From contig NZ_SJEX01000034.1 in the NCBI RefSeq assembly GCF_005930495.1, positions 1-46,738 of the forward strand: 46,738 nucleotides of DNA, read 5' to 3'. Under the pieces are notes generated by a model that was not told where the DNA came from, did no database searches, and saw only the letters and a program-made list of their open reading frames with translations. The translations under genes and the position numbers were made by a program. Source of the stretch: Modestobacter excelsi. Lineage in GTDB: Bacteria > Actinomycetota > Actinomycetes > Mycobacteriales > Geodermatophilaceae. Below are positions 1 through 46,738 of the stretch, one piece after another; the first letter of the stretch is position 1, and each line of letters starts with the position of its first letter.

Positions 1-440
1 GGCGTGCGGCCGCCCAGCCGCGGCGGACGGGCGAGCGGGGTCCGCTCCGGGGCCAGCCAGACCCAGCCGTCCCGCTCCTCGACCGCCCACGGGGCCGAGA
101 GGTCGGCGCGCGGCGGCGGGGTGCCGTCGGCCCCAAGGGACGGGATCTCGACGCACCGGCCCTCCGCGTTGAACTGCCAGCCGTGGTTCGGGCACCGCAA
201 CCGGCCCTCGACCACGGTCGCGGTGGCCAGCGGCACCAGCCGGTGCGGGCAGCGGGCCGACAGGGCGGTCACCTCCGCGCCGGGCCGCATCCGGACGACG
301 ACGTAGGCCCGGCCCGCGGCGCCCACCGGGACCGGCGTCGTCCGCACCTCGGCGGAGCGGGCCACCGGGTACCAGCCGGTCGACGACCCACCCTCGCCCA
401 GGACGCGGGGGGCGGTGCTGCGGGGCCGGGAGGTCGCCAT
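1..440 (-). CDS. Rieske [2Fe-2S] domain protein, 3' end cut by window edge
   Basis: N-terminal part of a Rieske-type iron-sulfur protein, probably the N-terminal domain of a ring-hydroxylating or demethylating non-heme iron oxygenase, which moves electrons from a reductase to a mononuclear iron site. Residues about 22-130 form the Rieske fold: cluster ligands Cys64-Pro-His66 and Cys83-Pro-Asn-His86-Gly-Trp are in the classic C-X-H / C-X2-H arrangement. The 'GWYPVARSAEV' opening is typical of Rieske oxygenase alpha subunits. The protein runs off the left edge, so the catalytic iron domain and the exact family (vanillate demethylase-like or other) cannot be seen. The start is the ATG at 440. 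No strong ribosome binding site precedes it, so a nearby alternative is possible. It is transcribed divergently from the DUF485/symporter pair. Confidence 0.8.
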   Translation of the reverse strand, partial: MATSRPRSTAPRVLGEGGSSTGWYPVARSAEVRTTPVPVGAAGRAYVVVRMRPGAEVTALSARCPHRLVPLATATVVEGRLRCPNHGWQFNAEGRCVEIPSLGADGTPPPRADLSAPWAVEERDGWVWLAPERTPLARPPRLGGRT

Positions 441-608
441 GCGCCCATGCCACCAGCCGGGTGTTGCTCCGGCGTTGCACCCGCGTGCAGTTCCGGCGTC
501 GCCCGGGAGTCCGCGCATAACCATCGGATTGCGGTCTCTCCCGTTCTGATCGGGTGCCGCTTATGGTGACCGCGATCACCACTCAGGCAATGCACAGTGA
601 GGCGCGCC

Positions 609-983
609 ATGACCCCACCGACCGACCGCAAGCTGCTGACCCCGGAGGAGTACCGCCAGGCGCAGGACTCCCCGGAGTTCACCGAGCTGCGCCGCCGCTT
701 CCGCAGCTTCGCCGTGCCCATGACGGTGGCCTTCCTGGCCTGGTACCTGCTGTACGTGCTGCTCTCGACCTACGCGCACGACTTCATGGCGACCAAGGTC
801 TTCGGCAACGTCAACATCGGGATCCTGCTCGGTCTCGCGCAGTTCGTGACGACGTTCCTGATCACCCAGCTCTACGTGCGGCACGCCGGGCGCTCCACCG
901 ACCCGGTCGCCGACGAGATGCGCAACCGCCTCGAGTCCCACCAGTACGCAACCCCGAACCGCGAGGAGTTCCCCCGTGGCTGA
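609..983 (+). CDS. DUF485 family small membrane protein
   Basis: A 124-residue membrane protein of the DUF485 family. After a charged N-terminus (about residues 1-35) there are two hydrophobic segments, near residues 38-58 (beginning AVPMTVAFLAWYLLYVL) and 74-96, and a polar tail. DUF485 genes nearly always sit directly upstream of ActP/MctC-type solute:sodium symporters, as here: the downstream start codon lies inside this gene (8-bp overlap), so translation is probably coupled. Its biochemical role is unknown in the family; a small accessory subunit of the symporter is the usual inference. The ATG at 609 is chosen over an in-frame GTG at 597 because the family motif begins just after it. 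Confidence 0.85.
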   Translation: MTPPTDRKLLTPEEYRQAQDSPEFTELRRRFRSFAVPMTVAFLAWYLLYVLLSTYAHDFMATKVFGNVNIGILLGLAQFVTTFLITQLYVRHAGRSTDPVADEMRNRLESHQYATPNREEFPRG

Positions 984-2619
984 CCTGCTCGCCGCCGACG
1001 CCCCGGCCGCCACCATCGGCGAGCCGGCGATCAACATCTCGATCTTCGGGGTCTTCGTGCTGATCACGCTGGTGATCACGTTCCGGGCCAGCCGCAACAA
1101 CAAGAGCGCTGCGGACTTCTACGCCGCCGGCCGCAACATCAGCGGCACCCAGAACGGGCTGGCCATCGCCGGGGACTACCTGTCGGCCGCGTCGTTCCTG
1201 GGGATCGCCGGCGCGATCGCCGTCTACGGCTACGACGGCTTCCTGTACTCGATCGGTTTCCTGGTCGCCTGGCTGGTGGCGCTGCTGCTCGTCGCCGAGC
1301 TGCTGCGCAACACCGCCCGGTTCACCATGGCCGACGTCCTGGCCTTCCGGATGCGGCAGGGGCCGGTGCGCACCGCCGCGGCGATCTCCACGCTGGTGGT
1401 CAGCCTGTTCTACCTGCTCGCCCAGATGGCCGGGGCCGGCGGCCTGGTCACCCTGCTGCTCGGCGTCAGCGGTGAGGCGGCCCAGGCCGTCACCGTCGTG
1501 GTCGTCGGGGCCCTCATGATCTTCTACGTCCTGGTCGGTGGCATGCGGGGCACCACCTACGTGCAGGTCATCAAGGCGTCACTGCTGATCATCGGTGCCC
1601 TGGTGATGACCGTCTGGGTGCTCGCCGAGTACGGGTTCAACCTGTCCTCGCTGATCGGCGGGGCGATCGAGTCCGGCGGCCAGGCGGTCGCCGAGCCGGG
1701 GGCCCAGTACGGCCTCACCAACGTGACCAAGCTGGACTTCATCAGCCTGGGGCTGGCCCTGGTGCTGGGCACCGCGGGCCTGCCGCACGTGCTGATGCGC
1801 TTCTACACCGTGCCGACGGCCAAGGATGCCCGTAAGTCGGTGGTCGTGGCGATCTGGCTGATCGGGATCTTCTACATCTTCAGCCTCGTGATCGGTTACG
1901 GCGCCGGTGCGCTGGTCGGCAAGGAGGAGATCCTGGCTGCGCCCGGTGCGGTGAACGCCGCGGCGCCGCTGCTGGCCTTCGAGCTGGGTGGTACCGCGCT
2001 GCTCGGGATCATCTCCGGCGTCGCCTTCGCCACCATCCTGGCCGTCGTGGCCGGCCTGACGATCACGGCGTCGGCGTCCTTCGCGCACGACATCTACGCA
2101 TCGGTGATCAAGAGGGGGCAGGCGTCGCCGGACTCGGAGGTGAAGGTCGCCCGGGTCGCCGCGATCGTGATCGGCGCGGTCGCCATCGGCCTGGGCATCC
2201 TGGCGCTGCAGGCCGGGCTGAACATCGCCTTCCTGGTGGCGCTGGCCTTCGCCGTCGCGGCGTCGGCGAACCTGCCGACGATCCTCTACACGCTGTTCTG
2301 GAAGGACTTCACCACCCAGGGCGCGTTGTGGTCGATCTACGGCGGGCTCATCGCCTGCGTCACGCTGATCATCTTCTCCCCGGTGGTCTCCGGTGCAGCG
2401 GTGAACCCGACGACTGGCAAGTCCACGTCGCTGTTCCAGGACGTCGACTTCCACTGGTTCCCGCTGAACAACCCCGGCCTGGTGTCGATCCCGCTGTCGT
2501 TCTTCCTGGGCTGGCTCGGTACCAAGCTGTCCAAGGAGCGCCCGGACGTCGACAAGTACGCCGAGCTCGAGGTCCGCTCGCTCACCGGGATCGGCGCGGA
2601 GAAGGCCGTCCAGCACTGA
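976..2619 (+). CDS. actP: ActP/MctC-type cation:monocarboxylate (acetate) symporter
   Basis: A 547-residue integral membrane transporter of the solute:sodium symporter family, closest in layout to acetate/pyruvate/propionate permeases (ActP, actinobacterial MctC). It has about 13 hydrophobic segments. The early block 'SAADFYAAGRNISGTQNGLAIAG', quoted here only in part as 'FYAAGRNISGTQNGLAIAG' (about residues 49-67), followed by 'DYLSAASFLGIAGAIAVYG', is the sodium-site signature of this subfamily. Translation starts with GTG at 976 inside the DUF485 gene, giving a two-gene operon. The substrate assignment is by family resemblance; another short-chain carboxylate cannot be excluded. The unit is closed by a strong hairpin 30 bp after the stop. 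Confidence 0.9.
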   Translation: MADLLAADAPAATIGEPAINISIFGVFVLITLVITFRASRNNKSAADFYAAGRNISGTQNGLAIAGDYLSAASFLGIAGAIAVYGYDGFLYSIGFLVAWLVALLLVAELLRNTARFTMADVLAFRMRQGPVRTAAAISTLVVSLFYLLAQMAGAGGLVTLLLGVSGEAAQAVTVVVVGALMIFYVLVGGMRGTTYVQVIKASLLIIGALVMTVWVLAEYGFNLSSLIGGAIESGGQAVAEPGAQYGLTNVTKLDFISLGLALVLGTAGLPHVLMRFYTVPTAKDARKSVVVAIWLIGIFYIFSLVIGYGAGALVGKEEILAAPGAVNAAAPLLAFELGGTALLGIISGVAFATILAVVAGLTITASASFAHDIYASVIKRGQASPDSEVKVARVAAIVIGAVAIGLGILALQAGLNIAFLVALAFAVAASANLPTILYTLFWKDFTTQGALWSIYGGLIACVTLIIFSPVVSGAAVNPTTGKSTSLFQDVDFHWFPLNNPGLVSIPLSFFLGWLGTKLSKERPDVDKYAELEVRSLTGIGAEKAVQH

Positions 2620-2649
2620 CGGAGGACCCCGTTCCAGCACGTTGCGTCA

Positions 2650-2681
2650 GCGAGGCGCGTCCCTTCGGGGGCGCGCCTCGC
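2650..2681. terminator. Bidirectional hairpin terminator with UUCG loop
   Basis: A 14-bp stem (2650-2663 with 2668-2681, one G-U wobble) closes on a TTCG tetraloop with the stabilising C-G closing pair. It lies between two converging genes, the symporter and a small membrane protein, so it probably ends both transcripts. No T-run follows, as is usual in actinobacteria. Confidence 0.8.
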
Positions 2682-2687
2682 GGCGGT

Positions 2688-2990
2688 TCAGGTGGCGGTG
2701 GCGGGGGCGTCGGCAGGGAGGACGGCGATCGAGTCGACGGCGGCCGTGGTGGCCGCGACCGCGGCGGGGAGCGCCCGACGGCGACGGACGACGGTGCGGC
2801 CGACCAGGCCGGCCAGCACGACGCAGCCGGCCACGGCGTGCTGACCGGGAGCAGTCAGCGCGACGGCGAGGGCAGCGGCGTAGAGCACGGACAGCAGCGC
2901 GGTGGCGACCGGCAGCCCGCTGGGCAGGGCCGGGACGCGCAACGCGGGCAGGTGCAGGTGCGGGGCGTGCGAGGGAGCGGTCAGGGACAC
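2688..2990 (-). CDS. Small membrane protein, function unknown
   Basis: A 100-residue protein of unknown function. After a proline/histidine-rich N-terminus of about 25 residues there are two hydrophobic stretches, near residues 27-45 and 50-62, then an Arg cluster (RTVVRRRR) and an alanine-rich third stretch, so a small inner-membrane protein is likely. The start is decided by a perfect ribosome binding site: GGAGG (2998-3002 on the other strand) lies 7 bases before the GTG at 2990. Longer in-frame extensions toward 3125 are Pro/Arg-rich and look like non-coding shadow. It follows the manganese catalase gene on the same strand (136 bp gap), so co-transcription is possible. I do not recognise a family. 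Confidence 0.6.
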   Translation of the reverse strand: MSLTAPSHAPHLHLPALRVPALPSGLPVATALLSVLYAAALAVALTAPGQHAVAGCVVLAGLVGRTVVRRRRALPAAVAATTAAVDSIAVLPADAPATAT

Positions 2991-3126
2991 GACGGGACCT
3001 CCGGCTGGCGGTTCGGGCGCCCGCCGGGCCGGCGTCCCAGGCCCGCTCGAAGGAGCGGAGCCGGGGCGCCGGCACGGCGACGGCGTTACGGGGTGCCTCA
3101 GGCGCGCGGACGCCGGAGGCGGCACC

Positions 3127-3990
3127 TCACTTCAGGGCGTCCTTGGCCTTCTGCAGCAGATTGGTGACCTTGGTCTGCGGCGTCGGGTACAGCCGCGGGT
3201 CGCCCGGCGGGAGGATCGGGGCGTCAGCGGTCGCGGCGATCGGGGCGGAGCGGAACACGTTGTCCGTGCCGTCGAGGGCCGGGCCGTTGGCCCAGCGGCC
3301 GTTGGCCGCCTCGGGACCGTCGGAGGCGTCGATGAAGGTGTACGCGAACTCCGGCAGCTCCTCCTCCAGCGGGAAGGCCTCCGGCACCGGCAGGCCCTCG
3401 AGCCCGTCCTCCTTGAGCTGCTCCATGGCGGCCAGCCACTGCTGCTGGTGGTAGTGGTCGCGGGTCAGCAGGAACCGGAGCAGGTCCTTGACGCCGTGGT
3501 CGTCGGTCATGTTCCAGAGCCGGGCGACCTGCAGACGGCCCTGCATCTCGGCGGTGGCGTTGTAGGAGAAGTCGGCCATCAGGTTGCCGCTGGCGGTCAC
3601 GTAGGCGCCGGTCCAGGGGTTGCCCATGGCGTCCATGTAGCTGGCGCCCGCGCCGTTGACGATGGCGTGCTGCGGGTTGTGCTGCCCGTAGCCGGCGGCG
3701 GCCTCCTTGGTGCGGTCCGCGGAGTCCGGCTTGAGCGGGATGTGGTCCAGCAGCCGGTCGATCATCGTCACGATCATCTCGACGTGGGCGAGCTCCTCGG
3801 TGCCGATGGCCAGGAGCAGGTCCTTGTACTTGCCGGGCAGCCGGCAGTTCCAGCCCTGCAGCAGGTACTGGGTGGCGACGGTCATCTCGCCCCACTGACC
3901 GCCGAGGACCTCCTGCATCTTGCGGGCGAAGTCCGGGTCGGGACCGTCGGGCTTGGCCTCGTACTGCAGGGCGTGGGTGTGCGTGAACAC
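3127..3990 (-). CDS. Manganese (non-heme) catalase
   Basis: A 287-residue dimanganese catalase, which breaks down hydrogen peroxide to water and oxygen in the cytoplasm. The ferritin-like four-helix domain carries all five metal ligands expected from the Lactobacillus plantarum enzyme, at the same numbers: Glu35, Glu66, His69 (in TEELAHVE), Glu148 (in NATAEMQGR) and His181 (in RDHYHQQ). This agreement supports the GTG start at 3990, which also has AAGGGAG 7 bases upstream. The C-terminal about 80 residues (from 'LPVPEAFPLEEELPEF') form the extended tail seen in this family. Longer open frames reaching upstream are non-coding. It depends on manganese supply, and a manganese-export gene with a riboswitch lies at the other end of the window; no direct link is shown. 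Confidence 0.95.
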   Translation of the reverse strand: MFTHTHALQYEAKPDGPDPDFARKMQEVLGGQWGEMTVATQYLLQGWNCRLPGKYKDLLLAIGTEELAHVEMIVTMIDRLLDHIPLKPDSADRTKEAAAGYGQHNPQHAIVNGAGASYMDAMGNPWTGAYVTASGNLMADFSYNATAEMQGRLQVARLWNMTDDHGVKDLLRFLLTRDHYHQQQWLAAMEQLKEDGLEGLPVPEAFPLEEELPEFAYTFIDASDGPEAANGRWANGPALDGTDNVFRSAPIAATADAPILPPGDPRLYPTPQTKVTNLLQKAKDALK

Positions 3991-4061
3991 GGGCGTACTC
4001 CCTTGGCGTCGTCGCTGTCGCCGCACACGCGGTGACACCTCCCAGATGCCCCCGCCCGCTG

Positions 4062-4239
4062 TCACCCCCGTGCCGTCCGGTGGCCCCTCGGGGCCGACCT
4101 GGCCGGCGACGTCCTGCAGCGCGGCCGCGAGCGCCGCCCCGGCAGCTCGACCAGCCGGGCCGGGGTCGACCGCACGGTCCACAGCAGGTCGGGGAGCAGC
4201 GCCACCGCGTGCCCGGTCTCGACGACGCAGTCGGGCGCC
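4062..4239 (-). pseudogene. Possible remnant of a LysR-type regulator C-terminus
   Basis: On the minus strand, codons from 4239 read DCVVETGHAVALLPDLLW...RLVELPG, which resembles the end of a LysR effector-binding domain ('G.GVALLPDL...VELPG'). The expected C-terminal helix then appears in a different frame as 'AALAAALQDVAGQV' (about 4094-4135). No start codon or upstream LysR domain exists; the EamA gene begins at its edge on the other strand. The simplest reading is a decayed, frameshifted fragment left after rearrangement. Similarity is judged by eye, so confidence is low. If it is rejected, 3991-4239 is an ordinary 249-bp divergent intergenic region. Confidence 0.35.
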
Positions 4240-5172
4240 GTGGATGCTCATCGCGTGCCCGCGCCCGAGGTCCTGCCCGCTTCCCGCGCCGGGGCGTCCC
4301 GGCCGGCGCGCTCCGGGCCGGCCGTGCTCATGGTGCTGGGCTCGTGCGTCTCGCTGCAGGTCGGTGCCGCGCTGGCCGCGCAGCTGTTCGGCGACACCGG
4401 TCCGGCCGGCACGACCCTGCTCCGCCTCGGGGTGGCCGCGCTCGTGCTGCTCGCCGTCGCCCGGCCCCGGTCGTGGTCGTGGTCGCGCCCGCAGTGGCGG
4501 GCGGTGGCGGTGTTCGGGGTGTCGCTGGCCGGGATGAACGGCTCGTTCTACGCCTCGATCGACCGCATCCCGCTGGGCACCGCCGTGACCATCGAGTTCC
4601 TCGGCCCGCTCGTGCTCGCCGCGGCCCTGTCCCGGCGTGCGCGGGACCTCGGCTGGGTGCTGCTGGCGGCGACCGGGGTCGCGCTGCTCGGCCTCGCCGA
4701 CGGTGCCGGCCCGCACCTGGACCGCGTCGGCGTCCTGTTCGCGCTGAGCGCCGCCGGGTTCTGGGCGCTGTACATCCTGGCCAGCGCCCGGGTCGGCGCG
4801 CTGGTCCCCGGCCAGGGCGGGCTGGCGGTCGCGATGGTCCTGGGCGCGCTGGTGCTGGTCCCGGTCGGCGCGCACGGCGCTGCGGCGGCGTTCCCGGACC
4901 CGCACCTGCTGCTGCTCGTCGCCGGCACGGCGCTGCTCGCGTCGGTGGTGCCCTACACGCTGGAGTTCGCCGCGCTCCGCAGGCTCCCCGAGCGCGTGTT
5001 CGGGGTCCTGCTCAGCCTGGAACCGGCGATCGCCACCCTGGCGGGCTGGCTGCTGCTCGGCCAGCGGACCCCGGCCGTCGGTCTCCTTGCGGTGGGCGTC
5101 GTCGTCTCGGCCAGCGTCGGCTCGACGCTCACCGCCCGGCCGGCCCCGCAGGCGGTCGCCGCCGCCCCGTGA
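4240..5172 (+). CDS. EamA/RhtA-type DMT superfamily exporter
   Basis: A 310-residue inner-membrane exporter of the drug/metabolite transporter superfamily, EamA type, with ten predicted transmembrane helices in two repeated halves. It resembles RhtA-like threonine/homoserine exporters: 'GMNGSFYASIDRIPLGTAVTIEFLGPL' style blocks (about residues 98-125) and, in the second half, 'RLPERVFGVLLSLEPAIA' (about 249-266). The substrate is probably an amino acid or a related metabolite, but this cannot be read from sequence. The GTG at 4240 is the first in-frame start; no clear ribosome binding site is visible, so the start may be internal. It converges on the histidine kinase gene with only 10 bp between stops. 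A possible LysR remnant lies upstream. Confidence 0.85.
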   Translation: MDAHRVPAPEVLPASRAGASRPARSGPAVLMVLGSCVSLQVGAALAAQLFGDTGPAGTTLLRLGVAALVLLAVARPRSWSWSRPQWRAVAVFGVSLAGMNGSFYASIDRIPLGTAVTIEFLGPLVLAAALSRRARDLGWVLLAATGVALLGLADGAGPHLDRVGVLFALSAAGFWALYILASARVGALVPGQGGLAVAMVLGALVLVPVGAHGAAAAFPDPHLLLLVAGTALLASVVPYTLEFAALRRLPERVFGVLLSLEPAIATLAGWLLLGQRTPAVGLLAVGVVVSASVGSTLTARPAPQAVAAAP

Positions 5173-5182
5173 CCGCCCCGGC

Positions 5183-5896
5183 TCAGCGGTCGGGGAGGCG
5201 GACGGTGAGCGTGAAGGCTCCGTCTGCGGCCTGGGACCAGAACAGCCGTCCGCCCAGCTCGCGGGTCTGCCGCTGCACCGACCACAGGCCCAGGCCGTCG
5301 AGGTCGACCGGTGGCGCCTCCTGGCTGAGCCGGCTCACGACGGCGCCCGCCGGCACCCCGGCCTGGGTCACCGCCAGGTGCACCCACTCGCCCCGGCGGT
5401 CGGCGCACAGGCGCACCGGCCTGCCCTCCCCGTGCCGGTGGGCGTTCTCCAGCAGGTTGGTGAGCACCCGCTGCACCCGGGCATCGGCCACCTGGACCTC
5501 GTCGGCGTCCTCCCCCACCTGGACCGTCAGCTGGTGCCGCGGCAGCCCGGAGGCGGCGACGGAGGCGCGCAGGACGTCGACCAGCCGCCGGGTGCCGCGT
5601 CGCTCCGGTGCCCCGCCGGTGGCATCGGCGGTGCGCAGCATCGAGGACAGGTGCTGGGTCTGGGCGCGGGCCAGCTCGAGCAGTTCCGGGTGCCCGGCAT
5701 CGTCGTCGAGCCGGTCGAGCACCGACTCCAGTGCGGCCAGCGGGCTCCGCATGTCGTGGCACATCGCCCGGACCAGGGCGTCCCCCGGGGTGACCGGCGG
5801 CGTGGCGGGGCGGGGCAGGAGGCCGCGAACGGCGCGCAGCAGGTCGGTGAGGACGGCGGGCAGGGCGGTGGGGCGTGTGTCAGCGGCGAGGGTCAC
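5183..5896 (-). CDS. Soluble sensor histidine kinase, degenerate G1 box
   Basis: A 237-residue histidine kinase with no transmembrane segment or recognisable sensor domain. The dimerisation box has His47 in 'MCHDMRSPLAALESVLDRL' (His then Asp), the N-box is 'NLLENAHRHGEG', and a G2-like 'LDGLGLWSVQRQ' precedes 'TRELGGRLFW'. The G1 box, usually DxGxG, reads 'VTQAGVPAG': the ATP-contacting Asp is replaced by Gln, so activity is uncertain. The GTG start at 5894-5896 is preceded by GGAGG. It is encoded back to back with a LuxR-type response regulator 61 bp away, which is the likely partner. Cytoplasmic location is expected. Confidence 0.8.
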   Translation of the reverse strand: MTLAADTRPTALPAVLTDLLRAVRGLLPRPATPPVTPGDALVRAMCHDMRSPLAALESVLDRLDDDAGHPELLELARAQTQHLSSMLRTADATGGAPERRGTRRLVDVLRASVAASGLPRHQLTVQVGEDADEVQVADARVQRVLTNLLENAHRHGEGRPVRLCADRRGEWVHLAVTQAGVPAGAVVSRLSQEAPPVDLDGLGLWSVQRQTRELGGRLFWSQAADGAFTLTVRLPDR

Positions 5897-5957
5897 GGGC
5901 ACCTCCGGTTGAGCGTCGGTCAGCAACGCCGGGACGCAGCTGGACCAGGGGAGTGAC

Positions 5958-6641
5958 GTGGAGGGCAACGACGCCGGGACTGGGCACCGGCCCCCCGTGG
6001 ACGTGGTGGTCATCGACGACCACCCGTTGTTCAGTCGGGGCCTGGCGCTGCTGCTGCCGCCGGAGAGCGGCGGCCGGGTCCGCGTCGTGGGCACCACCGA
6101 GGACGCCTCGGCCGGAGCGGCCCTGGTCCGCCGGCACAACGCCGACGTCGCGATCGTCGACCTGCACATGCCGCCGCCCGGCGGGACCCGCGCGATCGCG
6201 GCCATCCGCCGGACCGAGCCGATGGTGCGGATCGTGGCGCTCTCCGGCCTGGCCGAGTCCGACGCCGCGCTGGAGGCGCTGCGCGCGGGCGCCAGCGCCT
6301 TCCTGCCGAAGACGACGTCCCCGGAGGCGCTGGTCCGCCCGCTGCTCGCCGTGCTCGACGGCTGGTCGGTGATCCCGGAGACGCTGCTGCGGGAGCTGCT
6401 CCACGACGCGGCGCCCACCGCGGACCAGGGCATCGCCGCCCGGTTGACCGCCGACGACCGCCGGCTCTGGCGGCTGGTGGCCGCCGGCACCAGCACGGTG
6501 GACATCGCCACGACGCTGCACGTCTCCGAGCGCACCGTGAAGCGGCTGGTGGCCAACCTGCTGCGCCAGCTCAAGGTGTCGACCCGGGTGGAGGCCGCCG
6601 CGCTCGCCGGCCGGGTCGGCCTCGAGGGCACGGTGAACTGA
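5958..6641 (+). CDS. NarL/LuxR-type response regulator
   Basis: A 227-residue two-component response regulator. The receiver domain (about 14-130) has the acidic pair Asp20-Asp21, phospho-acceptor Asp68 (IVDLHMPPPGG) and Lys118 (FLPKTTS). A LuxR-type helix-turn-helix (about 160-220, 'STVDIATTLHVSERTVKRLVANLLRQL') binds DNA. The start is GTG at 5958 with a GGGGAG site 4 bases upstream. It is divergent from the kinase at 5183-5896, with which it probably forms a system; the 61-bp gap must hold both promoters. Targets are not visible. Confidence 0.9.
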   Translation: MEGNDAGTGHRPPVDVVVIDDHPLFSRGLALLLPPESGGRVRVVGTTEDASAGAALVRRHNADVAIVDLHMPPPGGTRAIAAIRRTEPMVRIVALSGLAESDAALEALRAGASAFLPKTTSPEALVRPLLAVLDGWSVIPETLLRELLHDAAPTADQGIAARLTADDRRLWRLVAAGTSTVDIATTLHVSERTVKRLVANLLRQLKVSTRVEAAALAGRVGLEGTVN

Positions 6642-6740
6642 GCAGGCGGGGGACGGCCGGCCTCGGTGCATCATGCGCGACCTACCCGTCGCGGTGGCGC
6701 GCACTCCCGGACCGGCGAGTTCCGCAGCGGTCCTCGTGGT

Positions 6741-6746
6741 TAGTGT
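6741..6746 (+). promoter_or_regulatory. Candidate -10 hexamer for a leaderless transcript
   Basis: TAGTGT matches the TANNNT -10 consensus and ends 6 bases before the ATG at 6753. That spacing would start transcription at the A of the start codon. There is no ribosome binding site in front of this ATG, consistent with leaderless translation, which is common in actinobacteria. Confidence 0.5.
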
Positions 6747-6752
6747 CCGCGC

Positions 6753-7859
6753 ATGGCCGCACGCATCGTCCTGTTCGGCGCCACCGGCCACACCGGTGGC
6801 CGGACGGCCCAGGCGCTGGCCGACCGGGGTGCCCGGCCGGTGCTCGCCGGGCGCGACCCCGGCCGGCTCGGGTCGCTGGCCGCCCGGCTCGGCGGGGCCG
6901 CCGGTCCGCTGGAGACGGTGACCGCCGACGTCACCGACACCGCGTCGGTGCGGTCCCTGGTCGCTCGTGGGGACGTGCTCGTGACGACGGTGGGCCCCTT
7001 CCAGCGGCTGGGCGAGCCGGCGGTCGCGGCGGCCACCGACGCCGGTGCGGTCTACCTGGACTCCACCGGTGAGCCGCCGTTCCTCCGCCGCGTCTTCGAG
7101 GAGTTCGGCCCGCGCGCGCAGCGCACCGGCGCCGCGCTGCTCCCGGCGTTCGGCCACGACTACGTGCCCGGGTCGCTGGCCGGGGCCCTGGCACTGGCCG
7201 AGGCCGGCGGGCGGGCCCACCGGGTCGACGTCGGGTACAGCCTGGACGGCGTCCGCGGCCAGGGCTTCTCCCGCGGCACCCTGGTCTCGCTGCTCGGCGT
7301 CCTGCTCGAACCCGGCTTCGCCTGGGACGGCGGCCGGCTGGTCGCCGAACCGGCCGGTGCCCGGGAGTGGCGCTTCGACGTCGCCGGGCGGACCCGGCGC
7401 GGCCTGTCGGTGGGCGGCTCGGAGCACCTGACCCTGCCCGGCCTCGCGCCGACGCTGCGGGAGGTGGGCGTGCACCTGGACTGGTTCGGGCCGGCGACCA
7501 CCGTCGCCCACCGGCTCGCCCCGGTCACCCCCTGGCTGGCCCGGGTGCCGGGCGCCCCGGCGGGGATGACCCGGCTCGCCGACCTCGTCGGGCGGCGGGT
7601 CGCCGAGGCGCCGACCACCGGCGGCGGCACCCGCACGCACGTCGTCGCCGAGGTGCGGGACACCGACCGGCACCGGGTCTCCCGGGTGGTCCTCGCCGGC
7701 CCCGACCCCTACGCGATGACCGCGGACCTGCTGGCCGGGGCCGCGGTGCGCGCGGCGGCCGGCCAGCTCCAGGGCTCCGGGGCGCTGGGCCCGGTGCAGG
7801 CGTTCGGCGCCGCGGAGCTGACCGGCCTGGCGGCGTCCGCCGGGCTCGTCCGGGCATGA
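6753..7859 (+). CDS. Saccharopine dehydrogenase-like NAD(P)-binding protein
   Basis: A 368-residue oxidoreductase-like protein. The N-terminus is a Rossmann fold with 'IVLFGATGHTGGRTAQAL' (residues about 5-22) followed by 'PVLAGRDPGRL', the pattern of the saccharopine-dehydrogenase NADP-binding family, which includes mycobacterial trans-acting enoyl reductases. 'TVGPFQRLGEPAVAAATDAG' (about 90-109) and 'YLDSTGEPPFLR' follow the family. The substrate is unknown. Its stop overlaps the start of the next gene (ATGA), so it is translationally coupled to a GlmL/MutL-type ATPase. The start ATG at 6753 lacks a ribosome binding site but has a -10 element placed for leaderless expression. Confidence 0.85.
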   Translation: MAARIVLFGATGHTGGRTAQALADRGARPVLAGRDPGRLGSLAARLGGAAGPLETVTADVTDTASVRSLVARGDVLVTTVGPFQRLGEPAVAAATDAGAVYLDSTGEPPFLRRVFEEFGPRAQRTGAALLPAFGHDYVPGSLAGALALAEAGGRAHRVDVGYSLDGVRGQGFSRGTLVSLLGVLLEPGFAWDGGRLVAEPAGAREWRFDVAGRTRRGLSVGGSEHLTLPGLAPTLREVGVHLDWFGPATTVAHRLAPVTPWLARVPGAPAGMTRLADLVGRRVAEAPTTGGGTRTHVVAEVRDTDRHRVSRVVLAGPDPYAMTADLLAGAAVRAAAGQLQGSGALGPVQAFGAAELTGLAASAGLVRA

Positions 7860-9160
7860 CCGACCGGGTCGCCTGCGTCGACATCGGCTCGACCTGGACG
7901 AAGGCGGCGCTGGTCGAGCTGCCCGGCGGCCGGCTGGTCGGGACCCGGCAGGCGCCGACGACGCACGACGACGTCGTCGCCGGGGTGCTGGCGGCCACCG
8001 ACGGCTGGGACGCACCGGTGCGGGCCTGCTCCTCCGCCGGTGGTGGGCTCCGGCTCGCGGTGGTCGGCTACGAGGAGCTGATCAGCGCTGAGGCCGGTTC
8101 CCGGGCGGCGCTCTCCGCGGGGGCGCGGGTGGTGCACGTGGCCGCCGGCCGGCTGTCCGCCGGGGCGCTGCAGGAGCTCGCCGCCGCCGCGCCCGACGTC
8201 GTCCTCCTGGTCGGCGGCACGGACGGCGGTGAGGCCGGCGTGCTGCGGCACAACGCGGACATGCTGGCCTCATCGGCCCCGCTGCAGGGTCCCGGTGCGA
8301 GCGTGCGGGTACCGGGGGGCAGCGGGGGCCTTCCTCGGTCCGTCCCGGTCGTGCTCGCCGGCAACGCCGCCGTCCGGGAGGAGGTCCACGCCGTGCTGGC
8401 CGCGGCCGGGGTGCCGGTCACGGCGGCGGACAACGTGCTGCCCGACATCGGCCGGCTGGCCCCGGAGTCGGCGCGCGCGGCCATCCGGGGGGTGTTCCTC
8501 CGCCACGTGATCGGCGGTGGCCGGTTGTCGGCCGACCCGCGGCTGCGGCAGTGGGTGCGGGCGGTGACCCCGGACTCGGTGCTGGACGGCGTCGCGGCGC
8601 TGGCCGACCTGCGGGCCGGCGCGGACGTGCCCGGCGTCCTGGTGCTGGACGTCGGCGGGGCCACCACCGACGTGCACTGCGTGCCGGTCGCCGACGCGGA
8701 GCAGTCCGCGCTGCAGCGCTCGGCCGTCGGCGTCCCTGCCCGCCGGCGCACGGTCGAGGGCGACCTCGGGGTGGAGGCCAGCGCGGAGGCGCTGCGGGCG
8801 GCGGCCACCGCAGAGGGGCTGCCGTCGCCCGGCGAGGACGCGCTGGCCCTGGGCGAGGCGGCGGCGGTCGTGGCGCTGCGCCGGCACCTGCGGAGCGAGG
8901 CCGCGTACGGCCCCGGCGGGGCGAGCGCCCGCGGTGTCGGCCTGGTGGTGCTCTCGGGCGGGGTGTTCCGGCACGCGGAGCCGACCGCCGTGCAGGGGGT
9001 GCTGGCCCGGGTCGCGGCGGACCGCGGCGGTGCCGGGGGCGTGCTCGCCGGCACGCATGTCGTCGTCGACCGCCGCTACGTGCTGGCCGCCGCCGGGCTG
9101 CTCGCCGCCGACTCCCCGGCCGCGGCGGCGGGGTTGCTGCGGGACATGCTGGTCAGCTGA
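7856..9160 (+). CDS. GlmL/MutL family ATPase (mutase-associated)
   Basis: A 434-residue protein of the glutamate mutase L (GlmL/MutL) family, an ASKHA-fold ATPase usually encoded with adenosylcobalamin-dependent carbon-skeleton or amino mutases and thought to protect or reactivate them. The phosphate-1 motif is at residues 9-16 (VDIGSTWTKAALVE) and a second Gly-rich nucleotide motif is near 263-275 (LDVGGATTDVH). 'LVGGTDGGEAGVLRHNADML' style sequence near 120-140 is also characteristic. No mutase subunit or B12 gene is encoded nearby; its only partner is the coupled reductase upstream (4-bp overlap). A loop near residues 142-160, rich in Gly, Pro and Ser, looks like a lineage insertion. The 3' end overlaps the convergent pentapeptide-repeat gene by 8 bp. 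Confidence 0.85.
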   Translation: MTDRVACVDIGSTWTKAALVELPGGRLVGTRQAPTTHDDVVAGVLAATDGWDAPVRACSSAGGGLRLAVVGYEELISAEAGSRAALSAGARVVHVAAGRLSAGALQELAAAAPDVVLLVGGTDGGEAGVLRHNADMLASSAPLQGPGASVRVPGGSGGLPRSVPVVLAGNAAVREEVHAVLAAAGVPVTAADNVLPDIGRLAPESARAAIRGVFLRHVIGGGRLSADPRLRQWVRAVTPDSVLDGVAALADLRAGADVPGVLVLDVGGATTDVHCVPVADAEQSALQRSAVGVPARRRTVEGDLGVEASAEALRAAATAEGLPSPGEDALALGEAAAVVALRRHLRSEAAYGPGGASARGVGLVVLSGGVFRHAEPTAVQGVLARVAADRGGAGGVLAGTHVVVDRRYVLAAAGLLAADSPAAAAGLLRDMLVS

Positions 9161-9794
9161 CCCGGATGCCCAGCTCGGCGGCCATCCCGGCGGACCAGCC
9201 GGCGAGCTGGGCGGTGCTGATCGTGCAGCCCCGCAGGTCGGCCACGCCGGCCAGCCGGGCCACCTCGGCGCCGCGCAGGTCGACCGCCCGGTTCCGGGCG
9301 CCCTCGAGGACCAGGGAGCCCACCGTGCAGTCGACCAGCCGGACGTCGCGCAGGTCGGCGCCGCTGCAGTCCAGCTCGCCCACCGTGCACCCGGTGAGCG
9401 TGACGTCGACCAGGGTCGCGCCGCGCAGGTCCAGGAAGTCGACCTTGACGCCGTCCAGCCCGACCCGGGTCAGCTGCGCGCCGTGCGCGGTCAGCGCACC
9501 GAACCGGCCGCCGGCGGCCACCACGTCCAGCAGCGTGGCGTCGACCAGCGACCACGCGGGGGAGCGCACGTCGGTGAGGAGGCAGCTGGTCAGCCGCGCG
9601 CGGTCGAACACGACACCGGTGACGTCGCAGTCGGTGAGCACGCACTCCAGGAACCGGGCGCCGGTCGCGTCGCCGGTGAGCTGCAGCCCGGCGAAGCGCA
9701 GCCCGTCGGCGGTCCCGGCGCCGGTGAGCTCCGGCCCGGGGGCGTCGGTCGGCTCGGGCAGCAGCGCGCGCAGGTCCTCGGCGTCGATCGGCAC
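9153..9794 (-). CDS. Pentapeptide repeat protein
   Basis: A 213-residue protein built mostly of pentapeptide repeats (A(D/N)LXX pattern), e.g. 'LRFAGLQLTGDATGARFLEC' near residue 35 and repeated 'LRGATLVDVTLTGCTVGEL' units through about residue 190. Such repeats fold into a right-handed quadrilateral beta-helix; some family members mimic DNA and protect gyrase, but most have unknown roles. The GTG start at 9794 lies 5 bases after the stop of the upstream PH-domain gene, so it is probably the third gene of that operon. Alternative starts cannot be ruled out because no separate ribosome binding site is visible. Confidence 0.85.
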   Translation of the reverse strand: MPIDAEDLRALLPEPTDAPGPELTGAGTADGLRFAGLQLTGDATGARFLECVLTDCDVTGVVFDRARLTSCLLTDVRSPAWSLVDATLLDVVAAGGRFGALTAHGAQLTRVGLDGVKVDFLDLRGATLVDVTLTGCTVGELDCSGADLRDVRLVDCTVGSLVLEGARNRAVDLRGAEVARLAGVADLRGCTISTAQLAGWSAGMAAELGIRVS

Positions 9795-9799
9795 GGCGG

Positions 9800-11269
9800 T
9801 CAGCCGGCCAGCGCGGAGGCCCAGGAGCCGGACGCGGCGCGGGTGAAGCCGGCGACCTCCGGTGCGGCCATGTCGACGGCCGAGTAGCCGCCCTGCCCGG
9901 CGCCGACGCAGGCCTGCACCGTGGCCAGCCCCGCCCGCCGCTGGACGACGGTCTGCCGCACCTCCCAGCCGACCACGGCCCGCCGCTGCAGCACGACGTG
10001 CTCCCGGACCAGCCAGCCGGAGCGGACCGCGAAGGACGTCGGGCCGGTGGCGTGCCCCAGGGCGGCGTACCGGGCCAGGCCGAGGGGGACGCCGAGCGCG
10101 GTGAGCACCGCCCCGGCGACCAGCAGCGGCCACCAGCCGGCCGTGGCGGTGAGCACGGCCCCGGCGACGAGGAGGACGCCGCCGGGTGCGACCGCCCGGC
10201 CCAGCCGACGGCGGCGGGCCGCCGCGGGATGGCGCTGCAGCGTCCCCGGCGACGGCACGAGCAGGTCGGTGAGCTGCCAGCCGTCCTCCCGCGGACCCAG
10301 CGGGAGCAGCTGACCCCGGCGGGCGGCGTCACCCAGCCCGGTCACCAGCGCTGTCGCGCGGGCAGCGCCGACGAGCCGCATGCCGAGCCCCTCGCTGACC
10401 GCGCAGCCGCGGATCCGGTCGACCTCCAGGTCGGTGTGCCGGCGGGTGAGCAGGCCCCGCTCGGCGATGAGCGACCCGCCGCGGAGGACCAGCCGGAAGC
10501 GCCAGTTCACCACGGCGCTGCCCAGCACGGCCCCGAGGGCGAGCAGCACGAGCGCCCCACCGACGACGGCGAGGACCAGCCAGCCGTCGGAGAGGTCGGG
10601 TGACCCGATGAGCTGCCCCGGCCGGGGCACGTACCGGTCCGGGACCTCGTCCAGCAGCCGGAACAGCGCGCCGACGCCCGCCAGGGGCAGCACCAGGTAG
10701 CTGCCGACCAGCGGTGAGTAGAGCAGCCACCGGTTGCGGAACCGGTGCAGCTCCTCCTCGACCGGCTCCGGCGCGGAGTGCCGCCCGGCCGCCTCGGTCG
10801 CCACCACCGCGCGCCGGGAGAGCAGCTGGGCGCGCAACCGGTCGCCCTCGGCGCGCAGGACGCCGTCGATGACGAGCTCCTCGTCCTCGGACGCGACCGT
10901 TCCGGCGGCCGCGTCGATCCGGACCCGCACCAGGCCGAACAGGCGGTGCACCGGCGGCGCCTCGACCTCCACCCCGCGGATCCGGTCGTTGGGCACGGTG
11001 CGGACCGAGCGCGACACCAGACCCCGGGTGAGGACGACGGCGGTGTCCCCGGCGAGGTAGCTGGTCCGCCACCAGGCCAGCGCGGCCCACAGCAGGGACA
11101 GCACGGTGACGCCGACGACCAGGGCCACCACGGTGGCGGGGCTGCCCTGCAGCCCGCGGCCGGCGATGACGGCGAGCGCCACCGGCACCACCGAGCGGGC
11201 CTGCCGGAAGGTGAGGGTGTGCACCAGCAGGACCCGGGGCGAGGTCCGGCGCGCGGTCGGCCGGGTCAC
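9800..11269 (-). CDS. PH-domain (bPH_2/DUF304) membrane protein, YdbT-like
   Basis: A 489-residue membrane protein of the YdbT type. Paired hydrophobic segments alternate with bacterial PH (bPH_2, formerly DUF304) domains: helices near residues 28-68, a first PH domain (about 70-130, 'YLAGDTAVVLTRGLVSRSVRTVPNDRI' region), more helices near 185-270, a second PH domain beginning 'RLVLRGGSLIAERGLLTRRH', and a third unit near the C-terminus. The function is unclear; B. subtilis YdbS/YdbT homologues have been linked to resistance to some bacteriocins. Its GTG start overlaps the stop of the upstream PH-domain gene (GTGA), and the pentapeptide gene follows 5 bases after its stop: a three-gene operon. 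Confidence 0.85.
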   Translation of the reverse strand: MTRPTARRTSPRVLLVHTLTFRQARSVVPVALAVIAGRGLQGSPATVVALVVGVTVLSLLWAALAWWRTSYLAGDTAVVLTRGLVSRSVRTVPNDRIRGVEVEAPPVHRLFGLVRVRIDAAAGTVASEDEELVIDGVLRAEGDRLRAQLLSRRAVVATEAAGRHSAPEPVEEELHRFRNRWLLYSPLVGSYLVLPLAGVGALFRLLDEVPDRYVPRPGQLIGSPDLSDGWLVLAVVGGALVLLALGAVLGSAVVNWRFRLVLRGGSLIAERGLLTRRHTDLEVDRIRGCAVSEGLGMRLVGAARATALVTGLGDAARRGQLLPLGPREDGWQLTDLLVPSPGTLQRHPAAARRRRLGRAVAPGGVLLVAGAVLTATAGWWPLLVAGAVLTALGVPLGLARYAALGHATGPTSFAVRSGWLVREHVVLQRRAVVGWEVRQTVVQRRAGLATVQACVGAGQGGYSAVDMAAPEVAGFTRAASGSWASALAG

Positions 11270-11775
11270 GTCGCCTCGTCCCGGGTCTTCTCCGCCCGCC
11301 GGGCGACGTGGTCGGCCACGTGCCGGGCGACGTCGAGGTCCAGGTGCGGGACCCGCACGGTGCCCTGCGAGGAAGCGGTCAGCACCGCCACGGTGGCCAG
11401 CCCGAAGAGCTGCTGGAGGAGGCCCCGGGTCACGTCGACGGTCTGCACCCGCGAGATCGGGACCAGCGTCCAGGTGCGGGTCAGCCACCCGGTGAGGGTG
11501 TAGATCGCCTCGCCGGTGACCTCCCACCGGTGCACCCGGAACCGCAGCCGCGGGCGGACGGCGAGGGTGAGCACCGCGTAGGCCAGCACGAACGCAGCGC
11601 CCGCCCACCGCGCCGGGGCGACCGCCGCGCCGGCGTCCAGGGGCACCAGCAGCCAGAAGGCGCCGACCACCAGGCCGTAGCAGAGGGTGCCGACGGCCCC
11701 CTGCGCCACCCACAGGGCGATCGCCTTGCGGGAGAGGGACCAGACCGGTTCGCGGACCGGTGTGGGGGCGGACAT
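11266..11775 (-). CDS. PH-domain (bPH_2) membrane protein, YdbS-like
   Basis: A 169-residue protein with two transmembrane segments (about residues 20-45 and 52-72) followed by a single bPH_2 domain (about 75-155, containing 'RVHRWEVTGEAIYTLTGWL' and 'VPISRVQTVDVTRG'). Partner of the larger downstream YdbT-like protein, with which it overlaps by 4 bp; such small/large pairs are conserved. The start at 11775 (MSAPTP) has an AGGA about 8 bases upstream; an alternative ATG at 11784 would add three residues. It is divergent from the rhodanese gene. Confidence 0.85.
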   Translation of the reverse strand: MSAPTPVREPVWSLSRKAIALWVAQGAVGTLCYGLVVGAFWLLVPLDAGAAVAPARWAGAAFVLAYAVLTLAVRPRLRFRVHRWEVTGEAIYTLTGWLTRTWTLVPISRVQTVDVTRGLLQQLFGLATVAVLTASSQGTVRVPHLDLDVARHVADHVARRAEKTRDEAT

Positions 11776-11832
11776 CGCGACCATCCTGTCAGCGAGAGCG
11801 CAGCCGCGACGCGTGCCACCATGGAGCGCGTG

Positions 11833-12165
11833 ATGATGCCCCAGCAGGTGCCGACCGTGCCCGCCGCCGAGGTCCCCGACGACGCCGTCGTCCTCGACGT
11901 CCGCGAGGACGACGAGTGGGCCGCCGGGCACATCGACGGGGCCACCCACGTCGCGATGGGCGACGTCCCCTCCCGGCTGGACGAGCTGCCCGAGGGCGAC
12001 CCGCTGTACGTCACCTGCCGCAGCGGCGGGCGCTCGGCGCGGGTGGCCGCCTGGCTGAACCAGAACGGCTACGACGCGGTCAACGTCGGCGGCGGCATGG
12101 GGGAGTGGGACGCCGCAGGGCGGCCGATGGTCAGCGAGACCGGCCGCCCCCCGTACGTCGTCTAG
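11833..12165 (+). CDS. Single-domain rhodanese-like protein
   Basis: A 110-residue cytoplasmic rhodanese-homology protein, a likely sulfurtransferase or persulfide carrier. One domain: 'VVLDVREDDEWAAGHIDGA' near residues 20-38 is the CH2A region, and the active loop Cys-Arg-Ser-Gly-Gly-Arg ('YVTCRSGGRSARVAAWL', about 61-77) carries the catalytic cysteine. 'YDAVNVGGGMGEWDAAG' closes the fold. ATG 11833 is preceded by GGAG with 6-base spacing; an earlier in-frame ATG at 11821 would add four residues. Its TAG stop shares a CTAG palindrome with the TAG stop of the converging acyl-CoA ligase. Confidence 0.9.
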   Translation: MMPQQVPTVPAAEVPDDAVVLDVREDDEWAAGHIDGATHVAMGDVPSRLDELPEGDPLYVTCRSGGRSARVAAWLNQNGYDAVNVGGGMGEWDAAGRPMVSETGRPPYVV

Positions 12166-13778
12166 GCGTCCCGGGAGTACTCCGCGAAGCGGGTGCGCAG
12201 GTCCTTCTTGGAGAACTTGCCCACGCTGGTCTTCGGCACCTCGTCGATGAACTCGACGGCGTCGGGCATCCACCACTTGGCCACCAGGGGCGCGAGGTGG
12301 TCGAGGATGTCCTGCTCGGTCGCCGTCTGGCCCTCCTTGAGCACGACGCAGGCCAGCGGCCGCTCGTCCCACTTCGGGTGCGGGATGCCGACGACGGCCG
12401 CCTCCTTCACCGCCGGGTGGCTCATGATCGCGTTCTCCAGGTCCACCGAGGAGATCCACTCGCCGCCGGACTTGATCAGGTCCTTGGTGCGGTCGGCGAT
12501 CCGGATGTTGCCGTCGGGCGCCAACGCGGCGACGTCACCGGTCCTCATCCACCCGTCGGCGGTCAGCAGCTCCACCCCGGCGTCGGGGTTGTAGTAGGCG
12601 GCTGCGCACCACGGCCCGCGCACCTGCAGCTCGCCGGTGGCCTTGTCGTCCCAGGGCTGCTCCTCGAGGGTGTCGGCGTCGACGATCCGCGCCTCCACGC
12701 CCAGGAACGGGATGCCGGCGCGGGCGCGCTGGGCGGCCCTGGTCGCGTCGTCGGCGTCGTCGAAGGCACGGGACAGCACCCCGGAGGAGGCGACCGGGTG
12801 GGTCTCGGTCATGCCCCATGCCTGCAGGATCGGCAGCCCGACCTGCTCGCGGTAGGCCTCCGACAGCGCCTTGGGCACCGCCGAGCCGCCGCAGCCGATC
12901 TCCCGGAGCTTGTGCGGGCGACCGGCCAGGTGCGGCAGCACGCCCTGCCAGATGGTGGGGACGCCGGCGGTGAAGGTGACGCCCTCCTCGACGATCAGGT
13001 CGGCGAGCGCCTTGGGCTGCATCATCGAGCCGGGCAGGACCATCGCCGCCCCGGCGGCCGGACCGGCGTGGGCGATGCCCCAGGCGTTGGCGTGGAACAT
13101 CGGCACGACCGGCATCGCCGCGTCCCGGACACCGAGGCCGAAGGCGTTGGGCGAGATGACGCCCATGGTGTGCAGGTAGGTCGAGCGGTGTGAGTAGACG
13201 ACGCCCTTGGGGTTGCCCGTGGTGCCGCTCGTGTAGCACATGTAGGCGGCGGAGCCCTCGTCGGTGACGTGGAAGTCGACCGGCTGGGCGTCGGCCAGCA
13301 GCGTCTCGTAGTCGAGCACCCGCGGGTCGTCGGGGACCTCGTTGTCCCCGCCGTCGTCCATCACCACCACGTGCTGGACGGTCTTCATGGTGTCGATCAG
13401 CGGCCACAGCAGCGGCAGGACGGTGCGGTCGACGAAGACGACCTCGTCCTCGGCGTGGTTGGCGATGTAGGTCAGCTGCTCGGGGAACAGCCGGATGTTC
13501 AGCGTGTGCACCACCCGGCCGCTGCACGGACCGGCGAAGTACAGCTCCAGGTGCCGCTGGCTGTTCCAGCCGAAGGTGCCGATCCGGCCGTCGGCGCTGA
13601 TGCCCAGGGTGTCGAAGACGCCACCGAGCCGGCGGGTCCGCCGGGCCCACTCCGCGTAGGTGGACCGGGTCCGCCCGCCCGGGCCGTCGGTGACGATCGC
13701 GACGTCCCCGTGGTGCTGCTCGGCGTGCCGGAAGATCGTGTCGATGGTCAGGGGGACGTCCTGCATGAGCCCGCGCAT
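12162..13778 (-). CDS. Long-chain fatty-acyl-CoA ligase (AMP-binding)
   Basis: A 538-residue adenylate-forming enzyme that activates a fatty acid to its CoA thioester through an acyl-AMP. AMP-binding motifs in order: 'CYTSGTTGNPKGVVYSH' (P-loop, about 181-197), 'QAWGMTETHPV' (about 324-334), 'DGWMRTGDVA' (about 416-425), 'IADRTKDLIKSGGEWISS' (about 433-450) and the C-terminal Lys in 'PKTSVGKFSKKDL' (about 518-530). The start 'MRGLMQDVPLTIDTIFRHA' is typical of FadD-like ligases that act on medium or long chains. Chain-length preference cannot be read. A CACCAT hexamer 6 bases before the ATG at 13778 could be a leaderless -10. Confidence 0.92.
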   Translation of the reverse strand: MRGLMQDVPLTIDTIFRHAEQHHGDVAIVTDGPGGRTRSTYAEWARRTRRLGGVFDTLGISADGRIGTFGWNSQRHLELYFAGPCSGRVVHTLNIRLFPEQLTYIANHAEDEVVFVDRTVLPLLWPLIDTMKTVQHVVVMDDGGDNEVPDDPRVLDYETLLADAQPVDFHVTDEGSAAYMCYTSGTTGNPKGVVYSHRSTYLHTMGVISPNAFGLGVRDAAMPVVPMFHANAWGIAHAGPAAGAAMVLPGSMMQPKALADLIVEEGVTFTAGVPTIWQGVLPHLAGRPHKLREIGCGGSAVPKALSEAYREQVGLPILQAWGMTETHPVASSGVLSRAFDDADDATRAAQRARAGIPFLGVEARIVDADTLEEQPWDDKATGELQVRGPWCAAAYYNPDAGVELLTADGWMRTGDVAALAPDGNIRIADRTKDLIKSGGEWISSVDLENAIMSHPAVKEAAVVGIPHPKWDERPLACVVLKEGQTATEQDILDHLAPLVAKWWMPDAVEFIDEVPKTSVGKFSKKDLRTRFAEYSRDA

Positions 13779-13973
13779 GGCCGCATGGTGCCAGTGACCG
13801 AGCTCACGATCCACCCGTCGTCGCGTCGTCCCCGGCCGGCTCGGTCCGGTGGTGCCACCGGTCCCGGTCGACGACCTCACCCCATCGGGTGGTGCGCGAC
13901 CCATCTGGGCCGACCTCCCCACCCGATGAACGGGCCGTTACGCGACCGTGACGATCAATCTCGGCTCCAGGGG

Positions 13974-14004
13974 TTGACGTCACCCCGTTGTTAACGTTCA
14001 CACT
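13974..14004 (+). promoter_or_regulatory. Promoter of the sugar ABC operon with LacI-type operator
   Basis: TTGACG (13974-13979) is a good -35. The near-palindrome TGTTAACGTTCACA (13989-14002; six of seven pairs, centred on CG) covers the -10 zone; CACACT at 13999-14004 is the best -10 guess (19-bp spacer). The central CG and TGTTAA halves are typical of LacI-family operators. A sister site lies at 19298-19311, next to the LacI-type gene, so that protein is the likely ligand. Confidence 0.7.
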
Positions 14005-14064
14005 GTGTCGCTCGCACAGATGCGGGCCTGCGCCCTCTGGCGGCAGATGTCTCGAAGGAGAGAT

Positions 14065-15225
14065 GTGGCAGTGAACAAGAAGCTGGGGCTCACCGCCCTG
14101 GGCGCCGCGCTGGCAGTCGGCCTCACGGCCTGTGGTGGCAGTGGCGCCGGCGGCAACTCGAACGACACCGCGAGCAGCGACCCCTCGGACCTGACGATCG
14201 GCGTCTCGATGCCGACGCAGACCTCCGAGCGCTGGATCGCGGACGGCAACGCCGTCAAGTCGCAGCTGGAGGACGCCAAGTACAAGGTCGACCTCCAGTA
14301 CGCCAACGACGACATCCCGACCCAGGGTCAGCAGATCGACCAGATGATCACCGAGGGCGCCGACCTCCTGGTCGTCGCCGCCATCGACGGCACCGCGCTG
14401 AGCAGCCAGCTGCAGGCCGCCGCCGACGCGGACATCCCGGTCATCAGCTACGACCGCCTGATCCGCGACACCGAGAACGTCGACTTCTACGTCAGCTTCG
14501 ACAACTACAAGGTCGGCGTCGCGCAGGGCACCGCCCTGCTGGCTGGTCTGGGTGTCACCGACAAGGACGGCAAGCCGACCGGCACCAAGGGTCCGTTCAA
14601 CATCGAGCTGTTCGCCGGCTCGCTGGACGACAACAACGCCGCCTTCTTCTTCAACGGCGCGTTCGACACCCTCAAGCCGTTCATCGACGACGGCACGCTG
14701 GTCGTGAAGTCCGGCCAGACGAGCATCGAGCAGGCCGCCACCCTGCGCTGGGCGCAGGAGACCGCCCAGAAGCGGATGGAGGACCTCCTCACCGGCAGCT
14801 ACAACGACGGCACCAAGGTCAACGGCGTGCTCTCGCCCTACGACGGCATCTCGCGCGGCATCATCACCGCCCTGCAGAACGCCGGCTACGGCCCGAACCT
14901 GACCTCGACCCCGACCCCGCTGCCGGTCGTCACCGGTCAGGACGCCGAGATCGCCTCGGTCAAGCTGATCAACGACGGTGTCCAGAGCTCCACGATCTTC
15001 AAGGACACCCGCACCCTCGCCGCCCAGGCCGTCACCGCGTCCGAGGCGTTCCTCGAGGGCAACGAGCCCGAGGCCAACGACACCAAGACCTACGACAACG
15101 GTGTCAAGGTCGTCCCCTCGTACCTGCTGCCCATCGAGACGGTCTACAAGGACGACATCCAGTCGGTCCTGATCGACTCGGGTTACTGGACGGCCGACGA
15201 GGTCGCCAAGGGCCAGGCCGGCTGA
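14065..15225 (+). CDS. chvE: Sugar ABC transporter substrate-binding lipoprotein (ChvE-like)
   Basis: A 386-residue extracytoplasmic sugar-binding lipoprotein of the ChvE (multiple monosaccharide) family. The signal peptide ends in the lipobox L-T-A-C ('[15 protein letters not shown]'), with the Cys lipidated. The periplasmic-binding-protein fold follows: '[19 protein letters not shown]', '[15 protein letters not shown]', '[10 protein letters not shown]' and '[17 protein letters not shown]' are family blocks. First gene of a three-gene importer, adjacent to an arabinose catabolic operon, so L-arabinose is the likely ligand, although ChvE proteins bind several sugars. GTG 14065 is taken as start (AAGGAG 4 bases upstream); GTG 14071 is equally possible. 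A LacI-type operator overlaps the promoter. Confidence 0.92.
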
Positions 15226-15242
15226 CCCACCGCCCCACAGTC

Positions 15243-15281
15243 CCGGCCGGGCTCGGCAGCACGACTGCCGGGCCCGGCCGG
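15243..15281. terminator. Strong intercistronic hairpin after chvE
   Basis: A 17-bp stem with one G-T wobble (15243-15259 with 15265-15281) and a 5-base loop, CACGA, 17 bp after the chvE stop and 122 bp before the ATPase gene. It has no T-run. In this position it is likelier to stabilise or partly terminate the transcript, giving more binding protein than transporter, than to end the operon. Confidence 0.7.
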
Positions 15282-15403
15282 TACCACCTCCCGACCCGTT
15301 CTCCGGACAGGTCGGGACAGCCCGGGAGCCGGGCACCCGAAAAAGGGCCGGGTGGCGCACACTCGGTCCGACATCCCCCAGAGAGGCAAGGACGACGGCG
15401 TCC

Positions 15404-16942
15404 ATGGACGACTACATCCTGGAGATGCGCTCCATCACCAAGACGTTCCCCGGCGTGAAGGCGCTGTCGGACGTGTCACTCGCGGTGCGGCGCGGCGACG
15501 TCCACGCCATCTGCGGTGAGAACGGCGCCGGGAAGTCGACGCTGATGAAGGTCCTGTCCGGCGTCTACCCGGCCGGCACCTACGACGGCGAGATCGTCTA
15601 CGACGGCGAGGTGCAGAAGTTCGGCGGCATCCGCGACAGCGAGCACAAGGGCATCGTGATCATCCACCAGGAGCTCGCGCTGGTGCCCTACCTGTCCATC
15701 GCGGAGAACCTGTTCCTGGGCAACGAGCGCAAGGGCCGCAGCGGCCTGATCGACTGGAACAAGGCCAACGCCGACGCCGCCGCCCTGCTGCACGAGGTCG
15801 GTCTCGTGGAGAACCCGGTCACCCCGGTCGGCACCCTCGGCGTGGGCAAGCAGCAGCTGGTCGAGATCGCCAAGGCCATCTCCAAGGACGTGAAGCTGCT
15901 GATCCTCGACGAGCCCACCGCCGCGCTGAACGACAACGACTCCGCGCACCTGCTGGACCTGCTGCGGCGGCTCCGCGACCGGGGCATCACCTCGATCATC
16001 ATCTCGCACAAGCTGAACGAGATCGTCGCGATCGCCCAGCACACCACGATCATCCGGGACGGGAAGACCGTCGAGACGCTGGACATGAGCGCCCCGGACG
16101 TCGACACCGACCGGATCATCCGCGGGATGGTCGGCCGCGACCTGGAGTCCTACTACCCCGACCGCGAGTCGCACCCCGGCGAGGAGGTGCTGCGCGTGGA
16201 GGGCTGGACGGTCAAGCACCCCACCCAGGACCGGCTCGTCGTCGACCACGCCGACTTCGACGTCCGCGCCGGTGAGGTCATCGGCATCGCCGGCCTCATG
16301 GGCGCTGGGCGCACCGAGCTGGCGATGAGCATCTTCGGCCGTTCCTACGGCCGGTTCGTCGAGGGCCGGATCTTCGTGCACGGCAACGAGGTGAAGGCCC
16401 GCAGCGTCTCCGAGGCCATCGACCACGGCATCGCCTACGCCACCGAGGACCGCAAGAAGTACGGCCTGAATCTCATCGAGGACATCCGGCGCAACGTCTC
16501 CGCGGCCGCGTTGAGCAAGCTCGCCACCCGGGGCTGGGTCAACGGCAACGAGGAGACCAAGGTCGCCGAGGACAGCCGGCGGGACATGAACATCAAGGCG
16601 CCGAGCGTCTCCTCGATCGTCGGCAAGCTCTCGGGCGGCAACCAGCAGAAGGTCGTGCTGTCCAAGTGGCTGTTCACCGACCCGGACGTGCTGATCCTCG
16701 ACGAGCCGACCCGCGGCATCGACGTCGGGGCCAAGTACGAGATCTACACGATCATCAACAAGCTGGTGGCGGCCGGCAAGGCCGTCATCGTCATCTCGTC
16801 CGAGCTGCCTGAGCTGCTCGGCATCTGTGACCGCATCTACACGCTCTCGGCCGGGCGCATCACCGGCGAGCAGCCGGTTCGTGAGGCCACGCAGGAGAGC
16901 CTCATGAAGCTGATGACCAAGGAGAGGGAGCTCGCAGCATGA
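15404..16942 (+). CDS. mmsA: Sugar ABC transporter ATPase, two nucleotide-binding domains
   Basis: A 512-residue ATPase with two fused nucleotide-binding domains, as in XylG/AraG/MmsA sugar importers. Domain 1 (about 5-235): Walker A 'GENGAGKST' and Walker B '[11 protein letters not shown]', but a weak signature '[15 protein letters not shown]'. Domain 2 (about 265-505): degenerate Walker A '[10 protein letters not shown]', signature '[15 protein letters not shown]', Walker B '[12 protein letters not shown]'. Asymmetric degeneration of this sort is normal in the family. It powers sugar uptake with the permease that overlaps its stop by 4 bp. The start ATG at 15404 has a moderate AAGGA-type site about 12 bases upstream. 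Confidence 0.93.
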
Positions 16943-18207
16943 CCAGGACCGTGGGGCCCCAGCCCGGGGAGACCGAGACCAACCAGACCCCGGCGGAGGT
17001 CGCCGACGCGCAGGCCAAGGCCACCAAGGTCGGGACCAGCGACATCCGCGAGCTGCTCACCCGCAACCTGCGGCAGAGCGGCATCTACGTCGCCTTCTTC
17101 GTCGTGGTGGTGCTCTTCGCCATCCTGACCGGCGGCACGTCGCTCAGCCCGGGCAACATCACCAACATCGTCCTGCAGTACTCCTACGTGCTGGTGCTGG
17201 CCATCGGCATGGTCATCGTGATCATCGCCGGCCACATCGACCTGTCGGTCGGCTCGGTCGTCGCGCTGACCGGTGCCACGTCCGCGGTGCTGGTCATCCG
17301 GCACGGCGCCCCGTGGTGGGTCGGCATGCTCGCCGCCATCGCCGTCGGACTCCTGGTCGGCGTCTGGCAGGGCTTCTGGGTCGCCTACGTCGGGATCCCG
17401 GCGTTCATCGTGACCCTGGCCGGCATGCTCATCTTCCGTGGGCTGACCCTGCAGGTGCTGGACAACATCTCGCTGTCGCCCTTCACCCCGCAGTACCAGA
17501 AGGTGTCCAGCGGCTTCCTCAACGGCCTGCTCGGTGGCAACGGGTACGACGCCTTCACCCTGCTCATCGGCGCGCTCGCGGTGGCCGGGTACGCGGTCAG
17601 CGGCTTCCGCACCCGGGTGGCGCGGATCCGCTACAAGCAGCCGGTCGAGAGCTTCCCGCTCTTCGTCGCCCGGGTGGTCGTCGTCGCCGCCGTGGTCATG
17701 TACTTCGCCTGGCAGCTGGCCCACGCCCGCGGCCTGCCGATCGTGCTGATCATCCTGGGCGTGCTGATCACCGTCTACGGCATGATCACCAAGCGCTCGG
17801 TCTTCGGGCGTCAGGTGTACGCCATCGGCGGCAACCTGGCGGCGGCGACGCTGTCCGGTGTCAAGGTCCGGATGGTCAACTTCTGGATCTTCGTCAACAT
17901 GGGCTTCCTGGCCGCGGTCGCGGGGATCATCTACTCCTCGCGGTCCAACGGTGCACAGCCGGCCGCCGGGCAGAACTTCGAGCTCGACGCCATCGCGGCG
18001 GCCTTCATCGGTGGCGCCGCCGTCACCGGCGGTGTCGGCACGGTGGCCGGCGCAATGGTCGGTGGTCTGCTCGTCGCGGTCCTGAGCAACGGCATGCAGC
18101 TCCAGGGCGTGGACCAGTCGATCCAGTCGGTCATCAAGGGACTCATCCTGCTCCTCGCCGTCGCCTTCGACGTCTACAACAAGCGGCGGGCCGGCTCCTC
18201 CCGCTGA
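16939..18207 (+). CDS. mmsB: Sugar ABC transporter permease (MmsB/GguB-like)
   Basis: A 422-residue inner-membrane permease of the BPD_transp_2 (ribose/xylose/arabinose) family. After a polar N-terminus of about 45 residues there are roughly ten hydrophobic segments. '[20 protein letters not shown]' (about 96-115) and '[20 protein letters not shown]' (about 302-321) are typical blocks; '[22 protein letters not shown]' leads to the last helices. ATG 16939 overlaps the ATPase stop (ATGA), so translation is coupled. Last gene of the importer operon; a 9-bp perfect hairpin follows 21 bp after the stop. Confidence 0.93.
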
Positions 18208-18228
18208 CGGTCCGCAGGACCACCGACG

Positions 18229-18252
18229 GGGGGCGGCAATGAGGCCGCCCCC
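18229..18252. terminator. GC hairpin between permease and LacI gene
   Basis: Perfect 9-bp stem (18229-18237 GGGGGCGGC with 18244-18252) and a 6-base loop. It sits 21 bp after the permease stop and ends one base before an ATG at 18253. It probably ends or attenuates the importer transcript. It also argues against the ATG at 18253 as the LacI start. Confidence 0.6.
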
Positions 18253-18267
18253 ATGAAGGAGGCGACC

Positions 18268-19287
18268 GTGCTGCCCGAGGGGGCGCCGCGAGCGTTGGGC
18301 ATGTCGGACGTCGCGGCTCGGGCCGGCGTCTCGCACCAGACGGTGTCCCGGGTGGTCAACGGCCACCCGAACGTCGCACCGACCACCAGGGAACGGGTCC
18401 TCCGGGCCATCGCCGAGCTGGGCTACCGGCCCAACGCGGCCGCCCGGGCGCTGGTCACCGGGTCGTCGCGGACGATCGGTCTGGTCACGTCGCACATCAA
18501 CCAGTACGGGCCGGCGCAGACCCTGCTCGGGCTGGAGCAGGCCGCCCGGGCGGCGGGGTACTCGCTGAGCGTCGCGATCCTCGACGACGACAGCGAGCGG
18601 GCGATGCGCGAGGCCGTCGACCGGTTCGTCGCCCAGTCGGTCGACGCGGTGGTGGCGCTGTCCACCTACGGCCAGGCGGTCGACGCGCTGCGCCGGTTCA
18701 CCGCCCCGGTGCCGCTGATCGCGGTCCAGGTGGGCCGCGGTGAGCAGCACCCGACCGTCTGGGTCGACCAGGAGCTGGGTGCCGCACTGGCGGTCCGGCA
18801 CCTGCTCGACCTCGGGCACCGCACCGTCCACCACGTCACCGGCCCGGTGGACTCGCTCGAGGCGCGCGGCCGGGTGCGTGGCTGGCGACGCGAGCTGATC
18901 GGGGCCGGGGCGCCGGTGCCCGAGCCGCTCGAGGGCGACTGGATGGCCTCGGCGGGGCACGCCGCCGGCCGCCGCCTCGCCGAGCTCCGCCGGCAGGGCG
19001 AGGACGTCACCGCGGTCTTCTGCGCCAACGACCAGATGGCCCTCGGGCTGCTGAACGCGCTGACCGAGGAAGGCGTCTCGGTGCCGGGTGACATCAGCGT
19101 CGTCGGCTTCGACGACGTCCCGGAGGCCGCGTACTACTCCCCGCCGCTCACCACGGTCCGGCAGGACTTCGCCGAGCTGGGCCGGCGCGGGGTCCAGCTC
19201 GTGCTGTGCCGGCTGCACGGCCAGGACCTGCAGCCCGAGCCCGTGGTGCCCCAGCTGATCGTCCGACGCTCCACCGGCCCGGTTTGA
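18268..19287 (+). CDS. LacI-family regulator of the arabinose module
   Basis: A 339-residue LacI/GalR transcription factor. N-terminal helix-turn-helix 'MSDVAARAGVSHQTVSRVVNG' with hinge region 'RPNAAARALVTG' (about 11-66), then a periplasmic-binding-protein-like effector domain ('SRTIGLVTSHINQYGP', 'VFCANDQMALGLLNAL', 'ISVVGFDDVPEAAYYSPPLTTV'). It lies between the importer operon and the kinase-araD-araA operon. Matching CG-centred operators overlap both promoters, so it probably represses both and is released by L-arabinose or a derivative. The GTG at 18268 is preferred over ATG 18253 because AAGGAGG ends 5 bases before it. The -35 of the next operon overlaps its stop codon. Confidence 0.9.
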   Translation: MLPEGAPRALGMSDVAARAGVSHQTVSRVVNGHPNVAPTTRERVLRAIAELGYRPNAAARALVTGSSRTIGLVTSHINQYGPAQTLLGLEQAARAAGYSLSVAILDDDSERAMREAVDRFVAQSVDAVVALSTYGQAVDALRRFTAPVPLIAVQVGRGEQHPTVWVDQELGAALAVRHLLDLGHRTVHHVTGPVDSLEARGRVRGWRRELIGAGAPVPEPLEGDWMASAGHAAGRRLAELRRQGEDVTAVFCANDQMALGLLNALTEEGVSVPGDISVVGFDDVPEAAYYSPPLTTVRQDFAELGRRGVQLVLCRLHGQDLQPEPVVPQLIVRRSTGPV

Positions 19288-19312
19288 CCACTGCTGTTGT
19301 TAACGCTAACAA
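19284..19312 (+). promoter_or_regulatory. Promoter of the araBDA-type operon with LacI-type operator
   Basis: TTGACC at 19284-19289 is a -35 that overlaps the regulator's TGA stop. TAACAA at 19307-19312 (17-bp spacer) is a -10. The operator TGTTAACGCTAACA (19298-19311; six of seven pairs) covers the spacer end and the -10, as at 13989-14002. Same site, same position relative to the promoter, next to the LacI-type gene: strong evidence for one regulon. Confidence 0.75.
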
Positions 19313-19393
19313 TCATCACTCCCGCCATGTCCTCCGGTCGACCGGACCGCTGGGGCCAGCCCCTCGGTGGTGGGCGGGGAAGGAGCTCCTGAC

Positions 19394-21049
19394 ATGACGA
19401 CGGATGCCGGCGCAGTGATCAGCTCGGGTCGCACGGCCCTGGGGATCGAGCTCGGATCGACCCGGATCAAGGCGGTGCTGATCGGGCCCGACCACGCCCC
19501 GCTCGCCGTCGGCAGCCACGACTGGGAGAACCAGTTCGTGGACCGGCTGTGGACCTACTCGCTGGACGCCGTCTGGTCGGGGGTGCAGCAGAGCGTCGCG
19601 GCCCTGGCCGAGGACGTGCAGCGTCGCCACGGTGTCGAGCTCGCCGAGGTCGGCGCGCTCGGCGTGTCCGCGATGATGCACGGCTACCTCGCGTTCGACG
19701 CCGACGGCGAGCTGCTGACGCCGTTCCGCACCTGGCGCAACACGAACACCGGGCGGGCCGCCGAGCGGCTCAGCGCGGAGTTCGGCTGCAACATCCCGCA
19801 CCGGTGGAGCGTCGCGCACCTCTACCAGGCGGTGCTGGACCGCGAGGAGCACGTCGGCCGGCTGGACCACCTGACGACCCTGGCCGGCTACGTGCACTGG
19901 CAGCTCACCGGCGAGAAGGTCCTCGGCATCGGGGACGCCAGCGGCATGTTCCCGATCGCCGCCGGCACCGGCGGGTACGACACCGCGATGCTGGCCCGGT
20001 TCGACCAGCTGGCCACCGAGGCCGGCGTCGAGCTCGACCTTGCCGCGCTGCTGCCGGCCGTCGCCGTCGCCGGTGATCCGGCCGGCACGCTGACCGAGGC
20101 CGGCGCGCGGCTGCTGGACCCGGCCGGGCGGCTGCGCCCCGGCGTCCCGCTGTGCCCCCCCGAGGGCGACGCGGGCACCGGCATGGTCGCCACCAACTCG
20201 GTCGCCCCGCGCACCGGCAACGTCTCCGCCGGGACGTCGATCTTCGCCATGGTCGTGCTCGAGCGGGAGCTCTCCCGGGCGCACCGGGAGCTGGACCTGG
20301 TGACCACCCCGGCCGGCGACCCGGTGGCGATGGTGCACTGCAACAACGGGGCCAGCGAGCTGGACGCCTGGGCCGGGCTGTTCGCCGAGTTCGCCCGGGC
20401 GCTGGGGGTCGAGGTCGGCACGTCGCAGGTCTTCCAGACCCTGTTCACCGCCGCGCTCGGCGGTGCCGGCGACGGCGGCGGGATGCTCGCCTACAACTAC
20501 CTCTCCGGGGAGCCGATCACCGAGTTCGAGGAGGGTCGGCCGCTGTTCCTGCGGTCCCCGGACAGCCGGCTCGACCTCGGCAGCTTCATGCGGACGCACC
20601 TGTTCTCGTCCCTGGCCACGCTCCGGATCGGCATGGACGTCCTGCAGAAGAGCGAGGGCGTGCGGCTGGACCGGATGTTCGCGCACGGGGGCCTGTTCAA
20701 GACCGAGGGTGTGGCGCAGCGCTTCCTGGCCGCCGCGATCGACACCCCGGTCTCCGTCGGCGACGTCGCGGCGGAGGGCGGTGCGTGGGGGATCGCCGTC
20801 CTGGCTGCCTTCGCCGCCGGGCGCTCGCCGGAGCAGGGCCTGGCGGACTACCTGGACGGCACGGTCTTCACCGGCACGAGCCTGAAGACCACCGAGCCCG
20901 ACCCCACCGACGTCGCGGGCTTCGACGCGTTCATGGAGCGCTGGGTCGCCGCGCTCCCGGTCGAGCGGGCCGCCGTGGAGCACGTGGGGATCGGTTCCCG
21001 GCGAACCGACACGACCACAACCGACGTGACCGAGGAGCAGCCGGCATGA
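19394..21049 (+). CDS. araB: FGGY-family kinase, probable L-ribulokinase
   Basis: A 551-residue sugar kinase of the FGGY family (ASKHA fold). N-terminal phosphate-1 motif '[16 protein letters not shown]' (about 16-31), '[17 protein letters not shown]' near 93, and the C-terminal '[14 protein letters not shown]' nucleotide region. In sequence it is nearer to xylulokinase-like members than to classical E. coli AraB, but its operon partners are ribulose-5-phosphate epimerase and arabinose isomerase, so phosphorylation of L-ribulose is the obvious role. ATG 19394 has AAGGAG 8 bases upstream. It overlaps araD by 4 bp. First gene of the arabinose catabolic operon behind the LacI-type operator. Confidence 0.85.
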
Positions 21050-21729
21050 CCGCCACCACGACCCGCACCGAGCAGGGCACCCACCGCGAGCAGCGCGAGC
21101 ACGTCGCGGCGCTGCACGCCCACCTGACCCGCTACGAGCTGGTCACCTGGACCTCGGGCAACGTGTCCGAGCGGGTGCCCGGCGAGGACCTGTTCGTCAT
21201 CAAGGGCAGCGGGGTCGAGTACGACCAGCTGACCTGGGAGGGCATCACCGTCTGCGACCTGGACGGCAACGCGGTCGACGGCGTCCGGGCGCCCTCCAGC
21301 GACACCGCCGCGCACGCCTACGTCTACCGCAACATGCCCGAGGTCAACGGGCAGGTGCACACGCACAGCACCTACGCCGCGGCCTGGGCGGCCCGGCACG
21401 AGGAGATCCCCTGCGTGCTCACGGCGATGGCCGACGAGTTCGGCGGGCCGATCCCGGTGGGGCCGTTCGCCCTGATCGGTGACGACTCCATCGGCCAGGG
21501 CATCGTCGGGACGCTCCAGGGGCACCGCTCCCCGGCCGTGCTGATGAAGAACCACGGCGTCTTCACCATCGGGCCCTCGGCCAAGGCCGCGGTCAAGGCC
21601 GCCGTCATGACCGAGGACGTCGCCCGGACAGTGCACCTGTCCCGCCAGCTGGGCGAGCCCGTCCCCATCGCGCCGGCCGACATCGACTCGCTGTACGCGC
21701 GTTACCAGAACGTCTACGGACAACGTTGA
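21046..21729 (+). CDS. araD: L-ribulose-5-phosphate 4-epimerase
   Basis: A 227-residue class II aldolase-fold enzyme that converts L-ribulose 5-phosphate to D-xylulose 5-phosphate, feeding the pentose phosphate pathway. Phosphate-binding '[10 protein letters not shown]' (about 35-44) and '[11 protein letters not shown]', the '[12 protein letters not shown]' motif, zinc ligands in '[11 protein letters not shown]' (His-Thr-His, about 104-106), and the late '[11 protein letters not shown]' His. Length matches the family (about 230). ATG 21046 overlaps the kinase stop; araA starts 17 bp after its stop. Confidence 0.95.
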
Positions 21730-21746
21730 GCACTGAGGAGCAGCAC

Positions 21747-23249
21747 GTGGCATTCGATGGTCTTGAGATCTGGTTCCTCACCGGCAGCCAGGGGCTGTAC
21801 GGCGAGGAGACCCTCCAGCAGGTCGCCGAGCAGTCCCAGCGGGTCGCGGCCACGCTCGACGGCGCCGCGGACGTGCCGGTGCGGGTGGTGTGGAAGCCGG
21901 TGCTCACCGACGCCGGGGCGATCCGCCGCATCATGGGCGAGGCCAACGAGGACCCGGCCTGCCTGGGCGTGATCACCTGGATGCACACCTTCTCCCCGGC
22001 GAAGATGTGGATCTCCGGGATCGACGCGCTGCGCAAGCCGCTGCTGCACCTGCACACCCAGGCCGACGCCGCCCTCCCGTGGGCGACGATCGACATGGAC
22101 TTCATGAACCTCAACCAGGCTGCGCACGGCGACCGGGAGCACGGGTTCATCCTCACCCGGCTGCGCACGCCCCGGACCACGGTCGCCGGGCACGCCGCCA
22201 ACCCGCGGGTGCAGGCCCGCGTCGGGTCCTGGGCACGCGCCGCCGCCGGTGCCGCGGCCGCCCGCGGGCTGAAGCTGGCCCGGTTCGGCGACAACATGCG
22301 GGACGTCGCGGTGACCGAGGGCGACAAGGTCGAGGCCGAGATCCGCTTCGGCATGTCGGTGAACACCTGGGGGGTCAACGACCTCGTCGCCGTCGTCGAC
22401 CAGGTGCCCGACGCCGAGGTGGACGTGGTGGTGGCCGAGTACGGCGACCTCTACGAGATCGAGGCCGACCTCCGGCCGGGCGGCGAGCGGCACGAGAGCG
22501 TCCGCTACCAGGCCCGGATCGAGGTGGCGCTGCGGCAGTTCCTCACCGACGGCGGGTTCGGCGCGTTCACCACGAACTTCGAGGACCTCGGCGGGCTGCG
22601 CCAGCTGCCCGGTCTCGCCGTCCAGCGGCTGATGGCCGACGGGTACGGCTTCGGCGGTGAGGGCGACTGGAAGACGTCGGCGCTGCTGCACGTGCTCAAG
22701 ACGGCCGCCCAGGGCCTGCCGGGCGGCACCTCCTTCATGGAGGACTACACCTACGACCTGGCCTCGGACACCCCGAAGATCCTCGGGGCGCACATGCTCG
22801 AGGTGTGCCCGTCGATCGCCGGGGAGAAGCCCCGCCTCGAGGTGCACCCGCTGGGCATCGGCGGCCGCGAGGACCCGGCCCGCCTGGTCTTCGACGCCGC
22901 GCCCGATGCGGGCATCACGCTCGGCTGGTGCGACCTGGGCGACCGGTTCCGCTGGGTCTCCAACGTGATCGACGTGGTCGAGCCGTCCGAGCCGCTGCCG
23001 AACCTGCCGGTCGCCCGCGCGGTGTGGGAGCCCCGGCCGGACTTCGAGACGGCGACCGAGGGCTGGCTCACCGCCGGCGGCCCGCACCACACGGTGCTGT
23101 CCACCCAGCTCGGCGCGGAGGAGCTCACCGACCTGGCCGAGGTCTTCGACACCGAGCTGGTGCTCATCGACGACGACACCACCCGGCGCAGCCTGGCCAA
23201 GGAGCTTCGCTGGAGCGCGGCCTACCACCGCCTCGCCCAGCGCCTCTGA
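21747..23249 (+). CDS. araA: L-arabinose isomerase
   Basis: A 500-residue manganese-dependent isomerase converting L-arabinose to L-ribulose. The opening '[20 protein letters not shown]' is diagnostic, and '[15 protein letters not shown]' and 'FMEDYTYDL' carry active-site residues. With the GTG at 21747 (GAGGAG 6 bases upstream) the protein is exactly the usual 500 residues. A TTG overlapping the araD stop at 21726 would add seven residues and lacks a good ribosome binding site. Last gene of the operon; a 60-bp hairpin repeat begins one base after the stop. Confidence 0.96.
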
Positions 23250-23250
23250 C

Positions 23251-23310
23251 GAAGGACCCCCTCGCTCCCCACCACTCGCAAGCTCGCGGCGGGGCCCTGC
23301 GAGGGGGCCG
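23251..23310 (+). repeat. 60-bp intergenic hairpin repeat, copy A
   Basis: First of three copies of one imperfect 60-bp palindromic element (others at 24566-24625 and 34673-34732, both reverse). Outer arms CCCCCTCGC (23257-23265) and GCGAGGGGG (23299-23307). It lies between the converging araA and P450 genes and probably acts as a bidirectional terminator. Confidence 0.8.
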
Positions 23311-23319
23311 AAAGGCGCT

Positions 23320-24531
23320 TCAGCTGGCGGTGAGGACGACCGGTAGTTCCTGCAGGCCGCGGATCACGAACTCCGGACGTCGCCGGGCGGGGGCGCCGAG
23401 CTCGAGCCGGGTCGTCCGGCGCAGCAGCGCGCCGAAGGAGGCCTGCAGCTCGACCCGGGCCAGCGGCGCCCCGATGCAGAAGTGCACGCCGGCGCCGAAG
23501 GAGATGTGCGGGTTGTCCGCGCGGCCGACGTCCAGGGTGTCGGCGTCGGCGAACACCGCCGGGTCCCGGTTCGCGCTGCCCAGCAGGGCGGCGATCTTCT
23601 GGCCCCGCGCGACGGTGGCGCCGCCGACCTCGACGTCCTCGGTGGCCGTCCGCTCGAAGAGCTGCAGCGGCGAGTCGAAGCGCATCAGCTCCTCGATCGC
23701 CGTGGGCAGCAGCCCCGGGTCGGCGCGCAGCCGCTCGAGCTCGGCGGGGTGCTCCAGCAGGGCGAGCAGGCCGTTGCCGCTGACGTTGACCGTCGCCTCG
23801 TGGCCGGCGTTGAGCAGCAGGATGCAGGTGGTCACCAGCTCGTCCTCGGTGAGCCGGTCGCCCTGCGCGTCGCGGACGGTGACGAGGTGGGTCAGCAGGT
23901 CCTCCCCGGGCGCCTGCCGCCGCTCGGCCGCCAGCGCCCGCAGGTACCGGACGAACGCGTCAGCGGCCCGCTCGGCGTCGTCCTCGATCTGCGTCGTCCG
24001 GCCGTACTCGTACATCTTCACGATCGCGTTCGACCAGGGCCGCAGCAGCGGGCGGTCGGCCTCGGGCACCCCGAGGAGCTCGGCGATGACGGCGACCGGC
24101 AGCTCCTCGCTCATCCCGGACAGCACGTCCACCGGGGTCCGCCCGGCCGAGCGCTCGGCCAGCTCGTCGACCAGCGAGTCGGCCAGCTCCTGCACCCAGG
24201 GCCGCAACCGCTCGACGTGACCGCGGGCGAACGCCGCGCTGATCAGCCGGCGCAGCCGGGTGTGCGTCGGCGGCTCCATCTCCAGGATCGCGTTGCGGTG
24301 GATGAGGTTGAAGCTCTCGAACCGCTCCGCCGGCGCCTTGTCCGACCAGATGCGGCCGAGCCGGCGGTCCCGCAGCACCGCGTTGACCTCCGGGTGGCCG
24401 AGGGCCAGCCACATGCCCAGCCCCTCGTGCCACTGGACGGCGGCCCGGGCGCGGGCGGCGGCGAACGCCGGGTACGGGTCGGCGATGACGGCGGGGTCGG
24501 TCAGGTCGAGAGGCGCAGCAGCCGGCGTCAC
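23320..24531 (-). CDS. Cytochrome P450
   Basis: A 403-residue soluble class I bacterial P450 monooxygenase. I-helix 'LLLNAGHEATVN' (the usual AG-E-T with His before Glu), K-helix 'EELMRFDSP' (ExxR), and heme loop 'FGAGVHFCIGAPLARVE', with the axial Cys in 'HFCIG'. Substrate unknown. No ferredoxin or reductase gene is adjacent, so electrons must come from partners elsewhere. The GTG start at 24531 has no separate ribosome binding site, but TAAGCT (24539-24544, minus strand) ends 7 bases upstream, suggesting a leaderless transcript. It is divergent from the SEC-C gene, with a hairpin repeat between their promoters. Confidence 0.95.
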   Translation of the reverse strand: MTPAAAPLDLTDPAVIADPYPAFAAARARAAVQWHEGLGMWLALGHPEVNAVLRDRRLGRIWSDKAPAERFESFNLIHRNAILEMEPPTHTRLRRLISAAFARGHVERLRPWVQELADSLVDELAERSAGRTPVDVLSGMSEELPVAVIAELLGVPEADRPLLRPWSNAIVKMYEYGRTTQIEDDAERAADAFVRYLRALAAERRQAPGEDLLTHLVTVRDAQGDRLTEDELVTTCILLLNAGHEATVNVSGNGLLALLEHPAELERLRADPGLLPTAIEELMRFDSPLQLFERTATEDVEVGGATVARGQKIAALLGSANRDPAVFADADTLDVGRADNPHISFGAGVHFCIGAPLARVELQASFGALLRRTTRLELGAPARRRPEFVIRGLQELPVVLTAS

Positions 24532-24565
24532 CTCGCGGAGCTTATGCGGCGGATCCCCGCGCTCC

Positions 24566-24625
24566 CGGCCCTCTCGCAGGGGCCCGCCGGGAGCTCGCGA
24601 GGGGCGGGGGGCGAGAGGGTCCTCT
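24566..24625 (-). repeat. 60-bp intergenic hairpin repeat, copy B
   Basis: Reverse copy of the repeat at 23251-23310. Its arms read CCCTCTCGC / GCGAGAGGG on the minus strand: both sides differ from copies A and C in a way that keeps the base pair. Unlike the others it lies between two divergent starts (P450 and SEC-C genes), just upstream of both candidate -10 elements. Confidence 0.8.
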
Positions 24626-24628
24626 GTC

Positions 24629-24634
24629 TACCCT
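24629..24634 (+). promoter_or_regulatory. Candidate -10 hexamer for leaderless SEC-C gene
   Basis: TACCCT ends 6 bases before the ATG at 24641, the spacing that puts the transcript start on the ATG. No ribosome binding site precedes the gene. The -35 region would fall inside the hairpin repeat and has no recognisable -35 hexamer. Confidence 0.5.
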
Positions 24635-24640
24635 GACCCC

Positions 24641-25573
24641 ATGGCCCGCACCACGACCCGCCGCCCCGCTGCCGCTCCCGCCGCCGGGGAGGTCAACCCG
24701 AAGGCCCCCTGCCCGTGCGGCTCCGGCCGCCGGTACAAGCACTGCCACGGCTCCGGCTACGCCCCGCCCGTGCGCCGGCCGTTCGAGGGCCTGACCGGTG
24801 AGCCCGACTGGGTGGCGCTGCGCGAGCTGGTCCCGGCGGCGACCGCGACGCTGCGCACCACCGACGGCACCGACGTCCTGCTCGCCAGCGTGCTCCCCGG
24901 CGGCACGCCGGCGCTGGTCCGGGCCAACGGCCAGATCCTGCTGGGCCTGCAGCTGGCCACCTCCTCCGACGACATCAGCCGCGACCTGGGGACGTCGCTC
25001 GCCGCCGCGCTCGAGGCCCCCGCCGGCGCCCCGGTCGACCCGGGCCCGATCGGCGCCGCCGGCTCCGCCGGGCCCCGGCTGCAGGAGCTGCTGGACCCCA
25101 GCGCTCCCTTCGACGTCACCGTGCACGAGGACTTCGGCTTCTGGCTGGAGGGCGCCACCGTCGACCCCGCCGCCCAGGCCGGGCTGGCGCACGCCAACGA
25201 GATGGTCATGCCGACCGTGCGGCTGGAGGGGCTGGAGGCCGCGTACTGGTGCCGCCCCGGTGACGAGCGGGCGCACGTCCGCTGGGTCCGCCCGGAGCCG
25301 GAGGAGCCGCTGCTGGACGCGCTCGCCCGGCTCTCCGCCGCCGAGCAGCTGACCCTGGGGGAGGGCACCCGCTACGCCGGGGCGTTCCGCGCGCACGGTC
25401 TCGTCGTCCCGGTCTGGGACGTGCCCGCCGACGTCCCGGGCGCGGAGTGGGCCGGCCCGTCGGCCGGGCTGCAGTCGCGGCTGGAGGCCGCTCTGGCCGT
25501 GACCGACCCGCTGACCGCCGACCAGCGCCGGGCCCGCGCCGGGCTGCTGTCCCGGCAGGTCACACTGCGCTGA
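24641..25573 (+). CDS. SEC-C motif protein (DUF5926-like)
   Basis: A 310-residue actinobacterial protein with an N-terminal SEC-C zinc motif, 'APCPCGSGRRYKHCHGSGY' (Cys-X-Cys-X8-Cys-His, about residues 23-41), as found at the SecA C-terminus and in many unrelated proteins. The remaining 260 residues match the DUF5926 type as I remember it, with no enzymatic motif I can name. Probably cytoplasmic; function unknown. The start ATG at 24641 seems leaderless (see the -10 at 24629). It is followed 49 bp later by the CtaG-like gene. Confidence 0.85.
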   Translation: MARTTTRRPAAAPAAGEVNPKAPCPCGSGRRYKHCHGSGYAPPVRRPFEGLTGEPDWVALRELVPAATATLRTTDGTDVLLASVLPGGTPALVRANGQILLGLQLATSSDDISRDLGTSLAAALEAPAGAPVDPGPIGAAGSAGPRLQELLDPSAPFDVTVHEDFGFWLEGATVDPAAQAGLAHANEMVMPTVRLEGLEAAYWCRPGDERAHVRWVRPEPEEPLLDALARLSAAEQLTLGEGTRYAGAFRAHGLVVPVWDVPADVPGAEWAGPSAGLQSRLEAALAVTDPLTADQRRARAGLLSRQVTLR

Positions 25574-25622
25574 AGCGGCCTACCGTGGGGGCCGTACCGC
25601 AGGGCTGAGGGAGGGACGACGG

Positions 25623-26612
25623 GTGGACCACGACGGCATGGGCGGCATGGGGGGCATGCACCTGCCGGAGCTGCCGCCGACCGCGGGGCGGGTCCTGGGC
25701 CTGGACCTCGGGTCCGCCTCGCCCGTCGCGTGGCTCGGGGTGCTGCTGGCGGTCGGCTACGGCCTGGGCCTGTGGCGGCTGCAGCGGCGCGGCGTGCCGT
25801 GGCCGGTCGGGCGGACCGCCGCCTGGCTGGTCGGCTGCGCGTCGCTGTCCTACGTGACCGCGAGCGGCCTGCAGACCTACAGCATGGGCATGTTCAGCCT
25901 GCACATGGTGCAGCACATGGTGCTGACCATGCTCGCGCCGCTGTTCCTGCTGATGGGCGCGCCCGTCACTCTGGCGCTGCGCGGGCTCCCCGCCGTCCCG
26001 GGGCCGGCGGGCATGCCGCGCCGGGTGCTGCTGAGCTGCCTGCACAGCCGGCCGGCGCAGGCGGTCGCCTCGCCGCTGTTCACCGTGCCGCTGTTCATCG
26101 CCAGCCTCTACGGCGTCTACTTCACCCCGGTCTTCGACGACCTGATGGCGTCGACGCCCGGGCACACGTTCATGCTGCTGCACTTCCTGATGACCGGGCT
26201 GCTGTTCTTCGGGCCGATCCTGGCGGTCGACCCGTGGCCGCGGCGTTCCAGCCATGGCGGCCGGATGCTGGAGCTGCTGCTGCCGGCGCCGTTCCACGCC
26301 TTCTTCGGCGTCATCGTGATCATGAGCAACACGCTGCTGCTGTCCAGCTACGCGAACCCGCCGGCGTCCTGGGGCATCGACCCGCTCTACGACCAGGGCG
26401 CGGCCGGCGGCATCGCCTGGTCCTTCGGTGAGTTCCCGACGGTGCTCGTGCTCGCGGTGGTCTTCTTCTCCTGGACCCGCAGCGAGGAGCGCGCCAACCG
26501 GGCCGCCGACCGCGCCCACGACCGGGCGGTCGCCCGCGGGGAGAGCGGCGAGGACCCGGCGCTGACCGCCTACAACGAGCGCCTCCGCCGGCTGGCCGCC
26601 CCGAACCCCTGA
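25623..26612 (+). CDS. CtaG/caa3-type cytochrome c oxidase assembly protein
   Basis: A 329-residue polytopic membrane protein of the CtaG_caa3 family, linked to assembly or copper loading of caa3-type oxidase or to copper uptake. The N-terminus 'MDHDGMGGMGGMHLPELPP' is Met/His-rich and may bind copper. About seven helices follow, with conserved 'SLHMVQHMVLTMLAPLFLL' (about 92-110), 'LLHFLMTGLLFFGPILAVD' (about 180-200) and 'PFHAFFGVIVIMSNTLLL'. GTG 25623 has GGGAGGG about 8 bases upstream. It converges on a SigC-like sigma gene across a palindromic terminator; in mycobacteria SigC is tied to copper acquisition, which fits. Confidence 0.85.
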   Translation: MDHDGMGGMGGMHLPELPPTAGRVLGLDLGSASPVAWLGVLLAVGYGLGLWRLQRRGVPWPVGRTAAWLVGCASLSYVTASGLQTYSMGMFSLHMVQHMVLTMLAPLFLLMGAPVTLALRGLPAVPGPAGMPRRVLLSCLHSRPAQAVASPLFTVPLFIASLYGVYFTPVFDDLMASTPGHTFMLLHFLMTGLLFFGPILAVDPWPRRSSHGGRMLELLLPAPFHAFFGVIVIMSNTLLLSSYANPPASWGIDPLYDQGAAGGIAWSFGEFPTVLVLAVVFFSWTRSEERANRAADRAHDRAVARGESGEDPALTAYNERLRRLAAPNP

Positions 26613-26618
26613 CCCGAG

Positions 26619-26642
26619 GGGCCTTGTTGGCCAACACGGCCC
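26619..26642. terminator. Palindromic bidirectional terminator
   Basis: A 24-bp near-perfect palindrome: GGGCCTTGTTGG (26619-26630) with CCAACACGGCCC (26631-26642), 11 of 12 pairs. It fills the 36-bp gap between the converging CtaG-like and sigma-factor genes, so it probably ends both. Confidence 0.65.
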
Positions 26643-26648
26643 TGCAGG

Positions 26649-27203
26649 TCAGGACGGGCGGCGGCTGCGGGGGTGGTCGGCAGTGACCAGCGCCTGCACC
26701 AGGTCGGCGCGGGCCCGCGCGACCCGGGACCGGATGGTCCCGATCGGGCAGCCCACCACCTCGGCGGCCTCGGCGTAGGGCAGCCCGATCAGCTGGGTGA
26801 GCACGAAGGCCTCCCGGCGCTCGGGCTCCAGCCGGTCGAGGACGTCCTGGGCGGCGACCGTGCCGGCGACCTCGTCGGGAGGCGTGTCGCGGTCGAGCGC
26901 GGCCAGGTCGGTGTCCTCGCCGACCAGCACCAGCCCCCGCCGCTTCTTCGCGCGCAGGTGGTCGGCGCAGACCCGGCGGGCGATGGAGAGCAGCCAGGTG
27001 CGCAGCGAGGACCGGCCCTCGAACCGGACGAGCGCCGGCAGCGCGCGCAGGTAGGTCTCCTGGGTGAGGTCCTCGGCCACCTGGCGGTCGGCGAGGTGGG
27101 CGCACAGCCGCCACACGTCGGCCTGCGTCTCCCTGATCAGCGCGGCCTGTGCCGCCGTGTCCCCGCCGGCCGCCCGAGCCGCGAGACGTTCCAGCTGTTC
27201 CAC
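26649..27203 (-). CDS. sigC: ECF sigma factor, SigC-like
   Basis: A 184-residue extracytoplasmic-function sigma factor. Region 2 (about 20-85) has 'DLTQETYLRALPALVRFEG' and 'RTWLLSIARRVCADHLR'; region 4 (about 115-175) has 'REAFVLTQLIGLPYAEAAEV' and 'GCPIGTIRSRVARARADL'. The region 4 helix and the N-terminal 'ETQADVWRL...LADRQVAEDLTQET' layout closely follow mycobacterial SigC, by memory. GTG 27203 is chosen for the GGAGGGTGAC just upstream. A membrane zinc-finger protein is encoded divergently 46 bp away and is the likely anti-sigma factor. Confidence 0.88.
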   Translation of the reverse strand: MEQLERLAARAAGGDTAAQAALIRETQADVWRLCAHLADRQVAEDLTQETYLRALPALVRFEGRSSLRTWLLSIARRVCADHLRAKKRRGLVLVGEDTDLAALDRDTPPDEVAGTVAAQDVLDRLEPERREAFVLTQLIGLPYAEAAEVVGCPIGTIRSRVARARADLVQALVTADHPRSRRPS

Positions 27204-27249
27204 GTCACCCTCCGGGAACTCCGCGTCCGTCGGCGGCGACTGTGCCAGC

Positions 27250-27996
27250 GTGGGCTGTGCAACATGTCGTGAGGCCGTCTCGGCGACGCTGGACGGCGAG
27301 TCGCCGGGCGTGCCGCAGCGCTGGGTCGACGAGCACCTCGACGGGTGTGCGGCCTGCCGCGGCTGGGCCGACGCCGCCGCCGCGGTGACCCGGCGGGCCC
27401 GGCTGGTCCCGGCGGAACCGGTGCCGGACGTGACCGCCGCCGTGCTGGCGCGGCTGCCGGTCGCCCCGGCCCGCCGCCGCCGGCACGGCTGGGACGCCGG
27501 GCTGCGGCTCGTCCTGCTCGCCGTCGGTGCCGGGCAGCTCGCGGTCAGCGTCCCGGCGCTGTCCGGGAGGATGACCGGCATGGCCGCCCCGGTGCACCTC
27601 GCGCACGAGACCGGCGCGTGGAACCTCGGGCTGGCCGCCTGCTTCCTCGTCGTCGCCGTCCTGCCCCGGCTGGCCGCGGGCGCGCTGCCGTTCCTGCTGC
27701 CCTTCACCGCCGTGCTCAGCTGGGTCACCCTCGGCGACCTGCGCGCCGGGCACGTGCACTCCGACCGCGCCGTGGCGCACCTGCTGCTGCTCGGCGGCGC
27801 CGTCCTGGTCAGCGCGCTGGCGCTGCGCCACCGGGCGCCGCGCGGCGGTCCGGCCCGGGCGTCCCGGCCGTGGCCGGACCGGCTGACCGCGTGGCGGCGC
27901 CCCGACCCGGCCGGGACGGCGGCCGGGCCGGTCGGCGTCACGGCCGACTGGCCGCGGGACGCCACCGCGACCGCGGGGGAGCGCCGCGCCGCCTGA
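27250..27996 (+). CDS. Membrane anti-sigma factor with zinc finger
   Basis: A 248-residue protein whose N-terminus holds a zinc-associated anti-sigma motif: 'CATC' at residues 3-6 and 'HLDGCAACRGW' (His-X3-Cys-X2-Cys, about 29-39). After a linker there are about four to five hydrophobic segments (from about residue 85 to 200). Loops between them contain Met/His clusters ('RMTGMAAPVHLAHETGAW', 'RAGHVHSDRAVAH') that could sense a metal, plausibly copper given the neighbouring CtaG gene. It should hold the adjacent SigC-like factor inactive. Sigma and anti-sigma genes are divergent rather than co-operonic, which is uncommon. The GTG start at 27250 has no ribosome binding site; GACTGT lies 6 bases upstream as a possible leaderless -10. 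Confidence 0.75.
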   Translation: MGCATCREAVSATLDGESPGVPQRWVDEHLDGCAACRGWADAAAAVTRRARLVPAEPVPDVTAAVLARLPVAPARRRRHGWDAGLRLVLLAVGAGQLAVSVPALSGRMTGMAAPVHLAHETGAWNLGLAACFLVVAVLPRLAAGALPFLLPFTAVLSWVTLGDLRAGHVHSDRAVAHLLLLGGAVLVSALALRHRAPRGGPARASRPWPDRLTAWRRPDPAGTAAGPVGVTADWPRDATATAGERRAA

Positions 27997-28005
27997 CCGG
28001 CCGGG

Positions 28006-29241
28006 TCACCCGGCCGGCAGCGGCTCCCGCAGCACCGGGCACGACATGCACCGCGGGCCGCCGCGGCCACTGCCCAGCTCGGAGCCGGAGATGGCGACGA
28101 CCTCGATCCCGGCCGCCTCCAGGGCGGCGTTGGTGACGGTGTTGCGCTCGTAGGCGACGGCCAGCCGGGGGGCGAGGGCGAGGGTGTTGTTGCCGTCGTC
28201 CCACTGCTCGCGCTCGGCGGTCACCGGGTCCAGGCCGGTGTCGATCACCCGCAGCCGGTCGATGCCCATCGCGGTGGCCGCGGCGACCAGGAAGGGCTGC
28301 GGGCCCTCCACGGACAGCTCGGAGGTGTCCGCGTCGTCGGGCGGCTCGCCCCCGGCGGTGACCGTCCAGGCCTGCAGCGAGTCGGCGACGGCCGGGTACA
28401 TGACCATCGCGTCGACGTCGACCATCGTGCAGATGGTGTCCAGGTGCATCGTCGCCCGCTCCTGGGCGATCGGGACGACGAGGACCGTGTGCGCCAGCCC
28501 CCGGGCGAACACCCGGCGGGCCAGCCGCTCGGCGCCCCCGGCCGTCGTCCGCTCGCCCACGCCGACGGCCAGCACGCCGGGGGACAGCAGCAGCACGTCC
28601 CCGCCCTCCAGGTGCTCCAGCTGGGGCCCGTAGAGCTGGCCGACCCCGGCGAAGCGGGGGTGGTGGGCGTAGAGCGCGGCGGTCAGCGCGCTCTCCCGGT
28701 CGCGGGCGGGCATGGCCAGCGAGGTCACCGCGACCTGGCTGCCCACCCAGACCGACGAGTCGCGGGTGAACATCAGGTTGGGCAGCGGCGGGACGACGAA
28801 CTCCCCCCGGCTCATCAGCTGGTAGGCCAGGCCGCGGCCGCCGCGCAGCTCGTCGTGGGCGACCCCGGTGATCAGCGCGGTGGCGAGGTCCTCGGGCGCC
28901 AGGCCCGCCAGGTGGGCGGTGGTCGCGTGCCGGAGGGTGGCGCCCAGCCGCGGGTCGTCGACCGCGGCGGCGATCACCTCCGCCCGGGCCGCGGGCACGC
29001 TCATCACCTCGGCCAGCAACCGGTCCAGGTGCAGCACCTCCACGCCCCGGCCGGTGAGCGCGGCTGCGAACGCGTCGTGCTCCTCCTGCGCGCGGGCGAC
29101 CCAGGGCACGCCGTCGAAGAGCAGCTGGTCGTTGTTGCGCGGGGTGAGGCGCCGCAGCTCGGCTCCGGGGCGGTGCAGCAGCACGGTGCGCAGCCGCCCC
29201 ACCTCGCTGGTCACGCCCGAGCGAGCGGCGAGAGTGGTCAT
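28006..29241 (-). CDS. arcA: Arginine deiminase
   Basis: A 411-residue guanidino-group hydrolase converting arginine to citrulline and ammonia. Family motifs: '[18 protein letters not shown]' (about 12-29), '[10 protein letters not shown]', '[12 protein letters not shown]' (Glu-Gly-Gly-Asp), '[12 protein letters not shown]' (catalytic His) and the catalytic Cys near the end in '[14 protein letters not shown]'. ATG 29241 matches the family N-terminus; an in-frame ATG at 29262 would add seven residues. The usual partners arcB (ornithine carbamoyltransferase) and arcC (carbamate kinase) are absent here. It ends 9 bp from the convergent anti-sigma gene. Confidence 0.93.
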
Positions 29242-29307
29242 ACCCCGAGCCTGGTCGATCATGGGCTCGTCGGCCAGCGCGGACGGGGGCCGTGGTCCAC
29301 TACGACG

Positions 29308-29439
29308 GTGGACCGCCCCGACCCGCGCCGCGGCACCCCGGCCGGCCCGCCGCGGTGGCTGCTGGTGCTGCTCGCGGCCGGCACGTCGCGGCTGCTCGCC
29401 CTGCGGCTGCCCCCGGTCCGCCGTCCGCCGCGGAGCTGA
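29308..29439 (+). CDS. Very small possible membrane peptide
   Basis: A 43-codon frame starting GTG at 29308, with a Pro/Arg-rich N-terminus, one hydrophobic stretch ('[18 protein letters not shown]') and an Arg/Pro tail. It lies in the 219-bp gap between arginine deiminase and the STAS gene. There is no clear ribosome binding site. It could be chance in such GC-rich DNA; I include it only as a candidate. Confidence 0.25.
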
Positions 29440-29460
29440 GACAGCCGGGGCGGCGGGCGC

Positions 29461-29802
29461 TCAGGCGGTGGTCGGGGTGCCGTTCGTCCGGGGCAGCAGC
29501 CGGGAGAGCCCGGCCTGGGCCAGCACCGGCCGCAGGTGCTCGGGCACCGCGGTCAGCTCGAGCTCCCCACCGCGCCGGCGCGGCTTGCGGGCCAGGTGCA
29601 CCAGCAGCTCGAGCCCGGCCGCGCTGAGCGTGGTCACCGCGCCCAGGTCGGCGCGGGCCGGCCAGGAGGCGGGGGGCACCGCCAGGCGGAACCGGCGCAC
29701 GGCCTCGCGGTCGATGGAGCCGCTGAACCGCAGCAGCGGCCCGGTCGCGTCCTCGGCCCAGGCGACCTCGCCGTCCGGACGTGGTTCGGTGTCCGGCGCC
29801 AT
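29461..29802 (-). CDS. STAS-domain protein (anti-sigma antagonist-like)
   Basis: A 113-residue single STAS-domain protein like SpoIIAA/RsbV antagonists, which bind anti-sigma kinases when not phosphorylated. Strand-helix order fits the fold: 'LLRFSGSIDREAVRRFRLAV' (about 23-42) and the phosphorylation loop 'LGAVTTLSAAGLELLVHLA' (about 53-71), where Ser60 sits at the usual phospho-Ser/Thr position. No partner kinase or sigma gene is adjacent. The ATG at 29802 is the natural start. It lies 34 bp after the flavoprotein gene on the same strand. Confidence 0.75.
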   Translation of the reverse strand: MAPDTEPRPDGEVAWAEDATGPLLRFSGSIDREAVRRFRLAVPPASWPARADLGAVTTLSAAGLELLVHLARKPRRRGGELELTAVPEHLRPVLAQAGLSRLLPRTNGTPTTA

Positions 29803-29836
29803 GTCGGTCCGGTACCCCGCCGGAGGTGCCGAAACG

Positions 29837-31543
29837 TCAGTCGGGCAGCAGCACGCCCGGGTTGCAGATGCCCTGCGGGTCCAGCCGCCGCTTGACCGCG
29901 CGCAGCACGTCCACGCCCAGCGGCCCGATCTCCTGCGCGAGCCACGGCCGGTGGTCGACGCCGACGCCGTGGTGGTGGGTGAGGGTGCCCCCAGCGGCCA
30001 GCAGGGCGTCGGTGGCCGCGCGCTTGGCGGTGAGCCACTGCTGGATCGGCAGGTCGTCGTCCCGGTCGGCGAGCACCGTCAGGTACAGCGAGGCGCCGGT
30101 CGGGTAGCCGTGGGACACGTGCGTCATCACCAGCGGACGGCGGCCCGAGCCGGTCAGCGCACCCCGCAACGCCCGGCGGACGGCGTCGTAGACCCCGGGC
30201 AGGGCGCTCCAGGTGGCCGCCGTCTCCAGCGTCTCGACCAGCAGCCCGCTGTCCAGCAGCCGGTCCCGCAGGTAGGGGGCGGCGAACCGGTGCCGCACCC
30301 ACGACCTCCCGACCCGGCTCCCCAGCCGCACCGCACCGCCGTCCCGCAGCACCGAGGAGGCCGCGGACCGGCGTGCGCGGACGATCGTCGGCAGCCCCTC
30401 CCAGCCGACCACCAGCAGGCAGCCGTCGCCGCGCCGCCGGGCGCGCAGCGTGCCGCGGAGCGCGCGGGCGCCCAGGCCGCCGGACTGGCGGAGCGAGACC
30501 CGGGTCTCGTCGGGGTCGGACAGCCGGACGACGTCGGGCAGCAGGTCGTGCCGGGCAAGCCGCTGCAGCGCCGCCAGCCCCGCGGCCCAGCTGCGGAACG
30601 ACCAGCCCTCGTGGTGCGAGCTCCGTGGCCTCGGCCGCACCCGGAGCCGCAGCTCGGTGATGACGCCGAGCGTCCCCTCCGACCCCAGCGCGAGGGCGAG
30701 CAGGTCGGGGCCGGCCGCCGACGCCGGGGGCGTCCCCAGCTCGAGGACCCCGGAGGGGGTGGCCAGGGTCAGCCCGGCGACCAGGTCGTCGAAGCGGCCC
30801 ACCCCGGTGGAGGACTGCCCGGCCGACCGGGTCGCCGCGTACCCGCCGAGGGTCGCGAACTCCCAGCTCTGCGGCAGGTGGCCGAGGGTCAGGCCCTCCG
30901 GCGCCAGCGCCTCCTCCAGCGCCGGCCCGCGCATCCCCGGCCCGACGGTGACCAGCGCGGAGGGCACGTCCAGCGCCCGCACGCCGGCCATCCGGCGCAG
31001 GTCGACCGCGACCACCGGCCGGTCGTCGGCGTCGGTGCCGGCCAGGCCGCCGACCACGCTGGTGCCGCCGCCGAAGGGGACGACGACCACGCCGAGGTCA
31101 CCGCAGGTCCGCAGCAGCGCGGCGACCTGCTCCGTGCCGTCGGGCAGCAGGACGGCGTCCGGGGCGTCGCTGGCGTCCCCCTCCCGCCGGCGCAGCAGGT
31201 CCAGGTAGCTCTTGCCGCCGGCGTGGCCGAGCCGGGAGGGCCGGTCGTCGAGCACTGCGTCCTCGCCCAGCAGCGCGACGAACCGGGCGCGGGCGTCCGC
31301 GGGCAGCCGCGAGGGGGCCAGCCGGATCTCCCGCACCGGCACCGGCGGCGTCGGCCGCGGCGTCCAGCCCAGTTCCTTGGCCAGCAGCTTGCGCGCGGCC
31401 CGGGGCAGCTTGTCGCCGGTGTCCGGGGCGAGCTCCAGCACGCCGTCGTCGGGGGAGACGGCGCCCTCCCGGGCGGCCACCGTCGCGACGCGGTGGCCCG
31501 AGGGGCCCCAGCCCTGGACGGTGAGTTCGGGGAGGTCAGCCAC
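29837..31543 (-). CDS. FAD-binding oxidase, alkylglycerone-phosphate synthase-like
   Basis: A 568-residue VAO/PCMH-type flavoprotein. The FAD-binding domain (about 100-310) includes 'LGVVVVPFGGGTSVVGGLAG' and 'PQSWEFATLGGYAATRSAGQ'; the C-terminal cap includes 'VMTHVSHGYPTGASLYLTV' and 'LTHHHGVGVDHRPWLAQEIG', ending 'LDPQGICNPGVLLPD'. This pattern is closest to alkyldihydroxyacetonephosphate synthase and its actinobacterial relatives. Mycobacteria carry such a gene beside glpD1, as here. Whether it makes ether lipids or oxidises another substrate is unknown. GTG 31543 is only 15 bp from the divergent glpD start and probably leaderless. Confidence 0.85.
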   Translation of the reverse strand: MADLPELTVQGWGPSGHRVATVAAREGAVSPDDGVLELAPDTGDKLPRAARKLLAKELGWTPRPTPPVPVREIRLAPSRLPADARARFVALLGEDAVLDDRPSRLGHAGGKSYLDLLRRREGDASDAPDAVLLPDGTEQVAALLRTCGDLGVVVVPFGGGTSVVGGLAGTDADDRPVVAVDLRRMAGVRALDVPSALVTVGPGMRGPALEEALAPEGLTLGHLPQSWEFATLGGYAATRSAGQSSTGVGRFDDLVAGLTLATPSGVLELGTPPASAAGPDLLALALGSEGTLGVITELRLRVRPRPRSSHHEGWSFRSWAAGLAALQRLARHDLLPDVVRLSDPDETRVSLRQSGGLGARALRGTLRARRRGDGCLLVVGWEGLPTIVRARRSAASSVLRDGGAVRLGSRVGRSWVRHRFAAPYLRDRLLDSGLLVETLETAATWSALPGVYDAVRRALRGALTGSGRRPLVMTHVSHGYPTGASLYLTVLADRDDDLPIQQWLTAKRAATDALLAAGGTLTHHHGVGVDHRPWLAQEIGPLGVDVLRAVKRRLDPQGICNPGVLLPD

Positions 31544-31546
31544 GGC

Positions 31547-31555
31547 TACAGTCTG
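31547..31555. promoter_or_regulatory. Overlapping divergent -10 elements, both leaderless
   Basis: On the plus strand TACAGT (31547-31552) ends 6 bases before the glpD GTG (31559). On the minus strand CAGACT (31555-31550) ends 6 bases before the flavoprotein GTG (31543). The two -10 boxes overlap by three bases in a 15-bp intergenic gap, so both transcripts would start on their start codons. Confidence 0.55.
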
Positions 31556-31558
31556 CCG

Positions 31559-33094
31559 GTGCCCGGGCGCCGCTCGACGGACCTCCACCTGCCCGGGGTG
31601 CTCGACGCCCGGCAGCGCGAGCGGGACCTGGCCGCCCTGTCCTGCTCGGGCGTCGACGTGCTGGTCGTCGGCGGGGGTGTCACCGGGGCCGGCGTGGCCC
31701 TGGACGCCGCCGCCCGGGGGCTCACCGTGGCGCTGTGCGAGCGCACCGACCTGGCGGCGGGGACCAGCCGCTGGTCGTCCAAGCTGGTGCACGGCGGCCT
31801 GCGGTACCTGGCGCACGGCGAGCTCGGACTGGCCCGGGAGAGCGCCCGCGAGCGCGCCGTCCTGATGGGCGTGACCGCGCCGCACCTGGTGCGGCGGCTG
31901 CCGTTCCTCGTGCCGGACGTCGCCGGGCGGGACGTCACCGCGCTCGCGGCCCTCGGCGGCCGGCTGGGCGACGCGGTGCGGGTGTCGGTGCCGGGCGGAC
32001 GCCGGTCGTTGCACGGCACGTCGCGCGTCCCCGCCGCGACCGTCGCCCGGCTGGTGCCCGGCGTGCGGGCGGGCCGCGGCGGCGTGGTCCTCTGGGACGG
32101 CCAGCTCACCGACGACGCCCGGCTGGTGGTCGCGCTGGCGCGGACCGCCGCGGCGTACGGGGCGCGGGTCCTCACCGGGGCGACGGTCACCGGGGTCGAC
32201 GGGGACCGGGTGCAGCTCGCCGTGGACGGCGCCGCGACGACCGTGCGCGCCCGGGTGGTGGTGAACGCGGCGGGGGTGTGGGCGCAGCGGCTGGCGCCCG
32301 GCGTCCGGCTGGTTCCCTCGCGGGGCTCGCACCTGGTGCTGCCGGCCGGGCTGCTGGGCTCGCCGACGGCTGCGCTGACCGTGCCGCTGCCCGGCTCCCG
32401 GTCCCGCTACGTGTTCGCCCTGCCGCAGGAGCGCGGGCTGGTCTACCTCGGCACCACCGACGAGCCGGTCACCGGGCCGGTGCCCGACGACGACCCGGTG
32501 CCCGGGCCGGCGGAGGTGCAGCAGCTGCTCGCCACGGTCAACCAGGTGCTGGACGTGCCGCTGACGCACCGCGACGTGGTCGGCGCCTACGCGGGACTGC
32601 GCCCGCTCGTGCTGCCCGCGTCCGCGGGAGCCGGGCGCGGTGACGCGACGGCCGACCTGTCCCGCCGGCACCTGCTGAGCTGGGACGGCCCGGTGCTCAC
32701 CGTGGTCGGCGGGAAGCTGACCACCTACCGCGCGATGGCGGCCGACGCCGTGGACGCCGTCGTCGCCCGGCTGGGCCGGGGCGCCCGCCGGTCACCGACC
32801 GCCCGGCTGCCGCTGGTCGGTGCCGCGCCGGCTCCGGCGCTGGCCCGGGTGGGCGCTCCCGCGCGGCTGGTGCGCCGGTACGGCACCGAGGCGCCGCTGG
32901 TCGGGGGGCTCGGGGGAGAACCGGTGGTCGAGGGGCGTCCGGAGACGGTGGGGGAGCTGAGGTTCGCGGTACGCGCCGAAGGTGCACGCTCCGTGGCCGA
33001 CCTGCTCGACCGCCGGACCAGGATCGGCCTGGTGGGGGCCGAGCGGGCGGCGGCGGCGGAGGTCGCCGCGGCGGTGATCCGCTCCGAAGCGTGA
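31559..33094 (+). CDS. glpD: FAD-dependent glycerol-3-phosphate dehydrogenase
   Basis: A 511-residue membrane-associated flavoenzyme oxidising sn-glycerol 3-phosphate to dihydroxyacetone phosphate and feeding electrons to quinones. FAD-binding 'VLVVGGGVTGAGVALDAAARG' style dinucleotide motif (about 37-57), then 'GTSRWSSKLVHGGLRYL' (about 76-92), diagnostic for GlpD. 'LVPSRGSHLVLPAGLLG' and 'VVGGKLTTYRAMAADAVD' are further family blocks. The C-terminal domain is short compared with some GlpDs. The GTG at 31559 has no ribosome binding site but a well-placed -10 (leaderless). It is divergent from the alkylglycerone-phosphate-synthase-like gene, an arrangement that suggests a joint role in glycerophosphate metabolism. 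Confidence 0.92.
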   Translation: MPGRRSTDLHLPGVLDARQRERDLAALSCSGVDVLVVGGGVTGAGVALDAAARGLTVALCERTDLAAGTSRWSSKLVHGGLRYLAHGELGLARESARERAVLMGVTAPHLVRRLPFLVPDVAGRDVTALAALGGRLGDAVRVSVPGGRRSLHGTSRVPAATVARLVPGVRAGRGGVVLWDGQLTDDARLVVALARTAAAYGARVLTGATVTGVDGDRVQLAVDGAATTVRARVVVNAAGVWAQRLAPGVRLVPSRGSHLVLPAGLLGSPTAALTVPLPGSRSRYVFALPQERGLVYLGTTDEPVTGPVPDDDPVPGPAEVQQLLATVNQVLDVPLTHRDVVGAYAGLRPLVLPASAGAGRGDATADLSRRHLLSWDGPVLTVVGGKLTTYRAMAADAVDAVVARLGRGARRSPTARLPLVGAAPAPALARVGAPARLVRRYGTEAPLVGGLGGEPVVEGRPETVGELRFAVRAEGARSVADLLDRRTRIGLVGAERAAAAEVAAAVIRSEA

Positions 33095-33133
33095 CCGGTC
33101 CGGGTCAACCCCGGCGGTGTGGTGCCGATGACA

Positions 33134-33169
33134 GTCCTGCAGGGGGACGAACGGGCGTCACTGCAGGAC
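33134..33169. repeat. Inverted repeat upstream of hypothetical gene
   Basis: GTCCTGCAG (33134-33142) and CTGCAGGAC (33161-33169) are perfect inverted 9-mers 18 bp apart, each containing a CTGCAG palindrome. They lie just before the preferred start (33182) of the next gene and may be an operator pair or a leader hairpin. If that gene starts at 33128 instead, they are coding. Confidence 0.4.
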
Positions 33170-33181
33170 GGGGGTGGCGAC

Positions 33182-33832
33182 GTGAGCCTGTCGAGTGGGC
33201 ACGGTGCGGGTCCGGTGGCGGGTACTGCGGTGCCGTCGGCCTGGTGGTTGGTCGACGCGGACCAGCGGGTCCTCGCCGGGCCGTTCAGCAGCCGGCTGGA
33301 CGCCGCGCTGGCCGAGCTCTCCTCGCCGGGCGTCGAGGTGGCGCCGCTGTACCCGGCGCACGGCATCCGCCGCGAGGACGGCATGCTGGTCTCGCGGTTC
33401 TCCCCGGACGACCGGGCCTGGCTCGCGCACCTGTCCGACCAGCTCGACCGGCTCGCCGACGACTGGGACGCCCTCATCGACGACGCCGACCCGCTGACCG
33501 GGCTGGTCTGCGAGGTGGCCGCCGCGGTGGCCGAGGCCGGGCTGCCGCTGCACGACTGCGCCGGTCGCACGGACAGCCGGCAGCTGGGCGGGGTCTGCCT
33601 GACGCCCGCGCCGGGTCAGCACGGGGTGCTCGTCTCCTGGACCCAGCACGACCGGATGGCGCTGGGCCGGGTCCGCGGGCACGCCGCCGACCTCGCGGCG
33701 CAGGAGGTCATGAACCACGCGATCGCCGGAGTGCTGGCCGCCTTCGGCTTCGAGCTGGAGCCGTTCGGCGAGGCGTCCGGCCACGTCGTGCGGGCCGCCG
33801 GCTCGCCGCCTGGTCTCACTGAATGGGAATGA
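33182..33832 (+). CDS. Conserved-looking hypothetical protein
   Basis: A 216-residue soluble protein that I do not recognise. It opens with a Gly/Ser-rich stretch, then an ordered part from 'SAWWLVDADQRVLAGPFSSR' (about residue 19 on) to a helical C-terminus ('AAQEVMNHAIAGVLAAFGFEL'). There are no transmembrane segments and no cysteine or metal motif. The codon use is that of a real gene. The start is uncertain: GTG 33182, ATG 33128 and GTG 33119 are all in frame, and none has a convincing ribosome binding site. It is followed by a methyltransferase gene; short direct repeats span the junction. Confidence 0.6.
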   Translation: MSLSSGHGAGPVAGTAVPSAWWLVDADQRVLAGPFSSRLDAALAELSSPGVEVAPLYPAHGIRREDGMLVSRFSPDDRAWLAHLSDQLDRLADDWDALIDDADPLTGLVCEVAAAVAEAGLPLHDCAGRTDSRQLGGVCLTPAPGQHGVLVSWTQHDRMALGRVRGHAADLAAQEVMNHAIAGVLAAFGFELEPFGEASGHVVRAAGSPPGLTEWE

Positions 33833-33847
33833 CTTCCCACTGAATGG
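33817..33847. repeat. Direct repeat pair CACTGAATGG, 21-bp period
   Basis: CACTGAATGG occurs at 33817-33826 and 33838-33847, exactly 21 bp apart (two helical turns). The first copy is in the last codons of the hypothetical gene, the second just before the methyltransferase start. A GGGAA-TTCCC inverted pair lies between. It could be an activator site or a small duplication. Confidence 0.4.
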
Positions 33848-33869
33848 ACCGATGCGCGAGGATCGCCCG

Positions 33870-34667
33870 GTGGACACCTACACCCACGGGCACGCCGACC
33901 CGGTCCTGCAGTCCCACCGCTGGCGCACGGTGGAGAACTCCGCCGGGTACCTCGCGCCGCACCTGCGCGCCGGGCTGGACGTCCTCGACGTGGGCTGCGG
34001 CCCCGGCACGATCACCGTCGACCTGGCCGCGCGGGTGGCGCCGGGGCGGGTCGTCGGGCTCGACGTCTCGGCGGCCCCGCTGGACGAGGCGCGGGCGGCC
34101 GCCGACCGGGCCGGGGTGGCCGTCGAGTTCGCCGTCGGCGACGTCTACGCCCTCGCGGCGGCCGACGACTCCGTCGACGTCGTGCACGCCCACCAGGTGC
34201 TGCAGCACCTGACCGACCCGGTCGCCGCGCTGCGGGAGATGGCCCGGGTCTGCCGGCCCGGCGGGCTGGTCGCCGTCCGGGACGTCGACTACGCGGCCAC
34301 CACCTGGTTCCCGGCCAACCCGGGGCTGGACCGCTGGCTGGCGCTGTACGGGCAGGTGGCTCGCCGCAACGACGCCGAGCCGGACACCGGGCGCCGGCTG
34401 CTCGCCTGGGCGCACGCGGCCGGCCTGCGCGAGGTGACCGCCACGACGTCGGCCTGGTGCTACGCCACCCCGGCCGAGCGCAGGTGGTGGGGGAGCTCCT
34501 GGGCCGGACGGGCGACCGCGTCGTCCTTCGCCGAGCAGGCCGTGGCCTACGGCCTGGCGTCCGCCGGTGAGCTGGACGCGATCGCCGCCGCCTGGCTCGA
34601 GTGGGCGGCCGCCGACGACGGCTGGCTCGGCATGCTGCACGGCGAGCTGCTCATCCAGGTGACGTGA
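33870..34667 (+). CDS. Class I SAM-dependent methyltransferase (UbiE/Coq5-like)
   Basis: A 265-residue class I methyltransferase. Motif I 'LDVLDVGCGPGTITVDLA' (about 38-55) binds S-adenosylmethionine; the acidic end of strand 2 is in 'VVGLDVSAAPLDEARA', and motif post-I to III include 'VEFAVGDVYAL' and 'VDVVHAHQVLQHL'. 'MARVCRPGGLVAVRDVDYA' is the usual strand 5 region. The N-terminus 'YTHGHADPVLQSHRWRTVEN' matches a subgroup annotated as UbiE-like, but the substrate is unknown. The GTG at 33870 has GAGGA 7 bases upstream; an ATG at 33852 would add six residues. It ends at a hairpin repeat shared with the converging TfoX-N gene. Confidence 0.88.
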   Translation: MDTYTHGHADPVLQSHRWRTVENSAGYLAPHLRAGLDVLDVGCGPGTITVDLAARVAPGRVVGLDVSAAPLDEARAAADRAGVAVEFAVGDVYALAAADDSVDVVHAHQVLQHLTDPVAALREMARVCRPGGLVAVRDVDYAATTWFPANPGLDRWLALYGQVARRNDAEPDTGRRLLAWAHAAGLREVTATTSAWCYATPAERRWWGSSWAGRATASSFAEQAVAYGLASAGELDAIAAAWLEWAAADDGWLGMLHGELLIQVT

Positions 34668-34672
34668 TGGAA

Positions 34673-34732
34673 CGGCCCCCTCGCAGGGTCCCGCCCTGAG
34701 CTCGCGAAGGACGGGGGGCGAGGGGGTCCTTC
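34673..34732 (-). repeat. 60-bp intergenic hairpin repeat, copy C
   Basis: Reverse copy of the 23251-23310 element, with arms CCCCCTCGC / GCGAGGGGG as in copy A. On the minus strand it begins 8 bases after the TfoX-N stop, as copy A begins just after the araA stop. It lies between converging genes, so it is a likely bidirectional terminator. Confidence 0.8.
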
Positions 34733-34740
34733 GTCAGCTG

Positions 34741-35073
34741 TCACTCGACGGACACCCGGCGGGCGACGTCCCGGCCGGTGGCCACCCAGCGGCGGAGGGC
34801 GTCCTCGTCGTCCACCACGTCGGCCGCCACCCGCAGCCAGCCGTCCATCTCGCGGCCCTGCATGACCATGCGCGCCACACCCTCGGCGGCGGTGAGCTCG
34901 TCGGCCCGGGCGGGGTCGCAGCGCACCATCAGGCCGCCCTTCCCGCTGGCGGCCACGGCGAGCGACCCGTCGACCAGGAACGCCAGCCCACCGAACATCG
35001 CCTTCTCCGTCACGCCCGGCTCGGTGGAGAGCGCGGCGCGGATCCGGTCGGCGAGCTCCCGGTCGTAGGTCAT
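34741..35073 (-). CDS. TfoX N-terminal domain protein
   Basis: A 110-residue protein consisting of only a TfoX/Sxy N-terminal domain. 'MTYDRELADRIRAALSTEPG' and 'VTEKAMFGGLAFLVDGSLAV' (Met-Phe-Gly-Gly, about 22-41) are diagnostic. In gammaproteobacteria full TfoX activates competence genes; stand-alone N-domains in actinobacteria have no established function. The ATG at 35073 overlaps the stop of the MFS gene (ATGA), so it is the last gene of the minus-strand run. Confidence 0.88.
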   Translation of the reverse strand: MTYDRELADRIRAALSTEPGVTEKAMFGGLAFLVDGSLAVAASGKGGLMVRCDPARADELTAAEGVARMVMQGREMDGWLRVAADVVDDEDALRRWVATGRDVARRVSVE

Positions 35074-36338
35074 GCCGGGAGGGTCCCGCTGCCGGCCCCT
35101 GACGGCAAGGGGCTCTCGTCGGCGTGCGCGACGTGCCGCAGCGAGCGCCAGATGAGCACGACGAACACCGCCGAGCCGGCGAAGGCGAACCAGAACGGGG
35201 CGGTGACCCCGCCGTGCTGGGCGAGCACCCCGCCGATCCCGGAGCCGACGACCAGGCCCCCGAAGACGCCGACCAGGTTCACGCTGCCCACCCGGCCCTG
35301 CAGCGCCTGGGGCACGGCGCGCTGCCGGACGGTGATCGACGTCGTCCCCCAGACGAAGGCGTGCGCGCCGAAGACGAAGAACACCGGCAGCGCCACCCAG
35401 GGGCTGGAGGTCAGCGCCAGCGCCAGGTGGGTCAGCGTCTCGATGACCAGGCCGACCCGCATCAGGTCGCCGAGGCTGACCCGCCGGGTGATCCAGCCGT
35501 ACGCCGCCGTCCCGGCCACCCCGCCGGCGGCGCTGACCGTGGTCAGCAGCCCGAAGCCGACCTCGCCGAGGCCGAGCCGCTCGGTGGCGTAGAGGACCAG
35601 CACCGACCACGCGGCACCGAAGGTGACGTTGAAGATGGTGATCGTCAGCACGAGGGTCCGGACCGCGGCGTGGTGCCGCACCCAGCGCAGGCCCTCGGTG
35701 ATGTCGTGCCGCAGCGCCCGCCGCGGCCCGTCGTCGGGTTCGCGCGGCGGGAGCACGACCCGGGTCACCAGCACCGCCCCGAGCAGGACGACCAGCGCCT
35801 GGACGCCCAGCGCCCAGGCCGCGCCGACGGTGAACAGGGCAGCGCCCAGCGGCGGGCCGGCGAGCTGGTTGACCGTGACGAAGCCGGTCTGCAGCCGGGA
35901 GTTCGCCACCGCGAGGTCCTCGCGCGCGACCAGCATGGGCAGCAGCGTCTGCGAGCTGTTGTCGGCGAAGACCTCCGCGGTGGCCAGCACGAACAGCGCC
36001 GCGAGCACCGCGACGACGGAGACGCTGTCGGTCGCCACCGCGAGGGTCAGGACGGTCAGGACGACGGCCCGGCACACGTCGACGGTCGCCACGATGAGCC
36101 GGCGGTCCAGCCGGTCGGTCAGCGCGCCGGCGAGCAGCCCGAACAGCAGCGGCGGCAGCCACTGCACCGTCGCGGCCAGGGCGACCAGGAACGCGTCCCC
36201 GGTCAGCGAGGCGACCAGCAGCGGCCCGGCCGCCAGGGCGATCCCGTCGCCCAGGTTCGACGTCCAGGACGACGCCAGCAGCCAGCGGAAGCCGGTGCCG
36301 AGCCGGACCGGCGCGAGGACCTCACCGATGCGGCTCAC
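35070..36338 (-). CDS. MFS exporter (MFS_3/enterobactin-exporter type)
   Basis: A 422-residue major facilitator of the MFS_3 group (EntS/macrolide-efflux-like), with 12 predicted helices. The first cytoplasmic loop contains 'GALTDRLDRRLIV' (the A-type motif), and 'RLQTGFVTVNQLAGPPLGAAL' and 'VSLGDLMRVGLV' are typical. Likely a drug or metabolite exporter; substrate unknown. GTG 36338 is the start, with no strong ribosome binding site. It follows the FUSC gene by 38 bp and overlaps the TfoX-N gene by 4 bp, so MerR, FUSC, MFS and TfoX-N may be one unit. Confidence 0.88.
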   Translation of the reverse strand: MSRIGEVLAPVRLGTGFRWLLASSWTSNLGDGIALAAGPLLVASLTGDAFLVALAATVQWLPPLLFGLLAGALTDRLDRRLIVATVDVCRAVVLTVLTLAVATDSVSVVAVLAALFVLATAEVFADNSSQTLLPMLVAREDLAVANSRLQTGFVTVNQLAGPPLGAALFTVGAAWALGVQALVVLLGAVLVTRVVLPPREPDDGPRRALRHDITEGLRWVRHHAAVRTLVLTITIFNVTFGAAWSVLVLYATERLGLGEVGFGLLTTVSAAGGVAGTAAYGWITRRVSLGDLMRVGLVIETLTHLALALTSSPWVALPVFFVFGAHAFVWGTTSITVRQRAVPQALQGRVGSVNLVGVFGGLVVGSGIGGVLAQHGGVTAPFWFAFAGSAVFVVLIWRSLRHVAHADESPLPSGAGSGTLPA

Positions 36339-36376
36339 GAGGAGCAGACCTTAGCCGGGCTCAGCGGATGCCGCGG

Positions 36377-37462
36377 TCAGGCGGGCTGGGGGAACCGCAC
36401 GCGGGCCTCCAGCGCCTGCAGCGACCGCTGCATCCCGACGGTCACCGCGCCGAGGGCGAAGAAGCCCTCGTCGTCGGCGATGTCCGAGCTGCGCAGCAGC
36501 GTCGTCAGCCGGCCCAGCGCCTCGACCGCGGTGTCGATGGCGGCGTCGCGGTCGTCCGGCTCGGTGTCGGTGGCGTGGTAGGGGACGCGGACGACGCCGG
36601 CCAGCCCCTCCAGCGCGTCGGCGAGCACCCAGCCGGTGGCGCCGTCCACCCGGTCGAGCCCGTGGCGGTGCGGCTGGAACTGCACGACCAGCGTGGTGAG
36701 GTCGTCGACCAGCACCGCGACCCGGTCCAGCGCCCGGGACTGCTCGCGGATGCTGTCCGCCGTCCCGTGCCAGCGGCGGGCGCGCGGGTTGGCCCGGCGG
36801 GCCCGCTCGACCACGGACTCCGCGGCCCGCATGCGCTCCAGCGCGAGACCGAGGTCGTGGGCTGCCAGCTCCCACTCGCCGGGCTCCGGCAGCTCGCTCC
36901 GGCGCAGCCCCGTGGCGATCCGGTCCAGGTGCTCGGCGAGCAGCCCCCGGACCGCGTCGACCTGCCGGACGGCGACGGTGAGCTGCATGGGCGGGAAGAG
37001 CAGCGTCGTCACCAGCACGCCGATCGCGGCGCCGAGCAGGGTGAGCCCGGCGTACCGGACCGCGTAGGCCGCCGGGTCGCTCGCCCCGACGGTCAGCATG
37101 AGCACCGCGGCGAAGCTGACCCAGCTGGCCGCCTCCCGCCAGAGCTGCCACTGCTCGACGGCGATGGCCAGGGCGACGATCAGCGCGATCGTGAGGGCGT
37201 CGGGCACCTGCCGGGTCAACTCGGAGACGACCACCGCGAGCCCGAACCCGGCCAGCATCGCCAGCACCGTGCGCCAGGCGGCGGAGGCCGAGTCGACGAC
37301 GGTCGGGTGGACGGCGATCACCGCACCCAGCGGGGCGTAGTAGGCGTAGCCGGCGAACGCCGGGACGAGCACCGCCACCTGCCAGGCCAGCCCGGCGGCC
37401 AGCGCCGCCCGCACCGCGCGCTGCACCCACGGTTGCCGCAGCAGTTCGATCGCCGGCCTCAC
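36377..37462 (-). CDS. FUSC family transporter (aromatic acid exporter-like)
   Basis: A 361-residue membrane protein of the FUSC/ArAE type (fusaric acid resistance, AaeB-like). The first half has about six helices ('AALAAGLAWQVAVLVPAF', 'TIALIVALAIAVEQWQLW', 'LTLLGAAIGVLVTTLLFPPM'); the second half (about 165-361) is a soluble, largely helical domain. Likely an exporter of aromatic acids or drugs. GTG 37462 is the start. It follows a TipA-like MerR regulator by 46 bp, with a 12-bp-stem hairpin in the gap that could attenuate read-through. Confidence 0.82.
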   Translation of the reverse strand: MRPAIELLRQPWVQRAVRAALAAGLAWQVAVLVPAFAGYAYYAPLGAVIAVHPTVVDSASAAWRTVLAMLAGFGLAVVVSELTRQVPDALTIALIVALAIAVEQWQLWREAASWVSFAAVLMLTVGASDPAAYAVRYAGLTLLGAAIGVLVTTLLFPPMQLTVAVRQVDAVRGLLAEHLDRIATGLRRSELPEPGEWELAAHDLGLALERMRAAESVVERARRANPRARRWHGTADSIREQSRALDRVAVLVDDLTTLVVQFQPHRHGLDRVDGATGWVLADALEGLAGVVRVPYHATDTEPDDRDAAIDTAVEALGRLTTLLRSSDIADDEGFFALGAVTVGMQRSLQALEARVRFPQPA

Positions 37463-37472
37463 CCCGCCAGGA

Positions 37473-37498
37473 TGCGGGCTCCGGTGCCGGAGCCCGCA
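37473..37498. terminator. Hairpin between MerR and FUSC genes
   Basis: 12-bp perfect arms (37473-37484 with 37487-37498) around a two-base centre, in the 46-bp gap between the MerR stop and the FUSC start. It is strong enough to attenuate or end the regulator transcript. There is no T-run. Confidence 0.55.
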
Positions 37499-37508
37499 CC
37501 CGGGTCGG

Positions 37509-38267
37509 TCAGCCCTGCCGGCCGGCGTTGGCCTGGACGGCGGTGCTCACGTACTGCGCCAGCCCCGGGGCGACCTGCTCGTAGGTGGCCGCGAACCGCT
37601 CGTCCTCCACGTACATCCGGCCGAGCCCGGCGTGCATCTCCGGCGGGCAGTCGTAGAACCACCGGCTGATGTGCTGCCGGTGCTCCTCCGCGACGTCCAT
37701 CGCCGCAGCCGAGTCGGCGGTCGCGCCGGACCGCATCACCTCGGCGAACCGGTGCTGCACGTCGTGGGCCTCCGTCTTGACCCGGACCCAGTCCTCCTTG
37801 GTGTAGGCCGACGTACGGCGCTGCGACTGCGCCCACGCGTCCGTGTCGCCCCAGCGCTCCTCGGCCTCGGCCTGGTACTCGTCGCTGAAGCCGTTGCCGA
37901 ACAGCTCGAACCGTTCCTCCGGGGTCAGGGAGATCCCCATCGTCCGTGCCTCCATCTCCTTCTCCACGGCGGCGACCATCGCCTGGGTGCGCTCGAGCCG
38001 GTCCCGCAGCAGCCGGTGCTGCCGGCGCAGGTGCGCCGCGGGGTCGGCGTCGGGGTCGTCCAGCAGGGTCCCGACCTCCTCCAGGGGGAAGCCGAGTTCG
38101 CGGTAGACCAGCACCTGCTGCAGCCGGTCCAGGTCGCGCCCGTCGTAGCTGCGGTAGCCCGCCGACGTGCGCGCGCTGGGCCGGACCAGCCCGATCCGGT
38201 CGTAGTGGTGCAGCGTGCGCACCGTGATCCCGGCCAGCCGGGCCAGCTCACCCACCGTCCAGCTCAT
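37509..38267 (-). CDS. MerR-family regulator, TipA-like
   Basis: A 252-residue MerR-type activator. Residues 1-70 are the winged helix ('MSWTVGELARLAGITVRTLH', 'YDRIGLVRPSARTSAGYR'), then a coiled dimerisation helix (about 80-110) and a TipAS-like antibiotic-binding domain (about 120-245; 'MGISLTPEERFELFGNGFSD', 'FYDCPPEMHAGLGRMYVED'). TipA proteins bind thiopeptide-type antibiotics and activate their own promoter and resistance genes. The ATG at 38267 has GGAGG upstream. Its promoter has a dyad inside a 19-bp spacer, so autoactivation is likely. Downstream are two transporter genes on the same strand. Confidence 0.9.
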   Translation of the reverse strand: MSWTVGELARLAGITVRTLHHYDRIGLVRPSARTSAGYRSYDGRDLDRLQQVLVYRELGFPLEEVGTLLDDPDADPAAHLRRQHRLLRDRLERTQAMVAAVEKEMEARTMGISLTPEERFELFGNGFSDEYQAEAEERWGDTDAWAQSQRRTSAYTKEDWVRVKTEAHDVQHRFAEVMRSGATADSAAAMDVAEEHRQHISRWFYDCPPEMHAGLGRMYVEDERFAATYEQVAPGLAQYVSTAVQANAGRQG

Positions 38268-38293
38268 CGCCCCTCCTCTCCTCCACGGGGACC

Positions 38294-38324
38294 ACGGAAC
38301 AGCCTGACGTCGGGTCAGGGTCAA
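38294..38324 (-). promoter_or_regulatory. MerR-type promoter with 19-bp spacer and dyad operator
   Basis: On the minus strand: -35 TTGACC (38324-38319), 19-bp spacer, -10-like TTCCGT (38299-38294). The spacer contains CCTGAC-N5-GTCAGG (38303-38319 on the plus strand), a perfect dyad. Over-long spacers with a central dyad are the hallmark of MerR-activated promoters, and the TipA-like gene starts 27 bp downstream. Confidence 0.7.
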
Positions 38325-38365
38325 GCCCGGTTTCGGACGACGACCTGTCCGGGCACTGCCCGGGC

Positions 38366-39259
38366 ATGGCCGACCGCTCGCCCGTACCCGCCGAGGACCC
38401 CTTCCCCCGATCGCGCGTCCGGCTCGGGGAGCAGGAGATGGCCTACGTCGACGTGGGGACCGGCGACCCGATCGTCTTCCTGCACGGCAACCCGACGTCG
38501 TCCTACCTGTGGCGCAACGTCATCCCGCACGTGCAGCACCTGGGACGCTGCCTCGCCCCGGACCTGATCGGGATGGGGGAGTCCAGCAAGCTGGCCGACC
38601 CGGCGCCGGGCACCTACTCCTTCGCCCGGCACGCCGGGTACCTCGCGCAGTTCCTCGAGCACGTCGAGGCGACCGAGCGGGTGACGTTCGTGCTGCACGA
38701 CTGGGGGTCGGCCCTGGGCTTCGACTGGGCGGCCCACCACCCGACCGCGGTGCGGGGCATCGCCTTCACCGAGGCGATCGTCAACCCGCTGATCTGGGCA
38801 GACTGGCCGCGGGACGCCAAGCGGGTCTTCCAGGCGATGCGGGGGCCCGACGGCGAGCGGAAGGTGCTCGACGAGAACGTGTTCGTGGAGAAGGTGCTGC
38901 CGGCGTCGGTGCTGCGCGGGCTGTCCGCCGAGGCGCACGACCGGTACCGGGCACCGTTCCGGACGCGGGAGGACCGCTGGCCGACGCTGGAGTGGCCGCG
39001 GCAGATCCCCATCCAGCACGAGCCGCCGGACGTGCACGACGTCGTCGACCGCTACGGCCAGTGGCTCGCGCACTCCGACGTCCCGAAGCTGTTCGTCAAC
39101 GCCGACCCGGGGTCGATCCTGGTCGGCCGGCAGCGGACGGTGGTCCGGCGCTGGCCGGCGCTGACCGAGGTCACGGTGCCGGCGGCGCACTTCGTGCCCG
39201 AGGACGCACCCGACGAGATCGGGCGCGCCCTGGCCGACTGGATCCCGACGCTGGCCTGA
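38366..39259 (+). CDS. Haloalkane dehalogenase (HLD-II type)
   Basis: A 297-residue alpha/beta-hydrolase that replaces halogen by hydroxyl in alkyl halides. All parts of the HLD-II active site are visible: nucleophile Asp112 followed by halide-binding Trp113 ('VLHDWGSALGF'), the second halide ligand Asn42 ('LHGNPTSSYLWRN'), catalytic acid Glu136 ('IAFTEAIV') and base His274 ('PAAHFVPEDAP'). This is the DhaA/LinB arrangement. ATG 38366 lacks a ribosome binding site; a small hairpin (CCGGGC-ACT-GCCCGG) sits just before it, so the start is not certain. It is divergent from the TipA-like regulator (98 bp gap). The natural substrate is unknown. Confidence 0.92.
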   Translation: MADRSPVPAEDPFPRSRVRLGEQEMAYVDVGTGDPIVFLHGNPTSSYLWRNVIPHVQHLGRCLAPDLIGMGESSKLADPAPGTYSFARHAGYLAQFLEHVEATERVTFVLHDWGSALGFDWAAHHPTAVRGIAFTEAIVNPLIWADWPRDAKRVFQAMRGPDGERKVLDENVFVEKVLPASVLRGLSAEAHDRYRAPFRTREDRWPTLEWPRQIPIQHEPPDVHDVVDRYGQWLAHSDVPKLFVNADPGSILVGRQRTVVRRWPALTEVTVPAAHFVPEDAPDEIGRALADWIPTLA

Positions 39260-39276
39260 GGAAGTGGACCGGCGGG

Positions 39277-39864
39277 TCAGCCGTGGCGGCCGGTGCCCTG
39301 CCGCTCGTGCCGGAGGGAGGTCATCGCCTCGTCGGCCGCCGCGATCAGCGACTCCGGGGACGACGCCCGGCCGGACAGCGCCACCCCGGCGCTCAGCTGC
39401 ACCAGGGCGCCGACCCCGGGGACCGCCTGCAGCGGCTCGTCGAAGGCCAGCGAGACGCGCTCGGCGATGCGCTGGGCGTCGGTGGCCTCCCCGATGCCAG
39501 GGCACAGCAGGACGAAGGTCTGCGCGCTGATCCGGGCGACGACGTCGCCCTGGCGCACCGCGGCGACCAGCCGGCCGGCGGCCTCGGCGCGCGCCGCGTC
39601 GGCGACGGCCGCGCCGTGCCGGTCCTCCAGCGCGGTGATGCCGTCGAGGGTGCAGCAGAGGACGGCGAGCCGCCCACTCTCCGGGCCGGCGGCCGTGAGG
39701 GCCAGCTCCAGCCGGTCGATGAGCAGGCTGCGCACCGGGAGGCCGGTCAGCGGGTCCGGCACCGTCCGCTGACGCAGCCGCTGGGCGAACTGGCGCTGCG
39801 CGGCGACGACCGCCGCGGTCTGCACCAGGACGTCCTGGGACTCCTCGAGCCTGACGGTGTCCAT
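39277..39864 (-). CDS. Degenerate GGDEF protein with retained c-di-GMP I-site
   Basis: A 195-residue protein that is essentially one GGDEF domain after a short helical lead (about 1-35). The fold is intact ('DPLTGLPVRSLLIDRLELAL', 'GVALSGRASSPESLIAAADE'), but the catalytic signature is SAQTF (39514-39528) in place of GGDEF, so it should not make c-di-GMP. The inhibitory RXXD motif is kept as RQGD five residues before it (39544-39555), so the domain may still bind c-di-GMP as a receptor. ATG 39864 has AGGAG about 8 bases upstream; the active paralogue ends 15 bp upstream on the same strand. Probable operon partners. Confidence 0.85.
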   Translation of the reverse strand: MDTVRLEESQDVLVQTAAVVAAQRQFAQRLRQRTVPDPLTGLPVRSLLIDRLELALTAAGPESGRLAVLCCTLDGITALEDRHGAAVADAARAEAAGRLVAAVRQGDVVARISAQTFVLLCPGIGEATDAQRIAERVSLAFDEPLQAVPGVGALVQLSAGVALSGRASSPESLIAAADEAMTSLRHERQGTGRHG

Positions 39865-39879
39865 GTCTGTCTCCTGACC

Positions 39880-41355
39880 TCAGCGGGGGTGGCGCCGCCC
39901 CTGCTTGACCCGGTACATCGCCTCGTCGGCGGCGGTCAGCAGGGTCTCGGGGGTGGCGCCGGGCGCGGACAGCGCGAAGCCGACGCTGATGCCCACGGCG
40001 TGCATCGTCGCCGGGCCCGAGCGCAGCGGCTCGGACAGCGCGTCGGTGACCCGGGCGGCCAGCACCTCGGCCGCGACCGGCCCGTCGACGTCCGGGCACA
40101 CCAGCACGAACTCGTCGCCACCGATGCGGGCGACGGTGTCGCCGGGACGCACGGCCGCGGAGAGCCGCCCGGCGGCCTCGACCAGGACGGCGTCCCCGGC
40201 GGAGTGCCCCCAGCCGTCGTTGACGGCCTTGAAGCCGTCCAGGTCGCAGTAGAGGACGGCGAGCGGGCTGCCGCTGCGGGCCGCCCCCGCCAGGCCCAGC
40301 TGCAGGCGGTCCACCAGCAGGCTGCGGTTCGGCAGGCCGGTGAGCGGGTCGTGCAGCGCGGCGGTGCGCAGCTGGGCCTCCAGCTCCCGCTGGGCGGTGA
40401 CGTCGACCATGGTGACCACCGCGCCGAGCAGCCGGCCCGCGGGGTCGCGCACCGCGTCACCGTTGCAGGACACCAGCCGGGACGGCAGCCCGTCCGGAGC
40501 GATGGTGATCGGCACGTCCTCCAGCCGGCCCTCGCGGAGCAGCCGGATCAGCGGCACCTGGTCGGGCGGCAGCGGGTCGCCGTCGACGGTCCGCAGGTCG
40601 TAGCGCTGGGGCAGGTCCTGCGGCGTGAGCGTCGGGTCGCCGTCGCTGCCGTGCCAGAGCCGGCTGACCCGGTTGAAGGCGGTGATCCGGCCCTCGGCGT
40701 CCACCGCGGCGACCGCCACGGGCAGCGAGTCCAGCAGCGCGGTGTCGAAGGCGCGCGCGGCGCTGAGCTCGGCGTGGGCCGCGGCCAGCTCGGCCCGCGC
40801 GGCCTCGCTCGCCCGGGCCAGCTCGGCGGTCGCCTGGCTGTCCCGGTGCCGCTGCAGCAGCGCGCACACGACCGCGCCGAGGTCCGCCAGCCGGTCCAGC
40901 TGGTCCTGGTCCAGGGCGTGCACCTCCCGGGACTGGACGCACAGGGTGCCCACGACCACGCCGTCGAGGGGGAGCGGCACCATCGCGTAGCCGCGCACCC
41001 GGTCCCGGCGGCCGTCGACCCAGGGGCTGGCCGCGAAGCGGGGGTCGGCGCGCAGGTCGGAGGAGGCGAAGACCCCGCCGACCCGCAGCGCCCGGTCGCA
41101 CAGCGACTCGGCCCGTGGGGTCACCAGCTGCGGGAACCCCAGGGTCGCCAGCTGGAACTGCGCGGTGTCGTCGAGCAGGTTGACGGTCGCCATCGGCATG
41201 CCCGTGACGGCAGCGGCCACCCGCACGACCGCCTCGAGCTCGGCGTCGGTCGCCGGCGCGGAGCGCAGGTCGGGGAGGACCGGCGGGGCCGGTTCCGGAG
41301 TGCAGACGGAGGCCCGCGGCGAACTCGTCCGTACCCGGTCTGTCGGCGCCGTCAT
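39880..41355 (-). CDS. GAF-PAS-GGDEF diguanylate cyclase
   Basis: A 491-residue cytoplasmic diguanylate cyclase. GAF domain about 38-175 ('RVAAAVTGMPMATVNLLDDT' near 46), a helical linker about 175-205, PAS domain about 205-330, and GGDEF domain about 335-485. The active site is intact: GGDEF at 40108-40122, preceded by the RXXD inhibitory site (RPGD, five residues before), so product inhibition is expected. 'HDPLTGLPNRSLLVDRLQL' begins the cyclase domain. It senses an unknown small molecule or redox cue. It is followed by a degenerate GGDEF protein that may read its product. The start is the ATG at 41355. Confidence 0.92.
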   Translation of the reverse strand: MTAPTDRVRTSSPRASVCTPEPAPPVLPDLRSAPATDAELEAVVRVAAAVTGMPMATVNLLDDTAQFQLATLGFPQLVTPRAESLCDRALRVGGVFASSDLRADPRFAASPWVDGRRDRVRGYAMVPLPLDGVVVGTLCVQSREVHALDQDQLDRLADLGAVVCALLQRHRDSQATAELARASEAARAELAAAHAELSAARAFDTALLDSLPVAVAAVDAEGRITAFNRVSRLWHGSDGDPTLTPQDLPQRYDLRTVDGDPLPPDQVPLIRLLREGRLEDVPITIAPDGLPSRLVSCNGDAVRDPAGRLLGAVVTMVDVTAQRELEAQLRTAALHDPLTGLPNRSLLVDRLQLGLAGAARSGSPLAVLYCDLDGFKAVNDGWGHSAGDAVLVEAAGRLSAAVRPGDTVARIGGDEFVLVCPDVDGPVAAEVLAARVTDALSEPLRSGPATMHAVGISVGFALSAPGATPETLLTAADEAMYRVKQGRRHPR

Positions 41356-41431
41356 CTCGTCGTCCCCGTCCCCGTCCCCCGCTCGCCGGCCCGGTGGTCC
41401 GGGCCCGTCCTGGTGCGCAACGGCCCGGCCG

Positions 41432-41457
41432 GGAACGACCTTGACCGGTCCCGTTCC
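41432..41457. repeat. Inverted repeat GGAACG/CGTTCC upstream of the cyclase gene
   Basis: GGAACG (41432-41437) and CGTTCC (41452-41457) flank a 14-bp core containing ACCGGT. It lies between the GDT1 stop and the GAF-PAS-GGDEF start on the same strand. It could be a terminator for the former or an operator for the latter. Confidence 0.4.
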
Positions 41458-41490
41458 GCCTCACCCCGAGGAGTCAGCCCGCGGAGGGGC

Positions 41491-42090
41491 TCAGCCGGCC
41501 AGCGCGCGGACGGTCTCGACGACGGCGACGACGGCGAAGACCAGGAACAGGCCGGCGGCGATCCGGTGCAGCAGGGCGACCGGCAGCCGGTCGGCGAGCT
41601 TGCGGCCGAGGAAGGCGGCGAGCCCGGAGATCACCAGCAGCGCCGCCCAGGAGCCCACGAAGACCGACAGCGGCTCGGCGTAGCGGGCCGCCAGACCGGC
41701 GGTGGCCAGCTGCGAGAGGTCGCCCCACTCGGCGGCGAACAGCACGCCGAAGGAGATGGCGGCGGCCCGGACGAACGAGGTGTTCTCCCGCGCCTCGACG
41801 GCCGCCTCCTCGTCCTCGCCGCCCTTGCGGGCCTCCCGCCACAGCAGCACGGCACCGATCAGGAACAGCACGGCGACGACGGCGCTGACCAGCGCCTCGG
41901 GCAGCAGCGAGAGCAGCGAGCCCGCGGTGACCGCGATGGCCACCTGCAGCCCGAAGGCGGCGCCGACGCCGACGAACACCGGCAGCGGCGGGAAGCGGGT
42001 CGCCAGCACGAGGGTGGCGAACAGGGTCTTGTCCGGCAGTTCGACGGGCAGGATCAGCACGAAGGCGGCCAGGATGACGGAGAGGACCAC
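41491..42090 (-). CDS. GDT1/TMEM165 (UPF0016) manganese exporter-like protein
   Basis: A 199-residue membrane protein of the GDT1/UPF0016 family, cation/proton antiporters that export manganese (some calcium). Two inverted halves each carry the signature: 'LPVELPDKTLFATLVLA' (E-X-P-D-K-T, about 14-30) and 'AAEWGDLSQLATAG' (E-X-G-D-X-S-Q, about 118-131). Six helices are likely. GTG 42090 is preceded by AGAAAGAG. The roughly 170-base leader contains a yybP-ykoY riboswitch, known to respond to manganese, which supports a role in manganese efflux. Confidence 0.9.
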   Translation of the reverse strand: MVLSVILAAFVLILPVELPDKTLFATLVLATRFPPLPVFVGVGAAFGLQVAIAVTAGSLLSLLPEALVSAVVAVLFLIGAVLLWREARKGGEDEEAAVEARENTSFVRAAAISFGVLFAAEWGDLSQLATAGLAARYAEPLSVFVGSWAALLVISGLAAFLGRKLADRLPVALLHRIAAGLFLVFAVVAVVETVRALAG

Positions 42091-42164
42091 GAGATCTCTT
42101 TCTCACTCGCGCCACCGGGCGGGAGCGGGGGGCGCCTCCGACCGGCAGCGCACCAACGGGGTGG

Positions 42165-42270
42165 ACTGCAGGGCGGAAGGTCTCGCCCACCCGCGGCGGC
42201 GCGGGCCCGCTGACCGGGCGCGCGTGCGCGCCAGCATGTCGACCAGCGGTCGGGGGGCTACTCCCCTTCT
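42165..42270 (-). ncRNA. yybP-ykoY manganese riboswitch
   Basis: On the minus strand the leader of the GDT1-like gene contains both signature parts of the yybP-ykoY class: GGGGAGTAGC (42266-42257) and GGGCGAGACCTTCC (42188-42175), with GTCGACATGCTGG and GC-rich stems between them. This class binds manganese at the junction of two coaxial legs and switches on manganese exporters of the MntP or GDT1 type. The first motif overlaps the end of larC: its TAG is the larC stop codon. The expression platform (about 42165-42095) is not obvious; a GAGATCTC palindrome next to the GTG could block translation. Confidence 0.85.
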
Positions 42271-43463
42271 CGGTCCAGGAGCCTAGCCGATGCCCCCGGA
42301 TGGGCCCGGTGCGCCGCGGCCGTGGCGGCGCGCAGCACCTCCTTGACCGGCAGCTGCAGCTCCCCGGCCAGGGCCACGACGTCCTCGAACTCGACGCTGA
42401 CGTTGACCACCCGGCCGGCCGACCGGGCCACCTTCACCCCCACCCGGCCGCCGAGCACCGGGACGGTGTCCTGCACGCGGTCGAGGGCGACCTTCTGCAC
42501 CGGCTGCACCCGCATCCCGATGGTCGAGGTCGCCGCGACCACCACGTCGGCGACGGCGGAGCGGACGGCGGGCCGGCACAGCACCGACAGGGTGTGCGCG
42601 GGCCGGCCCTTCTTCATCAGGATCGGGGTCAGCCAGGCGTCCGACGCCCCGGCGGCCAGCAGGTCGGCCAGCACGCCCGGCCACAACCGCGGGTCCAGGT
42701 CGTCGACGTTGGTCTCCAGCAGCAGCCCGGCCGCGGGTGGGTCCTCTCCCGGGTCGCCGAGCACCAGCCGGACGACGTTGGGGTGCTCCACCGGGTCCCG
42801 GCCGCCCGCACCGCTGCCGACCCGCCGGACCCGCATGGCGGGCAGCGTCGTCCACTCCTGGACGTGCGCGGCCAGCAGTGCGGCGCCGGTGGGCGTGCAC
42901 GTCTCCGCGGGCACGGGCCCGGCGACGACCGGCAGGCCGGCCAGCAGCTCCAGGACGGCGGGCCCGGGCACCGGGACGACGCCGTGCGCGCCGCGCGCCG
43001 ACCCGCTGCCCAGCGCGACCGGGGAGGCGGCCAGCCGGTCCAGCGCGAGGGAGGCGAACCCGGCGACGACGCCCACCACGTCGGCGAGGGCGTCCAGCGC
43101 GCCGACCTCGTGGAAGTGCACCTCGTCGGCCGGCACCCGGTGCACCCGCCCCTCGGCGACCGCGAGCCGCTCGAACACCGCCAGCGCGCCGTCCCGGACG
43201 ACGGGGTCGAGGGCCGCGGCGGCGAGGATGCCGCGCACGTCGGCCCAGGTGCGGTGCACGTCGCTGGGCGGCGCGTGCACGTGCACCCGGGTGGCCCCGA
43301 GACCGTGCCGGGTGACCGGTTCGGGGGTCAGGGTCACCGGCTCGACCGGCAGCGCGGCGACCGCGGCGGTGAGCACCGCCAGCGGCACCCCGGCGTCGAC
43401 CAGCGCGCCGAGCAGCATGTCCCCGCTGGCCCCGGCGGAGAGGTCCAGCCACCCGATCGTCAC
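42258..43463 (-). CDS. larC: LarC, nickel insertion protein for nickel-pincer cofactor
   Basis: A 401-residue LarC (pyridinium-3,5-bisthiocarboxylate mononucleotide nickel chelatase), which inserts nickel into the cofactor of lactate racemase LarA. It has the family start 'MTIGWLDLSAGASGDMLLGA', metal-site histidines in 'VHFHEVGALDALADVVG' (about 116-132), 'TCTPTGAALLAAHV', 'LLETNVDDLDPRLWPGVL' and 'ILMKKGRPAHTLSVL'. It is encoded in one piece (no frameshift between N- and C-halves as in some lactobacilli). LarA and LarE are not visible; a LarB-like domain is encoded 600 bp away. Its last codons and stop lie inside a manganese riboswitch. GTG 43463 is only 17 bp from the divergent methyltransferase start. 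Confidence 0.92.
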   Translation of the reverse strand: MTIGWLDLSAGASGDMLLGALVDAGVPLAVLTAAVAALPVEPVTLTPEPVTRHGLGATRVHVHAPPSDVHRTWADVRGILAAAALDPVVRDGALAVFERLAVAEGRVHRVPADEVHFHEVGALDALADVVGVVAGFASLALDRLAASPVALGSGSARGAHGVVPVPGPAVLELLAGLPVVAGPVPAETCTPTGAALLAAHVQEWTTLPAMRVRRVGSGAGGRDPVEHPNVVRLVLGDPGEDPPAAGLLLETNVDDLDPRLWPGVLADLLAAGASDAWLTPILMKKGRPAHTLSVLCRPAVRSAVADVVVAATSTIGMRVQPVQKVALDRVQDTVPVLGGRVGVKVARSAGRVVNVSVEFEDVVALAGELQLPVKEVLRAATAAAHRAHPGASARLLDREGE

Positions 43464-43468
43464 CGGGA

Positions 43469-43475
43469 CATCATG
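43469..43475. promoter_or_regulatory. Overlapping divergent -10-like hexamers, both leaderless
   Basis: Plus-strand CATCAT (43469-43474) ends 6 bases before ATG 43481; minus-strand CATGAT (43475-43470) ends 6 bases before GTG 43463. Five bases are shared. Both start codons fit their protein families well, so the 17-bp gap must serve both directions. Confidence 0.5.
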
Positions 43476-43480
43476 CGGGC

Positions 43481-44083
43481 ATGCGGGAGTTCGACGAACC
43501 GGGGGCGTGGGGCAGGTACAACGCGACGCAACGGGACCGGCCGCCGCGCCCGCTCGCCCTGACCCTGCTGGCGCACGCCGGGGAGGGCGCGGGCCGGCTC
43601 GCGCTCGACCTGGGGTCCGGCGCCGGGGTGGAGTCGGCGCTGCTGCTCGACCACGGCTGGCGGGTGCTCGCGGTAGACGGCGACCCGGCGGCCGCGGACC
43701 TGCTCCGGGAGCGGCTGCCGCCGGAGCAGGCGGAGCGGCTGACGACCCGGACCACCGCCTTCGCCGACCTCGACGCGCTGCCGGCGGTCGACCTGGTGCA
43801 CGCGGCCTGGTCGCTGCCCTACGCCGGGGTGCACCTGGAACGGCTGTGGGAGCTGCTGCTGTCCGCCCTCGTCCCGGGCGGCTGGCTGGCCTGCCACCTG
43901 TTCGGCACCCGGGCGACGGCGGACGCCGCGGACGTGGCCCGGCTCAGCGCCGCCGACGTCGACCGGTTCGTCGACCGGCTGGACGTCGTCCACCGCGAGG
44001 AGCAGGAGGTCGACGGGACGGCGTCGGGCCGGCCGGTGCACTGGCACGTCCACTCGGTGGTGGGACGCCGCCGGCCGGACTAG
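43481..44083 (+). CDS. Small class I SAM-dependent methyltransferase
   Basis: A 200-residue class I methyltransferase similar in size to TehB-like enzymes. Motif I 'LALDLGSGAGVESALLL' (about 42-58), the acidic residue in 'VLAVDGDPAAADLL' (about 65-78), 'FADLDALPAVDLVHAAWSLP' (motif II zone) and 'ALVPGGWLACHLFG'. Substrate unknown. It lies between larC and the LarB-like fusion gene but on the opposite strand, so a link to them is not established. The ATG at 43481 lacks a ribosome binding site and looks leaderless. Its stop overlaps the end of the converging LarB-like gene by 4 bp. Confidence 0.88.
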   Translation: MREFDEPGAWGRYNATQRDRPPRPLALTLLAHAGEGAGRLALDLGSGAGVESALLLDHGWRVLAVDGDPAAADLLRERLPPEQAERLTTRTTAFADLDALPAVDLVHAAWSLPYAGVHLERLWELLLSALVPGGWLACHLFGTRATADAADVARLSAADVDRFVDRLDVVHREEQEVDGTASGRPVHWHVHSVVGRRRPD

Positions 44084-46738
44084 TGCCGGGCGGTGCGGCG
44101 GGCGATGCGGGCGGCGAAGACGCCGGCCGACCAGCCGTTGTCGATGTTGCTGACGACCACGCCGGGCGCGGCCGAGTTCAGCATGGTGAGCAGCGCGCTG
44201 AACCCGCCGAAGGAGCCGGCGCCCTGGCCGGCCGACGTCGGGACGGCGACCACCGGCACCTCGGTCAGGCCGCTGACCACGCTGGCCAGCGCCGCGTCGA
44301 GGCCGGCGACGACGACCAGGCAGTCGACGTCGGTGAGCAGCGAGCGGTCGGTCAGCAGCGGACGGATCCGGCTGCCGCCGACGTCGTCCACCCGGACGAC
44401 GTCGGTGCCGGTGACCCGGGCGACGAAGGCGGCCTCCGCGGCGATCGGGGTGTCCCCGCTGCTCGCGCACAGCACGCCGACCCGGCCGACCGGCTCGGGC
44501 ACCGGCCCGACGGCGGCGGACATCGCGGCGTGGTCCATGGTCGTGTAGGCGTCGTGCTCGCTGGCCAGGGCCACCAGGGTGTCCGCGCCGGCCCGGACGA
44601 CGACCGCCGGGTGGTCGGGGTGGTCGCGGCGCGCCTCGCGGACCAGCGCCAGCACCTGCTCGGTGCTCCGGCCGGTGCCCCAGATGACGTCCGGGCCGGT
44701 CGCCAGGACCGGCTCCCGGGTCACCGGGGCCGGGGCGGCCGGCGGGGAGACCGCGGCGGCCACCCGGGGCGCGGGCTCCGGAGCCACCGGCTCGATCCGC
44801 CGGCCGGCCGGGCGTGCCGCCGGGCCGCCGAAGAGCTCGTCGAGCGGCGTCCGCGGCCGGACCGGGGCCTCCTCGGCGTCCGGGGCGGCACCCGGGGCGA
44901 CGGCGATGGGCGCCCCGGCCGGCTCGACGAGCAGAGGGGCGAACCCGCCGGCCGCGTCGGCCGGGTCGGCCGCCCGGTCGTCGGTCAGGTCGTCCAGCGG
45001 GGAGGTGCTCATGGTCTCCATGATGACGGCCGGGGGAGGGGCGTCCGGGACCCTCGTCGGTGGCGGGGCCACCGTGTCGAGCGGTTCGGCCTCCAGCGTC
45101 GCCACCTCCCGGGTCTGGGTGACCCCGGACAGCCGGACCACGCGGTCCCGGCCGGCCCGCTTGGCGTCGTAGAGGACGCCGTCGGCGGCGGCGAACAGGG
45201 TGCGCCGGTCGTCGCCGCGGGCGGCCTGGGCGATGCCGACGCTGATCCGCACCGGCACCTCGACCCCGAGCGCCGACCAGTCGTGCGCCGCGATCGAGCG
45301 CCGGATCCGCTCCATCGCCCGTTCGGCCTGCTCGGCGGTCGTCTCGGGCAGCAGGATGACGAACTCGTCGCCGGCCCAGCGGCAGACCTCGTCGGTGTCC
45401 CGGCAGCCGTCGACCAGCAGCTGGCCGACCGCGCGCAGGACGGCGTCGCCACCGGGGTGCCCGGCGGCGTCGTTGATCGCCTTGAACCGGTCGATGTCGA
45501 CGACGGCCAGGGCGGGCACCGCCCCGGAGGAGAGCAGCCCGTCCAGCCGCGCCTCGGCGTACCGGCGGTTGGGCAGGTGGGTGAGCGCGTCCTCGTAGGC
45601 CTGCCGGCGCAGCTGCCCGGCGGCCCGCTCGGTCTCCAGCAGGCTCTTGCGCCGGCCGAAGAGCTCGACCCAGCGGGTCCGCCGCTCGTCGACCCGGTCC
45701 AGCTCGTCGGCCAGGTAGGCCTGCAGGTAGGGCAGCGCGCGGGCGGCGTCGTCGAGCTCGGCGTGCAGCGTGCACAGCTCGCGCAGCGCGGCCCGGCGCA
45801 GCCGGGGCAGGCCGTGCTCGGTGGCGAGGGCCAGCGCCGACGCGAGGTGGTCGTCGGCGGCGCGGGGTTCGCCGGAGCGGCGCAGCGCCCGGCCCAGCCC
45901 GAGCTCGGCGGAGGACAGCAGCGCCCGGTCCGCGGACGCCGCGGCCGCACCGACGACACCGCGCAGCAGGGCCGTGGCAGCGGCGTGCTCACCGCCGCCC
46001 ACCAGCGCCCAGCCGCGGACCACCTGCGCGTCGAGCACCGCCGGGTCGCCGGCCGGCAGCTGGTCCAGCGCCCGTTCGGCGAGTGCCCGCGCCTGGCCGA
46101 AGTGCGGCGCGGCGGCGTCGACGCTGCCGTCGTCCAGCAGGCTCTCGCCCACCTCGGTGCACAGCGCGGCCAGCCGGGTGGCCGCCTCGGCGGCGAGCAC
46201 GGTCGCGGCCTGCCGCTCGACCTCGCCGGCCCGGTCGCCGGGACGGTCGGCCATCGACGCGGCGGCCTCGGCGGCGCGGGACTGGTAGTCCAGGGCGAGC
46301 GGCATGAGCTCGAGGTCGGCGAGCACCGCGGCCAGCGAGCTGAGCGTGTGCACCAGCAGCGGGGTGACGGGCAGGGCGGGGTCCAGCAGGCTGGCCGACT
46401 CGACCGCCTCGTCCATCGCGGCGTCGACGCGCCGGGAGAGCAGTTCGATGCGGGCGTGCCGGACCAGGCCGGCGGCGCGCTGCAGGTCGTCGTCCTGGGC
46501 GTCGAAGGCGGCCCGGGCGGAACGGACCAGGGCGATCGCCAGCGCGGCGTGGGTCGCGGACTCCGAGCGGCTGTCGCGGTCCAGCGGCTCGGGCGGGATC
46601 GCGGCGTCGCGGCCCCCGACGTGCAGGTCCAGCGGACCGTCCTGCTCCGGGCCGCCCTCGACCAGCGGCTCACCGAGCAGCGAGTAGCCGGCCAGCCGGA
46701 GCCGGCGGACGAGCAGCTCGGCGCGCAGCGTGTCGGCC
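44080..46738 (-). CDS. TPR-like/GGDEF protein fused to a LarB-like domain, 5' end outside window
   Basis: One uninterrupted frame of 886 codons plus stop, open at the right edge. From the N-terminal side: TPR-like helical repeats (46738 to about 45680), a coiled link, a GGDEF domain ('YEDALTHLPNRRYAEARLDG' on) with AGDEF at 45361-45375 and an RXXD inhibitory site (RDTD, 45391-45402), a Pro/Ala-rich linker of about 150 residues, then an AIR-carboxylase-like LarB domain: 'IWGTGRSTEQVLALVREARR', 'VLCASSGDTPIAAEAAFVAR', 'VPVVAVPTSAGQGAGSFGG', 'VVSNIDNGWSAGVFAARIAR'. LarB makes the nickel-pincer precursor using a conserved Cys in 'NSCAPG'; here it reads 'NSAAPG' (Ala codon 44170-44172). The LarB-like part could also start internally (ATG 45012, GGAG just upstream), but no stop separates it from the cyclase. 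Confidence 0.85.
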   Translation of the reverse strand, partial: ADTLRAELLVRRLRLAGYSLLGEPLVEGGPEQDGPLDLHVGGRDAAIPPEPLDRDSRSESATHAALAIALVRSARAAFDAQDDDLQRAAGLVRHARIELLSRRVDAAMDEAVESASLLDPALPVTPLLVHTLSSLAAVLADLELMPLALDYQSRAAEAAASMADRPGDRAGEVERQAATVLAAEAATRLAALCTEVGESLLDDGSVDAAAPHFGQARALAERALDQLPAGDPAVLDAQVVRGWALVGGGEHAAATALLRGVVGAAAASADRALLSSAELGLGRALRRSGEPRAADDHLASALALATEHGLPRLRRAALRELCTLHAELDDAARALPYLQAYLADELDRVDERRTRWVELFGRRKSLLETERAAGQLRRQAYEDALTHLPNRRYAEARLDGLLSSGAVPALAVVDIDRFKAINDAAGHPGGDAVLRAVGQLLVDGCRDTDEVCRWAGDEFVILLPETTAEQAERAMERIRRSIAAHDWSALGVEVPVRISVGIAQAARGDDRRTLFAAADGVLYDAKRAGRDRVVRLSGVTQTREVATLEAEPLDTVAPPPTRVPDAPPPAVIMETMSTSPLDDLTDDRAADPADAAGGFAPLLVEPAGAPIAVAPGAAPDAEEAPVRPRTPLDELFGGPAARPAGRRIEPVAPEPAPRVAAAVSPPAAPAPVTREPVLATGPDVIWGTGRSTEQVLALVREARRDHPDHPAVVVRAGADTLVALASEHDAYTTMDHAAMSAAVGPVPEPVGRVGVLCASSGDTPIAAEAAFVARVTGTDVVRVDDVGGSRIRPLLTDRSLLTDVDCLVVVAGLDAALASVVSGLTEVPVVAVPTSAGQGAGSFGGFSALLTMLNSAAPGVVVSNIDNGWSAGVFAARIARRTARH

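Follow-up and report, generated by a model that had tools for sequence, protein, structure and literature searches.

A predicted diguanylate cyclase with a probably non-catalytic LarB-derived domain in Geodermatophilaceae

In a Modestobacter excelsi contig (NZ_SJEX01000034.1; the 46,738-nucleotide stretch analyzed here, hereafter the window), a protein with a GGDEF domain reads in frame into a domain resembling LarB, an enzyme of NPN-cofactor synthesis. This arrangement raises the question of whether a working cofactor enzyme has been attached to a c-di-GMP regulator, or whether the enzyme has become part of the signaling protein itself. Comparison of the locus across the family argues strongly for the latter: the LarB-derived domain is very probably non-catalytic and is predicted to regulate a diguanylate cyclase.

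Open reading frame analysis of the window gives a single 885-residue frame on the minus strand (44080–46737), in which an N-terminal region and GGDEF domain are followed by a linker and the LarB-derived domain (Table 1). Because the window is the entire contig (C108) of the source genome, the start of the gene falls off the contig. All 16 relatives examined have the conserved block ALVPPG, with a GTG codon, 50–63 residues further upstream; judged from these, at least about 50 residues of the N-terminus appear to be missing from the window. The N-terminal region is 67.5–94.6% identical to that of fused relatives; "TPR-like" is the label given to it in the original prediction, and no Pfam model, TPR or otherwise, matched it at an E-value of 0.001.

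Table 1. Features of the fused gene and its neighbors, in window coordinates.
Feature	Position	Strand	Details
Fused gene (TPR-like + GGDEF + linker + pseudo-LarB)	44080..46737	minus	885 aa visible; 5' end cut by contig end
N-terminal region, "TPR-like"	45628..46737	minus	aa 1-370 of visible part; alignable in fused relatives
GGDEF domain	45142..45600	minus	aa 380-532; PF00990, 130.7 bits (cut-off 23.8)
RDTD, RxxD inhibitory-site motif	45391..45402	minus	aa 446-449
AGDEF active-site motif	45361..45375	minus	aa 455-459
Pro/Ala-rich linker	44698..45117	minus	aa 541-680; 140 residues
Short conserved linker motif GFAPLLVEP	44920..44946	minus	pattern GF[AGT]xL[LVM] in 87/92 linkers
LarB-derived domain (predicted pseudoenzyme)	44098..44694	minus	aa 682-880; NF033503 165 bits; PDB 7mj0 chain, E-value 3e-33
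Codon at Ser127 position	44455..44457	minus	GGG = Gly; aa 761
Codon at Cys221 position	44170..44172	minus	GCC = Ala; aa 856
Small methyltransferase-domain gene, convergent, between fusion and larC	43481..44083	plus	PF08242, PF08241, PF13649
larC, nickel insertase of NPN pathway	42258..43463	minus	TIGR00299 190, NF052512 130, PF01969 424 bits; neighbor, not in fused protein

The GGDEF domain retains both the AGDEF motif and the RxxD inhibitory site, as originally predicted. Across 93 relatives (G030 was left out, its GGDEF row belonging to another gene and its fused gene being cut by a contig end), the A, G, D, and E of the active-site motif are invariant, with the last residue F in 89 and Y in 4; the R and last D of RxxD are likewise invariant, as are the catalytic and metal-binding residues D-x-D, F-K, N-D, G-H, and G-D. 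The alanine in first position, giving AGDEF rather than GG(D/E)EF, counts against a cyclase-based reading; a published study indicates that cyclases bearing AGDEF can have activity (PMC3974145). Like the AGDEF cyclase VCA0965 of Vibrio cholerae described there, the fused protein pairs AGDEF with RxxD and conserves the catalytic motif residues; unlike VCA0965-type cyclases, this predicted cyclase adds a C-terminal LarB-derived domain. All 16 Geodermatophilaceae species covered by a separate study reportedly have the c-di-GMP receptor RsiG (PMC8325347). In relatives, a TPR-like/GGDEF paralogue is encoded directly before the fusion; its GGDEF domain is 48–55% identical and also carries AGDEF and RxxD, but the four copies read end in a short C-terminal tail and have no LarB domain.

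A fused-type LarB is present in 102 of 112 Geodermatophilaceae genomes. GGDEF and LarB share one stop-free frame in 91 of these 102, and the fused frame is therefore no local assembly accident. In the remaining 11, eight contigs end before GGDEF, the linker is frameshifted in two genomes (G007 and G069), and a TAG immediately precedes GGDEF in one (G054). The fusion occurs in 73 of 79 loci from named records, the other six being contig edges. The uninterrupted reading into a LarB-type domain claimed in the original prediction is thus borne out in the window and the family. Ordinary separate GGDEF and LarB genes with a stop between them, the arrangement that the prediction had named as counting against it, were found at none of the 94 loci reaching GGDEF; a frameshift, which it had likewise named, exists in the linkers of the two genomes above but is not general. 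We rejected a stop or frame error between the two parts as a general explanation, given the 91 uninterrupted frames. The single TGA flagged in six genomes (G098, G099, G100, G105, G106, and G111) is the ordinary stop codon ending the protein after IARR. The cyclase frame of G103 ends within the linker, with 13 bases of contig remaining, and no LarB was found elsewhere in that genome; this and the two linker frameshifts weigh against the regulatory reading. Nine family genomes have standalone LarB alone, among them G091, counted from a 43% identity match.

Outside Geodermatophilaceae, 27 LarB loci were read, selected either for their close relationship or for long open frames. None contains the fusion, and a GGDEF profile that recovers its positive controls matches none of them; two of these loci include little upstream DNA (884 bases in L210 and 1387 in L302). 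Among the outside matches listed, all frames of at least 400 residues were read except G248, and the other listed matches were judged by open-frame length.

Homology of the C-terminal domain to LarB extends over the catalytic domain (7mj0 residues 49–243), but the NCBIfam LarB match, spanning residues 682–880, falls below the equivalog cut-off of 175 bits. A Pfam AIRC match (PF00731; residues 753–880, 37.4 bits, gathering cut-off 30) places the domain in the AIRC/PurE superfamily, of which PurE (AIR carboxylase) is also a member; it is not itself a PurE, scoring 25.8 bits on TIGR01162, where the cut-off is 149.6. Differences from LarB lie at residues 221 and 127. Cysteine, invariant in the 34 aligned standalone LarBs, occurs at position 221 in none of the 102 fused copies (A 80, S 10, T 6, G 4, P 2); we take this residue to be the catalytic Cys221, a numbering that agrees with the sole invariant cysteine of the alignment, and the title of a published paper names a cysteinyl-pyridine intermediate. 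Serine at position 127, present in 33 of 34 standalone LarBs and presumably of functional importance there, is similarly absent from all fused copies (G 50, A 46, P 2, V 2, gap 2). Residue 127 is also where the chains 7mj0 and 8soq differ; a literature search on LarB S127A found no papers. Since the matched domain has no catalytic cysteine, "LarB-derived" is correct and "LarB" is not, so the originally predicted match stands as to ancestry and fails as to identity.

Standalone LarB has 69 fixed columns. At least 90% of fused copies keep 32 of these and at least 90% lose another 17 (columns 57, 79, 126–127, 154–156, 158–159, 181, 202, 204–206, 221, and 234–235), the other 20 being mixed. The losses include replacements within otherwise fixed strings (G156R in 91, H158R in 80, and Y204Q in 81 of 102 copies); His158 is kept in 8% of copies and Tyr204 in none. 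The VPTS loop and Asp231 are kept in 102 of 102 copies and Asp128 in 99 of 101; Asp151 and an acidic residue at 180 are also kept.

The genomic distribution of NPN-pathway genes likewise separates the fused domain from LarB function. The source genome encodes a separate, cysteine-bearing LarB beside larE. Standalone LarB, counted by matches per genome, occurs in 65 fused genomes (G011 resting on a partial contig-edge match), and in the 18 of these in which the copy was read, the cysteine is always present. LarE tracks this standalone copy in the 102 fused genomes (both in 63, neither in 37, LarB only in 2, LarE only in none), and none of the 37 fused genomes without separate LarB has LarE, counted at the curated cut-off; weaker matches to the LarE model occur in all 112 genomes and in control genomes. 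G016 has a partial LarE match alone (5e-19). LarC matches were found in 82 of 112 genomes, with ten of the 30 others assigned as the complement of the 82. Of the 102 genomes, 28 carry the fused-type domain but give no match to standalone LarB, LarC, or LarA, nor to LarE at its cut-off; the GGDEF-LarB frame is uninterrupted in 27 of these and shifted in G069. At the locus itself, larC often lies just downstream of the fusion in relatives, and tblastn placed the methyltransferase-domain gene at the same position in G003 and G008 (loci L071 and L072).

Phylogenetic analysis, using 40 of the 102 fused copies (at most seven per genus, rows shorter than 190 residues excluded), 34 standalone LarBs, and a Lactiplantibacillus fragment, recovers the fused-type domains as one clade with a support of 100/100 and a stem of 1.16 changes per column; its nearest neighbors are standalone LarBs of the larB-larC type. 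On this topology, the LarB domain was captured once, with a single origin. Median dN/dS for the pseudo-LarB region is 0.227 in NPN+ pairs and 0.255 in NPN− pairs, as compared with 0.596 for the linker (794 within-genus pairs), 0.187 for standalone larB, and 0.243 for larC; as these are simple Nei-Gojobori counts from non-independent pairs (dS 0.1–1.5) of very GC-rich DNA, only the between-region comparison is trustworthy. The GGDEF values include the G030 row, whose pairs exceed 1. That the domain lies near standalone larB and below the linker is the sequence signature of purifying selection on the remainder of the domain. Constraint is not uniform, given the higher value in mixed NPN+/NPN− pairs (0.354) and the divergence of some copies (G027, G041, G042, and G107, 55–58% identical to the window's domain).

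Loss of catalytic residues in a conserved domain suggests a dead metabolic enzyme turned into a control domain. The LarB-derived domain would no longer make the NPN-cofactor precursor but may still bind a ligand of nucleotide type, such as NaAD or NAD, in its old pocket, as placed by alignment; we infer retained binding because the VPTS loop, Asp128, Asp151, Asp231, and the acidic residue at 180 are kept while the catalytic residues are gone. Ligand binding, LarB-type oligomerization, or both would then change the pairing of GGDEF domains and thereby set c-di-GMP output. The ligand-gated form of this model, in which the pseudoenzyme is the cyclase's regulatory input domain and a nucleotide-type ligand sets its output, seems to us evenly poised. 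A narrower form, that the domain keeps affinity for NaAD or an NAD-type dinucleotide without chemistry and makes the fusion a family-wide sensor linking NAD biosynthesis to c-di-GMP, is a rather doubtful proposal. Of the two options in the original prediction, the signaling protein with a nucleotide-cofactor-sensing domain is the one favored here, with a putative ligand.

The strongest competitor, itself somewhat unlikely, is that the domain serves solely as a scaffold, a ligand-free, oligomerizing LarB/PurE-type fold that keeps several GGDEF domains together. Such a role would be favored by the dimeric action of diguanylate cyclases and the oligomeric state of LarB, and by the retention of many structural Gly, Val, and Ala columns alongside the loss of catalytic residues; a literature search on the LarB octamer found no structural detail. 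However, the polar VPTS loop, Asp231, and Asp128 are as fixed as the structural residues, and this is suggestive of constraint beyond the apparent needs of a bare scaffold. An improbable further alternative is a new catalytic activity needing neither Cys221 nor Ser127. The coordinated replacements G156R, H158R, and Y204Q could mark a new active site, and the purifying selection on the domain is compatible with one, but fused copies differ from one another at residues 204, 221, 229, and 234, as the residues of a conserved active site would not.

It is very unlikely that the locus instead yields two separate proteins, through initiation within the linker or because a stop was erased by a sequencing error. 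The window's linker does contain an in-frame ATG at 45010–45012 preceded by a Shine-Dalgarno-like sequence, with a second ATG just upstream, and two genomes have linker frameshifts; but the frame is open through both domains in 91 of 102 genomes, and internal initiation at 45012, raised in the original prediction, is not conserved across 92 linkers. An in-frame ATG occurs in 18 of these linkers, which vary in length among relatives, 33 contain some type of start codon accompanied by a Shine-Dalgarno-like sequence, and those of G107 and G109 have no ATG, GTG, or TTG. Least credible of all is the other originally predicted option, an enzymatically active LarB tethered to a c-di-GMP regulator, which the domain's clear LarB homology and frequent proximity to larC would favor, but which is contradicted by the absence of Cys221 and Ser127 from all 102 copies, the separate cysteine-bearing LarB beside larE that LarE tracks, the lack of LarE at cut-off in the 37 genomes without that copy, and the 28 genomes keeping the domain without detected NPN genes.

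Many different input domains are known among diguanylate cyclases. In a literature search with matches judged by title and term counts, no paper connected GGDEF or diguanylate proteins to LarB, AIR carboxylase, or lactate racemase. Annotating the fused domain as LarB would wrongly predict NPN-cofactor synthesis. The pattern described here is of a cofactor-synthesis enzyme captured once, stripped of its catalytic residues, and kept in most genomes of the family, including 28 without a detected pathway. If the regulatory reading is correct, a second-messenger cyclase would have a dead organometallic-cofactor enzyme as its input domain; and if a pyridine dinucleotide is what that domain senses, the fusion would connect NAD metabolism directly with c-di-GMP in Geodermatophilaceae.

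As originally predicted, a TPR-like/GGDEF protein in the window continues without a stop codon into a LarB-type domain, in a single frame of 885 residues that is open at the contig end and closed by a TAG. Because the window is the entire contig C108, the N-terminus is absent; a conserved ALVPPG block with a GTG codon is found 50-63 residues further upstream in 16/16 relatives examined. The otherwise variable linker holds a short conserved motif, GFAPLLVEP, possibly a docking segment, and a second string, PLDxLFG, is present in several relatives.

Features of the fused gene, its surroundings, and related loci (L071, L211, L214)
Feature	Source	Position	Strand	Remarks
Open frame of the fusion	window	44080-46737	(-)	
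TPR-like region	window	N-terminal	(-)	no Pfam match
GGDEF domain	window	after TPR-like region	(-)	PF00990, 130.7 bits
Pro/Ala-rich linker	window	between GGDEF and LarB-type domain	(-)	
Linker motif GFAPLLVEP	window	44920-44946	(-)	pattern in 87/92 linkers
LarB-type domain	window	C-terminal	(-)	NCBIfam LarB, profile positions 12-208 of 209
Small methyltransferase gene	window	between fusion and larC	convergent	
larC	window	42258-43463	(-)	adjoins fusion
GGDEF protein with GAF and PAS domains	window	39880-41355	(-)	about 2.7 kb downstream of fusion
Sugar ABC transporter, LacI-type regulator, kinase, arabinose-isomerase-like gene	window	15404-23249	(+)	one run, by eye
TPR-like/GGDEF paralogue	L071	5885-7651	(-)	upstream of fused gene
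IMPDH/GMP-reductase-type gene with CBS domains	L211	8534-9976	(-)	
IMPDH/GMP-reductase-type gene with CBS domains	L214	8805-10229	(-)	

A LarB-type match was found in 111 of the 112 Geodermatophilaceae genomes: 102 have the fused type (sequence read in all), and nine, from genera g6, g7, and g8, have another LarB only (eight read). The search for this architecture in related genomes showed that 91 of the 102 carry GGDEF and LarB in one stop-free frame; another eight are cut off by a contig end before GGDEF is reached, and one (G054) has a TAG just ahead of it. A linker frameshift, which the original prediction had set against the fusion, does occur in two genomes (G007 and G069), although the frame is open in the 91. 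The genome without a LarB match, G103, retains the cyclase (78% identity), its frame stopping within the linker, where only 13 bases of contig remain. Named relatives with fusion-type loci (Modestobacter, Geodermatophilus, Blastococcus, Klenkia, Goekera, and Trujillonella; 79 loci) are all Geodermatophilaceae, with a stop-free GGDEF-LarB frame in 73 loci and contig edges at the remaining six. One record among them that carries the fused-type domain, SPQJ01000021.1, is titled UNVERIFIED_ORG Bacillus sp. AZ43, an organism name that is probably wrong.

LarB-type matches were present in 141/397 genomes at the order level and, over cut-off, in 231/396 at the phylum level. Among the matches listed, those beyond the family in the order were no more than 60% identical, with open frames that were short for the most part, and those at the phylum level had open frames mostly below 400 residues. 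A GGDEF profile identified no GGDEF domain in the stretches read at 27 outside LarB loci, which included the longest listed open frames (from the order-level list, all of at least 400 residues except that of G248); positive controls were found. Given these results, the fusion is, as judged from sequence, one that belongs to Geodermatophilaceae within the genomes searched.

Residue 221 (numbering of the Lactiplantibacillus LarB chain 7mj0) is Cys in 34/34 standalone LarBs, in agreement with what we take to be the position of the catalytic cysteine; LarB reportedly works via a cysteinyl-pyridine intermediate, as the title of work by Rankin et al. in 2021 has it. Cys was also seen at 23 of the 27 outside loci, the search pattern being unmatched in four. 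Among the 102 fused copies, this residue is Ala (80), Ser (10), Thr (6), Gly (4), or Pro (2), and Ser127 occurs in none. The predicted match to LarB thus stands as homology (165 bits), but it lies below the NCBIfam equivalog cut-off of 175 and Cys221 and Ser127 are gone. Of the 69 columns that do not vary among standalone LarBs, 32 are conserved in 90% or more of the fused copies (including VPTS 198-201, Asp128, Asp151, and Asp231) and 17 have been lost from 90% or more; the other 20 are mixed. Residue 180 is acidic in nearly all copies (Asp 94, Glu 7, Gly 1). On this alignment, the fused domain looks like a pseudoenzyme (pseudo-LarB).

Among the 102 fused genomes, two proteins of the nickel-pincer cofactor (NPN) pathway, standalone LarB and LarE (at cut-off), occur together: both are present in 63 and both absent from 37; LarE without standalone LarB was seen in 0/102, and standalone LarB without LarE at cut-off in two, G011 (70% complete) and G016 (partial LarE). 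LarC matched in 65/65 genomes with standalone LarB and in nine of the 37 without. In 28 of the 102, including single-contig genomes (e.g., G009 and G065), neither a match to standalone LarB, LarC, or LarA nor a LarE reaching its cut-off was found, and the fused-type domain is kept; its frame with GGDEF is uninterrupted in 27 and shifted in G069. By gene content, the fused domain is shown to be no longer tied to the NPN pathway.

In G024, G033, G035, G037, and G040, which have no standalone LarB and no LarE at cut-off, larC is present with much weaker scores (E 1e-35 to 1e-46), suggestive of decay once the pathway was lost. A LarA (Lar_N) match is absent from 32 of the 65 fused genomes with standalone LarB, so these may make the cofactor for some other protein; excerpts of PMC11796402 describe the same puzzle, NPN genes without LarA, in about 15% of genomes.

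Median dN/dS values from within-genus pairs, as simple Nei-Gojobori counts over non-independent pairs of very GC-rich DNA, are to be trusted only between regions: for pseudo-LarB they were 0.227 where both genomes had the pathway (500 pairs), 0.255 where it was missing from both (86 pairs), and 0.354 where one genome had it and the other lacked it (354 pairs), against controls of 0.596 for the linker (794 pairs), 0.187 for standalone larB (52 pairs), and 0.243 for larC (253 pairs). In the same class order, values were 0.142, 0.089, and 0.226 for GGDEF (one foreign row included) and 0.246, 0.247, and 0.293 for the TPR-like part. Pseudo-LarB, near larB and larC and below the linker, is therefore under purifying selection, constrained like an active protein and not like the adjacent spacer. 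However, it is strongly diverged (55-58% identity) in G027, G041, G042, and G107, counter to uniform constraint.

Of 75 LarB sequences placed in a tree, the 40 that come from fusions group in a single clade (support 100/100), whose stem measures 1.16 changes per column. A branch with support 80/86 unites it with standalone LarBs of g7, g8, and two neighbouring families, which adjoin larC; the next branch outward has support 95/94. The window genome's own standalone LarB, beside larE on contig C174, falls on a different branch. At 18/18 loci with enough upstream DNA, the fused gene is preceded on its own strand by a second TPR-like/GGDEF gene; the four read have AGDEF and RxxD and no LarB domain. 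By this topology, the fusion is shown to have arisen once; in the simplest history, a cyclase gene next to larB would have captured it, while larC stayed in place downstream.

The retention of AGDEF and the RXXD inhibitory site, originally predicted from the window, extends to the relatives: 93/93 GGDEF domains of the fused gene keep the active-site residues A-G-D-E, the R and D of RxxD, and the metal and substrate residues. On these residues, the cyclase looks active. Vibrio cholerae VCA0965, which shares the AGDEF site, yields c-di-GMP in vitro (PMC3974145). In two genera (G003 and G107), the IMPDH/GMP-reductase-type gene sits upstream of the cyclase pair at a distance of about 4 kb, placing purine metabolism near a GTP-using cyclase.

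Pseudo-LarB would act as an input module of the cyclase. We favour gating by a ligand, because the former enzyme's polar strings stay while its catalytic residues are gone, and because NaAD, which LarB carboxylates with AMP release (excerpts of PMC11796402 and PMC9283937), is a precursor of NAD (PMC12611868, in part) and as such should exist also in NPN-less cells. The observations are almost equally compatible with a pure oligomerising scaffold. A new catalytic activity is a less likely possibility, given that fused copies differ from one another at several positions, and separate translation of the GGDEF and LarB parts is unlikely. The originally proposed LarB enzyme tethered to a regulator is contradicted by the residue loss in 102/102 copies and by the 28 genomes that keep the domain without detected NPN genes.

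The original statement that no link between c-di-GMP and the NPN cofactor is described agrees with our literature search: LarB with GGDEF gave no description of such a protein (matches judged by title and term counts), and AIR carboxylase with GGDEF or lactate racemase with diguanylate gave nothing. Geodermatophilaceae with diguanylate cyclase returned RsiG work only. Cyclases with regulatory domains are a known kind; to our knowledge, the use of a dead enzyme of LarB origin as such a domain is new. Excerpts of PMC8325347 place the c-di-GMP receptor RsiG in 16/16 Geodermatophilaceae species, so at least one protein is predicted to read c-di-GMP in the family.
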